From Streptomyces silvae (GTDB lineage Bacteria; Actinomycetota; Actinomycetes; Streptomycetales; Streptomycetaceae), in the NCBI RefSeq assembly GCF_016745505.1, contig NZ_JAERUC010000039.1, positions 1 to 64,000 on the forward strand: a stretch of 64,000 nucleotides of DNA, read 5' to 3'. The notes beneath the pieces were generated by a model. The model saw nothing but the letters and a program-made list of their open reading frames with translations. It did not search any database and was not told where the DNA came from. Of the stretch, positions 1-64,000 are shown one piece after another; positions within the stretch are counted from its first letter, which is position 1; each line of letters begins with the position of its first letter. Made by a program: the position numbers and the translations under genes.

Positions 1-42
1 ACACGGAAGAGGTCACTGGTTCAATCCCAGTATCGCGCACCA
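1..42 (+). tRNA. tRNA-Val, 3' half (anticodon NAC, probably GAC)
   Basis: The first 42 bases fold as the 3' half of a tRNA. They read ACAC (positions 35-38), stem GGAAG, a five-base variable loop, T-stem ACTGG, loop TTCAATC, stem CCAGT, acceptor strand ATCGCGC, discriminator A and an encoded CCA. The window begins inside the anticodon, and its last two bases are AC followed by A37. Any NAC anticodon reads valine. Comparison from memory with Streptomyces valine tRNAs favours GAC. The 5' half lies outside the window. There is no integrase gene or att-like duplication after the 3' end. Confidence 0.85.
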
Positions 43-46
43 TCCG

Positions 47-78
47 GAACCCCCGGTCGTCTCGACGACCGGGGGTTC
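47..78 (+). terminator. Hairpin terminator after tRNA-Val
   Basis: A perfect 14-bp stem (47-60 with 65-78) with a CTCG loop sits five bases after the tRNA CCA end. There is no T tract, as is usual for Streptomyces terminators. Confidence 0.75.
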
Positions 79-92
79 TGTCGTGGGCGGGG

Positions 93-209
93 TCAGCCGG
101 TGAAGAGCTGGGTGGCCTTGCGGACGAGCTCGTACAGCCCGTAGCCGAACGGCACGGCGACCCAGAGCCAGACGAACACCATGAGCGGTTTACGACTGCT
201 GGTGGACAC
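93..209 (-). CDS. Small membrane partner of the OFA-type MFS transporter (38 aa)
   Basis: This short reading frame starts at GTG (207-209) with GGGAG six bases upstream. It encodes a 38-residue peptide with one hydrophobic span (MVFVWLWVAVPFGYGLYEL, residues 10-28) and ends KATQLFTG. It overlaps the last 20 bases of the upstream MFS gene, so translation is probably coupled. Small single-span proteins in this position are known next to oxalate/formate-antiporter-type MFS genes in actinobacteria and are annotated as MFS transporter small subunit. A helper or stabilising role in the membrane is inference. The good ribosome site, the overlap and the tidy membrane span argue that it is real. Confidence 0.7.
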   Translation of the reverse strand: MSTSSRKPLMVFVWLWVAVPFGYGLYELVRKATQLFTG

Positions 210-1539
210 GGGGGCTCCCTTCCGGTGCCTCGTGGAAGCGTGCGTGGACGGGGCGGATGCACTCGTTGGCGACGAAGCCGACGATCAGCAGCCCGATCAT
301 GATCGTCAGGGAGGTCCCGTAGAGGTCGGGGCCGCTGTGCCCGGCCCGCTCCCCCGCGTCCGCGACCCGGTTGACGATCAGCGGGCCGAGGACGCCGGCG
401 GTGGACCAGGCGGTGAGCAGCCGTCCGTGGATGGCTCCCACCTGGTACGTGCCGAAGAGGTCCTTCAGATAGGCGGGCGCGGTCGCGAACCCGCCGCCGT
501 AGAAGGAGAGGATCACCAGCGCGCAGCAGATGAACAGCGGCTTGGAGTCGTCGCCGAGCTGGGCGATGACCACGTACATCAGGGCGCCGACGCCGAGGTA
601 GATCCGGTACATGTTCTTACGGCCGATGAGGTCCGAGGTGGAGGACCACAGGAGGCGTCCGCCCATGTTGGCCAGCGAGAGCAGGGCGACGAAGCCCGCC
701 GCCGCGGAGACCGAGACGGGGGTGGCCGTGTTCGCGAAGAAGTCCTGGATCATGGGGACGGCCTTCTCCAGGATGCCGATGCCCGCGGTGACGTTCATGC
801 ACAGGACCACCCAGAGGCACCAGAACTGCGGGGTGCGCAGGGCGTTGCGGGCGGAGACCTGGGCGTTGGTGACGAGCCTGCGGGTCTCCTGCTTCGGTTC
901 CCAGCCGTCGGGGAGCCAGCCCTCCGGGGGCACCCGCACGAGGAAGACGCCGAGCGCCATGAAGGCGGCGTAGACGACTCCGTGGACGAGGAAGGCCGTG
1001 GCGATGCCGGAGCGGTCCGTACCGAAGCTCTCCAGCATCCCGGTGGACCAGGGCGAGGCGATGAGGGCGCCGCCGCCGAAGCCCATGATGGCGATGCCGG
1101 TCGCCATGCCGGGGCGGTCGGGGAACCACTTGATGAGGGTGGAGACCGGGGAGATGTAGCCGATGCCGAGGCCTATGCCGCCGATGAAGCCGTAGCCGAG
1201 CACGACGAGCCAGTACTGGCCGGTGGAGGCGCCGAGCGCGGCGACGAGGAAGCCGGAGGAGAAGCAGACCAGGGAGACGAACATCGCCCAGCGGGGGCCG
1301 TTGCGTTCGACGAGGGTGCCGCCGAACGCGGCGGAGAGGCCGAGCATGACGATGCCCAGCTGGAACGGGAGAGCACTGGCGGTACCCGAGAGGTCGAGGG
1401 CGGATTCGAGCGGAGGCTTGAACACGCTCCAGGCGTAGGCCTGTCCGATGGAGAGATGCACGGCGAGCGCGGCGGGCGGCACGAGCCAGCGGCTCCACCC
1501 CGGGGGCGCGACAGTTCGGGACCTGTCGAGGAAGTTCAT
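190..1539 (-). CDS. MFS transporter, oxalate/formate antiporter (OFA) family
   Basis: The product is a 449-residue integral membrane protein with the regular spacing of about 12 hydrophobic segments. The N-terminal HLSIGQAYAWSVFKPPLE is typical of OFA-family carriers. The MFS loop 2-3 region reads LVERNGPRW, and a second half-repeat loop reads LIGRKNMYR. Members exchange small organic anions such as oxalate/formate or import lactate or pyruvate, but the substrate cannot be read from the sequence. The ATG at 1537-1539 is preceded by a weak GCGGG site. The 3' end overlaps a small single-span protein gene, and the pair probably forms one unit. Confidence 0.85.
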   Translation of the reverse strand: MNFLDRSRTVAPPGWSRWLVPPAALAVHLSIGQAYAWSVFKPPLESALDLSGTASALPFQLGIVMLGLSAAFGGTLVERNGPRWAMFVSLVCFSSGFLVAALGASTGQYWLVVLGYGFIGGIGLGIGYISPVSTLIKWFPDRPGMATGIAIMGFGGGALIASPWSTGMLESFGTDRSGIATAFLVHGVVYAAFMALGVFLVRVPPEGWLPDGWEPKQETRRLVTNAQVSARNALRTPQFWCLWVVLCMNVTAGIGILEKAVPMIQDFFANTATPVSVSAAAGFVALLSLANMGGRLLWSSTSDLIGRKNMYRIYLGVGALMYVVIAQLGDDSKPLFICCALVILSFYGGGFATAPAYLKDLFGTYQVGAIHGRLLTAWSTAGVLGPLIVNRVADAGERAGHSGPDLYGTSLTIMIGLLIVGFVANECIRPVHARFHEAPEGSPRVHQQS

Positions 1540-1568
1540 GGACCCGCACTTTAGGCATCAGCCATGGC

Positions 1569-1583
1569 CATGACTAGATCATG
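1569..1583. promoter_or_regulatory. Candidate operator palindrome upstream of the MFS gene
   Basis: CATGA-N5-TCATG, next to a GCCATGGC palindrome (1561-1568), lies 30-45 bases upstream of the MFS start codon in the likely promoter. It is seen only as a symmetry, and no regulator is adjacent. Confidence 0.3.
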
Positions 1584-1648
1584 AACGGAACTCCGTCGAC
1601 CGTATGCAATGCGGGCCCGGACGCCGGGTCCGGACCCGCCCTGCGGCA

Positions 1649-1668
1649 CCACCCGCCCAGGAGGGTGG
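1649..1668 (-). terminator. Weak hairpin after the zinc-ribbon gene
   Basis: CCACCC pairs with GGGTGG across an eight-base loop, three bases beyond the stop codon of the zinc-ribbon gene. Confidence 0.35.
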
Positions 1669-1670
1669 GG

Positions 1671-1982
1671 TCAGGAGCTGAACAGCATCCGGCCGAAGCT
1701 CTTCTGACGGTGGTGGCCGCCGTAGTGACCGCCCTGGTGCGGTGCTCCCCAGGCGGGGGCCTGCGCGGCGGGGTAGGCCTGCGGGGCGGGCGCCGCGGGG
1801 TAGGCCTGCGGGGCGGGAGGGGCGGGCGGTGCCTGCTGGGCCCACTGCGACTCCAGGCGGGTCAGGGACTCCAGCTCGCCGTAGTCGAGGAAGATCCCCC
1901 GGCAGCCGCTGCACTGCTCGATCTGGACACCGTTGCGGTTGTACGTGTGCATCTGGGCATGGCACTTGGGACACTGGATCAT
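1671..1982 (-). CDS. TFIIB-type zinc-ribbon protein
   Basis: This 103-residue protein begins with two CxxC knuckles, Cys4/Cys7 and Cys24/Cys27 (CPKCHAQM and EQCSGCRGIFLDYGEL), which match the zf-TFIIB family. An acidic ELESL patch follows, then a low-complexity Ala/Pro/Gln/Tyr tail with the repeat QAYPAAPAP and a Gly/His-rich segment. The zinc ribbon presumably binds one zinc ion. Partners and function are unknown for the family. GAGGAG lies eight bases before the ATG. The gene stands alone. Confidence 0.8.
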   Translation of the reverse strand: MIQCPKCHAQMHTYNRNGVQIEQCSGCRGIFLDYGELESLTRLESQWAQQAPPAPPAPQAYPAAPAPQAYPAAQAPAWGAPHQGGHYGGHHRQKSFGRMLFSS

Positions 1983-2046
1983 CGGGTCGGCTCCTCAGGT
2001 CGTGACGACGTCGCCGGAATGCATGCCCGGCGGCGAACGCTTCACC

Positions 2047-3009
2047 CTACGACGCGTGTTCGGGCGCCAACTCGGGCGGGAGGGAAGCGATGCGGACACA
2101 TGCGTCGATCATCAACTGTTCCACCTCATCCGGACTGCGGTCCTCCGCCGTGGACTTGGCGAGGGCGAGGGCCGCGGTCTGCACCGTGAGCGCTCGCGCG
2201 GCGACGTCCAGCTCGGGCCACGGGTCCCCTTCGGGCCGCACGGCCGGGCCGCCGGCCGCCCGGTAGGTGTCCAGGAAGCGCAGCCAGATCGCGGGCGGCA
2301 GGAGCCCGGCCGCGTACCAGGCTGCGGGCCGCGCCAGGTCCCAGGCGGGATCGCCCAGGCCCGTGTCGTCGATGTCGATCAGCAGCCAGGGGCCGTGCTC
2401 GGCGGGATGCCGTACGAGCTGGCCGAGGTGCAGGTCGCCGTGGCAGAGGAAGCCGTCCCGGGGTCCGGGCACCGGGTGTTCGGCACGGGCCCAGCCGGGG
2501 AGCCCGCGCCAGGCGGCCAGCACCGGGCCGGTGGCCGGGTCGCCGGGGCGGGCCGCGCACATCCGTGCCACGGCCCGGGCGGCCTTGACCGGGCCGCGCA
2601 TGGGCGGGAGCGGGTGGGGCGGCGGGGTGCGGTGCAGCCGGGCCAGCAGGGCGGCGGCGTCCTCCCAGGGGGCGGCGCCGGGGTCCGTGGGGTCGACGGG
2701 TGCGCCGTACGGCCAGAGGCTGACGGTGCGGCCCTCGGCGGTGCCGGGCGGTCCGGCCGGGGCGGGGAGCGGCGGGAGCAGGATGCCCGCCAGCCGGGGT
2801 GAGGCGGCCAGGGACAGGCGGGCGGTGAGGGCGGGCACCTCCGAGTCGGCGGCGTGCGCCTTGGCGACGACCCGGCCGCTGCGGACCACGGTCCCGTCGG
2901 GCCGGTCGGCGAGCACCTCGGGCGCGGGGCAGGCGCACGCAGTCGGGCCGGCGTGCGCGCTGCCGTGCGCGAGCTCGCCCAGCGCGCGTACGACGGGGGT
3001 GGTGGTCAT
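2047..3009 (-). CDS. Aminoglycoside phosphotransferase-family protein
   Basis: The 320-residue product has the APH/choline-kinase C-lobe signature. FLCHGDLHLGQLV carries the catalytic Asp of HGD, and LIDIDDTGLGDPAWDLA provides the metal-binding Asp segment. The Asn usually found at the end of HGDLHxxN is Gln here, as in a subset of these families, so phosphotransfer is plausible but the substrate is unknown. The N-lobe is short and weakly conserved. The ATG at 3007-3009 has GGGAG upstream. An aminoglycoside-resistance role is not implied, since most actinomycete members act on other small molecules. Confidence 0.75.
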   Translation of the reverse strand: MTTTPVVRALGELAHGSAHAGPTACACPAPEVLADRPDGTVVRSGRVVAKAHAADSEVPALTARLSLAASPRLAGILLPPLPAPAGPPGTAEGRTVSLWPYGAPVDPTDPGAAPWEDAAALLARLHRTPPPHPLPPMRGPVKAARAVARMCAARPGDPATGPVLAAWRGLPGWARAEHPVPGPRDGFLCHGDLHLGQLVRHPAEHGPWLLIDIDDTGLGDPAWDLARPAAWYAAGLLPPAIWLRFLDTYRAAGGPAVRPEGDPWPELDVAARALTVQTAALALAKSTAEDRSPDEVEQLMIDACVRIASLPPELAPEHAS

Positions 3010-3254
3010 CGGATCGGCTCCCGCGGGGGTGGTCGGCCGGCCCGCGGCCGGTCCCGGCGGCGATCGTACGTGGCGGTGCGCAGTCGTACGCGGCTGTGCG
3101 GGGCCGTACGCGGCGAAAAGGGTCCGGACAGCGCGATGTCCGGCCAGCTCCCCAGCTGGCCGGACAAACGCTGCCGTCCGCCGCACCCCCGTCCCCACGG
3201 GGCTGTTGGCCGGATGTCCCGGTCCGGACCGCTCTTCCGGACCCGGGGCGCCGC

Positions 3255-3461
3255 TCAGCGCCCCAGCATCACGCCCACGGACGACGCCTGTGTGACCACT
3301 GCGTCCCAGCCGCCGAAGACGACGACCAGCAGGGCCGCCAGGGGAAGGACCATGGCGGTCGCCACCAGCGGGTGGCGCGTGCCGGACGGGCGTACGCCGA
3401 ACGCGGTGTAGGCCCTGCGTCCCTGCGTGCGGATGATCGTCCGCGTGGCCGTGTCCGCCAT
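3255..3461 (-). CDS. Small single-span membrane protein
   Basis: The 68-residue product has a basic N-terminus (RTIIRTQGRR) and one clear hydrophobic span at about residues 32-52 (VATAMVLPLAALLVVVFGG). The ATG at 3459-3461 is chosen over an upstream in-frame start because GGAGAGG sits just before it. I do not recognise a family. The basic-in topology suggests N-in, C-out. Confidence 0.6.
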   Translation of the reverse strand: MADTATRTIIRTQGRRAYTAFGVRPSGTRHPLVATAMVLPLAALLVVVFGGWDAVVTQASSVGVMLGR

Positions 3462-4147
3462 GGTTCCTCTCCTGACCTGTTCCGGAGCGGCGGGCGTCTG
3501 GCCTCGGGGGACGAGTTCCACGCCCGCCGCTTGACTCCAACATTAGGGAGGCGGGGGCCGCACGGCGTCATGCCCGCGTACCGAATGCCGGGCCTCCCGG
3601 AGGATGAGCCGGGAGGCCTCGGTGTACTCCCCTGGGTGGAGATCAGGCGCCGGACCTTGGGGTCATCCCCGAGGGGATGCTCAGAGGCGTCCTCCCGGGG
3701 GACCGGCTGTTCGACCGGGGCGGGCACCCTGGTCGCCATGGAGGAGCCAGGCGGCACGGACACCGATCCGACGGGGGCACCGCCCATGTCTTCAAGGCCA
3801 TGGGGAGGGTGACTTCACTCACTTCCACCACCCCCCGGCGGTCCGCTGTCTCCACCCGGCGGCCCGCCCTGGAGGCCACCGCTTCGTACGTCCTGGTCGT
3901 GTCGCCCGCGTCCACGGCTGTTTCCGCACGATCACCCTTTTTGGATCCAATCTCCCTTGTGCGGCGGTCCTTTGAGATCTCGCACGGGCCGGGGAGCCTG
4001 GATCGCCGGCTCCCTGACCCCACCTCAATTCTCGCACCGGGCACTGACAATCGATGGGCCGGCGAGGGCGCGGCCTCTGAGCGCGCCGCGCCACGGGTAC
4101 GTAAGCTGTGCCTCGTCAGGCGGACCGGCAGCGGGGATGGGCAGACG
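3462..4147. other. Gene-free stretch between divergent genes, with one strong hairpin
   Basis: No reading frame here has a convincing ribosome site, codon bias or family match. The one clear structure is a 10-bp inverted repeat, GGCCTCCCGG (3591-3600) with CCGGGAGGCC (3609-3618). The stretch must hold the promoters of the small membrane protein (left) and of the kinase (right). A local AT-rich island near 3940-3960 is a possible promoter position for the kinase. Confidence 0.5.
3591..3618. repeat. Perfect 10-bp inverted repeat
   Basis: The arms 3591-3600 and 3609-3618 are separated by AGGATGAG. It is about 130 bases upstream of the small membrane protein gene and far upstream of the kinase. 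It could be an operator or a terminator of a lost transcript. Confidence 0.5.
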
Positions 4148-5494
4148 ATGGCGATGATGCGGCTCCGGCGCGAGGACCCGCGTGTCGTCGGCTCGTTCAG
4201 GCTGCACCGGCGGCTCGGGGCGGGCGGCATGGGAGTCGTCTATCTGGGTTCCGACCGCAGGGGCCAGCGGGTGGCGCTCAAGGTGATCCGGCCGGACCTG
4301 GCGGAGGACCAGGAGTTCCGCTCGCGTTTCGCGCGCGAGGTGTCCGCCGCCCGGAGGATCCGCGGCGGGTGTACGGCGCGGCTGGTGGCCGCCGATCTGG
4401 AGGCGGACCGCCCGTGGTTCGCCACGCAGTACGTGCCGGGTCCCTCGCTGCACGACAAGGTCGTCGAGGAGGGCCCGCTGTCGGCCGCCGAGGTGGCCTC
4501 GATCGGGGCGGCGCTCTCGGAGGGCCTGGTGGCGGTGCACGAGGCCGGTGTCGTCCACCGCGACCTGAAGCCGTCCAACATCCTCCTCTCCCCCAAGGGC
4601 CCCCGGATCATCGACTTCGGCATCGCCTGGGCGACGGGGGCCAGCACGCTCACCCATGTCGGTACGGCCGTCGGCTCGCCCGGCTTCCTGGCGCCCGAAC
4701 AGGTGCGCGGTGCAGCCGTGACGCCCGCGACGGACGTGTTCTCGCTGGGCGCCACCCTTGCCTACGCGGCCATGGCGGACTCACCCTTCGGGCACGGCAG
4801 TTCCGAGGTGATGCTCTACCGCGTGGTCCACGAGGAGCCGCATCTGTTCGATGTGCACGATGCGCTGGCCCCGCTCGTCCGGGCCTGTCTGGCGAAGGAC
4901 CCGGAGGAGCGGCCGAGCACCCTCCAGCTCTCCATGCGGCTCAAGGAGATCGCCGCGCGTGAGGCGCAGGGACTCCAGGAGCGCAGGCCGCCGGCGCAGC
5001 GGGGCGCGCAGGAGCTGGACCGGCCGACCGGGCGGCTGGAGGGTCCGTACACCGAGCAGTCGACCCGGCGTACGGCCGGAGGCGGGCCCGCTCAGGAGTC
5101 GCGCGCCCCGGGTGGGCGGCGTCCCTCGTCGTCGCGCCAGGCGTCTCCTCGCACGGGTGGCTCGCAGGCCAGGGTGGCGCGGGGCGGTCCGCGCTCCGGG
5201 CAGCAGCCGCACGGCCCGAAGGGCACCAACGGCAGGCAGGCCTCGCGCCCCGGCGTACGGACGACCTCGGCGGGGAAGGGCGGGAGGCGGCCGGCCAATC
5301 CACGGCTGCTGCGTCAGCGGCTCGTCGTCTTCGTCGTGGTGACGCTGCTGGTCGCCCTCGGCATCGCGGCGGCCCAGGGCTGCCAGGGCCCGGCGCGCGG
5401 GCTGGGCGGCACGCCGTCACAGACGTACGACGGGGCCGCCGTCCACCCGGGGCAGGCGGACGCGGCGCGGGGTCGGACGGCCCGGGTCGGATAG
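4148..5494 (+). CDS. Transmembrane serine/threonine protein kinase (PknB-like)
   Basis: The 448-residue protein starts with a Hanks-type kinase domain (about residues 15-280). It has the glycine loop GAGGMG at 24-29, ATP-binding Lys45 in VALKVI, catalytic HRDLKPSN with Asp139, DFG at 156-158 and the APEQVRG segment. All key residues are present, so it should be active. A long Arg/Pro/Gly/Ser-rich juxtamembrane linker follows (about 285-390). A single membrane span then occurs near 392-412 (VVFVVVTLLVALGIAAA), with a short outside tail. There are no PASTA repeats, so the sensed signal is unknown. The ATG is preceded by GGGGATGGG. The gene ends in a tandem-repeat region shared with the convergent methyltransferase gene. 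Confidence 0.88.
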   Translation: MAMMRLRREDPRVVGSFRLHRRLGAGGMGVVYLGSDRRGQRVALKVIRPDLAEDQEFRSRFAREVSAARRIRGGCTARLVAADLEADRPWFATQYVPGPSLHDKVVEEGPLSAAEVASIGAALSEGLVAVHEAGVVHRDLKPSNILLSPKGPRIIDFGIAWATGASTLTHVGTAVGSPGFLAPEQVRGAAVTPATDVFSLGATLAYAAMADSPFGHGSSEVMLYRVVHEEPHLFDVHDALAPLVRACLAKDPEERPSTLQLSMRLKEIAAREAQGLQERRPPAQRGAQELDRPTGRLEGPYTEQSTRRTAGGGPAQESRAPGGRRPSSSRQASPRTGGSQARVARGGPRSGQQPHGPKGTNGRQASRPGVRTTSAGKGGRRPANPRLLRQRLVVFVVVTLLVALGIAAAQGCQGPARGLGGTPSQTYDGAAVHPGQADAARGRTARVG

Positions 5495-5631
5495 GCCGGA
5501 CGGCCCGGATCGCGTGGTCGGGAGCAGAAGGCCCGGGGCGTGTGGTCGGGTCGGACGGCCCGGATCGCGTGGTCGGGGGCAGAAGGCCCGGATCGCGTGG
5601 TCGGGTCAGAGGGCCCGGGTCGCGTAGAAGG
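5479..5631. repeat. Degenerate tandem repeat, about six copies, 23-28 bp period
   Basis: Copies of GGCCCGGATCGCGTGGTCGG or close variants start near 5479, 5502, 5530, 5557, 5585 and 5611. Units 5502, 5557 and 5585 are identical. Spacers alternate between GAGCAGAA-like and TCGGAC-like sequence. The array begins in the last codons of the kinase gene and ends in the last codons of the convergent rRNA methyltransferase gene, so it fills the whole intergenic gap. Confidence 0.85.
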
Positions 5632-6424
5632 CGACCGCCGAGGCCGCGGCGACGTTGAGCGAGTCGACCCCGGCGTCCATCGGGATGCGTACATGGGTGT
5701 CGGCTGCGGCGAGCGCCCCTGGGGTGAGCCCGTCGCCCTCCGTGCCGAAGACGAGCGCCAGCTTCTCGTACCGCCGTGCGACGAGTTCGTCCAGGGTGAT
5801 CGAGGTGTCGCTGAGGCAGAGCGCGGCGGTGGTGAAGCCCGCCTCGCGGAGCAGTCCGGTGTCCTCGGGCCAGGACGTCAGTCGGGTCCAGGGGACGTGG
5901 AAGACGGATCCCATGGAGACCTTGACCGCCCGCCGGTAGAGCGGGTCGGCGCAGCGCGGGGTGAGCAGGACGGCGTCGACGCCGAGTGCGGCGGCGTTGC
6001 GGAAGGCCGCTCCGAGGTTGGCGTGGTCGACGATGTCCTCGAACACGGCGACCCGCCGTACGTCCCCGTGGTCCGGGGAGAGCAGTGCGCCGGCTCCGGG
6101 GAGCGGCTTGCGCTGCATGGAGGCCAGGGCCCCGCGGTGCACGTGGTAGCCGGTGACGCGTTCGGCGAGGGCCGGGGTGACCGCGTAGACCGGTGCGGTG
6201 GCCTCCTCGATCACGTCGCGCATGACGTCGACCCACTTGGCGGAGAGCAGCATGGACCGCATCTCGTACCCGGCGTTCCGGGCGCGTCGGATGACCTTCT
6301 CGCCCTCGGCGATGAAGAGTCCCTCGGCGGGTTCGCGCCGGCGCCGGAGTTCGACGTCGGTCAGGCCGGTGTAGTCGCCCAGCCGGGGGTCGTCCGGGTC
6401 GTCGACGGTGATGAGTTCAGCCAC
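5606..6424 (-). CDS. SpoU/TrmH-family RNA 2'-O-methyltransferase
   Basis: The 272-residue SPOUT enzyme has all three family motifs: DHANLGAAFRNAAALG (motif 1, conserved Asn and Arg), LALVFGTEGDGL (motif 2) and IPMDAGVDSLNVAAASAVAFY (motif 3, the knot that binds S-adenosylmethionine). The N-terminal part (LFIAEGEKVIRRA) is the usual substrate-binding region of rRNA methylases. The exact target nucleotide cannot be read. The last codons lie in the tandem repeat between this gene and the kinase. It lies downstream of the cysG-like gene on the same strand, with a gap of about 100 bases. Confidence 0.88.
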   Translation of the reverse strand: MAELITVDDPDDPRLGDYTGLTDVELRRRREPAEGLFIAEGEKVIRRARNAGYEMRSMLLSAKWVDVMRDVIEEATAPVYAVTPALAERVTGYHVHRGALASMQRKPLPGAGALLSPDHGDVRRVAVFEDIVDHANLGAAFRNAAALGVDAVLLTPRCADPLYRRAVKVSMGSVFHVPWTRLTSWPEDTGLLREAGFTTAALCLSDTSITLDELVARRYEKLALVFGTEGDGLTPGALAAADTHVRIPMDAGVDSLNVAAASAVAFYATRAL

Positions 6425-6520
6425 GGGTGCTACTGCCTTGTCGGGGTGAGGTCTGCGGCCCGGCGGGGGGCGCGGGGTTCCGCCGGGCGGTGTGCGGGGG
6501 CGTGGGCCGGGTGCCGGCCG

Positions 6521-7774
6521 TCAGCCTTCGAGCGGGCCGGCCGGGTCCGTGCCGACGGCGACGACGTCGCCGATGACGATGACCGCCGGGGGGCGTACCT
6601 CTTCCGCGACGACGCGCTCCCCGACGTTCCCGAGGGTCGCGTCGACCCTGCGCTGGGCCGCCGTGGTGCCCTCCTGGACCAGGGCCACCGGGGTGTCCGG
6701 GGACTTGCCGTGGGCGATGAGCGCCTGGGCGATGGCGCCGATCTTGTCGACGGCCATCAGGAGGACGAGGGTGCCGCGGAGCTGTGCGAGGGCCGCCCAG
6801 TCGACGAGGGAGCGCGGGTCGTCGGGTGCCACATGGCCGCTGACCACGGTGAACTCGTGCGCGACGCCGCGGTGGGTGACGGGGATCCCGGCCGCGCCCG
6901 GCACGGAGATCGAGCTGGAGATGCCGGGGACGACCGTGCAGGCGATGCCCTCGGCGGCCAGCGCCTGGGCCTCCTCCATGCCGCGGCCGAAGACGAACGG
7001 GTCGCCGCCCTTGAGGCGGACCACGGACCTGCCGGCCTTGGCGTGGTCGATGAGCGCCTGGTTGATCGCCTCCTGCGCCATGAACCGGCCGTACGGGATC
7101 TTCGCCGCGTCGATCACCTCGACGTGCGGCGGGAGCTCGTCGAGCAGGTCGCGGGGGCCGAGCCGGTCGGCGATGACCACGTCGGCCTCGGCCAGGAGGC
7201 GCCGGCCGCGGACCGTGATCAGGTCGGGGTCGCCGGGGCCGCCGCCCACCAGGGCGACGCCGGGGGCGCGGGTGCGGTGGTGCGGGGCGGCGAGGGTGCC
7301 GTCGCGCAGGCCCTCCACGATCGCGTCGCGGACGGCGGCGGAGTGCCGGGGGTCGCGGCCCTGCGAGGTGGTGGTGAGGACGGCGACGGTGATGCCCTCG
7401 CTGCGGCCGGTGGCCGGCGTCCAGGCGGTGGCCGCCTCCGCGTCGTCGCTCCGGACGCACCAGGTGCGGGTGCGCTCGGCCTCGGCGGACGCGGCGTCGT
7501 TGGCGGCGGCGTCGGACGACGCGACGAGGGCGTACCAGGTGTCGGCGAGGTCGCCGTCCTGGTACCTGCGGCGCTCCCAGCGGATCTCGCCGGTGTCGGC
7601 CATCGCCTCGACGGAGGCGGTCGCGGACGGGGAGATCAGGGTGATGTCGGCTCCGGCCGCGATGAGGGCGGGCAGCCGCCGCTGTGCGACCTGGCCACCG
7701 CCGACGACGACGACGCGGCGCCCGTTCAGGCGCAGTCCGACGGGGTAGGCGGGGTGATCGTCATACTCGGCCAT
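6521..7774 (-). CDS. cobA: Siroheme synthase-like fusion: precorrin-2 dehydrogenase + uroporphyrinogen-III C-methyltransferase
   Basis: The 417-residue fusion has an N-terminal NAD-binding Met8/CysG-N type domain (VVVVGGGQVAQRR near residue 20), which oxidises precorrin-2 to sirohydrochlorin and may insert iron. The C-terminal SUMT domain starts near residue 172 (GGGPGDPDLITVRG, then VVRLKGGDPFVFGRG and VVPGISSSISVPG) and adds two methyls to uroporphyrinogen III with S-adenosylmethionine. This is the branch point to siroheme and cobalamin, which fits the cobT and cobL homologues upstream. The ATG at 7772-7774 has AGGAG about 12 bases upstream. The names cobA and cysG are both used for such fusions. 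Confidence 0.88.
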   Translation of the reverse strand: MAEYDDHPAYPVGLRLNGRRVVVVGGGQVAQRRLPALIAAGADITLISPSATASVEAMADTGEIRWERRRYQDGDLADTWYALVASSDAAANDAASAEAERTRTWCVRSDDAEAATAWTPATGRSEGITVAVLTTTSQGRDPRHSAAVRDAIVEGLRDGTLAAPHHRTRAPGVALVGGGPGDPDLITVRGRRLLAEADVVIADRLGPRDLLDELPPHVEVIDAAKIPYGRFMAQEAINQALIDHAKAGRSVVRLKGGDPFVFGRGMEEAQALAAEGIACTVVPGISSSISVPGAAGIPVTHRGVAHEFTVVSGHVAPDDPRSLVDWAALAQLRGTLVLLMAVDKIGAIAQALIAHGKSPDTPVALVQEGTTAAQRRVDATLGNVGERVVAEEVRPPAVIVIGDVVAVGTDPAGPLEG

Positions 7775-7870
7775 GGTCGTGCGTGCTCCTCGTGCGATGC
7801 GGAGTGCTGCGGCCGCTGCGGCGGTGGAGCGGCTGTGACGTGATGGGGGCGGTGGGGCGGGGTTCACGAT

Positions 7871-7938
7871 ACGGGGTGGGGCGGGAGCCGGGGCGGGGCG
7901 CCCGCGGCGGTCCCGCTCGCCTCCCCGCCCCACCCCGT
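7871..7938. repeat. 15-bp perfect inverted repeat, G/C-rich
   Basis: ACGGGGTGGGGCGGG (7871-7885) pairs with CCCGCCCCACCCCGT (7924-7938). A second pair, GCCGGGGCGGG and CCCGCCCCGGC, is offset from it, so alternative folds compete. It lies 63-130 bases downstream of the cobT-type gene and about 100 bases upstream of the cysG-type gene. The G-rich strand also has several GGGG runs. Confidence 0.75.
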
Positions 7939-7963
7939 GACCGGGTTCCCGCCCCGGCCCCGC

Positions 7964-7983
7964 GCCTCGAACGCCGGCGAGGC
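7964..7983 (-). terminator. Hairpin after the BluB-CobT gene (GCCTCG...CGAGGC)
   Basis: GCCTCG and CGAGGC flank AACGCCGG, 18 bases after the stop codon. I recall the sequence GCCTCGAACGCCGGCGAGGC as very frequent after Streptomyces genes. Confidence 0.55.
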
Positions 7984-8001
7984 CGGGAGGGATGCCTCGG
8001 G

Positions 8002-11000
8002 CTACTTCTCCGTGACACCCGCGGCGTCGAACGTCGCCACCTCGTGCATCGCGCGGGCGGCGCTCTGCACGATGGGCAGCGCCAGCAGGGCGCCCGTGCC
8101 CTCGCCGAGGCGGAGGTCGAGGTCGACCAGGGGGCGCAGGCCCAGCTTGTTGAGCGCGGCGACATGGCCGGGCTCCGCGCTGCGGTGGCCAGCGATGCAC
8201 GCGGCGAGCGCCTCGGGGGCGATCGCGCGGGCGACGAGCGCCGCCGCACCGGCACTCACGCCGTCCAGGATCACCGGCGTACGGAGCGACGCGCCGCCCA
8301 GCAGGAAGCCCGCCATCGCGGCGTGCTCCAGGCCGCCGACCGCGGCCAGGACCCCGATCGGGTCGGTCGGGTCGGGCTGGTGCAGGTCCAGGGCCCGGCG
8401 TACGACATCGACCTTGCGGGCGTGCATCTCGTCGTTGATCCCGGTGCCGCGGCCGGTCACCTCCGCGGGGTCCATGCCGGTGTAGACACAGATCAGGGCG
8501 GCCGACGCGGTGGTGTTGGCGATGCCCATCTCACCGGTGAGCAGGCCCTTGTTGCCGGCCGCGACCAGGTCGCGGGCGGTCTCGATGCCCACCTCGATCG
8601 CCGCGAGCACCTCTTCGCGGGTGAGGGCGGGACCGGTGGTGAAGTCGGCCGTCCCGGGACGGACCTTCCGGGGCAGCAGGCCGGGGGTCGGCGGCAGTTC
8701 GCACGCCACACCGACGTCGACGACGCAGACCTCGGCGCCGACCTGGGCGGCGAAGGCGTTGCAGACGGCGCCGCCACCGAGGAAGTTGGCGACCATCTGG
8801 CCGGTGACCTCCTGCGGCCACGCGGTGACGCCCTGGGCGTGGACGCCGTGGTCACCGGCGAAGATCGCGACGGCGGCGGGCTCCGGGACGGGCGGCGGGC
8901 AGAGCCGGGAGAGCCCGGAGAGCTGGGCGGAGATGATCTCCAGCATGCCGAGCGCGCCGGCGGGCTTCGTCATCCGCTTCTGGCGCTCCCACGCCTCGCC
9001 GAGCGCCTTGGCGTCCAGCGGGCGGATGCCGGCGATGGTCTCCTGGAGGAGGTTGTGCGGCTCCTCGCCGGGCAGGGCGCGGCGGCCGTACGTCTCCTCG
9101 TGGACGACCCAGGACAGCGGGCGGCGCTTGGACCAGCCCGCCTGCATCAGCTCGGGCTCCTCGGGGAACTCGTCGACGTATCCGACGCAGAGGTAGGCGA
9201 CGACTTCGAGGTGGTCGGGCAGGCCGAGTGCGCGGACCATCTCCCGCTCGTCGAAGAAGCTGACCCAGCCGACGCCGAGGCCCTCGGCGCGGGCGGCGAG
9301 CCACAGGTTCTCGACGGCGAGCGCCGAGGAGTACGGGGCCATCTGCGGCTGGGTGTGCCGCCCCAGGGTGTGGCGGCCGCCGCGGGTCGGGTCGGCGGTG
9401 ACCACGATGTTCACGGGGGTGTCGAGGATGGCCTCGATCTTCAGTTCCTTGAACTGCTTGGCCCGGGCCTTCGGGAGCGACTTGGCGTAGGCCTCGCGCT
9501 GGCGCTGCGCCAGTTCGTGCATGGAGCGGCGGGTCTCCGCGGAGCGGATGACGACGAAGTCCCAGGGCTGGGAGTGGCCGACGCTGGGCGCGGTGTGGGC
9601 GGCCTCCAGGACGCGGAGGAGGACCTCGTGCGGGATGGGGTCGCTGCGGAAGCCGTTGCGGATGTCGCGCCGTTCACGCATGACGCGCAGGACGGCCTCG
9701 CGCTCGGCGTCCTCGTAGCCGGGGGCGGGCGGGGAGGCGGGGGCCTCCTCGGCGGCCTCGTCACCTTCTGCGGCCTCGGGCTGTACCGGGGCGGCTTCGG
9801 CGGCCTCGGGCTGCTCCGTCGCCTCGACGGGCAGGGCCTCCCGGGGGGCCTCCTCGGCGGAGTGCGGGGGCTCGGCCTCCGGGGTCTCGATGATCTCGGG
9901 CCCGGTGCCGGGCTCGAGGTCGGCCTGGGCCTCGGCTTCGGGCTCCGTGAGGATCTGGGGTCCGGCCTGCGGTACGACGAGGAGCTCGGGCGCCGGCTCG
10001 GGCACCGCGACGGGCTCGGGCAGAATCTCGGGCTGCTGGACGGCCACCGGCTCCGGCGCCTCCAGGACCTCGGGCGCCACAGACGCCTCGGGCGCCACGG
10101 CCTCCGGAGCGGGCTCGGGGGTCTGCTCGGGCTCGGCGGCGGGGGCGGTCGCTCCAGCGACGGGTGCCTCGGCCACGGGCGCCTCGGCGACGGGGGCCGG
10201 GGCGAGGTGGGGAGCCGTGGGTACGGATCCCTCCACGGGGACGAACTGTCCGGCCGGCTCGGCCGGGGCGGCCTCGACGGGCGGCACGACGGCTGCCTCG
10301 GCGGGGGCGCCGGCCTGGACGGGCGCGGGAGCCTCGGCCACGGCGTCGGCGGGACGCGCCTCGGCCGCCTCCGGCTCCGGCTCGACGGAGGCCTCCGGCT
10401 CGACGGATGCCTCCGGCGCCACGGGGGCTTCCGGCGCCACGGCTGCCGCGGGCTCCGGCTCCGGAGCGACCGTTTCTGCGGGTGCGACGGGCGGAGCGGT
10501 TGCGACGTCCGGGGCGGGTGCGGCGTCCGGGGCAGGTGCGGCGGGTGCCGCCGCCTGGACGGGTGCGGCTGCCTCGACGGGTTCGGCGAGCTCCGCGGGC
10601 GCCACCTGCGCGGCGGGCGCCTCGGCCTCCACCACCGGCTCGGGAGCAGTCGCGGGCTGGACTTCCGCCACCGGCTCGGGCTCCGTCACCGTGGCGGCCT
10701 CCACCGGCTCGGGCACGGCAGCAGGCTCGGTCACTGCAGCGGGCTCAGGAGCGGCAGCGGGCTCAGGCGCAGCCGCCGGCTCAGGTGCCGGCTCAGGTGC
10801 CGCGACCGGTTCCGGTGCGCCCCACGCGGACGCACCCTGGGGCGGGATCTCCCCCAGCTGCGGGCCCGGCAGCAGGGTCGCGTCGGCGGCCGGGGCCTCG
10901 AAGTACTCGGGTCCCACCGTCGGCGGACCCGCGTGCCGTACGGGCATCGGGTTCTGCGGGCCGGCCGGCCCCCGGTCCGCGAGCGAGCGGACCACTCCGC

Positions 11001-11307
11001 CGGTCGGCGTACCCCCGTAGGTGGGCGCCTCGGTGGACGCGGGGCCCCGGTGCAGCGGGCGCCGGGCGGGCGCGGCGGCCGCCGGCACCTGCACCGGCGC
11101 GTGGGCCGGGAACTGCTCGGCCTGGGCGGCCGGAGCATCGCTCCACGCGCCCTGTGAGGCGGGCATCAGAAGGAGGTCGTCGTCCTCGGGTGTGTGCTCG
11201 GAGGGGTCGAGGTAGGTGTAGGCGTCCTGGGCGGGGATGCCCGGCTGCTCCACCATGCCTGCGTTCTCCGGCAGTCCCTCGCCCGGGATCTGGCCGGTGT
11301 CAGTCAT
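8002..11307 (-). CDS. cobT: BluB-like flavin enzyme fused to nicotinate-nucleotide-dimethylbenzimidazole phosphoribosyltransferase (CobT), with a 525-residue disordered N-terminus
   Basis: The 1101-residue protein has three parts. Residues 1-525 are low-complexity, dominated by Pro, Ala, Glu and Val (repeats such as PEPAAAPEPAAAP). Residues about 527-745 are a nitroreductase/BluB-type domain (RERRDIRNGF, PSVGHSQPWDFVVI, GVGWVSFFDE), which in BluB makes 5,6-dimethylbenzimidazole from FMNH2. Residues about 750-1101 are CobT (KPAGALGMLE, AIFAGDHGVHAQGVTAWP, GEMGIANTTASAAL, RGTGINDEMHARKV, LDGVSAGAAAL), which activates that base for the lower ligand of cobalamin. Fusing producer and user of the base makes metabolic sense. 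The ATG has GAGGGG upstream. The role of the tail is unknown. Confidence 0.9.
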   Translation of the reverse strand: MTDTGQIPGEGLPENAGMVEQPGIPAQDAYTYLDPSEHTPEDDDLLLMPASQGAWSDAPAAQAEQFPAHAPVQVPAAAAPARRPLHRGPASTEAPTYGGTPTGGVVRSLADRGPAGPQNPMPVRHAGPPTVGPEYFEAPAADATLLPGPQLGEIPPQGASAWGAPEPVAAPEPAPEPAAAPEPAAAPEPAAVTEPAAVPEPVEAATVTEPEPVAEVQPATAPEPVVEAEAPAAQVAPAELAEPVEAAAPVQAAAPAAPAPDAAPAPDVATAPPVAPAETVAPEPEPAAAVAPEAPVAPEASVEPEASVEPEPEAAEARPADAVAEAPAPVQAGAPAEAAVVPPVEAAPAEPAGQFVPVEGSVPTAPHLAPAPVAEAPVAEAPVAGATAPAAEPEQTPEPAPEAVAPEASVAPEVLEAPEPVAVQQPEILPEPVAVPEPAPELLVVPQAGPQILTEPEAEAQADLEPGTGPEIIETPEAEPPHSAEEAPREALPVEATEQPEAAEAAPVQPEAAEGDEAAEEAPASPPAPGYEDAEREAVLRVMRERRDIRNGFRSDPIPHEVLLRVLEAAHTAPSVGHSQPWDFVVIRSAETRRSMHELAQRQREAYAKSLPKARAKQFKELKIEAILDTPVNIVVTADPTRGGRHTLGRHTQPQMAPYSSALAVENLWLAARAEGLGVGWVSFFDEREMVRALGLPDHLEVVAYLCVGYVDEFPEEPELMQAGWSKRRPLSWVVHEETYGRRALPGEEPHNLLQETIAGIRPLDAKALGEAWERQKRMTKPAGALGMLEIISAQLSGLSRLCPPPVPEPAAVAIFAGDHGVHAQGVTAWPQEVTGQMVANFLGGGAVCNAFAAQVGAEVCVVDVGVACELPPTPGLLPRKVRPGTADFTTGPALTREEVLAAIEVGIETARDLVAAGNKGLLTGEMGIANTTASAALICVYTGMDPAEVTGRGTGINDEMHARKVDVVRRALDLHQPDPTDPIGVLAAVGGLEHAAMAGFLLGGASLRTPVILDGVSAGAAALVARAIAPEALAACIAGHRSAEPGHVAALNKLGLRPLVDLDLRLGEGTGALLALPIVQSAARAMHEVATFDAAGVTEK

Positions 11308-11639
11308 GCGTACCCCTCGCCCATCGTCAGTGCTCCTTCGCCCTTCGCCCGGGATGCCCGAACCACGGCACGCCGGTGCTCGTCAACAAGAACGAGCGGG
11401 CTCCCCGCGCGGCACGAAACGCGCGCGGAGGTATACATTCTCGCGGCCGTTCGCCGCCGCGACAGACAGTTCTGCCTCGGCTCGATGTGGACTGCGCCAC
11501 GTTGCGCGTCCCCCGGTTACGCCGTACCACATCGCGGACCAAAACGGTCCACTTTTCCGGACATTGACGAACGAACCGTCGAACAGCCGGGCGCGGTACA
11601 ACAATCGGTCAGCCTACCTCGCGCTCCCCCGAGAACACT
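11308..11639. other. Intergenic region between the cobL- and cobT-type genes
   Basis: About 330 bases lie between two co-directional cobalamin genes. I looked for the conserved B12-box and core of a cobalamin riboswitch and did not find them. The visible features are a short palindrome GGACC-AAAAC-GGTCC near 11539-11553 and an AT-richer GTATAC patch near 11431. Two small reading frames here lack ribosome sites. Confidence 0.45.
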
Positions 11640-12854
11640 TCAGGGGGCGAGATCGGACCGCACCGCGGAGAGCAGGAACACGACGGACCGTTCGCGTTCC
11701 GCCCAGGCCGAGGTGTCCAGTTCGACGGACTGGAGCAGCGAGCACGCGACGGTGTAGCCGTTCTCCGAGAGCGCCGCGCCCAGTGCCTCCGCCTCGTCCC
11801 GGTTCGAGGCGTGGGTGACGATACGTTCCGGCCGCCGGTCGGCGACGGCCGTCACCACGGGTGCCCCGCCGCCCCCGATCCGTACGACGTCGGGTTCGGG
11901 CAGGCGCTCCAGCACGTGCGGGGCCTCGCCCCTGACGACCTGGACGCCCACCCGGAAGGCGCGGGCGGCGGCGGACGTACGCGCGCAGGCGTCGGGGTCG
12001 CGGTCCACGGCGAGCACCGCCGCGCCGAAGCGGGCCGCCTCCACGGCGAGGGCGCCGCTGCCGGAGCCGATGTCCCAGACCAGGTCGCCGGTGCGCGGGC
12101 CCAGGCGGGCGAGCTGGGCGGCGCGCAGTCCGGGGAACTCCCCTTCGCCGGTCTCCCCCGCGCCGCCGTACGAGGCCGGGGGCAGCGCCCAGCCCCGGAC
12201 GTCCTCGGTGCGCCGGCCGGCGATCCAGGGGCCGGTGGTGGTGGTCTCGGGCCCGCCGCCGATGACGATGACGACGTTGGGGTCGCGCCAGGTGTGATCG
12301 GCGGTCTTGTCCGAGGTGAGGACGGTGACCCGCTCGCGTACGGTGCCGAGTTCCTCGCAGATCACGAAGGTGCGGTGGACCCCTTCGAGCAGCAGGGCGA
12401 GCTCGGCGGGGCCTGCGCCGGGGGACGTCAGGACGGCCACCTTGTGGTGGGCCCGGATGACGTTGACCGCGCGGCGCAGGGTGCGCGGGTGGGCGACGAC
12501 GATCTGCGCGTCGTCCCAGGGCATCCCGGCGCGGGCGAAGGCGGTGGCGACGGAGGAGACGGCGGGGACGACCTCGACCTCCAGCCCGTGCTCCGGCTTG
12601 CGCAGGGTGCGTACGACGCCGAAGAAGCCGGGGTCGCCGTCGGCGAGGACCACGGCGCTCCCCCGGTGGCCGGCGATCCTGCGGGCGGCCAGGTCCACGC
12701 TGCCGAGGCGGATCCGCTCGGCGCGCTCGGGGACCTCGGGGAGATCGAGGTGGTGGCCGGCTCCGGCGACGAGGGTAGCGGCCGAGAGCGCTGCGGTGGC
12801 AGCGCCGGTCAGTGGGGAGCCGTCCCAGCCGATCACCGTGACCCGGTCGGCCAT
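11640..12854 (-). CDS. cobL: Precorrin-6Y C5,15-methyltransferase, CbiE-CbiT fusion
   Basis: The 404-residue product combines a tetrapyrrole methylase domain (CbiE, about 1-200; DGDPGFFGVVRTL, VVPAVSSVATAFARAGMPWDDA) with a class-I S-adenosylmethionine methyltransferase (CbiT, about 235-404; LVWDIGSGSGALAVEAARFG). Together they methylate C5 and C15 of the corrin ring and decarboxylate C12 in the aerobic-type pathway. The start MADRVTVIG matches the family. GGAG lies 11 bases upstream. It is the first of the cobalamin genes on this strand, with the cobT-type and cysG-type genes downstream. Confidence 0.9.
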   Translation of the reverse strand: MADRVTVIGWDGSPLTGAATAALSAATLVAGAGHHLDLPEVPERAERIRLGSVDLAARRIAGHRGSAVVLADGDPGFFGVVRTLRKPEHGLEVEVVPAVSSVATAFARAGMPWDDAQIVVAHPRTLRRAVNVIRAHHKVAVLTSPGAGPAELALLLEGVHRTFVICEELGTVRERVTVLTSDKTADHTWRDPNVVIVIGGGPETTTTGPWIAGRRTEDVRGWALPPASYGGAGETGEGEFPGLRAAQLARLGPRTGDLVWDIGSGSGALAVEAARFGAAVLAVDRDPDACARTSAAARAFRVGVQVVRGEAPHVLERLPEPDVVRIGGGGAPVVTAVADRRPERIVTHASNRDEAEALGAALSENGYTVACSLLQSVELDTSAWAERERSVVFLLSAVRSDLAP

Positions 12855-12973
12855 CGTCGTCAGTCTCCAGGGTGTGAGCAGGCGGGGCGCTCCGCCGGAC
12901 GGGCGGAGCAAGGGTGAGCGTATCCGGTCCGTACCCGCGCTCTGCCGGGGGCTCCCGGCACCCGGGAGGGAGG

Positions 12974-13612
12974 TCAGTTCCAGTCGTTGTACGTGCCGTA
13001 GCCGCCCGCGTCGGCCAGCTGCTCGGCGACGCCCTCCAGGTCCTCGGGCAGGAGCCCCCACACGATGAGGTCGGTCCTGATGTCGGTCCAGCCGCCGTCC
13101 TCGGTGGCGGTCCTGGCTATGCGGGCGTTGCGCAGGACTCCCTCGCTGATGCAGCCCAGCTTCTGGGCGACCTGCTGGGAGGCGGTGTTGCCCGCGGGGG
13201 TGCGCAGCTCGATGCGTTCGAAGCCCTGGTCGCGGAAGAGCCATTCGGCGAGGGCGAGCACGGACTCGGTGGCGTATCCCTCGCCGCGCGCCCAGGGGGC
13301 GGTGATGTAGCGGACCTCGGTGGCCAGGGTGCGCCGGTCGGTGTTGAGGAGCCGTACGGAGCCGACGAGGCGCTGGGTGAGGAACTCGGTGACGGCGAAG
13401 ACGATGCCGTTGCCCTGGGAGCGTTCGGCGGGCGCGATCCTGCGGACCCACCGTTCGGCGTCGACCTGGGTGTAGGGGTGGGGGGCGTCGGTCCAGGCGG
13501 TGACCAGCTCGTCGTTCATCATCTCGATGTACGCGGGGACGTCCGCCATGTCGAAGGGGCGCAGCACCAACCTGTCCGTGCTGATGGAGATGGACGGGAA
13601 GGTGGTAGTCAT
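12974..13612 (-). CDS. GNAT-family N-acetyltransferase (RimJ/RimL-like)
   Basis: The 212-residue protein starts TDRLVLRPFDMADVPAYIEMM, the usual opening of RimJ/RimL-type enzymes. It has the acetyl-CoA loop region around ITAPWARGEGYATESVLALAEWLF and ends with RTPAGNTASQQVAQKLGCISEGV. It probably acetylates a protein N-terminus or a small amine. The second ATG (13610-13612) is preferred because GGAG, contributed by the upstream in-frame ATGGAG, lies seven bases before it. It is separated from metQ by a strong terminator. Confidence 0.8.
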   Translation of the reverse strand: MTTTFPSISISTDRLVLRPFDMADVPAYIEMMNDELVTAWTDAPHPYTQVDAERWVRRIAPAERSQGNGIVFAVTEFLTQRLVGSVRLLNTDRRTLATEVRYITAPWARGEGYATESVLALAEWLFRDQGFERIELRTPAGNTASQQVAQKLGCISEGVLRNARIARTATEDGGWTDIRTDLIVWGLLPEDLEGVAEQLADAGGYGTYNDWN

Positions 13613-13695
13613 GCGCAGCTCCATGCAGAAGACCGTGTAAAGGCACCAGCATGCAGCATCGGACCGTGGATGCGCATGGCCGGGTCGGCACGGCG

Positions 13696-13730
13696 GAGCC
13701 CCGCACACCCTGTTCGGGCGTGCGGGGCTC
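13696..13730 (-). terminator. Terminator after the metNIQ operon
   Basis: GAGCCCCGCAC (13696-13706) pairs perfectly with GTGCGGGGCTC (13720-13730). It lies 24 bases after the metQ stop codon and just upstream of the acetyltransferase gene. Confidence 0.85.
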
Positions 13731-13753
13731 GTGGAGCAAGTGCGGTACGGAGG

Positions 13754-14620
13754 TCAGGACTTGGCGGGCTCACCGAAGGCGGGGACGATGGATCCCTTGT
13801 AGGTGTCCTCGATGAACTTCTTGACCTCGTCGGAGTTCAGGAGCTCGGCGAGCTTCTGGACCCGGGGGTCGTCCTCGTTGCCGTCCTTGACGGCCAGGAA
13901 GTTGGCGTACGGGTTGCCCTCGGCCTTCTCCAGGACCAGGGAGTCCTGGGCGGGCTTCAGGTCGGCCTCGATGGCGTAGTTGCCGTTGATGACGGCGGCG
14001 TCGACGTCGTCCAGGGCGCGGGGCACGGTGGCGGCCTCCAGCTCCTTGAACTCCAGGCCCTTCTTGTCCGTGATGTCGCTGATCTTGGCGTTGGTGCCCA
14101 CGCCGTCCTTGATGGTGATCAGGCCGTTCTCGGCGAGGAGCTGGAGCGCGCGGCCCTCGTTGGTGGTGTCGTTCGGGACGGCGACGGTCTGGCCCGCCTT
14201 GATGTCCTTCACGTCCTTGATCTTCTTGGAGTAGAGGCCGAGGGGCTCGAGGTGGACGTTGACGACCGGGACGATGTGGGTCTTGTTCTTCTTGTTGAAG
14301 TCGTCCAGGTAGGGCTTGTGCTGGAAGAAGTTGGCGTCGACCTGGCCGTTCTCGGTGGCGGTGTTCGGCAGGACGTAGTCCGTGAACTCCTTGACCTCCA
14401 GCTTGAGACCGGCCTTGTCCGCCAGGTTCTTCTTCACGTAGTTGAGGATGTCGGCGTGCGGCGTCGGGGACGCGGCGACGACGAGGGCCTTGGAGGTGTC
14501 CGCCTTGGCACCGGTCTCGCCCTTGGAGGCCGGGTCGGAGTCCGTGCCGCAGGCGCTGAGCCCGAGGGCGAGGGCGGCGGTGGCTGCGGCGGCAGCGGTG
14601 ATCTTGATGTTCTTACGCAC
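13754..14620 (-). CDS. metQ: Methionine ABC transporter substrate-binding lipoprotein
   Basis: The 288-residue NlpA/MetQ-family lipoprotein has a signal peptide ending in the lipobox LSAC with Cys24 as the lipid-anchored residue. The mature part carries family segments ASPTPHADILNYVK, VDANFFQHKPYLDDFN, VPNDTTNEGRALQLL and VINGNYAIEADL. It captures methionine outside the membrane and delivers it to MetI-MetN. It is the last gene of metN-metI-metQ, about 70 bases after metI, and a strong hairpin follows. Unusually for this GC-rich host it is rich in Lys and Asn, as expected for a secreted binding protein. Confidence 0.93.
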   Translation of the reverse strand: MRKNIKITAAAAATAALALGLSACGTDSDPASKGETGAKADTSKALVVAASPTPHADILNYVKKNLADKAGLKLEVKEFTDYVLPNTATENGQVDANFFQHKPYLDDFNKKNKTHIVPVVNVHLEPLGLYSKKIKDVKDIKAGQTVAVPNDTTNEGRALQLLAENGLITIKDGVGTNAKISDITDKKGLEFKELEAATVPRALDDVDAAVINGNYAIEADLKPAQDSLVLEKAEGNPYANFLAVKDGNEDDPRVQKLAELLNSDEVKKFIEDTYKGSIVPAFGEPAKS

Positions 14621-14690
14621 GAAGAGTGCCTCTTTCCGATGGTGGTGGTGCGCCCGGACAAGGAGTTCGGACTTCAGGGGAGAAGAAAGT

Positions 14691-15362
14691 TCAGGTGGTG
14701 GTGCGGCCCCGGCGGGCCAGCAGGCGCCCGGCCACGTCGCCGATCAGCTGGACCACGGTCACGATGACGATGAGCAGCGCGACGGTGATGAGCATGAACT
14801 GGTCGTCGAAGCGCTGGAATCCGTAGGTGACGGCCTTGGAGCCGAGCCCTTCGCCGCCGACGGCGCCGGCCATCGCGGAGTAGCCGATGAGCACGATGAC
14901 GGTGGTGGTGACACCGGAGACCAGCGAGGGCAGGGCCTGCGGCAGCAGGACCTTGCGGACGATCGTCGGGATGGACCCGCCCATCGACTGGACGGCCTCG
15001 ACGAGCCCGTGGTCGACCTCGCGCACCGCCGTCTCGACGAGCCGCGCGAAGAAGGGGATGGCCCCGATGGCGAGGGGCACGATCATCGCGGACGGGCCGA
15101 TGAAGGTGCCGACGACCCAGGTGGTGAAGGGGATCAGGGCGATCAGCAGGATGATGAACGGCAGGGAGCGCCCGATGTTCACGATCACGCCGACGATCTT
15201 GTTCACCACGGTGTTCTGCAGCAGTCCGCCCTTGTCCGTGAGGACGAGCAGGATGCCGAGCGGCAGCCCGCCGACGACGGTGACGAGCGTGGACCAGAGC
15301 ACCATGTAGAGGGTGTCGATGGTGCCCTGCGTGAGCAGTGGCTGCATTTCGGACCAGGTCAC
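14691..15362 (-). CDS. metI: Methionine ABC transporter permease
   Basis: The 223-residue permease has five to six membrane spans. The binding-protein-dependent transport EAA loop is EAVQSMGGSIPTIVRKVLLPQALPS, which docks on the ATPase. SLPFIILLIALIPFT and IGYSAMAGAVGGEGLG are typical of MetI. The ATG overlaps the TGA of metN by four bases, so translation is coupled. The size and layout are normal for the family. Confidence 0.93.
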   Translation of the reverse strand: MTWSEMQPLLTQGTIDTLYMVLWSTLVTVVGGLPLGILLVLTDKGGLLQNTVVNKIVGVIVNIGRSLPFIILLIALIPFTTWVVGTFIGPSAMIVPLAIGAIPFFARLVETAVREVDHGLVEAVQSMGGSIPTIVRKVLLPQALPSLVSGVTTTVIVLIGYSAMAGAVGGEGLGSKAVTYGFQRFDDQFMLITVALLIVIVTVVQLIGDVAGRLLARRGRTTT

Positions 15363-16429
15363 TTCGCCACCTCCTTGGTGATCGCGGCGGGGGTCTGGGA
15401 GGGGATGCCGGTGGGTGCGGCGGGGCTGCCGTCCACGACCTCGGCCTGGAGGCCCTGCTCGCGCAGGAAGCCGATCGGTACGACGTTCTCGTCGAAGGGG
15501 CCGGGCAGCTCGATGCGCATGCGGCCGATCTGCTTGCCGCCGACGGTGTCCATCGCGGCGCCGAGGATCGAGATGTCGATGTTGTACGTGCGGGAGAGCT
15601 GCGAGATCACCGGCTGGGCCGCGGCCTCACCGTGGAAGGTGACGTCGACGACGGTGGAGCCGGGTCCGGAGGGGGCCCCGCCGACCGGGAACAGCTCGTG
15701 GGCCAGTTCGGATCCGGGGGTGGCCAGCAGTCCGCCGACGGTGCCCGACTCGACGATGCGGCCCTTCCTCATCAGCGCGGCGGAGTCGCAGACGGTCTTG
15801 ACGACGTCCATCTCGTGCGTGATGAGCAGGACGGTGAGGCCGAGCTCCTGGTTGAGGTCGCGCAGCAGCTGGAGGATGGAGCGGGTGGTCTCGGGGTCCA
15901 GCGCGGAGGTCGCCTCGTCGGACAGGAGCACCTTCGGGTCGCCCGCGAGGGCGCGGGCGATGCCGACGCGCTGCTTCTGGCCGCCGGACAGCTGGGCGGG
16001 GTAGGCCTTGGCCTTGTCGGCGAGGCCGACGAGGTCGAGGAGTTCGAGCGCCTTGCGGGTGCGTGCCTGTCCGGAGATCCCGAGGATCTCCAGGGGCAGC
16101 TCGACGTTGTCCCGGACGGTGCGCGAGTCCAGCAGGTTGAAGTGCTGGAAGACCATGCCGATGCGGTTGCGCGCCCGGCGCAGCTCCTTGCCGGCGCGGC
16201 GGCCGCGGCCGGCGAGGGCCGTGAGGTCCTGTCCGGCGACGGTCACGGTGCCCGCGGTGGGGCGTTCCAGGAGGTTGACGCAGCGGATCAGGGAGGACTT
16301 TCCGGCGCCGCTCTGTCCGATGACGCCGTAGACCTCGCCTTCGCGGACGTGCAGGTCCACGCCGTCCAGGGCGGTGACCTCGCGGCCGCGTGACTGGTAG
16401 ACCTTCGTGAGGCCCGAAGTGGTGATCAC
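15359..16429 (-). CDS. metN: Methionine ABC transporter ATP-binding protein
   Basis: The ATPase has Walker A GQSGAGKS, signature LSGGQKQR, Walker B VLLSDEATSALD and the switch His in LLITHEMD. A C-terminal NIL domain (about the last 90 residues) is the methionine-sensing domain that inhibits transport when methionine is plentiful. I chose the GTG at 16427-16429 (ITTSGLTKVYQSRG), which matches the usual family start and has GGAAA upstream. An in-frame ATG at 16483 would add 18 Arg-rich residues. It heads the metN-metI-metQ operon, and a leader peptide gene and a palindrome lie upstream. Confidence 0.9.
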   Translation of the reverse strand: MITTSGLTKVYQSRGREVTALDGVDLHVREGEVYGVIGQSGAGKSSLIRCVNLLERPTAGTVTVAGQDLTALAGRGRRAGKELRRARNRIGMVFQHFNLLDSRTVRDNVELPLEILGISGQARTRKALELLDLVGLADKAKAYPAQLSGGQKQRVGIARALAGDPKVLLSDEATSALDPETTRSILQLLRDLNQELGLTVLLITHEMDVVKTVCDSAALMRKGRIVESGTVGGLLATPGSELAHELFPVGGAPSGPGSTVVDVTFHGEAAAQPVISQLSRTYNIDISILGAAMDTVGGKQIGRMRIELPGPFDENVVPIGFLREQGLQAEVVDGSPAAPTGIPSQTPAAITKEVAK

Positions 16430-16647
16430 AGGGTTTCCGTCACTGTCGAGTGCGCGGCGCGGTGTCCGCCGGGCACGGGGCATTCGTCTGATGGGACTGT
16501 TCTCAGTGGTCGACCGGTGGGAGTCCCGTCATGGTCCGGCCGCGGCGGTGCCGCCGGGCGCGGGGCATGGGCGGGCCGGCTCTGTCCATGGGTACGGACG
16601 GCACGGGCTCGGTCTCGCTTCGGGGCGCGAGGCCCAGGCGGGGGCCC

Positions 16648-16734
16648 TCAGAAGGCGCGCATTCGACACATACAACGAGCACCGGGCGTCAGGATCGCCT
16701 CGGTCGCAGGGCTGCGGTAGCTCGTCGTGGTCAT
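16648..16734 (-). CDS. Putative leader peptide upstream of metN (28 aa)
   Basis: A 28-codon frame starts at ATG (16732-16734) after TTGGGG and ends in CMCRMRAF before the stop codon, packing two Cys and two Met into the last eight residues. It lies about 220 bases upstream of metN on the same strand and just after the likely promoter. Short leader peptides with Cys/Met/Arg-rich ends occur before sulfur-metabolism genes in Streptomyces. Ribosome stalling at these codons could couple transporter expression to sulfur amino acid supply. Small hairpins follow it (for example CTCGC-N8-GCGAG). Function is inferred. Confidence 0.5.
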   Translation of the reverse strand: MTTTSYRSPATEAILTPGARCMCRMRAF

Positions 16735-16774
16735 GCCCCAAGTAAAACAGACGTAACTTCCGGCCGATCCACCG

Positions 16775-16791
16775 TGTCCGAATAGCGGACA
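16775..16791. promoter_or_regulatory. Palindromic operator candidate in the metN promoter
   Basis: TGTCCG-AATAG-CGGACA is a perfect 6-bp palindrome 40-57 bases upstream of the leader peptide start. The spacing fits a promoter operator. The regulator is not in the window. Confidence 0.55.
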
Positions 16792-17015
16792 GCCGTGGAT
16801 GCGGGCCGGAGCCCGCCAGGATCGCCGTTCACACCGCTGTGACCTGCACAAACGACGACGGTTCCGGTACGTCCACGGGTGCCGGCGCGATCATGCTGTG
16901 GGCGCCCTGTGGCAAAGGCCACGATTCCCGTGGCCCCGCTCCGCCGGGCGGCCGTCCACCACGGCGGCCTGGGGCCGCACGCGGAGGCTCCGCCCGTCCG
17001 TAATACCCTCACCTC

Positions 17016-17375
17016 ATGCTTGACGCCCTGACGGTCGCGGTCGCCGTGACCGCGCTCGCCCTCGCCGCCTGGTGCGGGATCGCCGCCTACCGGGACCAGC
17101 CCACGAAGGACTGGCACTTCATCGGCATGGCGGTCGTCTCCGTGCTGGCACTGGCGCAGCTGCTCGTGGGAATCGTGCAGCTGGCGCGCGGTGAGCGGCC
17201 CGAGCAGGGCATGACGATCTTCATCGCCTATCTGATCGGCGCCTTCGCGGCCGTACCGGCTGCGGGATTCCTGTCGCTGACGGAGCGGACCCGGTGGGGC
17301 TCGGTGACGGTGGCGGCCGGTGCGGTCGTGCTCGCCGTCCTCGAAGTGCGGCTCTACGACATCTGGGGAAACTGA
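17016..17375 (+). CDS. Small four-span membrane protein
   Basis: The 119-residue product is almost all hydrophobic. Four spans lie at about residues 4-24, 36-56, 69-89 and 95-113, with short loops (RDQPTKDWH, RGERPEQG). No family is recognised. TACCCT ends seven bases before the ATG and there is no ribosome site, so the mRNA may be leaderless. A second membrane protein gene begins two bases after its stop, which indicates an operon. Confidence 0.75.
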   Translation: MLDALTVAVAVTALALAAWCGIAAYRDQPTKDWHFIGMAVVSVLALAQLLVGIVQLARGERPEQGMTIFIAYLIGAFAAVPAAGFLSLTERTRWGSVTVAAGAVVLAVLEVRLYDIWGN

Positions 17376-17377
17376 CC

Positions 17378-17839
17378 ATGAGCGACACCGACCGCACGGG
17401 GGCGCCCGCGTCCCCGGCCCCGCAGACGGACACACCGCGGCAGAAGCAGCAGTTCGAGCTCGGCACCGGACCCGGGCGCGTACTGGTCTGGTTCTACGGG
17501 GTGTTCACCGTGGCCGCCGCGTCCCGCTCGATCGTCCAGATGATCCTGGACTTCGACAAGGCGCCGCTGGCGTACGTGCTGTCGGCCGTGGCCGCCGTCG
17601 TGTACGGCTTCATCACCTACTCGCTGGTGCGGGGCGGCGAGAAGGCCCGCCGGGCGGCGCTCGTGTGCTGCGCCGTCGAACTGGCCGGGGTCCTGGTCGT
17701 CGGCACCTGGACGCTGGTGAAGCCGTCCGCCTTCCCCGACGCCACGGTGTGGTCGGACTTCGGCGTGGGCTACCTGTTCATCCCGGTGATCCTTCCGGTC
17801 ACCGGGATGATCTGGCTGCGCCGCGCGCGGAACGCCTGA
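17378..17839 (+). CDS. Four-span membrane protein, second gene of pair
   Basis: The 153-residue product has a polar N-terminus (about 35 residues, Pro/Thr/Gln-rich), then four hydrophobic spans, and ends in WLRRARNA, which suggests a cytoplasmic C-terminus. RGGEKARRAALVCC marks an inside loop. No family is recognised, though the layout is common in actinomycete integral membrane proteins. It starts two bases after the preceding gene, so the two products probably act together. Confidence 0.75.
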   Translation: MSDTDRTGAPASPAPQTDTPRQKQQFELGTGPGRVLVWFYGVFTVAAASRSIVQMILDFDKAPLAYVLSAVAAVVYGFITYSLVRGGEKARRAALVCCAVELAGVLVVGTWTLVKPSAFPDATVWSDFGVGYLFIPVILPVTGMIWLRRARNA

Positions 17840-17852
17840 CACGGCTGACCTA

Positions 17853-17882
17853 CGTCCGGGCGTCACGGGAGCTGCCCGGGCG
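17853..17882. terminator. Hairpin between convergent genes
   Basis: CGTCCGGGC and GCCCGGGCG pair with one G-U across 12 bases. It lies between the membrane protein gene and the convergent acetyltransferase gene. Confidence 0.5.
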
Positions 17883-17888
17883 CCTCGT

Positions 17889-18392
17889 TCAGGCGCTGGT
17901 CACATAGGCCGGCGCGGTGGCGTCCTTCTCCAGGAGGACCAGCCGGACTCCGTCGCCACCGGTGGTGTTGCCCACCCTGGCGTACCCCGCCTTGCGGTAG
18001 AGGCGCAGATTTCCCTCGCTGCGCTCGCCCGTGTGCAGACGGAAGCGGGTCGCCGAACGCCCGTCCGCCAGGCCGGACTCCGCCGCCCGCAGGAGGCGCA
18101 TACCGAGGCCGTGGTTACGGAGCCGGGGGTGGACGCAGAGCTTGCCGATCCGTCCGGTGCCGTCCGTATCGGTGAAGCCGCGTACGGAGCCGACGACTTC
18201 GTCGCCCAGCCGGGCCACGAACACCAGGTCCGTGGCGACTTCGTCCCGCACGGAGTCGAGGCTCTGGACGAGCGGGTCGATCCGGTAGTTGCCGTAGAGC
18301 TCCGCCTCGCTCTGGAAGCAGAGGTACTGGAGTCTGAAGATCTGCTCGACGTCCTGTGCCGTCGCCGCCGAGATGGTCACGCTCATGCCCAT
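17889..18392 (-). CDS. GNAT-family N-acetyltransferase
   Basis: The 167-residue protein has the GNAT core. VFVARLGDEVVGSVRGF is the beta-strand pair, IGKLCVHPRLRNHGLGMRLLRAAE contains the acetyl-CoA pyrophosphate loop (RNHGLG), and NLRLYRKAGYARVG is the terminal motif. The substrate is unknown. The ATG at 18390-18392 is preferred because GGGAGG lies nine bases upstream. It follows a sigma-factor-like gene on the same strand with a 36-base gap, so the two may be co-transcribed. Confidence 0.8.
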   Translation of the reverse strand: MGMSVTISAATAQDVEQIFRLQYLCFQSEAELYGNYRIDPLVQSLDSVRDEVATDLVFVARLGDEVVGSVRGFTDTDGTGRIGKLCVHPRLRNHGLGMRLLRAAESGLADGRSATRFRLHTGERSEGNLRLYRKAGYARVGNTTGGDGVRLVLLEKDATAPAYVTSA

Positions 18393-18428
18393 GTGTGCAT
18401 GCCTCCCGCTCACCTGTCCGCCGGTTGT

Positions 18429-19043
18429 CTACCGCTCCATTCCCCGCAGTTCAGGAGCTACAACCTCCGCCGCGAGCATTCTGCGCAGACATCCAAGGCA
18501 TCGGGAACGCATAGGGCCCAAACTCCCCTGTGACATACCCAACTCCCCTGCGATTTCCCGGTACGTCGGATCGTGGGGGGCCAGCATCGCCTCCAGTAAG
18601 CGGGGGCAGCGTCCGGGCAGCCGCCCCACCGCGGTGCGCAGCACCCGGCGTTCGTCGGCCCCCACCGCGATCCGTTCGGGAGAGCCGGCCCAGTCGCCCG
18701 GCGGCCCGCCGACGGTGTAGGCGCGCTCGCGCCGGCTTCTGCGGCGGGCCCCGCGCACCTCAGCCCGTACGGCGGCGCGGACCCAGCGGGCGGGATCGGC
18801 GGGCACCTCGGGTCCGGGCCGCCGCTCCAGGAGCCTCAGCCAGACCGACTGCTCCAGGTCGGCGGCCTCGACCCCGGCGGCGTGGGCCTCGGCCGCCGCC
18901 TCCGCGCGGACCAGCGCGTGCAGGGCGAGCACGACGGCCCGCCAACCGTCGCCCGGTCTCCCGCCGGGGGCGACAGGAACGACAGGGGCGACAGAGGCCG
19001 GCGGGACGGCAGGAGCGGCAGGAGCATGATCAAGAAGAGTCAC
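18429..19043 (-). CDS. ECF-like sigma-70 family factor
   Basis: The 204-residue protein has an Ala/Pro-rich N-terminus. A region-2-like helix set follows (residues about 35-100; ALVRAEAAAEAHAAGVEAADLEQSVWLRLLER, then RWVRAAVRAEVRGARRRSRRE). The region 4 helix-turn-helix ends the protein (TYREIAGELGMSQGSLGPMRSRCLGCLRRML). No anti-sigma gene is adjacent. It uses a GTG start with GGGGAG 11 bases upstream. Such lone factors are common in Streptomyces, and the target promoters cannot be inferred here. The acetyltransferase gene follows at once. Confidence 0.78.
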   Translation of the reverse strand: MTLLDHAPAAPAVPPASVAPVVPVAPGGRPGDGWRAVVLALHALVRAEAAAEAHAAGVEAADLEQSVWLRLLERRPGPEVPADPARWVRAAVRAEVRGARRRSRRERAYTVGGPPGDWAGSPERIAVGADERRVLRTAVGRLPGRCPRLLEAMLAPHDPTYREIAGELGMSQGSLGPMRSRCLGCLRRMLAAEVVAPELRGMER

Positions 19044-19138
19044 GCTCCGTCAACGCTCCCCGTGCGCGGCCGGCTGCCGCACACGGAGAGCTCCACCCGA
19101 CCGGGGCATGAGGGCCGCGCGGCTGACGCGCCCGGGGG

Positions 19139-20314
19139 TCAGCGCGCGGCGAAGTCGGCCGCCGCGAGCAGGGCGGTGTCCGGGTTGTCGGAGAAGATCC
19201 CGTCGATGCCCGTGGCGAAGTACGCCTGGAAGGCGCCGAACGCGTCGCCGTACGCGTTCGGGTCCGTGCCGCGCCGGAAGTCCGCGGGCAGGAAGGTGTT
19301 CTCGTTGCGCATCGTGTACGGGTGCAGGACGAGGCCCCGCGCGTGCGCGTCCGCGACCAGGGTCGTGGGGGTGGTCAGCCGTCCCTGGCCGTCCTTGGGG
19401 ATGACCAGGTCCAGCGTGGGGCCGATGCCCTGGGCGAAGGAGGCGATCCACTTCAGCCCGGCGGGCTTCACCAGGTCGGCGACGGTGCGCGGGTCACCGG
19501 CCTCCACGAAGTCCCAGGGCCGCTCGGACGGACCTGACAGCAGGACGACCCGGGGCGTGGCGACGAGCTTCGAGAGCCGTCGCATCGAGTCCGGCTCGAA
19601 GGACTGGAGGAGCAGCGCGGAGTTCGCCCGGTGCCGGCCGTGGCGGCGCAGCAGCTTGGCGAGCGGCTCCTCCAGGCCGAGCCCGAGGCCCCTGAAGTAG
19701 GTGGGGTGCTTGGTCTCGACGTACAGCCAGACGGGCCTGCCGCGCCGGCGGCCCTCCTTCTCCGCCCAGCGCAGGACCTCCTCGAAGGTGGGGATCTCCC
19801 AGCGGCCGTCGTACAGCGTGTTCTCCTGGCGGTTGCCGGGGATGCGCTCCTTGGCCCTGAGGGTCTTGAGCTCGGCGAGGGTGAAGTCCTCGGTGAACCA
19901 GCCGGTGAGGGAGACCCCGTCGACCCGCTTGGTGGTCCTGCGGCTCGCGAACTCGGGGTGATCGGCGACGTCCGTCGTGCCGGTGATGTCGTTCTCGTGG
20001 CGGCAGACCAGGTGGCCGTCCTTGGTCGGCACGAGGTCCTGCTCGACGATGTGCGCGCCCATGTCGAGGGCCAGCTGGTAGGAGCCGAGGGTGTGCTCGG
20101 GGCGGTAGCCGCTGGCGCCGCGGTGGCCGATGACGGTGGGCACGGGCAGGTCCCGGTAGCCGCCCTTGCCCCCGCGTCCGTCCGTGGCGACACGCCCGGC
20201 GGCATTCGCCGTGGAGGCCGTTCCCAGGGCCGTCGTCCCGAGGGCCGTCGTGCCGAGGACGGCCGCTCCCAGGAGGGTCCGGCGGCCCGGCCCGGTCTGC
20301 GCGCGCTCTGTCAT
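19139..20314 (-). CDS. Secreted glycerophosphodiester phosphodiesterase (Tat substrate)
   Basis: The 391-residue enzyme has a twin-arginine signal peptide (GRRTLLGAAVLGTTALG) with a cleavable Ala-rich end near TANAAG. The catalytic core begins VIGHRGASGYRPEHT (active-site His and Arg) and continues IVEQDLVPTKDGHLVCRHEN, with the metal-binding Glu/Asp and the second His. It hydrolyses glycerophosphodiesters to glycerol-3-phosphate and an alcohol outside the cell, which helps phosphate and glycerol scavenging. The second ATG is chosen because GAGGAG is just upstream. It is divergent from the acyltransferase gene and shares a 233-base promoter region with it. Confidence 0.9.
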   Translation of the reverse strand: MTERAQTGPGRRTLLGAAVLGTTALGTTALGTASTANAAGRVATDGRGGKGGYRDLPVPTVIGHRGASGYRPEHTLGSYQLALDMGAHIVEQDLVPTKDGHLVCRHENDITGTTDVADHPEFASRRTTKRVDGVSLTGWFTEDFTLAELKTLRAKERIPGNRQENTLYDGRWEIPTFEEVLRWAEKEGRRRGRPVWLYVETKHPTYFRGLGLGLEEPLAKLLRRHGRHRANSALLLQSFEPDSMRRLSKLVATPRVVLLSGPSERPWDFVEAGDPRTVADLVKPAGLKWIASFAQGIGPTLDLVIPKDGQGRLTTPTTLVADAHARGLVLHPYTMRNENTFLPADFRRGTDPNAYGDAFGAFQAYFATGIDGIFSDNPDTALLAAADFAAR

Positions 20315-20547
20315 GAATGCTCCTCGCATGTGATGTCTGGCACCTTCGGGGCGAGGCTCGATCGTAGGCAGCTACGCCATCGGTGGGGCGGACCGTGGAC
20401 GAACATGGCGGAAACACACGTCAACACTGCGTATCCGCTGGGTGAACCCGATGTGCGGAGAGGCGGTACCCGCGAGTATCGTCCTCACCTGCACAGACCC
20501 TCGCGAATTCCCGCCCCGGCCGCCCGGCCACGACACCGGAGGATGCG

Positions 20548-21219
20548 TTGTCCCGACTCACGGTCATCAAGGCAGTGCTCGGACCGATCCTGCGCCTGCT
20601 CTTCCGGCCACAGGTGGAGGGTGTCGAGAACATCCCCGGGGACGGTCCGGTGATCCTCGCGGGCAACCATCTGACGTTCATCGACTCGATGATCATGCCG
20701 ATCTGCTGCGACCGGCCGGTGTTCTACATCGGCAAGGACGAGTACGTCACCGGCAAGGGGCTCAAGGGCCGCCTCATGGCCTGGTTCTTCACCGGCTGCG
20801 GCATGATCCCGGTCGACCGGGACGGTGGCCGCGGCGGCGTCGCGGCGCTGATGACGGGCCGCCGGGTGCTGGAGGAGGGCCACGCCTTCGCCATCTACCC
20901 CGAGGGCACCCGCTCCCCCGACGGCCGTCTGTACCGGGGCCGTACGGGTATCGCGCGGCTGACGCTGATGACCGGTGCGCCGGTCGTGCCGTTCGCGATG
21001 ATCGGCACCGACAAGCTGCAGCCGGGCGGCGCCGGTCTGCCCCGCCCGGGGAAGGTCACGGTCCGCTTCGGTGAGCCGATGGAGTTCTCCCGGTACGAGG
21101 GCATGGACCGCGACCGCTACGTGCTGCGGGCGGTGACGGACTCCGTGATGGCCGAAGTGATGCGGCTGTCCGGTCAGGAGTACGTCGACATGTACGCCAC
21201 GAAGGCCAAGGCCGCCTGA
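20548..21219 (+). CDS. 1-acylglycerol-3-phosphate O-acyltransferase (PlsC-like)
   Basis: The 223-residue enzyme has acyltransferase motif I NHLTFID (HX4D), motif II around FFTGCGMIPVDRDGGRG, motif III YPEGTRSPDGRLYRGRTG and a motif IV Pro region (APVVPFAMIG). It transfers fatty acyl chains to lysophosphatidate in membrane lipid synthesis. The start is TTG (20548-20550). GGAGG lies six bases before it, and the nearer ATG is out of frame. A strong hairpin follows 20 bases after the stop codon. Confidence 0.88.
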   Translation: MSRLTVIKAVLGPILRLLFRPQVEGVENIPGDGPVILAGNHLTFIDSMIMPICCDRPVFYIGKDEYVTGKGLKGRLMAWFFTGCGMIPVDRDGGRGGVAALMTGRRVLEEGHAFAIYPEGTRSPDGRLYRGRTGIARLTLMTGAPVVPFAMIGTDKLQPGGAGLPRPGKVTVRFGEPMEFSRYEGMDRDRYVLRAVTDSVMAEVMRLSGQEYVDMYATKAKAA

Positions 21220-21239
21220 GCCGTACGGGTGGAATCACG

Positions 21240-21265
21240 GTGCCCGGCGCGGAAGCGCCGGGCAC
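21240..21265 (+). terminator. Terminator after the plsC-like gene
   Basis: An 11-bp perfect stem, GTGCCCGGCGC with GCGCCGGGCAC, with a GGAA tetraloop. Confidence 0.88.
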
Positions 21266-21272
21266 TCTCGCG

Positions 21273-21394
21273 TTCGGCACCCACGCGCCGGCGTTCGGTA
21301 CCCACCCGTCGGCGGGCACCCGCGCGCCGGGCACCCGCCCCTCAGGCACTCACACGCCCCGCATCCACCCTCCGGGCATCCGCGCGCCGGGCAC
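21273..21394. repeat. Degenerate short direct repeats between convergent genes
   Basis: About seven loose copies of a 12-20-bp unit (GGCACCCGCGCGCC and variants such as GGTACCCACCCG, GGCACTCACACGCC and GGCATCCGCGCGCC) fill the gap between the terminator hairpin and the stop codon of the convergent efflux gene. The hairpin arm itself contains the same GTGCCCGGCGC sequence, so the array may derive from terminator slippage. Confidence 0.65.
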
Positions 21395-22942
21395 TCACTC
21401 GTCCGGGATGATCCCGTCCTCCAGCCGCTGGCCGCGCAGCAGGAACCACGCCGCCACGGCCGTAGCGAGCAGGACCACCGCGCCCACCGCCGCCGACACC
21501 CGCAGCCCGTTGACGAAGGCCTCCTGGGCCGCGACGACGAGCTCGCTCCCCTGGTGTGCCGGAAGGTGTTCCGCCGTCTCCACGGCTCCGCCCAGCGACT
21601 CGTGGGCCGCCGTCGCCGCTGCGGCCGGGATGCCTTCGGGGGTTCCGAAGCCCTTGTAGACGCCGGTGACGATGGATCCGAGCAGCGCGATGCCGAGGGC
21701 CGCCCCGAGTTCGTACGCCGTCTCGGACACCGCGGACGCGGAGCCGGCCTGTTCCTTGGGGACGCTGGAGAGGATGACGTCGGAGGTGACGGTGAACGCG
21801 AATCCCGCGCCGACGCCCACGACCAGGAGCAGCACCCCGATCAGGGGGTAGCCGGTCTCCTTGTGGATCACGGTGACCACGGCGAGCGACAGGCCGATCG
21901 CCCCCAGCCCGACGGCGACCACGGAGCGCACGGAGTAGCGGCGTGCCACCCTCCCCGCGAGCAGTCCGGCGGTCACCGCGCCGACGGCCGCGGGCAACTC
22001 GGCGAGCCCGGCCTCCAGGGGGCCCCGCCCCTGGACCAGTTGGAGGAACTGGGAGAGGAAGAAGACGATCCCGGACAGGCCGAGGATGGTCAGCAGGTCG
22101 GCGAGGACCGCGCCGGAGAACCCCCGGTGGTGGAAGAGCCGCATGTCCAGCAGCGGGGCGGGGAGCTTCAGCTGACGGCGCACGAACCAGGTGAGCGCCA
22201 GCAGACCGCCGACGGCCGCCACGACGTTCTCCCAGCCCACACCGTGTGCGGCGGCCTCCTTGATGGCGTAGACGACCCCGATCATGCCGACCAGGGAGAG
22301 TCCCACACTGATCAGGTCCCAGGGGCCCGGGGCAGGGTTCTTCGACTCGGGGATCATCTTGATGCCCACGGCGACGAGGACCGCCATCACGGGCAGGTTG
22401 ATCAGGAAGACCGAGCCCCACCAGAAGTGCTCCAGGAGGAGCCCGCCCACGACCGGTCCGACGGCGGCGCCGGCCGAGGCCATCGCGCCCCAGATGCCGA
22501 CGGCGAGGCTGCGTTCGCGCGGGTCGTGGAAGAGGTTGCGGATCAGGGCCAGGGTGGACGGCATCAGGGTGGCGCCCGCGACACCGAGCAGCGCGCGGGC
22601 CAGGATCATCATCTCGGGACTGGACGCGTAGGCGTTGAGCACGGACACCGCGCCGAAGGCGGTGGCGCCGGTCAGCAGCAGCTTCTTACGGCCGATGCGG
22701 TCACCGAGGCTGCCCATGGAGACCAGGAGTCCGGCGATGACGAAGGAGTAGACGTCGCCGATCCAGAGCAGCTGGGTGCCGGTCGGTTCGAGGTCCTCGC
22801 TGAGGAACGGCGTCGCCAGACCGAGGACGGTGGCGTCCACCGCGACCAGCAGCACCGCCAGGACGAGGACGGTGAGCGCGATCCACCGGCCCGGATGGTG
22901 CAGGTCGCCGGTGACGCCCGCCCGCTTGTAGGTGCTGCTCAT
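21395..22942 (-). CDS. DHA2-family (EmrB/QacA) MFS drug efflux transporter, 14 spans
   Basis: The 515-residue membrane protein has DHA2 signatures. LVAVDATVLGLATPFLSEDL is in span 1, DRIGRKK in loop 2-3, ARALLGVAGATLMPSTLALI is motif B-like, and AMASAGAAVGPVVGGLLLE is motif C, the antiporter motif. It probably pumps lipophilic cations or drugs out with proton antiport. The ATG overlaps the TGA of the upstream TetR gene, so the pair is a classic self-regulated repressor/pump operon. Confidence 0.88.
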   Translation of the reverse strand: MSSTYKRAGVTGDLHHPGRWIALTVLVLAVLLVAVDATVLGLATPFLSEDLEPTGTQLLWIGDVYSFVIAGLLVSMGSLGDRIGRKKLLLTGATAFGAVSVLNAYASSPEMMILARALLGVAGATLMPSTLALIRNLFHDPRERSLAVGIWGAMASAGAAVGPVVGGLLLEHFWWGSVFLINLPVMAVLVAVGIKMIPESKNPAPGPWDLISVGLSLVGMIGVVYAIKEAAAHGVGWENVVAAVGGLLALTWFVRRQLKLPAPLLDMRLFHHRGFSGAVLADLLTILGLSGIVFFLSQFLQLVQGRGPLEAGLAELPAAVGAVTAGLLAGRVARRYSVRSVVAVGLGAIGLSLAVVTVIHKETGYPLIGVLLLVVGVGAGFAFTVTSDVILSSVPKEQAGSASAVSETAYELGAALGIALLGSIVTGVYKGFGTPEGIPAAAATAAHESLGGAVETAEHLPAHQGSELVVAAQEAFVNGLRVSAAVGAVVLLATAVAAWFLLRGQRLEDGIIPDE

Positions 22943-23490
22943 TTCTCCACGCTCCGGCGTGCTCCGCCCAGGAGCAACTCGACGATCATGTACGGGAAGT
23001 CCTGCGCGGCCACCCGGCCGGTCTGCACGGACCACGCGCAGCTGCCGATCAGGCCGTACAGCGCCTCGGTCAGCCAGGCCGGGGTGAGGTCGATCCTGAA
23101 CTCGCCGCGCTCCTGGCCCCGGCGGAAGAACGCCGAGACGCGCGCGTCCAGCCGGCTCCAGCCCTCGTTGACGTCGTCGCCCTCGAAGAGCTGGTTCTCG
23201 GTGACGAGGAACGACAGCAGTCCGGCGCTGGGCTCGACGGCCGCGATCAGCCGCCGCAGGCCCTCCTCGGCGGCGCCGTCGTCGAGCGCGGCGGAGTCCA
23301 GGGCCGCCTCGAACTCCCGGATGCCGAGGTCCTCCAGAGCGCCGACCAGGGCGTCCCGCCCGGCGAAGTGCCGGTGCAGGGTGGCGCGGCCGATGCCGGC
23401 GGCGCGGGCGACCTCGTCCATGGTCGCGGTGGATTTGCGGGTCAGCAGGGCGGCGGCGCTGCGCAGCACCTGCTCACGGTCGAGAGTCAT
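22939..23490 (-). CDS. TetR-family transcriptional repressor of the adjacent efflux pump
   Basis: The 183-residue regulator has an N-terminal helix-turn-helix at about residues 23-45 (TMDEVARAAGIGRATLHRHFAGRDALV) and an all-helical ligand domain. It overlaps the efflux gene by four bases, so it very probably controls its own operon. Direct repeats TGAGACGACAC and TGAGACACGA (23490-23521) lie immediately before its start and are candidate operator half-sites. The inducer is unknown. Confidence 0.88.
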   Translation of the reverse strand: MTLDREQVLRSAAALLTRKSTATMDEVARAAGIGRATLHRHFAGRDALVGALEDLGIREFEAALDSAALDDGAAEEGLRRLIAAVEPSAGLLSFLVTENQLFEGDDVNEGWSRLDARVSAFFRRGQERGEFRIDLTPAWLTEALYGLIGSCAWSVQTGRVAAQDFPYMIVELLLGGARRSVEK

Positions 23491-23600
23491 GAGACGACAC
23501 TAACCCATATGAGACACGAACGTCCCACTCCGCTCCCCCGGCCGCGCGACGGCCGGAAAGGGTCCGCCGGTGCCGGGCGGTCCGGAGGCACCATGGCGCC

Positions 23601-24101
23601 ATGAAGCCGCTGCTGCTGATCGACATCGACGGTCCGCTCAACCCCTATGCGGCGCTGGCCGGCCGCACCCTCCCGGAGGGCTACGAGCTCCACCGGATGC
23701 GGCCGACGGGGTGGAAGACCGGGGCGGGCCTGCCCGTCCTGCTCAGTCCCGGCCACGGCGGTGAGCTGCTGGCCCTCGCCGGTCGGTACGAACTCGTCTG
23801 GGCCACCACCTGGAAGGACGAGGCGAACGAGTGGGTCGGCCCGCGCATCGGGCTGCCCCCGTTGCCGTACATCGACTGGCCCGCGATGCACGCGGTCACG
23901 GCGGACGGGACGTACTGGAAGACCCGCCATGTCGTCGACTACGCGGACGGCAGGCCGTTCGCCTGGGTCGACGACGAGATCACCGCTCTCGACACGGCGT
24001 GGGTCGCCGCGCACCACCCGGGGCGGGCCCTGCTGCGGAGGGTCGACCCCTGGGTGGGGCTGGTGCGGGCGGACTTCGAGGCGCTCGCCGACTGGGCGTG
24101 A
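23601..24101 (+). CDS. HAD-superfamily protein (HAD_SAK-like)
   Basis: The 166-residue protein opens with LLIDIDGPLNP, the HAD motif I (Asp8 and Asp10). A compact fold follows, with motif-III/IV-like acidic segment AWVDDEITALD. WATTWKDEANEW and the small size fit the HAD domain group described near RNA-repair (Swiss-army-knife) proteins. Phosphatase or nuclease-associated activity is possible, and the substrate is unknown. GGAGG lies about 14 bases upstream of the ATG. It is a single gene, convergent to the aldo-keto reductase gene. Confidence 0.75.
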   Translation: MKPLLLIDIDGPLNPYAALAGRTLPEGYELHRMRPTGWKTGAGLPVLLSPGHGGELLALAGRYELVWATTWKDEANEWVGPRIGLPPLPYIDWPAMHAVTADGTYWKTRHVVDYADGRPFAWVDDEITALDTAWVAAHHPGRALLRRVDPWVGLVRADFEALADWA

Positions 24102-24104
24102 GCC

Positions 24105-24133
24105 CGCGCCGGGCGGCGCCCGTACCCGGCGCG
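24105..24133. terminator. Bidirectional hairpin between convergent genes
   Basis: CGCGCCGGG (24105-24113) pairs with CCCGGCGCG (24125-24133), and an 11-base loop separates them. Confidence 0.65.
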
Positions 24134-24143
24134 GAGCGTCCGT

Positions 24144-25115
24144 TCAGCTCCAGGGCAGCGAGGCCCGGTGGCGCCAGTACGCCTCGGGCTCCTCCACCAG
24201 GGCGGACAGCCGGTCCAGCCGCTCCGGGTCCAGGTCGAGCAGCGGCGCGTGCAGATTGGCCGCGAGCTGGGCGACGGTGACCGCGCCGGACAGGACGACT
24301 CCGGCCCAGGGCTGGTGGAGCACCAGGGCCAGGGCGACGGCGTCCGCGTCCAGTCCGGCCTCGGCGCCGATCTCCCGGACGACGGCGGGCGCCTCGGTCC
24401 CCGCGAGCCGGCCGTTGGCCATGGCCTCCTTGACGATCACGGTGAGCCCCGCGTCGTGCGCCTCGGCGAGCGCCGCTCCGGCGGAGGTGTCCAGGGCGTT
24501 GTAGGTGGCCTGGACGGTACGGAAGAGGGGCTCGCCGTCCACGGTCACGGCGACGGCGGCGCGGATGGCGTCGCTCTGCCCGGGGCCGCTCGTGGAGAAG
24601 CCGACGGTGGTGCCTCCGGCGGCCAGCTCGGCGAGGCGTGCGTGCAGGTCCTTGTCGCTCAGCGCCGGGCTGTCGGCGGTCAGCGAGTGGATCTGGTAGA
24701 GGTCGAGCCGGTCGCCGAGCAGCTCCGCCGTCTCGGCGTACTGGCGCTCGAAGGTGGCCTGGCCGTGGTCCTTGACCTCGTGTGTCTCGGCGTCGACGTG
24801 CCAGTCACCGGTGTAGGTGTAGCCCCATTTGCTGCCGATGACCACGTCCGTGACGTCGGGGCGGGCGGTCAGCCACTCGGCGAGGAACTCCTCGGCGCGG
24901 CCGTAGGAGCGGGCGGCGTCGAAGTAGCGCACGCCCTGGGCGTAGGCCGCGTCCAGCAGTTCATGGGTGCGGGCGCGCAGCGCGTCCACGCCGCGGTCGC
25001 CGGGCAGATCGCGGTCACGGTGCGGGGTGATGTAGCCGGGCCTGCCGACGGCGGCCAGGCCGAGCCCGATGTGGGAGGTCGGGGTAGTCGCTCGGTTCAG
25101 GCGGGCGAAGGGCAT
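24144..25115 (-). CDS. Aldo/keto reductase
   Basis: The 323-residue protein has the AKR barrel layout. An N-terminal GLGLAAVGRPGY is followed by GVRYFDAARSYGRAEEFLAEWL, with the catalytic Asp and Tyr in the DxxxxYG arrangement. Catalytic Lys lies in VIGSKWGYTYTGDW, and LDLYQIHSL carries the His. It presumably reduces carbonyls with NADPH. The substrate is unknown. GAGGAG lies before the ATG. It follows argH on the same strand with a 64-base gap, so read-through from argH is possible. Confidence 0.85.
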   Translation of the reverse strand: MPFARLNRATTPTSHIGLGLAAVGRPGYITPHRDRDLPGDRGVDALRARTHELLDAAYAQGVRYFDAARSYGRAEEFLAEWLTARPDVTDVVIGSKWGYTYTGDWHVDAETHEVKDHGQATFERQYAETAELLGDRLDLYQIHSLTADSPALSDKDLHARLAELAAGGTTVGFSTSGPGQSDAIRAAVAVTVDGEPLFRTVQATYNALDTSAGAALAEAHDAGLTVIVKEAMANGRLAGTEAPAVVREIGAEAGLDADAVALALVLHQPWAGVVLSGAVTVAQLAANLHAPLLDLDPERLDRLSALVEEPEAYWRHRASLPWS

Positions 25116-25179
25116 CGCGGGCTCCTCTGGGTCGGTTCCGAACGCCTTCCCGTCAACGTAGCCCGCGATGCCTGCCGAA

Positions 25180-26715
<1,536 letters not shown>

Positions 26716-26797
26716 TCAGGGGTGGGAAAATGACTGTCATCGGAGGAGGCCGCCCTCTACCATCGGCATCCGCGCACACGCACTTCAGGGGGAGCTC

Positions 26798-28021
26798 ATG
26801 AGCGACGACGACGGGCCGGCCGGGCGCCTGAGAGACGGGGTGCCGCTGCGTGAGGCGGTGGGCACCGCGTCCCCGGCGGACTGGGTCAGGCTGGACGCCG
26901 AGGTACGGATCCCGGCCTGGCGAACCGCGAACCGACTGCCGACCCGCGAGGAGCTGCGAGGCCTGCCGGCCGGTCCGCTCTCCGACGCCGCCGAGTCCCG
27001 CGTCGCGCTGGCTCTCTGCCACCCCGACGGCAGGGTGCGCGAGGCCGCACTGGGGCGGGTGGCCGACGCCCCGGGGCTACGGCCCCTGCTGGTGGTGCGC
27101 TGCGCCGACTGGGTCACGCCGGTGCGCGACCGGGCCAGGGCTCTGCTCGGGGAGACCTCCGGGCCACTGCTCGCCCTGCTGGCCCCGCTGATCCTGCTGC
27201 TGTCCCGCCGCGACCGGGGCGGCTTCGCGCTGCGTCTGCTGGAAGACGCGCTGCGCCAGGGGGCGGCCCAGGACGTCGAGGCGCTGCTCACCGACGGGGA
27301 CCGCGCAGTGCGCCGTCTGGCGTACCGCATCGCCGTCGGCCGGCAGTTGCTGACCCCGGCAGAATTCGCGCGGACGGCGGCGACCGCCTCCGGCGACACG
27401 AGCGTCCAGGCCCTCTGCGCCGACGCGGCCCTCGCCGGGGCCGGGGAGGACGACTACGACGCCGTGGTGGCTCCTCTGCTGGCCTGCCGGTCGCCGCAGG
27501 TCCGGTCCGCCGGCGTGACCGGGCTGCGCCGGACGGGACGGCACAGGGAGGCGATCCCCTTCCTCGCCGACCGGTCCGCCCTCGTGCGGGCCTGCGCACG
27601 CTATGTCGTACGGCAGGGCGGAACCGACCCGCTCCCCCTGTACCGGTCGATGTGCGCCGATCCCACGCGCTACCCGGCCGCGGCCGCCGGACTCGGTGAG
27701 TGCGGGGCACGGTCGGACGTGGACACGCTGTGGCATCTGACGGCCCACCAGCTCCCCGCCGTACGGGCCCACGCCGTGTCGGCCCTGTGCGCACTGGACG
27801 CCGTACGGCCGGACCGGATGCGGCCGCTGCTCGACGACCCCTCGGCCGTCGTGGTCCGCGCCGCCGCCCGGGCCCTGCGGCCGCACGCGGCGACGCTGGA
27901 CACGGACCTGCTACGGGCGGGACTCGCACCGGACCGGGCGCGCCCCACCCGGATCGCGGCGCGGCGGCTCCTGGAGGCACAGGAGCGAGCCCTCGCGCGA
28001 GGAGCGCGTCCCGGACCGTGA
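26798..28021 (+). CDS. HEAT-repeat-like protein
   Basis: The 407-residue protein is built of repeated amphipathic helix pairs with the HEAT-type pattern (for example DPSAVVVRAAARALRPHAATL, CRSPQVRSAGVTGLRRTG, DRAVRRLAYRIAVGRQ). It has no signal peptide and no enzyme motif. Such solenoids usually bind proteins. A strong AGGGGGAG ribosome site precedes the ATG. It is divergent from argH and is followed closely by a PPOX-family gene. I do not know its role. Confidence 0.72.
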   Translation: MSDDDGPAGRLRDGVPLREAVGTASPADWVRLDAEVRIPAWRTANRLPTREELRGLPAGPLSDAAESRVALALCHPDGRVREAALGRVADAPGLRPLLVVRCADWVTPVRDRARALLGETSGPLLALLAPLILLLSRRDRGGFALRLLEDALRQGAAQDVEALLTDGDRAVRRLAYRIAVGRQLLTPAEFARTAATASGDTSVQALCADAALAGAGEDDYDAVVAPLLACRSPQVRSAGVTGLRRTGRHREAIPFLADRSALVRACARYVVRQGGTDPLPLYRSMCADPTRYPAAAAGLGECGARSDVDTLWHLTAHQLPAVRAHAVSALCALDAVRPDRMRPLLDDPSAVVVRAAARALRPHAATLDTDLLRAGLAPDRARPTRIAARRLLEAQERALARGARPGP

Positions 28022-28062
28022 AATATCCGGCCCCGGGCGTCGGGTCGCACGACAATGCGGAC

Positions 28063-28662
28063 ATGGGAAAAACGTATGAGCGCATCGACGGCCGTCTGCG
28101 GGCCTTCATCGAGGAACAGCACATCTTCTTCACCGCGACCGCGCCCCTGGACGGCGACGGCACGGTCAATCTGTCGCCCAAGGGGGTGAGCAGGTCGTTC
28201 GCCGTCGTCGACGAGCGGACCGTGGCCTATCTCGACTTCGCCGGCAGCAGCGCCGAGACCGTCGCCCATCTCCGGGAGAACGGGCGCATCACGCTGATGT
28301 GGTGCGCCTTCCAGGGGCCGCCCAACATCGTCCGGGTGCACGGGCGCGGCGAGCCCGTGTTCCGTGACGACCCGCGCTTCCCGGGGCTGCTCGGGCACTT
28401 CCCCGACGTCGACCCGGCTCTCCACGGGCTGCGCGCCGTCATCGTGGTGACCGCCGACCTGGTCCGGGACTCCTGCGGTTACGCGGTGCCGTTCATGACG
28501 TACGACGAGGACCGCCCCCTGCACGCGAGCCGGTTCCGGCGGGAGGACGACGAGAGCCTGAGCAGGTACTTCGAGAAGAAGGACCACATCTCGACCAGCA
28601 TCGACGGGCTGCCGGGGCTCCCCCTGCCGCTGCCCGCGATGCCGGCACCGGTCACGGAGTGA
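28063..28662 (+). CDS. Pyridoxamine 5'-phosphate oxidase-family flavin-binding protein
   Basis: The 199-residue protein has the split-barrel FMN/F420-binding fold. FIEEQHIFFTATAPLDGDGTVNLSPKG is the usual start, VAYLDFAGSSAETVAHLRENGRITLM forms the cofactor and dimer strands, and RVHGRGEPVF follows. Members in actinomycetes use FMN or F420. The substrate is unknown. The start at 28063 lies 41 bases after the HEAT gene stop and has no strong ribosome site. Confidence 0.8.
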   Translation: MGKTYERIDGRLRAFIEEQHIFFTATAPLDGDGTVNLSPKGVSRSFAVVDERTVAYLDFAGSSAETVAHLRENGRITLMWCAFQGPPNIVRVHGRGEPVFRDDPRFPGLLGHFPDVDPALHGLRAVIVVTADLVRDSCGYAVPFMTYDEDRPLHASRFRREDDESLSRYFEKKDHISTSIDGLPGLPLPLPAMPAPVTE

Positions 28663-28726
28663 GCCACTGGGCCGTACGGAGCAGGCGCGGTGGGGGCGGG
28701 AGGCGGCGCGCCGTACGGTCCGGAGC

Positions 28727-29428
28727 ATGCGCAGACTCCTGGTGACCGCGTCGGTCCTGCTCGCCCTGGCCGGTTCGCTCGCGGCGCGGCCCGCCGGGGC
28801 GCCGCCCCTCCCGGAGCGCCTGGCCGACACGGGCGGCGGTACGCAGCTGATCACCGCCGAGGCGCCCGGCACGGACTCCGTCACGGGCACGGTCACCTGG
28901 TGGGACCGGCGCGGGGACGGCTGGGTGGCGGCGGGTTCGGCGCCCGCCCGCTTCGGGGCGAACGGGCTGACGGACGGCGCCACCCGCACCCAGGGCACGA
29001 ACACCACACCCACCGGGCTGTACGACCTGCCGTACGCCTTCGGGACCGAGGCGGCCCCGCCCGGGACCCGCTACCCGTACCGGCGGGCCGGCCAGGACGC
29101 GTGGTGGTGCCAGGACAACGCGTCCCGGGCGTACAACCGCTGGACCGAACCGCGACCCGCCGACTGCCGCGCGGACGAGGCCGAACACCTCGTCACCTAT
29201 CCCGTCCAGTACGCCCGTGCGCTCGTCATCGGCTTCAACTACCACCGTCCGGTACGCGGCAGGGGCGCCGGGATCTTCCTCCACGTGAACGGCAAGGGTG
29301 CGACCGCCGGCTGTGTGTCCGTACCGGCGGCCGCGATGGACCGGATCCTGGCCTGGGCGGACCCGTCCCGCAGCCCGCACATCGCGGTCGGCACGGCGTC
29401 CGGCCCGACCGCGATCACCCGCTACTGA
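28727..29428 (+). CDS. Secreted L,D-transpeptidase-like (YkuD-type) protein
   Basis: The 233-residue product has a signal peptide ([20 protein letters not shown]) and a catalytic segment [17 protein letters not shown], which fits the YkuD pattern of His followed by a Gly-Cys with Cys196 as nucleophile. It may cross-link or edit peptidoglycan outside the cell. The N-terminal repeats of [13 protein letters not shown] type are typical of the family. GGAG precedes the ATG. Its last seven bases overlap the last codons of the convergent argR gene, with no terminator between them. Confidence 0.8.
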
Positions 29429-29967
29429 GGGCCGCGGTCGTTCTGGGCCAGCCGCAGCAGGTGGTCGGCCAGCGCCTGGCCGCCGTTCGGGTCACGGCTG
29501 ATCAGCATCAGCGTGTCGTCGCCCGCGATCGTGCCGAGGATCGCCTGGAGTTCGGCCTGGTCGATGGCCGAGGCGAGGAACTGGGCGGCGCCCGGCGGCG
29601 TACGCAGCACCACCAGGTTGGCCGAGGCCTCCGCCGAGATGAGCAGCTCGGCGGAGAGTCTGCGCATCCGCTCCTCCTTGGCCGACCCGCCCAGCGGCGC
29701 CTGCGGGGTGCGGAAACCGCCCTCGCTCGGCACCGCGTAGATCAGCTCGCCGCCGGTGTTGCGGATCTTCACCGCGCCGAGCTCGTCCAGGTCGCGGGAG
29801 AGCGTCGCCTGGGTGACGCTCAGCCCGTCGTCGGACAGGAGCCTGGCCAGCTGGCTCTGCGAGCGCACCGGCTGACGGTTCAGGATGTCCACGATCCTGC
29901 GGTGGCGTGCCGTGCGGGTCTGCGGCACCGACTGCCCTCCGTGGTCGGTTTCCTGCGCCTCGGTCAT
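29422..29967 (-). CDS. argR: Arginine repressor
   Basis: The 181-residue ArgR has an N-terminal winged helix ([50 protein letters not shown]) with the SRDL recognition helix. A C-terminal oligomerisation and arginine-binding domain includes [15 protein letters not shown] with the two arginine-binding Asp residues. It is the last gene of argC-argJ-argB-argD-argR, 25 bases after argD, so it represses its own operon. The palindromes before argC and argH are its probable targets. Confidence 0.95.
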
Positions 29968-29992
29968 CGTCGTCGCCTCATTCTCCGGATCG

Positions 29993-31188
<1,196 letters not shown>

Positions 31189-31192
<4 letters not shown>

Positions 31193-32111
31193 GACTCCCC
31201 CTCTGCGTCGTGCGGTGCGGCGGGTGCCGCGTCGGGCACGACCATCGTGCCGATTCCCTCGTCGGTGAAGATCTCCAGCAGGATCGAGTGCTGGACCCGG
31301 CCGTCGATGACACGGGCGGTCTCGACGCCGTTGCGTACGGCGTGGAGGCAGCCCTGCATCTTGGGCACCATGCCGCTGGAGAGGTCGGGCAGCAGCTTCT
31401 CCAGCTCGGTGGCGGTGAGCCGGCTGATGACGTCGTCGCTGTTCGGCCAGTCCTCGTAGAGGCCCTCGACGTCGGTGAGGACCATCAGCGTCTCGGCGTC
31501 CAGCGCGGCGGCGAGTGCGGCGGCCGCGGTGTCGGCGTTGACGTTGTAGACGTGGTTGTCCTCGGCGGAGCGCGCGATGGAGGAGATGACCGGGATCCGG
31601 CCGTCGTCCAGCAGCGCCTGGATCGCCCCGGTGTCGATGGCGGTGATCTCACCGACCCGGCCGATGTCGACCGCCGTCCCGTCGATCATCGGGCGGTGCT
31701 GGGTGGCGGTGATCGTGTGGGCGTCCTCGCCGGTCATGCCGACGGCGAGCGGGCCGTGCTGGTTGAGCAGGCCGACGAGCTCACGCTGGACCTGCCCCGC
31801 AAGCACCATCCGGACGACGTCCATCGCCTCGGGGGTGGTGACGCGGAGGCCGGCCTTGAACTCGCTGACCAGGCCCTGCTTGTCGAGCTGGGCGCTGATC
31901 TGCGGGCCCCCGCCGTGCACGACGACGGGCTTGAGTCCGGCGTGCCGCAGGAAGACGACGTCCTGGGCGAAGGCGGCCTTCAGCTCCTCGTCGATCATGG
32001 CGTTGCCGCCGAACTTGATGACGACGGTCTTGCCGTTGTGCCGGGTGAGCCAGGGCAGCGCCTCGATGAGGATCTGCGCCTTGGGCAGCGCGGTGTGCTT
32101 CCTCGCGGCAC

Positions 32112-32115
<4 letters not shown>
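31189..32115 (-). CDS. argB: Acetylglutamate kinase
   Basis: The 308-residue amino-acid-kinase-fold enzyme phosphorylates N-acetylglutamate. [10 protein letters not shown] is the phosphate-binding loop, [10 protein letters not shown] the glycine-rich loop, and [17 protein letters not shown] and [11 protein letters not shown] close the active site. The N-terminal helix region ([23 protein letters not shown]) is of the type that lets arginine-sensitive hexameric forms be feedback inhibited. It overlaps argJ and argD by four bases each. Confidence 0.95.
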
Positions 32116-34303
<2,188 letters not shown>

Positions 34304-34313
34304 TCATCGATGG

Positions 34314-34347
34314 CATGACTATACGCATCTATGCAGTTTTATGCAAA
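34314..34347 (-). promoter_or_regulatory. argC operon promoter with tandem ARG boxes
   Basis: On the minus strand TTTGCA (34342-34347) is 18 bases from TATAGT (34318-34323). The region is unusually AT-rich. It contains GCATGACTATACGC and GCATCTATGC, which are similar to the argH palindrome and fit two ArgR boxes over the promoter. Confidence 0.7.
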
Positions 34348-34441
34348 GAGTGGGCGGGTGCGTCCCGCGCGCGGTGACCCTCGATACGGCAGAACATCGT
34401 TACAGCACCAGCGGCGGCACGGAGAAGGAGAGTGAGCATCC

Positions 34442-35080
34442 ATGGGTGAGATCGTCGACGAGATCAGCCGTGTGCACCGGGAGGTCGGCACGCGACGGGT
34501 GGGGTCGGAGGAGGCGGGGACGGTGCTGTTGCGGCGCACCTTCGACGCCGGGCCCGCCGAGGTCTGGGACGCGGTGACCTCACCGGAGCGGATCGCCCGG
34601 TGGTTCCTTCCGGTGACCGGTGAGTTCCGCGTGGGCGGTCACTACCAGCTGGAGGGGAACGCCGGCGGCGAGATCCTGGAGTGCCTGCCCCGGGAGCGGC
34701 TGCGCGTGTCCTGGCTGTTCGGCCCCGACCCCGGCTTCAGCGAGGTCGAGGTGCGCCTGGCGCCGGCGCCGGAGGGCGGTGACCGGACGGTCCTGGAGCT
34801 GGAGCACGTGGCCGTGGTCCCCGAGGAGTTCCGGAGCCAGTACGGACCGGGCGCGGTCGGCATCGGCTGGGACCTGGCGTTCCTGGGGCTCGGGTGGCAC
34901 CTGGCGGGCGAGGGGCTCAGCCCGGAGGACGCCGTGGAGTGGCAGACCTCACCCGAGGCGAAGGCCTTCGTGGCCAGGTCGGGCGAGGAGTGGGGCCGTG
35001 CGTTCGCCGCCTCGGGCGCGGACCCGGAGACGGTGACCGCGACGACGGTGGCGACCATCGAGTTCTACACCGGGGCCTAG
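34442..35080 (+). CDS. SRPBCC/AHSA1-type START-domain protein
   Basis: The 212-residue product has the START-like fold. LLRRTFDAGPAEVWDAVTSPERIARWFLPV is the usual opening, followed by EFRVGGHYQLEGNAGGEILECLPRERLRVSW. A C-terminal helix of about 80 residues carries the ERWRxAF-like tail. Family members bind hydrophobic ligands or act with Hsp90-like partners. The ligand is unknown. It is divergent from argC. GGAG lies about ten bases upstream of the ATG. Confidence 0.8.
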   Translation: MGEIVDEISRVHREVGTRRVGSEEAGTVLLRRTFDAGPAEVWDAVTSPERIARWFLPVTGEFRVGGHYQLEGNAGGEILECLPRERLRVSWLFGPDPGFSEVEVRLAPAPEGGDRTVLELEHVAVVPEEFRSQYGPGAVGIGWDLAFLGLGWHLAGEGLSPEDAVEWQTSPEAKAFVARSGEEWGRAFAASGADPETVTATTVATIEFYTGA

Positions 35081-35101
35081 CGCATGTGCTGAGAGGTCCC
35101 G

Positions 35102-35142
35102 CGTGCCCGGCCGGCCCGGTCCGACGCCCGGCCGGCCGCACG
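35102..35142. terminator. Long bidirectional hairpin between convergent genes
   Basis: CGTGC-CCGGCCGG pairs with CCGGCCGG-CC-GCACG, with a two-base bulge. It lies 21 bases after the START-protein gene and 16 bases after the DUF5997 gene. Confidence 0.75.
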
Positions 35143-35158
35143 CGTGGGCGGGGCGAGG

Positions 35159-35557
35159 TCAGTCGCGGTCGGCCTGCGCGGCCCGGGCCGCGTCGCGCTC
35201 CTTGATGCGCGCCGCTTCCTTGCGGACGTCGGCCTGGGTGGCGCGCTCCTTCTGCAGCCACTCGGGGCTCTCCTGCTTCAGGGCGTCGATCTGCTCGGTG
35301 GTGAGGGGCTCCGTGACCCCGCCGCGCGCGAGACCGGCGATGGAGACGCCCAGCTTCGAGGCGACCACCGGCCGGGGGTGCGGGCCGTTGCGGCGGAGCT
35401 CCTGCAGCCACTCCGGCGGGTCGGTCTGCAGGGCGTTCAGCTCGGCGCGCGAGACGACGCCCTCCTGGAACTCGGCGGGGGTGGCTTCGAGGTACACACC
35501 CAGCTTCTTCGCCGCGGTGGCGGGCTTCATCGTCTGGGTGGTCTGGTGCGACGTCAT
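35159..35557 (-). CDS. DUF5997 family protein
   Basis: The 132-residue protein matches the DUF5997 family by its opening MKPATAAKKLGVYLEATPAEFQEG. It also has two similar segments (TDPPEWLQELRRNGPHPRPVVASKLGVSIAGLARGG and QESPEWLQKER). The repeat of P(P/S)EWLQ suggests an internal duplication. It is soluble, and its function is unknown. It is divergent from a LysR-effector-domain gene only 58 bases away, a pairing I recall from other Streptomyces. Starting at ATG 35555-35557 avoids overlap with that promoter. Confidence 0.75.
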   Translation of the reverse strand: MTSHQTTQTMKPATAAKKLGVYLEATPAEFQEGVVSRAELNALQTDPPEWLQELRRNGPHPRPVVASKLGVSIAGLARGGVTEPLTTEQIDALKQESPEWLQKERATQADVRKEAARIKERDAARAAQADRD

Positions 35558-35615
35558 GCTGTCCAGGGTATCGACCATGTGCGCCGCCTCCGACCACGGC
35601 CGGTAACCTGGCGGG

Positions 35616-36401
35616 GTGACAGGCTCGGAAGTACCCCCTGCGTTCCGGCTCGCCTACGTCCCGGGCGTGACCCCGACCAAGTGGGTGCGGATCTGGAACG
35701 AGCGACTGCCCGGTACCCCGCTGACCCTCGTCGGCGTGCCCGCCGCGGAGGCCGCCGGTCTGCTGCGCGACAGCGGCGCCGACGCCGGTTTCGTGCGGCT
35801 GCCCGTGGACCGTACGGACCTCAGCGCGATCCCCCTCTACACCGAGACGACCGTGGTCGTGATCCCCAAGGACCACGCCGCGACGGCCGTCGAGGAGATG
35901 TCGGCCGAGGATCTCGCCGAGGAGACGGTGCTGCACCCCCTCGACGACACCCTCGACTGGGAGCGCCCGCCGGGCCGGCCCGCGCTGGAGCGCCCCACCA
36001 CGACGGAGGACGCCGTGGAGCTGGTGGCCGCGGGGGTGGGGCTGCTCGTCGTCCCGCAGTCGCTGGCCCGGCTGTACCACCGCAAGGACCTCACCTACCG
36101 GCCGCTGACCGGTGCCCCCGAGTCCCGGATCGCGCTGTCCTGGCCGGAGGAGCGGACGACCGATCTGGTGGAGGAGTTCATCGGGATCGTCCGGGGCCGG
36201 ACGGTCAACAGCACCCGGGGGCGCCCTCCGACACCCCCGCAGCCGAAGGCCGCGCGCGCCACGAAGAAGAGCGGCGGCGCCCCGCGCAAGCCGGCGGCCG
36301 GCAAGACCTCCCGGGGCGGCGCCGGCGGCGCGAATCCCAAGGGCGGGGCGAAGAACCCCAAGGGCGGCGCGAAGCGCGGAAAGCCCCGCCGCAGCCGGTG
36401 A
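35616..36401 (+). CDS. LysR-type substrate-binding domain protein without a DNA-binding domain
   Basis: The 261-residue protein consists of the periplasmic-binding-like effector half of LysR regulators (residues about 10-195; FRLAYVPGVTPTKW, VDRTDLSAIPLYTETTVVVIPKDH, AAGVGLLVVPQS). The N-terminal helix-turn-helix is absent. Instead it ends in a basic tail of about 60 residues, rich in Lys/Arg/Gly/Pro with NPKGGAK repeats, which could bind nucleic acid. The TAACCT at 35604-35609, seven bases before the GTG start, suggests a leaderless mRNA. Its role with DUF5997 is unknown. Confidence 0.8.
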   Translation: MTGSEVPPAFRLAYVPGVTPTKWVRIWNERLPGTPLTLVGVPAAEAAGLLRDSGADAGFVRLPVDRTDLSAIPLYTETTVVVIPKDHAATAVEEMSAEDLAEETVLHPLDDTLDWERPPGRPALERPTTTEDAVELVAAGVGLLVVPQSLARLYHRKDLTYRPLTGAPESRIALSWPEERTTDLVEEFIGIVRGRTVNSTRGRPPTPPQPKAARATKKSGGAPRKPAAGKTSRGGAGGANPKGGAKNPKGGAKRGKPRRSR

Positions 36402-36422
36402 GCGGCCGGGGCGCCCCCTACC

Positions 36423-36442
36423 CGTAGTACTTCGGAGCTACG
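36423..36442. promoter_or_regulatory. Candidate operator of the hydrolase-kinase operon
   Basis: CGTAG-N10-CTACG lies about 95-115 bases upstream of the first gene of the operon. The operon encodes its own LuxR-type response regulator, a natural candidate ligand. Confidence 0.4.
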
Positions 36443-36497
36443 TTCCAGGTGCGCTCCTGAGCGGGACGCCGACCACGCTGCCCGCTCCCTACCTTCG

Positions 36498-36523
36498 GTA
36501 CCGGATTCGACGAGACCCGGTAC
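36498..36523. promoter_or_regulatory. Second palindrome near the operon start
   Basis: GTACCGG-N12-CCGGTAC ends six bases before the GGAAGGAC ribosome-site region of the first gene. It could be an operator or an mRNA hairpin that hides the ribosome site. Confidence 0.45.
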
Positions 36524-36536
36524 GGAAGGACTTCCC

Positions 36537-37496
36537 ATGGCGCCCAGCCCCCGGAGCGGTCGCGCGCGGCGCGCCCTGCTCACCGCGTTCGTCACCGCGT
36601 CCGTGGCGCTGCCGGTGTCGGGTGCGGCCCGCCCCGCGGCCGTCGCGGCCCCCGCCCCGGCCGCCGTGGCCCCGCTGGACTCGGCCGGGTCCTCCGCGCT
36701 GGAGGCCAGGTACGCGGCCGGGCGGGCGGAGATCCGGGCGGCGCGGGACATGGCGGCCCGCCACGGAGACCGGCGCCGGGCCACCGCGCTCACCGCCATG
36801 GCGCGCCCGGGCCGCACCTTCCTGATGTTCGACGGGCGCGACGGCGGGCGGGGCGTCGAGGTCGTCGGCGATCTGTCCCGTGCGCGGCGCATCGCCGTAC
36901 TGGTGCCGGGGGCGGGCGTGGACCTCGATCACTACGGGCGCTTACGGCGGGGCGCCGGGGCTCTGCTCGACGAGCTGGGCAGCGGGTCGGCCGTCGTCGT
37001 CTGGCTCGGCTACCGGACGCCCGCCATGCTCAGCCCCGCGGCCATGACCCCGGGCCGGGCCGACGAGGCGGCTCCCGCCCTGCGGTCCTTCGTACGGGAG
37101 TTGAGCGCGGCCAAGCCCTCGGCCCGGGTCTCCCTGCTGTGCCACTCCTACGGCTCGGTGGTCTGCGCCCGGGCCGCGTCCGGGCTGGAGGTCGCGGACC
37201 TCGTGCTGTACGGGAGCCCCGGCACCGGTGCCGGGAGCGCGGCCGCCCTGCACACCCGGGCCACGGTGCGGGCGGGCCTGGGCGGGGACGACTGGATCGC
37301 GCGGGTCCCGCACGTCGCCGTTCCGCTGCCGTACGGCACGGCCGGCTTCGGGACGGACCCGGTGGCCCCGGAGTTCGGCGCCGAGGTCTTCGACGCGGGC
37401 GGCGCCGGGCACAGCGGCTATCTGGAGCCCGGTTCGGTCTCGCTGCGCAGCATCGCCGGGATCGTCGCGGGGACGGCCGGGGGCGGCCATGCGTGA
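36537..37496 (+). CDS. Secreted alpha/beta hydrolase (DUF1023-like), contains a TTA codon
   Basis: The 319-residue protein has a signal peptide with basic start (RSGRARRALLTAFVTASVALPVSG). Its alpha/beta-hydrolase core carries the nucleophile elbow VSLLCHSYGSVVC. VAVLVPGAGVDLDHYGRL is the oxyanion strand, and AGHSGYLEPGS carries the catalytic His. The substrate is unknown. Codon 136 (36942-36944) is TTA, the rare leucine codon read by the bldA tRNA in Streptomyces, so production may depend on developmental stage. It is the first of four overlapping genes. The next gene starts eight bases before its stop. Confidence 0.82.
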   Translation: MAPSPRSGRARRALLTAFVTASVALPVSGAARPAAVAAPAPAAVAPLDSAGSSALEARYAAGRAEIRAARDMAARHGDRRRATALTAMARPGRTFLMFDGRDGGRGVEVVGDLSRARRIAVLVPGAGVDLDHYGRLRRGAGALLDELGSGSAVVVWLGYRTPAMLSPAAMTPGRADEAAPALRSFVRELSAAKPSARVSLLCHSYGSVVCARAASGLEVADLVLYGSPGTGAGSAAALHTRATVRAGLGGDDWIARVPHVAVPLPYGTAGFGTDPVAPEFGAEVFDAGGAGHSGYLEPGSVSLRSIAGIVAGTAGGGHA

Positions 37497-38676
37497 CCTC
37501 GTACGGCGCGACGGTGTGCGCGCCCTGGTGCGGCGGATCGACGCGGCGACGCCCCGGGACCGTGACCGTGCGGTCGACGCGCTGCGCGCCTTCGCCATCC
37601 TGGGCGTGGTCTGCGGCCACTGGCTGGTGACCGCGCTGGTCGCCGACAGCGGCACGGTGCACGGCGCGAGCCCGCTCCGGTACATGCCCCGGCTCGCGCC
37701 GGTCTCCTGGGTGTTCCAGACCCTCGCCGTCTTCTTCCTGGTGGGCGGCCAGGTGGGCGCGAAGGGGTACGCGTCCGCCCGGGCCAGGGGCGAGTCCTAC
37801 GGGCACTGGCTGCGGGTCCGGATGCTGCGGCTGTTCCGGCCGGTGGCCGTCGTCACCGCCGTATGGGCCGTGGCGGCCGGCGTGATGCTGGTCTCGGGGG
37901 TGGACACGGGGACGGTACGCGCGCTGGGCAAGCTGGTCTGGTCCCCGCTGTGGTTCCTGCTGGTGTTCGCGGTGCTGACCGCGGCGACCCCGCTGGTGGC
38001 CCGGCTGCACCCGCTCTGGCCGCTCACCGTCGTCCTGTACGTCGACCTGTTCCGGCTGGGGCTCGACGGACCGGCCGCCCTGGGCTGGATCAACGTGGCG
38101 GCGGGCTGGCTGGTCCCCTACTGCCTGGGGGCGGCCTGGGCACGCGGCGGGCTTAGCGACCGCCGGACCGGGTGGGTGCTGCTGGCGGGAGGCACGGTGA
38201 CCACGGCGGGGCTGGTGCTGTTCGCCGGGTATCCCGCCTCCATGGTCGGGGTGCCGGGCTCCACGCTCTCCAACCTCGACCCGCCGACCCTGGCCGTCGT
38301 GACCTTCGGCCTCGCCCAGTGCGGTGCGGCCCTGCTGCTGCTCGGACGCCTCCGGCGGGCGCTCGCACGGCCCGCCGTGTGGGCGGTGGTGGCCCTGCTG
38401 AACCTGTCCGCGATGACCGTGTTCCTGTGGCACCAGACCGCGATGATCGTGGTCACGGCGAGCGCCCTGTTCCTGTACGGCCCGCTCCCCGGCCTGCACA
38501 CGGTCCCCGACACCCCCGGCTGGGTGTTCGCCCGGCCGGCCTGGCTGCCCGTGTTCGCCCTGGTGCTGCCGGTCTGCCGGGCCGCGTTCGGGGCGTACGA
38601 GCGGCGGGGCGGCGGCCGTTCGGCGGTCGTACGGTCCCATTCCCCCGCCCGGACCCCGGAGTCGCACCATGCCTAA
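37489..38676 (+). CDS. Membrane acyltransferase, acyltransferase-3 family
   Basis: The 395-residue protein has about ten membrane spans and the acyltransferase-3 opening DRAVDALRAFAILGVVCGHWLV, with the conserved Arg and His of the family. LAVFFLVGGQVGAKGY and LNLSAMTVFLWHQTAM are also typical. Such enzymes O-acylate sugars, lipids or peptidoglycan at the membrane. The start overlaps the hydrolase gene by eight bases and the end overlaps the kinase gene by eight bases, so all are made together. The C-terminus ends in His/Ala. Confidence 0.85.
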   Translation: MRDLVRRDGVRALVRRIDAATPRDRDRAVDALRAFAILGVVCGHWLVTALVADSGTVHGASPLRYMPRLAPVSWVFQTLAVFFLVGGQVGAKGYASARARGESYGHWLRVRMLRLFRPVAVVTAVWAVAAGVMLVSGVDTGTVRALGKLVWSPLWFLLVFAVLTAATPLVARLHPLWPLTVVLYVDLFRLGLDGPAALGWINVAAGWLVPYCLGAAWARGGLSDRRTGWVLLAGGTVTTAGLVLFAGYPASMVGVPGSTLSNLDPPTLAVVTFGLAQCGAALLLLGRLRRALARPAVWAVVALLNLSAMTVFLWHQTAMIVVTASALFLYGPLPGLHTVPDTPGWVFARPAWLPVFALVLPVCRAAFGAYERRGGGRSAVVRSHSPARTPESHHA

Positions 38677-39967
38677 GCTGAGCGCCATGACGGGGGTCGG
38701 GGTACGGGTGAGGGGGGTGCTTCGCGGGCTGCCGCGGATGCTGCGCGAGGACCTGTGGACCGCTCCCGTCGATCCCGTACCGCCCGTGGGCGCGCCCGGA
38801 TCGCCGGTCTGGCGGCCCGCGTTCGGGATGCTGCTGTTGCTCGGGGCGACGCTCGTGGCCGTATGGCACGTGCCCGACCTGGTGCCCCGGGGTGCCGCCG
38901 TACCCGAGTACGCGGTGCTCCTGGTCGTGTGCCAGGCGCTGGCGCTCCTCGCCGGCATGTGGCAGCCGCTGTACGCCTGGTGGGCCTCGCTGGGCCTGAT
39001 GGCCGTCAGCGTGCGGATCGCGGAGTCCGCGATGACGCCCGGCGAGCTGTTCCCGTGGACCGGTCCCGAGATGGCGTTGCAGGGCGGGGCGCTGTTCCTG
39101 CTGGCGCTCCGGGTCCATCCGCGCCGGGCGGTCCTCGCGCTCGGCCTGAGTCTGCTGGCGGGGCTGGTGAGCAGCGCCTTCACCACCCAGGCCCATCACT
39201 ACTCCCTGGACGTCGGCGCGCCGGTCGTCATCACGGCCGTGGGGACCGGCGCGGCGCTGCGCGCGCTGAAGGTGGCCCGCAGCCAGCTCGTCGTGCAGTC
39301 CGGGCTCACGGAGGAGGAGCGGTCGCGGCGCACCCTCCTGGAGGAGCGCAACCGGATCGCGCGTGAGCTGCACGACGTGGTCGCCCATCACATGTCGGTG
39401 ATCTCCATCCAGGCGCAGGTCGCCCCGCATCTGGTCGAGGCTCCCTCCGACGAGCTCCGGGAGAACCTCGCCGGCATATGGGAGAACGCCGTGGAGGCGC
39501 TGGCCGAACTGCGCCGGGTGCTCGGTGTGCTGCGCTCGGAGGACGCCGTGGCGGACGGGGTGCGGCACGCCCCTCAGCCCTCCCTGGACAGCCTGGGCGA
39601 GCTGATCGGCACGGTGCGGCGCGCGGGCGTCGGCGTCACGGCGAAGACGACGGGCACGCCCCGGCCGCTGGCGCCGGGGGTCGGGCTGTCGGCGTACCGC
39701 ATCGTGCAGGAGGCGCTCAGCAACGTGATGCGGCACGCCCCCGGGGCGCGCGCCCGGGTGGAGGTCGGCTACCACTCCGCCGCCGTCACCGTCCGGGTCA
39801 CCAACACCGCTCCGGAGGCGCCCGCCCCACGCGCGGGCGGAGTCGGGCACGGGCTGCTCGGCATGCGCGAACGCACCGCCATGCTGGGCGGTGACCTCAT
39901 TCACGGCCGTACCCCCGGCGGGGGTTACGAAGTACTGGCGACGCTCCCCCTGGAGGGCCCCGCATGA
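38669..39967 (+). CDS. Sensor histidine kinase (HisKA_3 type)
   Basis: The 432-residue kinase has four to five N-terminal membrane spans (residues about 50-205). A dimerisation and phosphoacceptor helix follows, LLEERNRIARELHDVVAHHMS, with His235 as phosphorylation site. The ATPase domain has the N-box EALSNVMRHA and the G-box GVGHGLLGMRERTAMLGG. It should autophosphorylate and pass the phosphate to the response regulator encoded next, whose start overlaps its stop. There is no large extracellular sensor, so it may sense the membrane state. Confidence 0.9.
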   Translation: MPKLSAMTGVGVRVRGVLRGLPRMLREDLWTAPVDPVPPVGAPGSPVWRPAFGMLLLLGATLVAVWHVPDLVPRGAAVPEYAVLLVVCQALALLAGMWQPLYAWWASLGLMAVSVRIAESAMTPGELFPWTGPEMALQGGALFLLALRVHPRRAVLALGLSLLAGLVSSAFTTQAHHYSLDVGAPVVITAVGTGAALRALKVARSQLVVQSGLTEEERSRRTLLEERNRIARELHDVVAHHMSVISIQAQVAPHLVEAPSDELRENLAGIWENAVEALAELRRVLGVLRSEDAVADGVRHAPQPSLDSLGELIGTVRRAGVGVTAKTTGTPRPLAPGVGLSAYRIVQEALSNVMRHAPGARARVEVGYHSAAVTVRVTNTAPEAPAPRAGGVGHGLLGMRERTAMLGGDLIHGRTPGGGYEVLATLPLEGPA

Positions 39968-40632
39968 CCATCCGCGTGCTGATCGCCGACGACCAGATGA
40001 TGGTCCGCCAGGGCTTCACGGTGCTGCTGAACGCCGAGCCCGGCATCGAGGTCGTCGGTCAGGCGGTGGACGGCGTGGACGCGCTGGAGAAGGCGGCCGA
40101 ACTCGCCCCGGACGTCGTCCTGATGGACATACGGATGCCGCGCCTCGGCGGCATCGACGCCACCCGGCGGCTGACCGCGGCTCCGGGCGCGACCGTCCGG
40201 GTCCTCGTGCTGACCACGTTCGACCTGGACGAGTACGTCTACGAGGCGCTGCGCTCGGGCGCCTCCGGCTTCCTGCTGAAGGACGCCTCCGCCGCCGAAC
40301 TCGCCCAGGCCGTACGGGTGGTGGCGGCCGGCGACGCCCTGCTCGCCCCGAACATCACCAAGCGCCTGATCGCCGAGTTCTCCCGGGTGAGCAGGGGACC
40401 GCGCCCTCCCGGCAGGGAGCGCGTCGGCGCTCTCACGGAGCGCGAGACGGAGGTGCTGTCCCTCATCGCGCAGGGCCTGTCGAACGCGGAGACAGCGGTG
40501 CGCCTGGTGGTCGCGGAGCAGACCGTGAAGACCCATGTGAGCCGGATCCTGGTGAAGCTGGGGCTGCGCGACCGGACCCAGGCGGCGGTGTTCGCGTACG
40601 AGTCGGGGCTGGTGCGCCCGGCCGGCTACTGA
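39964..40632 (+). CDS. LuxR/NarL-family response regulator
   Basis: The 222-residue regulator has a receiver domain with Asp9/Asp10, phosphoacceptor Asp55 (VVLMDIRMP), Thr in LVLTTFD and Lys in FLLKDAS. A C-terminal LuxR helix-turn-helix follows at about 155-215 (LTERETEVLSLIAQGLSNAETAVRLVVAEQTVKTHVSRIL). All phosphorylation residues are present. It is the partner of the kinase encoded just upstream (four-base overlap). The palindromes upstream of the first operon gene are candidate targets. Confidence 0.92.
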   Translation: MTIRVLIADDQMMVRQGFTVLLNAEPGIEVVGQAVDGVDALEKAAELAPDVVLMDIRMPRLGGIDATRRLTAAPGATVRVLVLTTFDLDEYVYEALRSGASGFLLKDASAAELAQAVRVVAAGDALLAPNITKRLIAEFSRVSRGPRPPGRERVGALTERETEVLSLIAQGLSNAETAVRLVVAEQTVKTHVSRILVKLGLRDRTQAAVFAYESGLVRPAGY

Positions 40633-40652
40633 GGGCGGCCGGCGGGCCACGC

Positions 40653-41804
40653 TCACAGGGCGGCGTATACCGCGTCGACCAGGGCCATCTTGCGCGGGTC
40701 GTCGGCGATGTGCGGGCCCATGCGGTTCATGACGTAGCCGAGCGCGATCCCCGCCTCGGGGTCGGCGAGGCCGCAGGAGCCGCCCGCCCCGTCGTGGCCG
40801 ACGGCACGCGGGTTGGGGCCGTACGACGCGTTCGGGCCGCTCAGCCAGAGGCCGAGACCCAGCTCGGTCTCGTGGGCGAAGCCCGCTCCCAGCACCAGGT
40901 CCCGGCAGCTGCCCTGGCCTTCGCGGACCCGCTCGGCCGCCTCCTCGGAGAGGATCCGCCGGCCGTCGAGGCTGCCGCGTCCGGCGAGGATGCCGTAGAG
41001 GGCGGCGACCCCGCGTGCGGTGCCGTGGCCGTTGGCCGCGGGGATCTCGGCGGCGCGCCACTCGGGGGTGTTCGCGGCGGCGGTGCCCGTGCCGGGGTTG
41101 AGCAGCGAGGCGATGGCGACCGGCTCCATCGTGGCGAAGAGCGCGGCCTGTTCGCGGGAGACGGCCTTCGGCTGGACCAGTTCGGCGACGCGGCCGGCGT
41201 CCTTCTCCGGCAGCCCGACGTGGAAGTCGATGCCGAGCGGTCCGGTGATCTCCTTGCGCAGGAACTCCCCGGGCAGCAGGCCGCTGACCCGGCGGACGAC
41301 CTCGCCGACGAGGAAGCCGTACGAGATGGCGTGGTAGCCGGAGCGGGTGCCGGGCTCCCACCAGGGCTCGGTGGCCGCGAGGCGGGCCGTGGTCAGCTCC
41401 CAGTCGTAGAGCTCGGCCAGGGTGTGCGGATCGCGCAGGCCCGCGACCCCGGAGCGGTGCGAGAGCAGATGGCGTACGCGCACGGACTCCTTGCCCGCGG
41501 CCCCGAACTCGGGCCAGTACGCGATGACCGGGGCGTCCAGGTCCAGGAGGCCGCGGTCGGCGAGGACATGGGCGCAGAGCGCGGTGGGGCCCTTCGTCGT
41601 GGACCAGACGTTGACCACGGTGTCGCGCTCCCAGGGGCGGCTCCGCTCCCCGTCGGCCCAGCCGCCCCAGAGGTCCACGACCGGACGGCCGTCGAGCAGG
41701 ACGGTGACCGCCGCGCCCAGCTCGTCACGTTCGGCGAAGTTCGCGGCGAACGCCTCGCGCACGGCGGCGAACCGGTCGTCGCAGTGGCCTTGGATCTGCG
41801 GCAC
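40653..41804 (-). CDS. Serine hydrolase, class-C beta-lactamase/EstB type
   Basis: The 383-residue protein has the SxxK motif in VWSTTKGPTAL (Ser68, Lys71). A tyrosine segment SGYHAISYGFLVGEVVRR and a C-terminal HDGAGGS box match esterase-like beta-lactamase-fold proteins. No signal peptide is seen, so it is probably a cytoplasmic esterase or peptidase and not a resistance enzyme. It starts at GTG (41802-41804) with GGAGAG nearby. It is convergent to the response regulator gene, with a 20-base gap. Confidence 0.83.
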   Translation of the reverse strand: MPQIQGHCDDRFAAVREAFAANFAERDELGAAVTVLLDGRPVVDLWGGWADGERSRPWERDTVVNVWSTTKGPTALCAHVLADRGLLDLDAPVIAYWPEFGAAGKESVRVRHLLSHRSGVAGLRDPHTLAELYDWELTTARLAATEPWWEPGTRSGYHAISYGFLVGEVVRRVSGLLPGEFLRKEITGPLGIDFHVGLPEKDAGRVAELVQPKAVSREQAALFATMEPVAIASLLNPGTGTAAANTPEWRAAEIPAANGHGTARGVAALYGILAGRGSLDGRRILSEEAAERVREGQGSCRDLVLGAGFAHETELGLGLWLSGPNASYGPNPRAVGHDGAGGSCGLADPEAGIALGYVMNRMGPHIADDPRKMALVDAVYAAL

Positions 41805-41908
41805 GGGCTTCTCTCCTCGTCTCGGTCCACGCACCGTACCGACTGGTCGGACTGGCGGGAAGACGTCGTACGCGCCGTTCCTTCGACCGGGTGACCCCGG
41901 CTTCCGGC

Positions 41909-42484
41909 TCAGTGCGGGACCGATTCGAGGCTGAGGCTCCAGCGGCCGGGCAGTCCGGTGATGGTCACGGTGGAGAGCGGGTGGACGTCGACGTTCCAGT
42001 ACGTCGACGGCGGGGCGTTCAGGGCGTACACCAGGGCCGCGCGGACGACGGCGGGTTCGGCGACGGCGACGAGCGCGCCCTCGCGGACCGGGCGGGTGTC
42101 GAGCCAGCTCCCCACCCTGGATATGAAGGCGAGCAGGGATTCGCCGCCGTGCGGGGCGGCGCGCGGATCGGCGAGCCAGGCGCCGACGGCGGCCGGCTCC
42201 TGGGCGGCCACCTCGGAGAGGGTCATGCCCCGCCAGCGGCCCATGTCGCAGTCGCGGAGCGCTGGCTGGACGAGGGGCGCGAAGCCGAGGGCGTCGCCGG
42301 TGGCGCGGCTGCGCGGGGTGGGCGAGCAGTAGCGCAGTTCGGCGGCGCCGAGCGGCACCAGCCTGTGGGCGGCGAACTGGACCTCGCGCCAGCCGGCGTG
42401 GTCGAGCGGCCGGTCGTCGTCGAAACGCTCGGCGAGGAGGGCGGAACTTCGTGCTGCGGCGACGAGGGACACCCGGACACTCAT
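41909..42484 (-). CDS. Histidine-phosphatase-fold protein lacking the catalytic histidines
   Basis: The 191-residue protein fits the phosphoglycerate-mutase-like fold. YCSPTPRSRATGDALG matches the SPxxRAxQTA region and RDCDMGRWRGMTLSEV matches the usual DxGxWxG segment. But the phosphoacceptor motif, normally RHG after the first strand, reads VSLVAAARSSALL, and the second His, usually in SHGG, is replaced in VAVAEPAVVRAAL. The two residues that define catalysis are therefore missing. It may be a ligand-binding pseudo-enzyme. The start has weak signals, and the ATG at 42482-42484 is the best candidate. Confidence 0.75.
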   Translation of the reverse strand: MSVRVSLVAAARSSALLAERFDDDRPLDHAGWREVQFAAHRLVPLGAAELRYCSPTPRSRATGDALGFAPLVQPALRDCDMGRWRGMTLSEVAAQEPAAVGAWLADPRAAPHGGESLLAFISRVGSWLDTRPVREGALVAVAEPAVVRAALVYALNAPPSTYWNVDVHPLSTVTITGLPGRWSLSLESVPH

Positions 42485-42552
42485 GGGCGCGATCGTGGGG
42501 CCGGGCGCCGCGCCGGTCAAGAGGACACCCGGCCATATGCGTCCACCCTGCC

Positions 42553-42990
42553 TCAGCCCGTCTGGAGGGACATCCACATCTCCGGCTCGGCGAGCGGGGT
42601 GAACCCGAGCTTCGCGTACACCCCGTGGGCGTCCTTGGTGGCGAGCAGGAAGCGGCGCACCCCGAGCGGGGCCAGCCGGTCCCGGGCGGTGGCGACGAGC
42701 CGGGTGCCGAGGCCGTGGCCACGGGCCGCGGGGTCGACGTACACATCGCATATCCAGGCGAAGGAGGCACGGTCGGTGATCACCCGTGCGTAGCCGGCCT
42801 GTTCGCCGGAACCGGCTTCGTAGGCACCGAAGTTGAGCGAACCCGCGATCGCCCGGTCCTGCTGCTCACGGCTGCGCCCCAGGGCCCAGTAGGCGTCCGT
42901 GGACAGCCAGTGGTGGATGCGGGCCGCGTCGAGCCGGGCGGGGTCGTCGGAGATCTCGTAGCGCCGCTCGGCGCCGCCGTCGTCGTTCAT
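42553..42990 (-). CDS. GNAT-family N-acetyltransferase
   Basis: The 145-residue enzyme has the GNAT motif A, AWICDVYVDPAARGHGLGTRLVATARDRL, with the acetyl-CoA loop RGHGLG, and the terminal RRFLLATKDAHGVYAKLGFTPL. YWALGRSREQQDRAI is typical of small single-domain members. The ATG overlaps the stop of the MocR gene by four bases, so it is a likely regulatory target and partner. The substrate is unknown. Confidence 0.85.
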   Translation of the reverse strand: MNDDGGAERRYEISDDPARLDAARIHHWLSTDAYWALGRSREQQDRAIAGSLNFGAYEAGSGEQAGYARVITDRASFAWICDVYVDPAARGHGLGTRLVATARDRLAPLGVRRFLLATKDAHGVYAKLGFTPLAEPEMWMSLQTG

Positions 42991-44447
42991 CCGGGGAGGC
43001 TATCGCCCGGCGCCCGCAGCTCGTCGACGGCGGTGCGGAGCCGGCGTACGCCCTCGGCGATCTCGGCGGGCCCGGACACGGCCGCGAAGCTCAGCCTGAG
43101 GTGTCCGGCGGGGGGTTCGGCGCAGTGGTAGGGGCGGCCGGGGGCGACGGCGACACCGGCGCGCAGGGCGGCGGAGACCAGGGCGGGCTCCTCGGCGCCC
43201 GGCCCGGGGAGCCTGAGCCAGAGGCTGCCGCCGCCCGACGGCACGTGCGCCAGGGTGAGTTCGGGCAGCCGGCCGCGTACGGCGGCGACCGTCGCGGTGC
43301 GCCGGCTGCCCAGTTCGGCGGCCACGGTACGCAGATGGCGCTCCCAGGCCGGGGAGCCGACCAATTCCAGTGCGGCCTCCTGGAGCGGGCGGGGCACGAA
43401 GAAGCTGTCGACGACCTGGATCGCGCGCAGCCGTTCCCGGACGGGTCCGCGGGCGGCCAGCGCCCCGACCCGGAGGCTGGGCGAGGTGATCTTGGTGAGG
43501 GAGCGCACATGGATCACGACGCCGTCCGGGTCGTCGGCGGCCAGCGGCTCGGGCAGCGGTCCGGCGTCGTCGTGGACGAGGCGGCGGGCGAAGTCGTCCT
43601 CGACGACGAAGGCGCCGGCCTGCCGTGCGGCCCGTACGACGCGCTCACGGCGCTCGGGGGCGAGGATCACGCCGGTCGGGTTGTGGAAGAGCGGCTGGCA
43701 GACGAAGACCTTGGCCCCGGTGGCGCGGAAGGCGGCCTCCAGCAGGTCGGGCCTGACCCCGTCGGCGTCCATGGGGACGGGCACCGGCCGCAGTCCGGTG
43801 GCGCGCGCGGCGGCCAGCATGCCCGGGTACGTCGGTGACTCGACGAGGACGGGGGCGCCGGGCGGGGCGAGCGCCCGCAGCGCGGTGGCCAGGGCGCTCT
43901 GCCCGCCCGCCGTGACCAGGACGTCGGAGCCGGTGAAGGGGGAGCCGATCTCGCGGGCGAACCAGTCGCGGAGTTCGGGCAGTCCGCAGGTGGGCGGCCG
44001 GCCCCATGCGCCGGGGCGGCGGCCGGCCCGGGCCAGGGCGGCGGCGAGGGCCCGCTCGGGCTGGAGGCCGGGGTGGAGGTAGCCGCCGTTGAACTCGATG
44101 ACACCGGACGGGGGTTCGGCGAGCGTGACGAGAACGCCCGAGGCGTCGACGGTGCGGGGCACGACCTCGGGTCCGCCGCTCCCGCTGAGCGAGACCTCCT
44201 GCCAGGAGGTGTCACCCGGGGCCGGTGCGGGGGTGCGGGTCTCGGCCCGGAAGGCGCCGGAGCCGGGGCGGGTGACGACGAGCCCTTCGGCGGCGAGCTG
44301 CGCGACGGCCCGGGAGACGGTCACCGGGCTGACCTTGAAGCGCTCGACGAGCGTCCGGCTCGACGGCAGCTTTCCACCGGGTGAGTAGCGGTTGAGTTCG
44401 CTTCTCAGGGAAGCAACCAGGTCAGCCGCGCTGCTACGCTCATGCAT
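42987..44447 (-). CDS. MocR-type GntR regulator with aminotransferase domain
   Basis: The 486-residue protein has an N-terminal GntR winged helix (residues about 8-72; LPSSRTLVERFKVSPVTVSRAVAQLAAEGLVVTRPGSG). It is fused to a fold-type-I aminotransferase-like domain with LVTAGGQSALATALRAL, QPLFHNPTGVIL and the PLP Lys in RSLTKITSPSLRVGAL. PLP or its derivative is the likely effector. It is divergent from an EamA exporter gene, and the start codons overlap by two bases. The first codons sit on direct repeats that could be its own operator. Confidence 0.88.
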   Translation of the reverse strand: MHERSSAADLVASLRSELNRYSPGGKLPSSRTLVERFKVSPVTVSRAVAQLAAEGLVVTRPGSGAFRAETRTPAPAPGDTSWQEVSLSGSGGPEVVPRTVDASGVLVTLAEPPSGVIEFNGGYLHPGLQPERALAAALARAGRRPGAWGRPPTCGLPELRDWFAREIGSPFTGSDVLVTAGGQSALATALRALAPPGAPVLVESPTYPGMLAAARATGLRPVPVPMDADGVRPDLLEAAFRATGAKVFVCQPLFHNPTGVILAPERRERVVRAARQAGAFVVEDDFARRLVHDDAGPLPEPLAADDPDGVVIHVRSLTKITSPSLRVGALAARGPVRERLRAIQVVDSFFVPRPLQEAALELVGSPAWERHLRTVAAELGSRRTATVAAVRGRLPELTLAHVPSGGGSLWLRLPGPGAEEPALVSAALRAGVAVAPGRPYHCAEPPAGHLRLSFAAVSGPAEIAEGVRRLRTAVDELRAPGDSLPG

Positions 44448-45417
44448 GACAGCACATGATAGCACTACCGATCAGCTGACGATAGCGGTTGACGCTCCTG
44501 GGCAGGCGGTGCGCCGGGGCCCCGGGAGCGGTGTCGTGCTCGCCGCGCTCGGTGTCCTGGCCTTCTCGCTGACCTTCCCCTCGACGGTGTGGGGTCTGGA
44601 GAGTTTCGGCCCGTGGTCCCTGGTCGCGCTCCGCAGTGTGCTCGCGGCGCTGATCGCGGGCTGCGCGCTGCTCGCGGGCCGGGTCCCGGTGCCCGAGCGC
44701 CGCCATCGGGCCGGGCTCGCCGTCGTCGCGGGCGGGGTGGTGGTGGGGTTCCCGCTGCTGACCACGCTGGCCCTCCAGACCTCCACGAGCTCGCACGCGG
44801 CGGTCGTGGTGGGGCTGCTGCCGCTGACGACCGCGCTCTTCTCCGCACTGCGCACCGGCTCCCGCCCGCCGCGCGCCTTCTGGGTCGCGGCGCTGGCCGG
44901 GGCCGCCGTGGTGATCGCCTTCACGGTCCAGCAGAGCGGCGGGAAGCTGTCCGGCGGCGATCTGTATCTCTTCGGGGCCCTGCTGGTCTGCGCCGCGGGG
45001 TACACCGAGGGCGGCAGGCTGGCCGGGGTGATGCCGGGCTGGCAGGTGATCGGCTGGGCCCTCGTCCTCGCCCTGCCGCTCGCGGTGGCCGGAGCGGCCG
45101 TGGCGCTGCCCTTCGAACCGGTCCACCTCACGGCGCACGGGATCGTCGGGCTGGTCTGGGTGGCCGCCGGGTCGACGTTCCTCGGGCTGTACGTCTGGTA
45201 CCGGGGGATGGCGGAGATCGGCGTCCCGCGCGCCAGTCAGCTCCAGCTGGCGCAGCCGCTGCTCACCCTGGTCTGGTCGTTCCTCGCCCTCGGCGAGGAG
45301 GTGTCACCCGCCGCCCCGGTGGCGGCGGTGGCGGTGCTGGTCTGCATCGCCGTCACCCAACGCGCGGGACGGCGCGGCGGGCGGCGCGCGAGGGCCGAGG
45401 CGCCCGTCGGGTCATAG
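44446..45417 (+). CDS. DMT-superfamily EamA exporter
   Basis: The 323-residue protein has ten predicted spans in two EamA repeats. ALGVLAFSLTFPSTVWGLESFGPWSLVALRSV is the first, and HGIVGLVWVAAGSTFLGLYVWYRGMAEIGV with ASQLQLAQPLLTLVWSFLALGEEVS ends the second. It is probably a metabolite or drug exporter controlled by the divergent MocR regulator. The ATG at 44446-44448 shares bases with the MocR start. No ribosome site fits before it, so it is either leaderless or starts later. Confidence 0.82.
   Translation: MTAHDSTTDQLTIAVDAPGQAVRRGPGSGVVLAALGVLAFSLTFPSTVWGLESFGPWSLVALRSVLAALIAGCALLAGRVPVPERRHRAGLAVVAGGVVVGFPLLTTLALQTSTSSHAAVVVGLLPLTTALFSALRTGSRPPRAFWVAALAGAAVVIAFTVQQSGGKLSGGDLYLFGALLVCAAGYTEGGRLAGVMPGWQVIGWALVLALPLAVAGAAVALPFEPVHLTAHGIVGLVWVAAGSTFLGLYVWYRGMAEIGVPRASQLQLAQPLLTLVWSFLALGEEVSPAAPVAAVAVLVCIAVTQRAGRRGGRRARAEAPVGS
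44447..44465. promoter_or_regulatory. Direct repeats at the MocR/EamA start
   Basis: TGACAGCAC (44447-44455) and TGATAGCAC (44457-44465) are repeated exactly ten bases apart, one helical turn, inside the start of the EamA gene. MocR proteins are known to bind direct repeats. A third related TGACGATAGC lies at 44477-44486. Confidence 0.5.
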
Positions 45418-45459
45418 ACTTGTCGACATGGACCGCCACCCGTGAGGAGGTCACTCCCG

Positions 45460-45663
45460 ATGGAGGCACACACGGGCGACCGGCTGCTGACGCACGGCAG
45501 GACCGTCGGACAGCACGACCGGGTCGCAGAGATCATCGAGGTGCTCGGCGACGGGGGCAGTCCCCCGTACCGCCTGCGCTTCGAGGACGGGCACGAATCG
45601 ATCAGGTCCCCGGGCCCGGACAGCGTCGTCCAGCACACCGCCCCCGAGGACCGGGACCGGTAG
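45460..45663 (+). CDS. DUF1918 domain protein
   Basis: The 67-residue protein matches the DUF1918 family. GDRLLTHGRTVGQHDRVAEIIEVLG is followed by PPYRLRFEDGHESIRSPGPDS, an SH3-like small beta-barrel. Function is unknown. GAGGAGG lies eleven bases upstream of the ATG. A five-codon mini-frame (ATG at 45428) ends just before the ribosome site. A very strong terminator follows. Confidence 0.85.
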   Translation: MEAHTGDRLLTHGRTVGQHDRVAEIIEVLGDGGSPPYRLRFEDGHESIRSPGPDSVVQHTAPEDRDR

Positions 45664-45667
45664 AGCG

Positions 45668-45706
45668 CGCGGGGGCCGGGGGCACGAGTGGTCCCCGGCC
45701 CCCGCG
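45668..45706. terminator. Strong bidirectional terminator
   Basis: A 14-bp perfect stem of G and C (45668-45681 with 45693-45706) and an 11-base loop. It lies between the convergent DUF1918 and glycoside-hydrolase-like genes. Confidence 0.88.
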
Positions 45707-45743
45707 TCCGGACCGTACGGCGCGGGCGGGCGGCCGGCTCCGG

Positions 45744-47003
45744 TCAGTGCGGGGTGCGGGCGCGGGTCCGGTAGTGGTCGGCGACGACCCGGGCCATGGC
45801 CCCGATGGGGTCGGCCTTCACCTGCTTCGCGGAGAAGAAGACGTGCCCGCCCGCCTCCGGATGGCCGGAGGCCAGGTCCAGGTGGCGTGAGAGCTCGGCC
45901 GGGTCCTGCCAGGCGGCAGGCTGGGCGGGGTCGCCCGCCTTGTAGAGGGCCTCACCGATGTACAGGCCGACGCCGGTGCCGCGCACCGTCTCGGCCCACC
46001 AGGGCAGCAGTTTCGCGTAGTCGGCCGCGGCGAAGCCGATGTTCCAGTAGAGCTGCGGGCAGATGTAGTCGATCCAGCCCTCCTTGACCCACTTCCGGGT
46101 GTCGGCGTGCAGGTCGTCGTACGTCTGCACACCGGCCGCGGTGTCGGAGCCCAGCGGATCGGTCGAGGCGTTGCGCCACACACCGAAGGGGCTGATCCCG
46201 AAGCGGACGCCGCTCCTGACCTCCTTGATGCGTTCGGCCGTCTCCCGCACCAGCCGGTCGGTGTTGTCGCGGCGCCAGGCCGCCTTGGTCGCGAAGTCCT
46301 CGCCGTACTCCTCGTACGCCGCGTCGTCGTCGAAGACCTGGCCGGCCACCGGATACGGGTAGAAGTAGTCGTCCCAGTGCACCGCGTCGACGGCGTAGCG
46401 GCTCACCGCGTCGAGCATCGCGTCCTGGACGAACTCCCTGACCTCGGGCAGCCCGGGGTTGTAGTAGAGCTTCCCGCCGTACGGCAGGACCCAGTCCGGG
46501 TGCTGCCGGGCCGGGTGGGAGGCGACCAGTCGCGAGGGGTCCGTGTGGTTCGCGACCCGGTACGGGTTGAACCAGGCGTGCAGTTCGAGCCCCCGGGCGT
46601 GCGCCTCGCGCACGGCCGTGCCCAGCGGGTCCCAGCCCGGGTCCTTGCCCTGGACCCCGGTGAGGCACTCGGCCCACGGCTCGTACGAGGAGGGCCACAG
46701 GGCGTCCGCGCTGGGCCGGACCTGGAGCACCACGGCGTTGAGCTTCAGGGCGACCGCCCGGTCCAGGTGCGCGATCAGCTCCGCCTCCTGGGCCGCGGCG
46801 CTCAGCCCCGGCGCCGAGGGCCAGTCCAGGTTGGCGACCGTGGCGATCCACACACCGCGCAGCTCGCCCGTGTCCGCTCTGCGGCGGCGCCGGTGCGGAG
46901 GGGAGGCGGGCCCGCGCGCGGCGACGGCGTCACCCGCCGTCATCAGCGCGGCCACCGTGCTCGCCGCACCCAACACCAGGGACCTTCGGCCCATACGACG
47001 CAT
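45744..47003 (-). CDS. Secreted glycoside hydrolase family 10-like protein (GHL10)
   Basis: The 419-residue protein has a twin-arginine signal peptide (GRRSLVLGAASTVAALMTAG). A TIM-barrel follows: GVWIATVANLDWPSAPG, LNAVVLQVRPSADALWPSSYEPWAECLTG, AVHWDDYFYPYP, FGISPFGVW and YICPQLYWNIGF. This is the DUF187/GHL10 family, thought to act on cell-surface polysaccharides. The linkage cut is not known. It is divergent from the hydroxybutyryl-CoA dehydrogenase gene. Confidence 0.88.
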   Translation of the reverse strand: MRRMGRRSLVLGAASTVAALMTAGDAVAARGPASPPHRRRRRADTGELRGVWIATVANLDWPSAPGLSAAAQEAELIAHLDRAVALKLNAVVLQVRPSADALWPSSYEPWAECLTGVQGKDPGWDPLGTAVREAHARGLELHAWFNPYRVANHTDPSRLVASHPARQHPDWVLPYGGKLYYNPGLPEVREFVQDAMLDAVSRYAVDAVHWDDYFYPYPVAGQVFDDDAAYEEYGEDFATKAAWRRDNTDRLVRETAERIKEVRSGVRFGISPFGVWRNASTDPLGSDTAAGVQTYDDLHADTRKWVKEGWIDYICPQLYWNIGFAAADYAKLLPWWAETVRGTGVGLYIGEALYKAGDPAQPAAWQDPAELSRHLDLASGHPEAGGHVFFSAKQVKADPIGAMARVVADHYRTRARTPH

Positions 47004-47044
47004 GTGTGCACCTTTCGCTCATCGGTTCGCGTGTGTCCCGTCGG

Positions 47045-47059
47045 CTGTGCGTGACACAG
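47045..47059. promoter_or_regulatory. CTGTG-N5-CACAG palindrome in a divergent promoter region
   Basis: The perfect 5-bp palindrome lies between the glycoside-hydrolase-like and dehydrogenase genes. The spacing is one base short of the usual CRP half-site spacing, so the identity of any regulator is open. Confidence 0.35.
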
Positions 47060-47187
47060 ATCATGCCCGCCCCCGGGCTCCCCGACCCGCAGCTCACCGG
47101 AGCCGCGTCGCGGAGTAACGTCGTGGGGTCGAGGCGGGCACCGGAATCAAACGGGACTGCCGCACGAAGATCAGCGAAAGGCACGAG

Positions 47188-48060
47188 GTGACGGACTCTA
47201 TGGCCGACATTGCACGCGTCGGAGTGGTCGGCTGTGGCCAGATGGGCGCAGGCATCGCGGAGGTGTGTGCCCGCAGCGGCCTCGATGTCATGGTGGCCGA
47301 GACCACCGGCGAGGCCCTCGAAATAGGGCGTACCCGGCTCCACAACTCCCTCTCCAAGGCCGCCGAGCGCGGCAAGATCACCCCGGAGGAGCGCGACGAG
47401 ACGCTCGGCCGTCTCAGCTTCACGACGGACCTGGGCGAGTTCGCCGACCGCGACCTCGTGATCGAGGCCGTCGTGGAGAACGAGCAGGTCAAGACCGAGA
47501 TCTTCCAGGTGCTCGACCAGGTGGTGACGCGTCCGGACGCGATCCTCGCCTCGAACACCTCCTCCATCCCGCTGGTGAAGCTGGCCGTGGCGACCTCGCG
47601 CCCGGACCAGGTCATCGGCATCCACTTCTTCAACCCGGCCCCGGTGCAGCGGCTCGTCGAGCTGATCCCCGCGCTGACGACATCCGACGAGACCATAAAG
47701 CGTGCCGAGGCCGTCGTGCAGAACGTGCTGGACAAGCACGCGATCCGCGCCCAGGACCGGTCGGGCTTCGTCGTCAACGCCCTGCTGATCCCGTACCTGC
47801 TCTCGGCGATCCGGATGTTCGAGTCGGGTATCGCCAGCCGCGAGGACATCGACAACGGCATGGAGATGGGCTGCGCCCACCCGATGGGCCCGCTCAAGCT
47901 CGCCGACCTGATCGGCCTGGACACCGTGGCCTCGGTCGCCGACTCCATGTACGCCGAGTACAAGGAGCCCCTGTACGCCGCTCCCCCGCTGCTCCAGCGG
48001 ATGGTCGACGCGGGCCGGCTCGGCCGCAAGACGGGTTCGGGCTTCTACCCGTACGAGTGA
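47188..48060 (+). CDS. 3-hydroxybutyryl-CoA dehydrogenase
   Basis: The 290-residue enzyme has the NAD Rossmann loop VGVVGCGQMGAGIAEVC, the catalytic segment LASNTSSIPL and HFFNPAPVQRLVELIP with the active-site His. The C-terminal dimer domain is NALLIPYLLSAIRMFESG and GCAHPMGPLKLADLIGLD. It oxidises or reduces 3-hydroxybutyryl-CoA in butyrate/acyl-CoA metabolism, and it supplies precursors for polyketides and ethylmalonyl-CoA routes in streptomycetes (family knowledge). The GTG start has AAAGG seven bases upstream. Confidence 0.92.
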   Translation: MTDSMADIARVGVVGCGQMGAGIAEVCARSGLDVMVAETTGEALEIGRTRLHNSLSKAAERGKITPEERDETLGRLSFTTDLGEFADRDLVIEAVVENEQVKTEIFQVLDQVVTRPDAILASNTSSIPLVKLAVATSRPDQVIGIHFFNPAPVQRLVELIPALTTSDETIKRAEAVVQNVLDKHAIRAQDRSGFVVNALLIPYLLSAIRMFESGIASREDIDNGMEMGCAHPMGPLKLADLIGLDTVASVADSMYAEYKEPLYAAPPLLQRMVDAGRLGRKTGSGFYPYE

Positions 48061-48070
48061 ACCGCTTCCG

Positions 48071-48121
48071 CCGGTGCCGCGGGCGGCCGGAGCCTTCGGG
48101 CCGGGACGCCCGCCGCACCGG
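48071..48121. terminator. Bidirectional hairpin between convergent genes
   Basis: A 15-bp stem with one mismatch (48071-48085 with 48107-48121) lies between the dehydrogenase and NUDIX genes. Confidence 0.75.
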
Positions 48122-48130
48122 TAGGTGTGG

Positions 48131-48661
48131 TCAGCCCAGCCGCATGTGATGGAGCATCAGCAGTCCGGCCGCCATGTTGGCCGCCGGTATCTCACCGCGC
48201 GCGATCATGTCCGGCACGAGCTTGAGCGGGACCCACTCGCGGCGCGAGGACTCGAAGTCGTCCGCCGGATGACCCGTGTACGTCGCCTCCCTGGACCAGA
48301 AGAGGTGGTGCCGGGCGTCGACGAGGCCGTTGGCCGGTTCCACGGTCATCAGCGGGTGCAGCTCGCCGGGGCGCCATCCGGTCTCCTCCTCCATCTCCCT
48401 CGCCGCCGCGGCGGCGATGTCCTCGCCGTCCTCCACCACGCCCGCAGCGAGCTCCCAGCCCCAGCTGTCGGTGATGAAGCGGTGCCGCCACAGGAGCAGG
48501 ACCTCGTTGGCGTCGTTGACGACGGTCGCCGCGGCGACGGCCCTGAGCCGTATGAGGAAGTGGTCCAGGTGCCGGCCGTCGGGGAGAACGACGTCCGCCA
48601 GGTTGACCCGGAACCAGCGATTCTCATACACGGTCTGTTCGTTTAAGTTCGTCCACTGCAC
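48131..48661 (-). CDS. NUDIX hydrolase (ADP-ribose pyrophosphatase-like) with a TTA codon
   Basis: The 176-residue enzyme contains a full Nudix box, GVVEDGEDIAAAAAREMEEETGW, with the Mg-binding Glu residues. The N-terminal VYENRWFRVNLADVVLPDG is typical of ADP-ribose/nucleoside-diphosphate-sugar pyrophosphatases. The GTG start has a GGAAGG site 12 bases upstream. Codon 6 (48644-48646) is TTA, so full translation may need the bldA tRNA. A start at the in-frame GTG a few codons later would avoid it but has no ribosome site. The TPR regulator gene lies just upstream on the same strand. Confidence 0.85.
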   Translation of the reverse strand: MQWTNLNEQTVYENRWFRVNLADVVLPDGRHLDHFLIRLRAVAAATVVNDANEVLLLWRHRFITDSWGWELAAGVVEDGEDIAAAAAREMEEETGWRPGELHPLMTVEPANGLVDARHHLFWSREATYTGHPADDFESSRREWVPLKLVPDMIARGEIPAANMAAGLLMLHHMRLG

Positions 48662-48748
48662 GGTTCTGCCACCTTCCGACTGGTCGATGGCAACATCGGA
48701 GCAGGGTCCGCCTCGCAGGGGAACGCGTGAAGGCTCCTGGGACGAGGC

Positions 48749-50089
48749 TCACAGGGGCACGCGCAGCGCCCCGTCGATGACGCCGGCCGCCGCCGCGGCG
48801 TCGGCACTGCCGCTGGCGGCCAGCTGCTTCCGTACGGAGCGGAGCCGGTCCCGGAGCCGCTGGGACTCCATGCCCCGGGCGCGTTCCGCCATCTCCGAGG
48901 CCGTGCGGGCCGCCCGGTCCGCCTCCCCCTGGAGCAGTTCGAGACGGGTGAGCATGGCGAGCCGGTGCACGGTCCCGCGGTCGTGCGCCGGGGAGCGTAC
49001 GGCCGCCGCCGCGTGCTCCCGGGCGCCCGCGAGATCGCCGAGGCACAGCAGCGCCTCCGCCACCTGGACGTTGACGAGGCCCGGCTGGACGTACCCCGTC
49101 TCGTCCGGTTCACCTCCGCTGCGGATGCGGCCCGACTCGCTCTCGGCGCGGCGGATGCACTCCAGGGCGCTGCGGTGGTCGCCGAGCTGGGCGTACGCCT
49201 TGGCCTGCATCGCGTGCAGATCGGTGGCCAGCGCCGGGGTGATGTGCGGGCCCGCCGCGCGCAGGGCCGCCTCGGCGAAGGCGACGGACCGGCGGAATTC
49301 GGCCAGGTACAGCGACTGGTTCACGAGCAGTGCGATCACATAGCCGCCGAGCCCCCGGTCCCCGCTGGCCTTGGCCAGCCGCAGCGCCTGGTGGAAGTAG
49401 CGCTGGGCCAGCCCGTGGGCGTCGGAGTCGTAGGCGCAGATGCCGGCGACGGCCACCAGCCCGGCGGTCGCGCGGTGGAGCTGGCGGCCCGTGGCGTCGC
49501 TGTACCCGCCGCGCAGCAGCGGCGCGGTCTCGGCGTTGAGGAAGCCGACGATGCGGGACCTGGTCGCGATGCCGCCGGCCTTCCGGTACATCTGCTCGTA
49601 GTGCGCGCGGGCCGCGCGGAGCATCGCTATGTCCGCCATGCTCACGCGGCAGGGCCCGGGGCGGGCGACATCGGCGTCCTCGGGCGGGTTCTCCCACTCC
49701 CAGACCGGCATCACCGCGGTCGTGCCGGTGACGGCGGGCGCGGTGGCGAGGTGCGGTCGCTGCTGTTCGTCGGAGCGCCACAGGGCCGTCGCGTGCTCGA
49801 CGAAGCCGGACAGTCCGGCGCCCTGGGCCGCCGTGTGCATCCCGGGGATCCCCATGCCGATGTCGTCGAGCGTGACGGGCCGGTCCAGGCGGCCGGCCAG
49901 GACCTCGCAGATCAGGTCGGGGACCTGTCCGCGCGGGCGCTGGCCCTTGAGCCAGCGGGCGACCGCTGTGTGCTCGTAGCGCAGGCACAGCCCGCGGGCA
50001 CGGCCGGCCTGGTTGACATGGCCGGCGAGTCCGGCGCGGGACACACCCGCCTCGTCGATCAGGGATTCGAGCAGGACGTTGGGCTCCAT
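48749..50089 (-). CDS. TPR-containing transcriptional regulator
   Basis: The 446-residue protein starts with a helix-turn-helix-like part (LLESLIDEAGVSRAGLAGHVNQAGRARGL, AVARWLKGQRPRG). After a linker comes a large helical region with TPR-like pairs (about 200-420; GLAQRYFHQALRLAKASGDRGLGGYV, AYAQLGDHRSALECIRRAES, LLCLGDLAGAREHAAAAV). This layout matches Streptomyces developmental regulators of the NsdA/NsdB kind, but I cannot assign an orthologue. A run of G residues forms the ribosome site. The MITE-like element ends about 30 bases upstream of the start codon. Confidence 0.78.
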   Translation of the reverse strand: MEPNVLLESLIDEAGVSRAGLAGHVNQAGRARGLCLRYEHTAVARWLKGQRPRGQVPDLICEVLAGRLDRPVTLDDIGMGIPGMHTAAQGAGLSGFVEHATALWRSDEQQRPHLATAPAVTGTTAVMPVWEWENPPEDADVARPGPCRVSMADIAMLRAARAHYEQMYRKAGGIATRSRIVGFLNAETAPLLRGGYSDATGRQLHRATAGLVAVAGICAYDSDAHGLAQRYFHQALRLAKASGDRGLGGYVIALLVNQSLYLAEFRRSVAFAEAALRAAGPHITPALATDLHAMQAKAYAQLGDHRSALECIRRAESESGRIRSGGEPDETGYVQPGLVNVQVAEALLCLGDLAGAREHAAAAVRSPAHDRGTVHRLAMLTRLELLQGEADRAARTASEMAERARGMESQRLRDRLRSVRKQLAASGSADAAAAAGVIDGALRVPL

Positions 50090-50117
50090 TGCCCCCCCAT
50101 GTGCGCGTCGCAATGAG

Positions 50118-50349
50118 CTTAGACCGTCCGGCACATGGTGGGTGGAAGAAGGAGCGGAGCTGGGTGCGTGCAGCTGCAAGGCGGAGGATTGAAGCAACGC
50201 GGAGCGATTGGGGCCTCCCCTGGTCGAGCGAAGCCGAGACCTTGGGGAAGATTGACGACAACGCCGATGGGGTCCCCCTGGCCCTTAAGGCCTTGGGGAG
50301 CGCGTGCCCAGCCCCGCGACGCCACCCACCATGTGCCGGACGGTCCAAG
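50118..50349. mobile_element. MITE-like element with 28-bp terminal inverted repeats
   Basis: Terminal arms 50118-50145 and 50322-50349 pair over 28 bp with one mismatch. The central 24 bp (50122-50145 with 50322-50345) is perfect. Left arm bases GACCGTCCGGCACATGG identify it. The interior (about 175 bp) has a second imperfect palindrome around CCCTGGTCGAGCGAAGCC, a motif I recall as highly repeated in Streptomyces genomes. No open frame with coding bias lies inside, so it is non-autonomous. No clear target-site duplication is visible. It sits between pheT and the TPR regulator gene, about 30 bases upstream of the latter's start. Confidence 0.7.
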
Positions 50350-50359
50350 TGGAGCACGA

Positions 50360-50376
50360 TTCACACGGGGTGTGAA
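50360..50376. promoter_or_regulatory. TTCACAC-GGG-GTGTGAA palindrome
   Basis: The perfect 7-bp palindrome lies just outside the MITE-like element, on the promoter side of the TPR regulator gene, so it may be the original operator. Confidence 0.45.
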
Positions 50377-50623
50377 CGGAATGCCCGAACCATCCTGCTG
50401 TGCGCTCTGCCGCGCCGGGGCGCCGCTCGCTTGAATGAGTCCCTCGCAAGAGGCGGCCGGGTCGTCGGCTCCCCCTCGTAACAGTTCGACGACCCGCCCC
50501 CGCGCCGTTCGTTCTGCCGGCCTGCCCGACACTCCGTGGCAGGGCGGGCGGCGCCGGACCGCACAGCCCACTGCCCCGATGACAGCCGGGTGCGTTGTGG
50601 TCCCCGGGCCGTCCGGCGAGAAC
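50377..50623. other. Gene-free stretch, remainder of the pheT-TPR intergenic region
   Basis: About 250 bases have no convincing reading frame. Short G/C palindromes are scattered. The promoter of the TPR regulator gene may be here, separated from its gene by the inserted element. Confidence 0.4.
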
Positions 50624-50660
50624 AGAAGGGGCGTACCCGGTGGCCGGATACGCCCCTTCT
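50624..50660 (-). terminator. Terminator of pheST
   Basis: AGAAGGGGCGTA (50624-50635) pairs perfectly with TACGCCCCTTCT (50649-50660), 14 bases after the pheT stop codon. Confidence 0.88.
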
Positions 50661-50674
50661 CACTGCCGTGGGTC

Positions 50675-53184
50675 CTACGCGCCGCGCAGCACCGCGCCGG
50701 TGCGTCCGGCCGCCAGGGCGACCGCGGAGTCACGGGCCGCGGAGGCCTCCTCCACCGTCAGCGTGCGGTCCGGGGCACGGAACCGCAGCGCGTACGCCAG
50801 GGACTTGTTGCCCTCACCGATCTGCTCGCCGGTGAAGACGTCGAACAGCCGCAGCGATTCGAGCAGGTCGCCGGCGCCTTCGCGGAGCGCCTTCTCCACC
50901 GCTTCGGCGGGCACGTCCGCGGCGACGACGAGCGCGACGTCCTGGGTCGCCACCGGGAAGGTGGAGATCCGGGGCGCCTGGAGCGGACCGTCGACGGCCC
51001 GCTCCAGGACGTCGATCTCGACCTCCATGGCGCAGGTCCGCGCGGGGAGGTGGAGCTCCTTGACGACGCGCGGGTGGAGTTCGCCCGCGTGCCCGAAGAG
51101 GGTCTCCTCGCCGTCGACCGTGACGTACAGCGCGGCGCAGCGGCCGGGGTGCCACGGTGCGTGCCGGTCGGCGCGGACCGTCACCTCGACGCCCGCCTCG
51201 CGGGCGATGCTGCGCGCCGCCTCGACGGAGTCCGCCCAGTCGGCGGGGCGGCCCTTGCCCCACCAGCCGGCCTGCTCGCGGGCGCCCGCGAGGACGACGG
51301 CGGCGCGGCGCGGCTGACGCGGGAGCGCCGCGTCCAGCCCGGCGATCTCCTCGTCGGTGGGACGGCGGTCGACGGGCAGCCGTACGGCCTTGGTCTCCTC
51401 GCCGGTGGGCCTGAAGACCAGCCCGGTCTCGAAGAGCGCCAGGTCGTGGCTGCCACGGCCGTCGTTGCGCCGCAGTGCGCCGAGCAGGCCGGGCAGCAGC
51501 GTGGTGCGCAGCGCGGGCTCCTCGTCGGAGAGCGGGTTGACGAGGGTGACCGTGCGGCGGCGGGCGTCGTCCTTCTCCAGGCCGAGCTGGTCGAGGACGG
51601 CGTCACCGATGAACGGGTAGTTGGGCGCCTCGACGTAACCGGCGCCGGCCAGCGCCCGGCCGATGCGGCGGTGCAGCCGCTGGCGGTCGGTGAGCCCGCG
51701 GCCGGCCGGCGGCGTCGGCAGGGTGGAGGGGAGGTTCTCGTACCCCTCCAGCCGGATGACCTCCTCGGCCAGGTCGTTCGGCTCGGCGAGGTCGGGGCGC
51801 CAGGACGGCACCGTGACGATCAGCTCGTCCTGCCCGTAGACGTCGCAGCCGACCTGCTGGAGGCGGCGTACGACGATCTCGCGGCCGTACGCGACACCCG
51901 CCACCCGGTCGGGGTGGTCGGCGGGCATCGCGATGGTGCGGGGTGCGGACGGGGCGGTGATCTCGGTGACACCGGCCTCGGCCGTACCGCCCGCGAGGAG
52001 GACCAGCAGGTCCACCGTGCGCTGCGCGGCAGCGGCGGCGGCCTGCGGGTCGACGCCGCGCTCGAAGCGCTTGGACGCCTCGGAGCTCAGCTTGTGGCGG
52101 CGCGCGGTCCGGGCGATGGCGATCGCGTCGAAGTGCGCGGCCTCGATGACGACCTCGGTGGTCCCGGTGTCCTCGGCGTGGTCGGCGATCTCGGTGTCGG
52201 CGCCGCCCATGACGCCCGCGAGGCCGATCGGCCCGCGGTCGTCGGTGATGACCAGGTCCTGGGAGTCCAGGACGCGCTTGGCACCGTCGAGGGTGGTGAG
52301 CTTCTCGCCCTGCTGGGCGCGGCGCACCCCGATCGTCCCCGTGACACGGGAGCGGTCGTAGGCGTGCAGCGGCTGGCCCAGCTCCAGCATCACGTAGTTG
52401 GTGATGTCGACGGCGAGCGAGACGGTGCGCATCCCGGCCTTCTGCAGCCTGCGCTGCATCCAGATCGGGGAGCGCGCCTCGGGCCGCAGCCCGGTGACCG
52501 TACGCGCGGTGAAGTTGCTGCATCCGAACGGGTCGGACACCTTTACCGGGTAGCCGTGGGCGTTGGGCGGGGGCACGTCCAGGAGCGCCGGGTCGCGGAG
52601 CGGAAGCCCGTACGCGATGGCGGTCTCGCGGGCGACGCCGCGCATCGAGAGGCAGTAGCCCCGGTCCGGGGTGACGGCGATGTCGAGGACCTCGTCGACG
52701 AGCTCCAGGAGCTCGATCGCGTCGGTGCCGGGCTCGTACTCCGGCGGCAGCACGATGATGCCGTGCGTGCCGTCGTCGCCCATGCCCAGCTCGTCGGTCG
52801 AGCAGATCATGCCGTGCGAGGTCTTGCCGTACGTCTTGCGCGCGGCGATCGCGAAGTCGCCGGGCAGCACGGCGCCCGGGAGGACCACGACGACCTTGTC
52901 GCCGACGGAGAAGTTACGGGCGCCGCAGACGATCTCCTGCGGTTCGCCGGTGCCGTTGGCGGTGCCGACGTCGACGGTGCAGAAGCGGATGGGCTTCTTG
53001 AAGCCCTCCAGCTCCTCGATGGTCAGGACCTGTCCGACGACCAGGGGGCCCTTGAGGCCGGCCCCGGTCTGCTCGACGGTCTCGACCTCCAGGCCGACGG
53101 AGACGAGCTTGGCCTGTACGTCACGGCCGGTCTCCGTCGCCGGCAGGTCGACGTATTCCCGCAGCCAGGAAAGCGGGACGCGCA

Positions 53185-53185
<1 letters not shown>
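50675..53185 (-). CDS. pheT: Phenylalanine-tRNA ligase beta subunit
   Basis: The 836-residue subunit has a tRNA-binding EMAP-like domain (about 40-150; [13 protein letters not shown] and [19 protein letters not shown]). B3/B4 editing domains follow with [10 protein letters not shown], then B5 and the catalytic-like core. The anticodon-binding FDX-ACB domain is C-terminal ([15 protein letters not shown]). With PheS it forms the alpha2-beta2 synthetase that charges tRNA-Phe. The length is normal. The ATG overlaps the pheS stop by one base (TGATG). Confidence 0.96.
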
Positions 53186-54426
<1,241 letters not shown>

Positions 54427-55581
54427 TCAGACCAGGTAGGCCGGCGTGCTCACGGGCAGGATAAATCGGAACTCGGCGCCGCCGCCGGGTCCCCGGGCGA
54501 CGGTGATCGTCCCGCCGTGCGCCTCGACGATGCCCTTGACGATGTACAGGCCCAGGCCGGTCCCGCCGCGCTTGCTCCCCCGCCAGAAGCGGGTGAAGAC
54601 GCGGCCCATCGACTCCTCGGGGATGCCGGGACCCTCGTCGCTCACGGTGACTGCCGTTCCGCTCTCGTCGTCCTTGCCCGGTGCGGGCGCCGGGGCGATA
54701 TCGATGGTGACGGTTCCCTCGCCGTGGCGCACCGCGTTTTCCAGGAGGTTGCCCAGGACCTGGTCCACCTTGTCCGGGTCCGCCCACAGCGCGGGCAGCG
54801 GCCGGCCGGTCCTGACGAGGAACCGGTCGGGCGCCTGGCCCGCCGCGACGAGGGCCTGGACGTGGCGTTCGACGGCCGCGGAGATGTCCACGGGCTGGCG
54901 GCGCAGCTCCAGCCGGCCGGAGTCGATGCGGGAGATGTCGAGCAGCTCGGCGATGAGCCGGGTGACGCGGTTGGCGTCGGCGTCGACGGTCTCCAGCATC
55001 AGCCGCTTCTGGTCGTCGGTGAACCGCTCCCACTTGGCCAGCAGCGTGGCGGTGAAGCCCTTGACCGAGGTCAGCGGGGAGCGCAGCTCGTGGGCGACGG
55101 TGGCGATCAGCTCGGCGTGGCTGAGCTCGGTGCGCCGGCGGGCCTCGGTGCCGCGCAGTGACACGACGAGCCGGCGGACCGGGCCGGTCGGGCTCTCGCG
55201 TACGTAACGGGCGGAGACCAGGACCTCTCGGCCGCCGGGGAGCAGGAGGTTCCGCTCGGGCTGGCCGACCCGGGTGGCGAGCCCGCCGTACGGGTCGGTC
55301 AGCTCCCACCAGCGCCGCCCCTTGAGGTCCTCCAGGGGCAGTGCCTCGTCCAGGGAGCGGCCGAGCGCGTCGGACACGGCGGTGGCGGTGATCCGGGCGG
55401 CGGCCGTGTTGAAGCAGATGACCTTGCCGTTCTCGTCGGCGACGACGAGGCCGTCGGGCAGGTCGTCCGGGCCGATGCCCGCCGCGGGGTCCCCGAGGAC
55501 CGGGCTCGCGCCGGCTCCGTCGGAGAGGGCGCGCACGGCGGCCGTGTGTGCCGCTCGCGGCCTGCTCATGCCGACAGCCAT
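54427..55581 (-). CDS. Orphan PAS-domain sensor histidine kinase
   Basis: The 384-residue soluble kinase has an N-terminal PAS domain (about 40-140; LPDGLVVADENGKVICFNTAAARITA). A HisKA helix follows with the phosphoacceptor His in LIATVAHELRSPLTSVKGFTATLL. The HATPase domain has the N-box DQVLGNLLENAVRHGEG and G-boxes VSDEGPGIPEES and GGTGLGLYIVKGIVEAHGG. No response regulator is encoded nearby and no membrane span is present, so it senses an internal cue. The ATG at 55581 is chosen because GGTGGGG and GGGAAG lie upstream. A GTG at 55596 is possible. Confidence 0.88.
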   Translation of the reverse strand: MAVGMSRPRAAHTAAVRALSDGAGASPVLGDPAAGIGPDDLPDGLVVADENGKVICFNTAAARITATAVSDALGRSLDEALPLEDLKGRRWWELTDPYGGLATRVGQPERNLLLPGGREVLVSARYVRESPTGPVRRLVVSLRGTEARRRTELSHAELIATVAHELRSPLTSVKGFTATLLAKWERFTDDQKRLMLETVDADANRVTRLIAELLDISRIDSGRLELRRQPVDISAAVERHVQALVAAGQAPDRFLVRTGRPLPALWADPDKVDQVLGNLLENAVRHGEGTVTIDIAPAPAPGKDDESGTAVTVSDEGPGIPEESMGRVFTRFWRGSKRGGTGLGLYIVKGIVEAHGGTITVARGPGGGAEFRFILPVSTPAYLV

Positions 55582-55722
55582 CTTCCCGTACCCCACCTCT
55601 CGAACCGGTGCAGTGGGCCCCCGAGTTCGTCACCCTACTAGGGCTTGGCGGGCGGGCGACACCCTTGGGGGCGGGCCCGGCGGGGAGTGACGCGTATCGG
55701 TCGGCGGAGGGGGCAGCGTGGG

Positions 55723-56556
55723 TCAGCGTGCCGGGCGCTGGGCGCGCGCGGAGGCGTAGAGGCACACGGCTGCGGCGGTGGCGAGGTTGAGGCTCTCGGC
55801 CTTGCCGTGGATCGGGACCCGGACCACGGCGTCGGCCAGGGCGCGGGTCTCCTCGGGGAGGCCCCAGGCCTCGTTGCCGAAGACCCAGGCGGTGGGCCCG
55901 CCCATGGTGCCCGCGTCGAGCTCGTCGTCGAGGTCGTCCTCGCCCGCGCCGTCGGCCGCCAGGATGCGCACCCCGGCGTCCCGGAGCCCCTGCACGGCCT
56001 GTTCCACGGCTACGCCGACGGCCACCGGCAGATGGAAGAGGGAGCCGACGGAGGCGCGGACCGACTTGGGGTTGTAGAGGTCCACGGAGGCGTCGGTGAG
56101 CACGACCGCGTCGGCGCCGGCGGCGTCCGCGCAGCGCAGCACGGTGCCCGCGTTCCCGGGGTCGCGTACGTGGGCGAGTACGGCGACCAGGGTGGGCTTC
56201 GCCGCGAGGATCTCCTCGAAGGGCGAGTCCAGGAACCGGCAGACGCCGATCAGGCCCTGGGGGGTGACGGTCTGCGAGACGTCGGCGAGCACGTCGCCGT
56301 CGGCGAGGTGCACCCGGGCACCCGCGTCACGGGCGGCGTCGATGATGTCGGCGTACCGGTCGGCGGCCTCGACGGTGGCGAAGAGCTCGGTGAGCGTGGG
56401 TTCGCCGTCGGTGCCCCGGTGCGCGGCGGCCTCCCGCACGGCCTGCGGCCCCTCGGCGATGAACCTGCGCTCCTTGCCGCGGAAGTTCCGCCTGGCCAGC
56501 CGGCGTGCGGCGGCGATTCGCGGCGACCGCGCGGAGATCAGTTCGGGGGTGCCCAT
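55723..56556 (-). CDS. TrmH-family RNA 2'-O-methyltransferase
   Basis: The 277-residue SPOUT enzyme has motif 1 HVRDPGNAGTVLRCADAAGADAVVL, motif 2 AWVFGNEAWGLPEE and motif 3 VPIHGKAESLNLATAAAVCLYA. The N-terminal substrate domain FIAEGPQAVREAA resembles rRNA methylases of the RlmB/TsnR type. It lies between rplT and the orphan histidine kinase gene, separated from rplT by a strong terminator, so it probably has its own promoter. Confidence 0.88.
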   Translation of the reverse strand: MGTPELISARSPRIAAARRLARRNFRGKERRFIAEGPQAVREAAAHRGTDGEPTLTELFATVEAADRYADIIDAARDAGARVHLADGDVLADVSQTVTPQGLIGVCRFLDSPFEEILAAKPTLVAVLAHVRDPGNAGTVLRCADAAGADAVVLTDASVDLYNPKSVRASVGSLFHLPVAVGVAVEQAVQGLRDAGVRILAADGAGEDDLDDELDAGTMGGPTAWVFGNEAWGLPEETRALADAVVRVPIHGKAESLNLATAAAVCLYASARAQRPAR

Positions 56557-56581
56557 GGTCGGCGGCGAGCCTCTCTGCGTA

Positions 56582-56622
56582 AGTCAGCTTCTCTGCGTAC
56601 GTTTCTCCGCGTACGGCTGACT
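56582..56622. promoter_or_regulatory. Inverted repeat upstream of the trmH-type gene
   Basis: AGTCAGC (56582-56588) pairs with GCTGACT (56616-56622). The interior holds repeats of TCTGCGTACG and CCGCGTACG. It lies 25-65 bases upstream of the methyltransferase start. Confidence 0.4.
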
Positions 56623-56648
56623 ACGTACGCGACACGTGCTGCAACGCA

Positions 56649-56683
56649 CCGGACCCGCAGACGGCACACGCCTGCGGGTCCGG
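56649..56683 (-). terminator. Terminator of the infC-rpmI-rplT operon
   Basis: CCGGACCCGCAG (56649-56660) pairs perfectly with CTGCGGGTCCGG (56672-56683), 35 bases after the rplT stop. Confidence 0.88.
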
Positions 56684-56717
56684 CTCGAACGCTGGAACGT
56701 CGGAAGGACTGCCTGGA

Positions 56718-57101
56718 TCAGGCGGCCTTCGGGGCGTTGACGTCGCTCGGGAGGGCCTTCTGGGCAACCTCGACGAGGGCGGCGAACGCGTTGGCGTCGT
56801 TGACCGCGAGCTCGGCCAGGATCTTGCGGTCCACCTCGATGTTGGCGGCCTTCAGACCCTGGATGAGGCGGTTGTACGTCATGCCGTTCTGGCGGGCAGC
56901 CGCGTTGATGCGCTGGATCCAGAGCTGACGGAAGTCGCCCTTGCGCTTCTTGCGGTCGTTGTAGTTGTAGACCAGGGAGTGGGTGACCTGCTCCTTGGCC
57001 TTGCGGTACAGGCGCGAACGCTGACCGCGGTAACCGCTGGCGGCCTCGAGGATCGCCCGGCGCTTCTTGTGGGCGTTTACTGCCCGCTTGACGCGTGCCA
57101 C
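56718..57101 (-). CDS. rplT: 50S ribosomal protein L20
   Basis: The 127-residue basic protein has the L20 pattern [38 protein letters not shown] and [23 protein letters not shown]. It is needed for early 50S assembly and in other bacteria represses its own operon. It is last in infC-rpmI-rplT, as usual. Confidence 0.98.
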
Positions 57102-57215
57102 TTTTAACTCCTTGCAGCGGGGTCGGGTGGTCGCAGTGGAGACTCACCCGGCCCGGAAACGAATTGGTCCCGGTCGGATCGAGGTCGTGCCCCCGGGTTC
57201 ACCGGAGGCGGCGCC

Positions 57216-57410
57216 TCACTTGCCGAGAAGCTTCTTGACCTTCTTGGCGTCGGCCGGAGCCACGACGACCGTGCCGGTCAGCGAGCGGGTCTTCTTCGAG
57301 GACTTGTGCTCGAGCAGGTGGCGCTTGCCGGCCTTCTCGCGCAGCACCTTGCCGGAGCCCGTGATCTTGAAGCGCTTGCTGGCACCGCTGTGCGTCTTGT
57401 TCTTCGGCAT
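57216..57410 (-). CDS. rpmI: 50S ribosomal protein L35
   Basis: The 64-residue protein matches L35 in [20 protein letters not shown] and [16 protein letters not shown]. It lies between infC and rplT, about 115-120 bases from each. Confidence 0.98.
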
Positions 57411-57530
57411 CGCGCCGTTATCTCCTCGTCAGTGGCGCCCCTCTCGGTGCGGGCACCGGACTGCAGGGGCGTCAGATCTTTGGGTGGTTTCCGAGGGACC
57501 CGGGGGCGCCTGGATGGCGACCCCCGGAGG

Positions 57531-58193
57531 TCACGCCTCGGAAGGTGTCTCGGCCGGAGCCTCGGCCGCTGCGGCCGGGGCCTCAGCGGTGTCACCCTCG
57601 GACTCGGCGTCGGGGGTGAATCCCTGACGCTCCGCCTTACGGGCGGCCTGGGCCTCGCGGGCCTCGGCCATGGCTTCGGTCTTCTTCTTGTGCGGGCCCA
57701 GAACCATGATCATGTTCCGGCCGTCCTGCTTCGGGTTCGACTCGATGAAGCCGAGGTCCTCGACGTCCGAAGCGAGACGCTGGAGCAGTCGGAAGCCCAG
57801 CTCGGGGCGGGACTGCTCACGGCCGCGGAACATGATCGTGATCTTGACCTTGTCCCCCTGCTTGAGGAACCGGACGACGTGACCCTTCTTGGTGTCGTAG
57901 TCGTGCGGGTCGATCTTCGGCCGGAGCTTCATTTCCTTGATGACCGTGTGCGCCTGGTTCTTGCGCGCCTCACGGGCCTTCATGGCCGACTCGTACTTGA
58001 ACTTCCCGTAGTCCATGAGCTTGCACACGGGGGGACGGGCTGTCGCCGCCACCTCGACCAGGTCGAGGTCGTACTCCTGTGCGAGCTCCAGGGCCTTGGC
58101 AAGCGGAACAATCCCGACCTGCTCGCCGCTGGGACCGACAAGTCGCACCTCGGGAACGCGAATCCGGTCGTTGATGCGGGGCTCGGCGCTGAT
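57531..58193 (-). CDS. infC: Translation initiation factor IF-3, AUC start
   Basis: The 220-residue factor has the IF-3 N-domain ([20 protein letters not shown]) and C-domain ([37 protein letters not shown]), plus a C-terminal Ala/Glu tail of about 30 residues. The N-domain starts upstream of the first ATG/GTG codon. The only sensible start is ATC at 58191-58193, with GGAGG five bases before it. Rare start codons (AUU in E. coli) let IF-3 repress its own translation, and the AUC fits that logic. A start further upstream would translate the ribosome site. Confidence 0.9.
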
Positions 58194-58271
58194 GGATCCT
58201 CCTCGGTAGCACCACGCGACCGCCTGGCGGACAGCCGCGTAACGTCTTCTGTTGAGACCAACCGAACCGGG

Positions 58272-58433
58272 AAAATCAGAAACGCCCCGGACGGGACACA
58301 GGCGGGGCTCCAGGAACTACCGGAACACCGTCGCGTGCTACCGCGGGGCGCAAATCGGGCGGCCCCATCGTCCGTACGGAACGATGGCTACCACCTGACC
58401 GGTGACCCGCCGTCCCTGAGGACGGTCAGGTGG
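58272..58433 (-). ncRNA. Structured infC leader with attenuator-like terminator
   Basis: In transcript order there are three elements. The first is a long stem CCACCTGACCG/CGGTCAGGTGG (58391-58433) with a nested or competing CCGTCC/GGACGG stem. The second is a hairpin CCATCGT/ACGATGG (58365-58387). The third is GCCCCG (58303-58308) with CGGGGC (58284-58289), followed by a U-rich stretch GTTTCTGATTTT (58272-58283), which looks like an intrinsic terminator inside the leader. Control by L20 or another signal is inference. Confidence 0.5.
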
Positions 58434-58463
58434 GAGATCGGAGCCTCCACTTGTGGGCCGAGC

Positions 58464-58492
58464 ACATAGGTGTCCGGCCGGTCGTTACACAA
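58464..58492 (-). promoter_or_regulatory. Predicted infC operon promoter
   Basis: On the minus strand TTGTGT (58487-58492) and CTATGT (58464-58469) are separated by exactly 17 bases. Confidence 0.5.
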
Positions 58493-58582
58493 GGTTAGCA
58501 GCTCCCCGGGGCTACGGCGAACCCGCTGTCGGGACGGCTCCCGCAGGAGGAGCCGGGCCGACGTGGCCTTATCGTGTGGGGC

Positions 58583-58948
58583 ATGAGCGACGCGACCACC
58601 CCCAGCACCGGGAATCCCGGCTTCGACGACATGGCCCGCGACATCGCGGAGGTTCCCGCGGTCGAGGTGATCGTCACCGTCGCCGTCAATCTGATGAGCG
58701 CGGCTGCCGTGAAGCTCGGCCTGACCGAGGAGGGCGAGCAGCACAAGGACCTGGACGAGGCGCGCAAGCTGGTCCAGGCGCTGGCCGGGCTGCTCGACGC
58801 GAGCGCCACCGAGATCAGCACCTTCCACGCCTCGCCGCTGCGCGACGGCCTGAAGTCGCTCCAGCTGGCCTTCCGTGAGGCCTCGCTCGTACCGGACGAG
58901 CCGGGCCACGGGCCGGGCGAGAAGTACACCGGTCCCGTCTACGGCTAG
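58583..58948 (+). CDS. DUF1844 family protein
   Basis: The 121-residue all-helical protein matches DUF1844. PAVEVIVTVAVNLMSAAAVKLGL is followed by DLDEARKLVQALAGLLD and SPLRDGLKSLQLAFREAS. Function is unknown. It is often encoded beside infC, as here, and divergent from it. The ATG at 58583 is preceded by GTGGGG. Confidence 0.85.
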   Translation: MSDATTPSTGNPGFDDMARDIAEVPAVEVIVTVAVNLMSAAAVKLGLTEEGEQHKDLDEARKLVQALAGLLDASATEISTFHASPLRDGLKSLQLAFREASLVPDEPGHGPGEKYTGPVYG

Positions 58949-58965
58949 TCCCCCCGCAGCTTTTC

Positions 58966-58996
58966 GAGCCCGCCGCCTGCGACAGGCGGCGGGCTC
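58966..58996. terminator. Strong bidirectional terminator
   Basis: A 14-bp perfect stem (58966-58979 with 58983-58996) with a three-base loop and TTTT on the left flank. It lies between the convergent DUF1844 and SseB genes. Confidence 0.9.
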
Positions 58997-59003
58997 CTGC
59001 GCG

Positions 59004-59732
59004 TCAGCGGGTGAACAGCGGTTCGCCGGGGGCCTCTGCGTCGGCGGGCAGCAGCGCCAGATCGATCCCGCGCACCAGGCGGGCCCGGAGCACCTCGCTG
59101 GCGGACAGCGCGTCGGCGACCCGGCGGGCGGCGTCGGCGACCACGGCGTCCCGGGTGAGGACCAGGGCGAGGGTGCCGTCGGCCCGGCCGGGACCGAGGT
59201 GGGCGCGCAGCACCGCGGGCTCGGCGGCGACCGCGTCCCGTACGGCGGCCACGACGGCGGGGTCGTCGAGCGGGTCCGCGCTGGTGCGGTTCTCGGCGAG
59301 GGCCAGCAGTGCCGGGCCGGTCAGCTCGAAGGCCACGGGCCCGGCGAGGTCGAGCACCACCGTGTCCGCCTTCTCGTGCGCGGCGGCCTGCAGCGCCTGG
59401 TGCAGGGGTACGGCGACGGGGCGCGCCTGCGGGTCCCAGCGGGCCAGCGAGGCGGTGGAGGTGAAGGCGGGCAGGGCACGCCGGTCGCCGGCCTGGAGGG
59501 TCGGCACGGCCATGTCGCTGGTCTTCTCGCGGCGCAGGCCGTTCTCGTCCTCCTCGACCTCGCCCAGGACAGCGACGACCGGGACGAGCAGCCGGGCGTC
59601 GCGCAGAGCCGCGAGGACGGGTCCGACGGCCGTCCGGTCCTCGGCCCAGGCGGCGAGGGCCGCCGTCAGTTCGGGCGAGGCAGTGCCGTCGTCGTCGGAG
59701 AAACCGGGGTCCGGGATGTTCTTGAGCGCCAC
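59004..59732 (-). CDS. SseB-family protein
   Basis: The 242-residue protein has two SseB-like segments. LLVPVVAVLGEVEEDENGLRREKTSDMAVPTLQAGD is followed by LPAFTSTASLARWDPQARPVAVPLHQALQAA. The C-terminal part, AHLGPGRADGTLALVLTR, may bind a partner. Function is unknown. The GTG at 59730-59732 gives the start VALKNIPDPGF. It is convergent to the DUF1844 gene. Confidence 0.75.
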   Translation of the reverse strand: MALKNIPDPGFSDDDGTASPELTAALAAWAEDRTAVGPVLAALRDARLLVPVVAVLGEVEEDENGLRREKTSDMAVPTLQAGDRRALPAFTSTASLARWDPQARPVAVPLHQALQAAAHEKADTVVLDLAGPVAFELTGPALLALAENRTSADPLDDPAVVAAVRDAVAAEPAVLRAHLGPGRADGTLALVLTRDAVVADAARRVADALSASEVLRARLVRGIDLALLPADAEAPGEPLFTR

Positions 59733-59818
59733 ACGACGAGCGTAGTGGGTCGGTTCTCTCACCTGGGCGACAGGTCGGACACAGGCTGCTGCCAGCTGGG
59801 CTGCCTAGCGTCCGGGCC

Positions 59819-60724
59819 ATGCCCCGTCACAGAACGCGCAGGTCCGCGCTGTCCGGCCCGGTGGCCGCCGCCGTCGTGCTGCTGGCCTGTTCCGCCGCCG
59901 GTGGTGCGTATCTGGTGGGTCACCGGCCGGATGACGCGTCACCGGCCGTGGCCGCCGTATCGTCCGCCTCGAGCCCGTCGGCCACGACGGGCCCGAGCGA
60001 GGAGTCCGAGGTGGATCTCGACGCGGAGCTGGCCGACGCGCTGGCGCCCCTGGCGGACGGCGCCGATGTGTCGGTGGCCGTGCTGGACACGGAGAGCGGG
60101 GCGAGCGCCGCCTACGGGGACGGGACGTACGACGCCGCCAGCATCGTCAAGGTGGACATCCTGGCGGCGCTGCTCCTCCAGGCGCAGGACGAGGACCGTG
60201 AGCTGAACGGCGCCGAGCAGGCGTACGCGGAGGCCATGATCCGGCGCAGCGACAACACCTCGGCCACCGAGCTGCTCAAGGTGATCGGCGGGGAGGAGGG
60301 CCTCGACGCGGCCAACGTACGGCTGGGGCTGACCGGGACGAGGGCCGTGCACGCGTGGGGGCTGACCCAGACCACGGCCGCCGACCAGGTACGGCTGCTG
60401 GAGGCGGTGTCCGGGGCGGACTCGGTGCTGTCGGAGGCCTCGCGGGCGTACCTGACGGAGCTGATGGGCCAGGTCGAGGCGGATCAGCGGTGGGGGGTGT
60501 CGGCGGCGGGCACCGACGCCGTGCTGAAGAACGGCTGGATGCCCCGGACGACGACGGGGCTGTGGGACGTCAACAGCATCGGGCGGGTACGGAGTGGCGG
60601 GCACACCGTGCTGGTGGCGGTGCTGTCGCGCGGACACGCGACGCAGGAGGCGGGCATCGACCTCGTGGAGACCGTGGCGAAGGCGGCGGTCGCCGTGACG
60701 GACGCGGCGGGCGGGTCGGGCTGA
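59819..60724 (+). CDS. Secreted class-A beta-lactamase-like serine hydrolase
   Basis: The 301-residue protein has a membrane or signal segment (SGPVAAAVVLLACSAAGGAYLV), then an Asp/Glu/Ser-rich linker. The hydrolase domain carries SIVKVDIL (Ser-x-x-Lys), RRSDNTSA (SDN loop) and VLKNGW in place of the KTG box. The Cys in LLACSAAGG could be a lipobox. The changed KTG argues against strong beta-lactamase activity, and a peptidoglycan-related role is likelier. There is no distinct ribosome site before the ATG. Confidence 0.8.
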   Translation: MPRHRTRRSALSGPVAAAVVLLACSAAGGAYLVGHRPDDASPAVAAVSSASSPSATTGPSEESEVDLDAELADALAPLADGADVSVAVLDTESGASAAYGDGTYDAASIVKVDILAALLLQAQDEDRELNGAEQAYAEAMIRRSDNTSATELLKVIGGEEGLDAANVRLGLTGTRAVHAWGLTQTTAADQVRLLEAVSGADSVLSEASRAYLTELMGQVEADQRWGVSAAGTDAVLKNGWMPRTTTGLWDVNSIGRVRSGGHTVLVAVLSRGHATQEAGIDLVETVAKAAVAVTDAAGGSG

Positions 60725-60752
60725 GGGCCGGGCGCGGCGGGGCCGGACTGAG

Positions 60753-60780
60753 GGCGGGGCGCCGGAGGCGGAGCCCCGCC
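60753..60780. terminator. Hairpin between convergent genes
   Basis: GGCGGGGC (60753-60760) pairs with GCCCCGCC (60773-60780) across a 12-base loop. Confidence 0.6.
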
Positions 60781-60789
60781 GCCCTCCGG

Positions 60790-62112
60790 TCAGCGGCGGG
60801 GGCCGGCGGGGAACGGGCTGTAGCCGGGCGGGGGCGGGTTCCCGCCGGTGTACGGGCCGGGTCCGCCGGGGCTCCCGCTGCCGGGTCCCCAGCTTCCGGG
60901 GGTCCTGCCGCCCGGGGTCCTGCCGCCGGGGTTCCTGCCGCCGGGGTTCCTGCCGCGCCAGAGCACCACCGCCAGGGCGAGGAGCACCGCTCCGAGACCG
61001 CCCGCCGAGGGGGCCAGCCAGCCGGCCGGGCCTCCGTCGTCGCCGCGCGGGGTGGGGCCGGAGCCGAAGTACTCCTCGCGGTAGCCGGCCCGGGCGGACT
61101 GCGCGCTCAGGTCGTCGGGGCGCAGTTTCGCCCCGGCCTCGATCGCCGCGGCGGGGTCGACCATGCCGTAGCCCCTGGAGTCGTCGCGTCCGCCCGAGGG
61201 GGCGTCGCCCGCGGTGTCCGCGAGCAGGGCCTTGACCTGCGCCGGTGAGAGGCCCGGGTGGGCGGCGCGTACGAGGGCCACGGCGCCGGAGACGAACGCC
61301 GAGGCGGCGGAGGTGCCCCACTCGATGTAGTAGTGCTGGTCCGGGTTGGCCACGACGATGTCGACGCCGGGCGCGCTGACGGTGGCGTACCAGCGGCGGG
61401 TGGAGAACGCGGCGTGCGTGCCGTACTTGTCGACCGCCGCGACGGCGATCACTCCGGGGTAGGCGGCGGGGTAGGAGATCCGGTCGCCCTTCTCGCCGCT
61501 GTTGCCGGCGGAGGCGACGACGGAGACGCCCTTGCCGAGGGCGTACTGCACGGCGGCGTCCTCGCCGGGTTCCGGGTGGGCCGACTCGCTGTCGTCGCCG
61601 AGGGAGAGGTTGATGACGTCGGCGCCCTGGTCGGCCGCCCAGCGGATGCCGTCGGCGAGCGCGGTGCCGCGGGTCTCACGGGCCTTGCCGCGCGACGGGT
61701 CGCCGGACTCCAGGATCACCCGTACGGGAAGGATCTTGGCTTCCGGGGCGACGCCGAGCACGCCGTCGCCCTGCCCCGGGCCGTTCCCGCGCCCGGCGAT
61801 GATGCCGGCCATCGCGGTGCCGTGCAGGGCCCAGGAGCGGTCGCCGGGTTCGGCGCCGAAGCCGATGAGGTCCTTGCCGGGGAGCACCTGGCCGGCGAGG
61901 TCGGGGTGGTCGTCGTCGACCCCGGTGTCCAGGACCGCGACGGTGATGCCCTTGCCCTTGGTGGTCTGCCAGGCCGTGCCGGTGTGGAGCGCCTCCAGAC
62001 CCCACTGCTGGTCGCGGATGGCGTCCGCCCGGGCGGGGACGGCGGGCAACAGCGCGAAGGCGGTGGCGGTGGCCACGGCGGCGAGCGCCCGGAGCCGGCG
62101 GGGACGGGTCAT
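60790..62112 (-). CDS. Mycosin-like S8 serine protease (type VII secretion-associated)
   Basis: The 440-residue subtilase has a signal peptide (LAAVATATAFALLPAVPARA), then the catalytic triad: Asp in TVAVLDTGVDDDHPD, His in LHGTAMAGIIAGRG and Ser in WGTSAASAFVSGA. A C-terminal membrane span follows (LGAVLLALAVVLWRG), with a cytoplasmic tail of NPGGR/TPGGR repeats. This matches mycosins (MycP) of type VII secretion, but no ESX genes are in the window. The ATG overlaps the stop of the upstream Pro-rich gene by four bases. Confidence 0.88.
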   Translation of the reverse strand: MTRPRRLRALAAVATATAFALLPAVPARADAIRDQQWGLEALHTGTAWQTTKGKGITVAVLDTGVDDDHPDLAGQVLPGKDLIGFGAEPGDRSWALHGTAMAGIIAGRGNGPGQGDGVLGVAPEAKILPVRVILESGDPSRGKARETRGTALADGIRWAADQGADVINLSLGDDSESAHPEPGEDAAVQYALGKGVSVVASAGNSGEKGDRISYPAAYPGVIAVAAVDKYGTHAAFSTRRWYATVSAPGVDIVVANPDQHYYIEWGTSAASAFVSGAVALVRAAHPGLSPAQVKALLADTAGDAPSGGRDDSRGYGMVDPAAAIEAGAKLRPDDLSAQSARAGYREEYFGSGPTPRGDDGGPAGWLAPSAGGLGAVLLALAVVLWRGRNPGGRNPGGRTPGGRTPGSWGPGSGSPGGPGPYTGGNPPPPGYSPFPAGPRR

Positions 62113-63371
62113 GCCGGCTTCTCCGTGAGGTCGGTGACGGTCCTGCGCAGGGTGCGCTCCACCCGGTCGGCGATGCCCTTCGCCTCGTGGCCGAGTCCTG
62201 CCTGGGCGGGGGCGGTCGTGGCGTCGGCGGCCATGGCCGCTGCGGCGGGCTGCGGTTCGGTGACCGCGCGGCCGTCGGCGAAGCCGGAGACGGCGAACAC
62301 GACGACGGGCAGCTCGGTCAGGACGTGGACCGTCCAGCTGGCGCGCTGCGGGTCGCCGAAGCCTTCCGCGACGGTGCCCTTGACCGGGTAGGTGCGGGGC
62401 ATCAGGTCGGAGCGGTTCGCCAGGTGCTGGGTGGTGAAGCGGGTGTCGAGCGCGCCCATCGCCTCGGTGTCGGCCTCGGTGAAGACCATGCCGACGGTGG
62501 TGACGCTGCTGCGGGTGGCGTCGGTGTAGGTGGCGCGCACCAGGCGTTCGCAGCCGACGGGGCCGAGCGTCTTGAGCAGCAGCGGGTCCAGGCCGGCCGC
62601 GCAGCCGCTGTCGCTCGCGACGGCGACCCTGGTCCAGACGCGGTCGGTGGCTCCCGGTCCCGCGCCCTCGCCCTTGAGCGTGCGCGGGAAGAGGGTGTCG
62701 ACGGGCGTGCTGTGCCAGGCGGAGCGGCCCACGGTGTACGCGCTCGCGGCGCCCGGCTCGGCGGCGGAGTCACCGGTGAGCCAACTGCCGGTGACCGCAC
62801 CGCCGATGAGCCCGAGGCCGAGCACGGCGCAGACGGCGGCCGCCACGGTCCTGGCGGGGTTCCGGGCCTGCACGGGGCGGAGCCGGGTGGTGGTCTCGGC
62901 GGGCGTCTCGGCGTACGCGTAGTAGGCGCCGGGCGGGGCGGGGGTGGCACCGGGGCGCGGGGTGAGGTCCACCGCGCCGACGGGCCTGCGCCGGGTGGCG
63001 GCGGGCGGGGGCGGCGGCCCGGGACGGGCGGCCGGCGCGGGCGGTACGGGCCGGAGCCGGGCCGTGGTCTCGACCGGCGGCACGGGGGCACCGGGCGCGG
63101 GAGACCCGGCGGGCGCCTGCGGGGCGGTCCCGGGGCGCGGGGCCTGCGGGGCGGGGGTGGCGGACGTGCCCTGCGGTGCGCGGGTGGCACCAGGGGCCTG
63201 TGGGGCCTGCGCGGCGGGTTCAGCACCCGGGGCCTGCGGTGCGGGTGCGCCCGGTGCGCCCGGCGGGTTCTGCTCAGGGCGTGGAGGAGGCGGGGTGGCG
63301 GCGTCGGCCCGCACAGGGGGCGGGGTCGTCGGACGGGGTGGCACGGGAGCGCGCTGCGCTTCGGTACTCAT
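62109..63371 (-). CDS. Pro/Ala-rich single-span membrane protein
   Basis: The 420-residue protein starts with about 180 residues of Pro/Ala-rich low complexity, including two ETTxRLRPV repeats. A membrane span follows (AAAVCAVLGLGLIGGAVTGSWL, near residue 200), then an external domain of about 200 residues with CAAGLDPLLLKTLGPVGCERLVRATYTD and a Cys pair. I do not recognise the outer domain. It is translationally coupled to the mycosin gene, so it is probably its partner or substrate. GGGGG precedes the ATG. Confidence 0.75.
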   Translation of the reverse strand: MSTEAQRAPVPPRPTTPPPVRADAATPPPPRPEQNPPGAPGAPAPQAPGAEPAAQAPQAPGATRAPQGTSATPAPQAPRPGTAPQAPAGSPAPGAPVPPVETTARLRPVPPAPAARPGPPPPPAATRRRPVGAVDLTPRPGATPAPPGAYYAYAETPAETTTRLRPVQARNPARTVAAAVCAVLGLGLIGGAVTGSWLTGDSAAEPGAASAYTVGRSAWHSTPVDTLFPRTLKGEGAGPGATDRVWTRVAVASDSGCAAGLDPLLLKTLGPVGCERLVRATYTDATRSSVTTVGMVFTEADTEAMGALDTRFTTQHLANRSDLMPRTYPVKGTVAEGFGDPQRASWTVHVLTELPVVVFAVSGFADGRAVTEPQPAAAAMAADATTAPAQAGLGHEAKGIADRVERTLRRTVTDLTEKPA

Positions 63372-63556
63372 CCGTCCCCCTGGTCCACGTCCCCGCACCG
63401 CCCACGGACCACCGTTGCGCACGGGCCCGTCGGTCGATCGTGTGACGGTCACTCTACGGGGTGGACGGCACCCCGTGGGAACGGGCGGGAGGGTGCGTGA
63501 CGATCTGCACCGAACGTCCCCTACCCAGTGGTACGGACGTCTGGCAAGCTGCGCCC

Positions 63557-64000
63557 ATGACTGCCCGCGCCGCTGACCGGAGCCGCTACGACCGCGCCAC
63601 CGCCCATCTCGACGCCCCGGTGGCCGTCGTCGACCTGGAGGCCTTCGACGCCAACGCCGACGACCTGGTACGCCGGGCCGGCGGCAAGCCGATCCGGGTG
63701 GCCAGCAAATCGGTGCGCTGCCGTGCCCTGCTGGAGCGGGTGCTCGCCCGCCCCGGGTTCGCGGGGATCATGTCGTTCACGCTCGCGGAGTCGCTCTGGC
63801 TGGCCCGCGCCGGATTCGACGACGTACTGCTGGCCTACCCGTCGGCCGACCGGTCCGCGTACGCCGAGCTGGCGGCCGATCCCAAGCTCGCGGCGGCCGT
63901 GACGGTGATGGTGGACGATCACGCGCAGCTGGAGCTGATCGACGCGGCGCGCGCGGGCGGCACCGAGGAGATCAGGGTCTGCCTGGAGCTGGACACCTCG
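63557..64000 (+). CDS. Fold-III PLP enzyme, amino acid deaminase/alanine racemase-like (5' part)
   Basis: The frame opens at ATG 63557 and runs off the end after 148 codons. HLDAPVAVVDLEAFDANADDLVRRAGG and KPIRVASKSVRCRALLERVL carry the PLP-binding Lys in the VxSK position of alanine-racemase-fold enzymes, followed by FAGIMSFTLAESLWLARAGFDDVLLAYP. This is the family annotated as amino acid deaminase/aldolase (D-threonine aldolase or D-serine dehydratase relatives). No ribosome site lies before the ATG, so it may be leaderless. Confidence 0.82.
   Translation, partial: MTARAADRSRYDRATAHLDAPVAVVDLEAFDANADDLVRRAGGKPIRVASKSVRCRALLERVLARPGFAGIMSFTLAESLWLARAGFDDVLLAYPSADRSAYAELAADPKLAAAVTVMVDDHAQLELIDAARAGGTEEIRVCLELDTS

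Follow-up and report, generated by a model that had tools for sequence, protein, structure and literature searches.

Two tandem kinase-regulator pairs of Streptomyces coelicolor, SCO3641/SCO3640 and SCO3639/SCO3638, appear without a name in the table of PMC9739842. Induction of SCO3638, SCO3640 and SCO3641 occurs with bacitracin alone, and deletion of SCO3638-3641 is reported to leave bacitracin resistance unaltered (PMC3123327). Deletion of either pair is described as leaving antibiotic production unaltered, and comparison of both pairs with AbsA1/AbsA2 gave about 50% identity between the regulators and about 30% between the kinases (PMC3098853); SCO3636 is given as a P450 (PMC6838473). A further point of reference is MacRS (SCO2120/2121), a Streptomyces system of the NarL type; its operator has been defined, and its targets are membrane proteins or lipoproteins (PMC9739842). 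Our literature search found no paper for SCO3642, SCO3643 or SCO3637 and, among the titles listed, none on a hydrolase-acyltransferase-two-component operon.

The window, a stretch of 64,000 nucleotides from Streptomyces silvae in which a crude GC3-based gene call recognises 51 genes, contains an operon of this composition:

36537-37496, + strand: hydrolase gene (319-aa ORF; PF06259 Abhydrolase_8)
37489-38676, + strand: membrane acyltransferase gene (PF01757 Acyl_transf_3; hydropathy)
38669-39967, + strand: sensor histidine kinase gene (Pfam HisKA_3 and HATPase_c)
39964-40632, + strand: NarL-type response regulator gene (Pfam Response_reg and GerE)

The overlaps of 8, 8 and 4 bases between these four genes, which had been read earlier from the letters, are confirmed by the ORF coordinates. 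In Pfam, the hydrolase matches Abhydrolase_8 with 135.9 bits against a curated cut-off of 20.5, and the acyltransferase matches Acyl_transf_3 with 101.5 bits against a cut-off of 31; the HisKA_3 kinase adjoins a REC-GerE regulator, the arrangement of a NarL-type two-component system. Hydropathy analysis gave a single hydrophobic segment, at the N-terminus, for the hydrolase, nine for the acyltransferase, a polytopic membrane protein, and four for the kinase, so that by hydropathy the labels "secreted" for the hydrolase and "membrane" for the acyltransferase are reasonable. The proposal of the sequence-only reading that a secreted hydrolase and a membrane acyltransferase form a cell-surface pair with their own two-component system is supported. 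The structure predicted for the hydrolase, at a moderate mean pLDDT of 70.7, has a lipase/carboxylesterase-like alpha/beta hydrolase fold with a nucleophile elbow, and it aligns with the lipase LipA (1i6w) at Z 14.9 and rmsd 2.8 over 164 aligned positions; the CHSYG motif is invariant across 17 hydrolase sequences. Searching solved structures with the hydrolase sequence gave no clear relative (best E 0.44). NCBIfam returned zero matches for the hydrolase or the acyltransferase, six for the kinase, every one under its cut-off, and 94 for the regulator, of which the 25 listed were all under cut-off.

For comparison, 97 loci were collected (the window, 17 named and 79 fetched); removal of the duplicates L088 and L090 left 95, which are the best matches among those listed rather than all orthologues. 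The order hydrolase-acyltransferase-kinase-regulator is found in 91 of these 95 best-matching loci. Hydrolase and acyltransferase genes overlap in all 93 loci measured (by 8 bases in 76 and by 4 bases in 11), kinase and regulator genes in 88 of 92, and acyltransferase and kinase genes in 50 of 91; the latter two are no more than 50 bp apart in 85 of these 91. Two Microbispora loci have no kinase-regulator pair downstream, and the promoter motif described below is absent from them. The conserved order and overlaps back the earlier view of these genes as one operon, and the sequences of the best-matching loci indicate that it is this operon, not the TTA codon within its first gene, that is the conserved feature.

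A second kinase follows the regulator in 11 more distant loci, and in L156, the locus read beyond this point, a second regulator and the beginning of a P450 gene come next. This 71-aa fragment matched no Pfam family by itself; it is called a P450 for its 76% identity, over those 71 aa, to the recognised P450 (PF00067, 94.6 bits) downstream of the second pair of the window genome. Unlike the SCO3638-3641 region, the window operon does not lie beside the second pair, which is located with its P450 on contig C72. Judged from gene order, the operon is probably of the bacitracin-induced SCO3641/3640 type. AbsA differs from the window system in that it is a global antibiotic regulator, whereas the partners here are a hydrolase and an acyltransferase.

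Upstream of the hydrolase gene lies a promoter block of about 78 bp, which begins at the first of two palindromes:

36418-36442, + strand: operator-like motif of the general form TACCCGTMRTACYTGAGAGCTAC, holding palindrome 1 (92/92 testable Streptomyces loci)
36447-36457, + strand: conserved block AGGTGCGCTCC (column profile of 88 loci; alignment)
36461-36476, + strand: conserved block GCGGGACGCCGACCAC, -35 region (column profile of 88 loci; alignment)
36490-36495, + strand: -10-like box TACCTT, 72 bp past the beginning of the motif (TA at +72; transcription start inferred only)

All 92 Streptomyces loci that could be tested carry the block; in L144 a contig end cuts the upstream region. The motif scored at least 25 within 330 bp upstream in 88 loci and was detected in L024, L123, L161 and L148 only after the search was widened to 1500 bp. 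By score alone, loci at 25-28 overlap with chance, since unrelated sites reach 27 in L106 and 28 in L127; these loci were counted because of the position of the motif and the blocks that follow it. In the column profile of the 88 loci, near-fixed columns run from the motif as far as the -10-like box, and TA at +72 is present in 89 of the 92 loci, the remaining three being spaced 1-2 bases shorter. Both palindromes noted previously (36423-36442 and 36498-36523) are present and conserved. The MacRS operator is TGAGTACnnGTACTCA; the window motif, GTAGTAC...GAGCTAC, differs from it and is tied to its own operon.

The motif also precedes the second kinase, with the same 72-bp spacing, in 11 loci, and its right half differs between the first-type (hydrolase) and second-type (second kinase) promoters, a point against the autoregulation proposed below. 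On C72 of the window genome, a degraded copy of the motif precedes the unlinked orthologue of the second kinase (18.4 bits, E 0.011). In genome G085, the kinase gene of operon L091 is reduced to a remnant and the motif is present; at L217, on another contig of the same genome, a full kinase, 69% identical, is preceded by a further complete copy of the promoter and by what is left of a hydrolase start. In this genome, kinase and regulator have become separated, yet they have kept one promoter type.

The gene order, overlaps, promoter conservation, second promoter and TTA distribution observed across these loci are, in our judgement, probably explained by a conserved Streptomyces envelope operon that is autoregulated by its own response regulator and in which the TTA codon is incidental. 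The membrane acyltransferase would put acyl groups onto an extracytoplasmic substrate, and the secreted hydrolase, a putative serine esterase, would remove or process them. The membrane-embedded kinase would sense the state of the envelope as its signal, and the NarL-type regulator would bind the conserved block at 36418-36476, activating the promoter rather than repressing it, while the related promoter would drive the paralogous kinase-regulator pair. Translational coupling would keep the genes of the operon in step, and in the window strain the TTA may delay output until the bldA tRNA is present. A little-studied two-component system, probably of the SCO3641/3640 type, would in this way gain a candidate operator, a promoter and likely effector enzymes.

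We regard it as unlikely that some other global regulator or a sigma factor binds the conserved block, with the kinase-regulator pair as a mere passenger. Such binding would accommodate locus L013, in which the kinase is nearly gone, the regulator is reduced to its last third and the motif is retained, so that another regulator, for example the second one, might bind there. It would equally suit the extension of the block into the -35/-10 region, like a core promoter, and a promoter of similar layout on C33 before an ABC transporter-kinase-regulator operon. However, the copies read beyond the 95 loci stand in front of two-component or hydrolase-acyltransferase genes, or in front of this C33 transporter operon, which has two-component genes of its own, and in G085 the kinase moved along with a promoter copy. 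The motif without a kinase in L091 first seemed contrary to autoregulation; the moved kinase behind the same promoter makes autoregulation more favoured, and a passenger role less so.

The remaining feature of the hydrolase gene is the codon on which attention had originally centred:

36942-36944, + strand: TTA codon 136 of the hydrolase gene (sequence)

In adpA, actII-ORF4 and redZ, TTA is described as an established control. The window hydrolase resembles these genes in having the two marks of a bldA-controlled TTA gene, an in-frame TTA, confirmed in ORF 36537-37496, and a tRNA-Leu with anticodon TAA, a tRNA-Leu(UAA), in the same genome, but its TTA is not conserved. By the crude GC3-based gene call, TTA occurs in 2 of the 51 genes and 2 of the 1,672 Leu codons of the window, about equal to the roughly 2% of genes given in PMC11836424, so that one such gene per 64 kb is expected. 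The sequence-only reading had made the codon the control point of the operon; its operon, surface module and upstream palindromes stand, but this part is not supported by the alignment of orthologues, in which TTA occupies column 136 in just 5 of the 95 best-matching loci. The other 90, including the nearest relative, lack it, and three of the six closest loci have TTC, CTA or CTG at this position.

Column 136 holds Phe in 51 and Leu in 44 of the 95 best-matching loci. Across these loci, the four genes contain 14 TTA codons in all, nine of which fall in Phe-rich columns, and TTA makes up 9 of 543 Leu codons in such columns versus 5 of 15,260 elsewhere. Because column 136 alternates between Phe and Leu, and because 9 of the 14 codons lie in Phe-rich columns, the best reading of TTA is that it arose in a single step from the Phe codon TTC. 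It is a local, unstable and lineage-specific codon at a Phe/Leu exchange position, and probably not the control of the operon. This offers a simple mutational account of where TTA codons appear, and a caution against taking every TTA for a bldA switch; a literature search found no paper treating the TTA codon together with phenylalanine substitution and bldA in Streptomyces.

That the TTA gates the operon through bldA, confining the hydrolase, and through coupling the other three genes, to late development, is an improbable account, even with the conserved overlap with the next gene added to the reading frame and the tRNA. It gains from the rate of TTA at column 136, 5 of 44 Leu codons versus 4 of 499 in the other Phe-rich columns (Fisher p 2.8e-4), and from parsimony, by which TTA or CTA is the favoured ancestral codon of the six nearest loci, three of which changed later. 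On the other hand, the tree of loci requires at least five changes of TTA, and the five TTA rows all belong to a single clade of 17 and do not count as separate cases. The TTA would contribute at most a strain-level bldA dependence, which in the window strain might extend, by translational coupling, to the genes downstream.

The second palindrome belongs to a larger structure at the start of the hydrolase gene:

36492-36529, + strand: inverted repeat, holding palindrome 2 (arms covary; fold -21.9 kcal/mol, z -2.15)
36524-36530, + strand: ribosome binding site GGAAGGA (sequence)

That the palindromes are ordinary punctuation, the first a terminator of the upstream LysR-like gene, for which it could fold into a stem capped by a TTCG loop about 20 bases past the stop codon, and the second a chance repeat, is very improbable and largely refuted: palindrome 1 is conserved genus-wide and where the upstream sequence looks unrelated (e.g. 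L010, L013, L014, L107), for which reason the terminator was rejected, and the arms of palindrome 2 covary. The latter, with its 5' arm starting at 36498 and its 3' arm at 36517, forms the core of the covarying inverted repeat, which suggests an RNA hairpin; in the predicted fold, the repeat covers the hydrolase's ribosome site by pairing with it. Such a hairpin fits poorly with a transcript start about 7 bases past the -10-like box, and once its first 13 bases are removed the leader folds less well than every one of 200 shuffles, so that the hairpin would come into play only with a transcription start at 36492 or upstream of it. Exact arms of at least 6 occur in 62% of the 92 loci, whereas permuted pairs give 39%. 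In the 52 divergent loci the count is 26, where permutation yields 16 on average and 26 at most, so that the exact-arm signal is weak; a tolerant stem score is clearer (8.29 versus 6.69 permuted, maximum 7.03). Only tentatively do we suggest the combination of a genus-wide operator common to two paralogous pairs, a ribosome-site hairpin that gates the operon by coupling, and a TTA in some lineages, with Streptomyces TTA codons entering mainly at Phe TTC/Leu positions and not at fixed Leu.

A wider regulon in the window genome was considered and rejected; a reversed-pattern control gave 9 matches against 4 for the pattern itself (at most 3 mismatches); the pattern at this threshold gave three more sites in the window genome, those on C80 and C185 inside long ORFs and the third on C64. 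The promoter model R1 covers 53 of 103 promoters (43 of 92 first-type and 10 of 11 second-type), and the window sequence belongs to its training set, so the 81 bits that it scores arise by construction. R1 has matches in 114 genomes, and a few of these sites were read. Five sites of at least 16.5 bits occur in the window genome, where 35 more score lower; four of the five belong to promoters, either of two-component genes or of hydrolase-acyltransferase genes, and the fifth lies, at 7403-7453 of the window (16.5 bits), inside a tetrapyrrole-methylase ORF.

Re-reading of the sequence placed the four open reading frames exactly where the sequence-only reading had put them, with the same overlaps of 8, 8 and 4 bases and with an in-frame TTA as codon 136 of the first:

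36537-37496, forward strand, hydrolase gene, family Abhydrolase_8
37489-38676, forward strand, acyltransferase gene, family Acyl_transf_3
38669-39967, forward strand, kinase gene, HisKA_3 kinase
39964-40632, forward strand, regulator gene, NarL-type regulator

The genome (7.96 Mb, 207 contigs) has S. atroolivaceus as its closest named relative by the hydrolase gene (83%). The hydrolase has one hydrophobic segment, at its N terminus, the acyltransferase nine and the kinase four. Structure prediction for the hydrolase (mean pLDDT 70.7) gives an alpha/beta hydrolase resembling small lipases and carboxylesterases in structure comparison, 6nkc (Z 15.2, rmsd 2.9, 164 residues) being tied with B. subtilis lipase A, 1i6w (Z 14.9, rmsd 2.8, 164 residues). 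The two enzymes may perform acyl chemistry; the modelled fold, held in common with lipases, says nothing of the hydrolase substrate.

A protein search of the genus with the hydrolase hit 293 of 295 genomes, the matches forming one strong and one weak class, the latter (mostly about 1e-30 to 1e-50) being what we take for other family members, and a DNA search with the hydrolase and acyltransferase genes at E <= 1e-200 matched 169 of 392. From the best matches among those listed we compiled 95 loci (79 fetched regions containing the hydrolase gene, 17 named loci and the window, minus two duplicates), 93 from Streptomyces and two from Microbispora. All four genes were matched in the same order in 91 of them. 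The exceptions are L022, with a weakly similar kinase and regulator on the opposite strand; L023, where gene matching found neither; L091, with the kinase reduced to a remnant; and L013 (Streptomyces sp. SirexAA-E), which at 8122-8512 retains a piece of the kinase and the final third of the regulator. In this last locus kinase and regulator are thus mostly lost, yet hydrolase, acyltransferase and promoter motif are kept. With start codons picked by a simple rule, the hydrolase and acyltransferase genes overlap in 93/93 measured loci (by exactly 8 bases in 76 loci and by 4 in 11; the two largest, -1167 and -47, seem to come from miscalled starts), and the kinase and regulator genes in 88/92, 86 of these by 4. 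Acyltransferase and kinase genes overlap in 50/91 loci and lie within 50 bp of each other in 85/91. Because these overlaps are conserved, the operon structure is a trait reaching well past the window strain; the single operon first proposed is upheld by both gene order and overlaps.

Conservation of the TTA among orthologues, a check set by the sequence-only reading, was not found: codon 136 is TTA in only five of the 95 loci (the window, L010, L012, L089 and L107), and close relatives have TTC (L126), CTA (L009) or CTG (L087). On a tree built by a quick method from the first two codon positions of acyltransferase and regulator, 38 of its 92 inner branches being open, TTA implies at least five changes, all five rows falling within one clade of 17. 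Nucleotide-step parsimony reconstructs TTA at the window/L126 fork and TTC at the midpoint root, with either TTA or CTA for the common ancestor of the six closest loci. In column 136, 51 loci encode Phe and 44 Leu, and the tree shows 12 switches between the two residues; TTC is one step from TTA, and CTG or CTC two. Across the four genes and 95 loci, 14 of 15,818 Leu codons are TTA. Counting only columns filled in 30 loci or more, they make up 9/543 Leu codons in the 40 columns where Phe reaches 15% or more versus 5/15,260 elsewhere (odds ratio 51, p 1e-10), or 4/499 with column 136 removed (odds ratio 25, p 1e-4), p-values that ignore relatedness and draw on only 14 TTA codons; the 150 Leu-majority columns contain one TTA in all. 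Since column 136 exceeds the other Phe-rich columns (5/44 versus 4/499, p 2.8e-4), some retention of TTA in the clade of 17 is possible. The codon is real, yet incidental at genus level, and a bldA effect through it would be confined to the strains that have it. Another window gene, a 176-aa ORF at 48131-48661 on the reverse strand, has TTA as codon 6.

The operon is real and widely conserved, and its interest lies in its promoter. The palindrome reported at 36423-36442 is indeed present and forms part of a conserved 25-base motif, TACCCGTMRTACYTGAGAGCTAC in its genus-wide form and a better dyad, GTAGTACTTCGGAGCTAC, in the window and near relatives. This motif was recovered in 92/92 testable Streptomyces loci (88 directly, four via a widened search; in L144 the region is cut off) and was absent from the upstream region searched in both Microbispora loci. 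Blocks AGGTGnGCTCC, GCGGGACGCCGACCAC and TCCRTARCTTC follow at near-constant distance, and a -10-like box TA lies at +72 in 89/92 loci, L106, L129 and L141 being one or two bases shorter; 5' of the motif, the column profile falls to background information. Operon anatomy, conservation and this common motif are the observed steps of the mechanism, in which the regulator would bind the motif and activate the promoter. In L139, tandem CATACCTGT copies immediately 5' run into the motif and are perhaps extra half-sites.

The second palindrome (36498-36523), likewise present, forms the centre of a more extended repeat, CCTTC.GTACCGG...CCGGTAC.GAAGG; the right arm of this repeat takes in most of the ribosome site. 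Its arms pair above permuted expectation in the 92 loci (8.29 versus 6.69; 200 permutations, maximum 7.03), also within the near group (73 loci) and the distant group (19) taken separately, and some arms change jointly, as in L117 (GTTCCAGA/TCTGGAAC). RNA from 36490 folds at -21.9 kcal/mol (z -2.15; 9/200 shuffles equally good). A transcription start near 36503, about 7 bases 3' of the -10-like box, would leave the left arm untranscribed.

In 11 distant-group loci a second kinase begins with a GTG 84-85 bp 3' of another copy of the motif, which itself directly follows the regulator gene; the distance from this copy to its own -10 box is 72 bp, as in the first promoter (10 of 11 aligned). No ribosome site is visible 5' of this GTG in the 11 loci, and the second kinase is probably leaderless. 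In L156 a second regulator comes after this HisKA_3 kinase, and after that the first part of a P450 gene. The window genome carries the orthologous pair and P450 unlinked to the operon, on contig C72 (kinase 67% identical to that of L156), with a degraded motif copy (39/54 matches to our consensus; 18.4 bits with R1, a profile built from promoters of both types, the window's included). R1 matched at E <= 0.01 in 114/121 genomes, with scores partly high, as for the first promoter, and partly lower, as for the second; among the few sites read, L217 and L218 are of the first type and L219 and L221 of the second.

In the draft genome G085 (about 150 contigs) the kinase appears to be separated from its operon. 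Its L091 operon (1371-4517) retains hydrolase, acyltransferase and regulator with a 37-residue kinase remnant, and on another contig (L217, 3506-4995) a kinase 69% identical to the window kinase lies directly 3' of a full first-promoter copy, a ribosome site and what is left of the hydrolase start (27 codons); that 10-kb stretch gave no substantial match to the regulator, hydrolase or acyltransferase. Kinase and regulator, apart yet with a common promoter, fit co-regulation by the operon's own two-component system.

Related modules occur elsewhere. Contig C188 of the window genome (L086, 5572-12562) has on one strand a second hydrolase-acyltransferase pair (42%, 50%), a further hydrolase (40%) and a kinase-regulator pair (44%, 62%), with a partial motif (16.5 bits, E 0.045) 46 bp 5' of the second hydrolase. 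In L220 (2509-7100) the motif separates a hydrolase-acyltransferase pair (44%, 52%) from a kinase-regulator pair (45%, 70%) that runs divergently. On contig C33 (L215, 1389-5237) a similarly laid-out promoter (23.6 bits, E 2.7e-4) lies ahead of genes for an ABC transporter, a kinase and a regulator; its palindrome is GTCGTACCCCGGTACTAC. A fifth site of at least 16.5 bits, at window 7403-7453, falls within a coding ORF and probably reflects chance.

The gene order of SCO3636-3641 agrees with that of the distant-group loci, and, placed by gene order alone, the window system quite likely belongs to the SCO3641/3640 type. In the excerpted parts of the cited papers, SCO3636 is a P450 (PMC6838473), both pairs, SCO3638/39 and SCO3640/41, are tabulated without names (PMC9739842), deletion of either pair leaves antibiotic production unchanged (PMC3098853), and deletion of SCO3638-3641 leaves bacitracin resistance unchanged (PMC3123327). 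Bacitracin induces SCO3638, SCO3640 and SCO3641, and moenomycin and vancomycin do not (the same excerpt of PMC3123327); together with the assignment, this induction would point to envelope stress as the signal.
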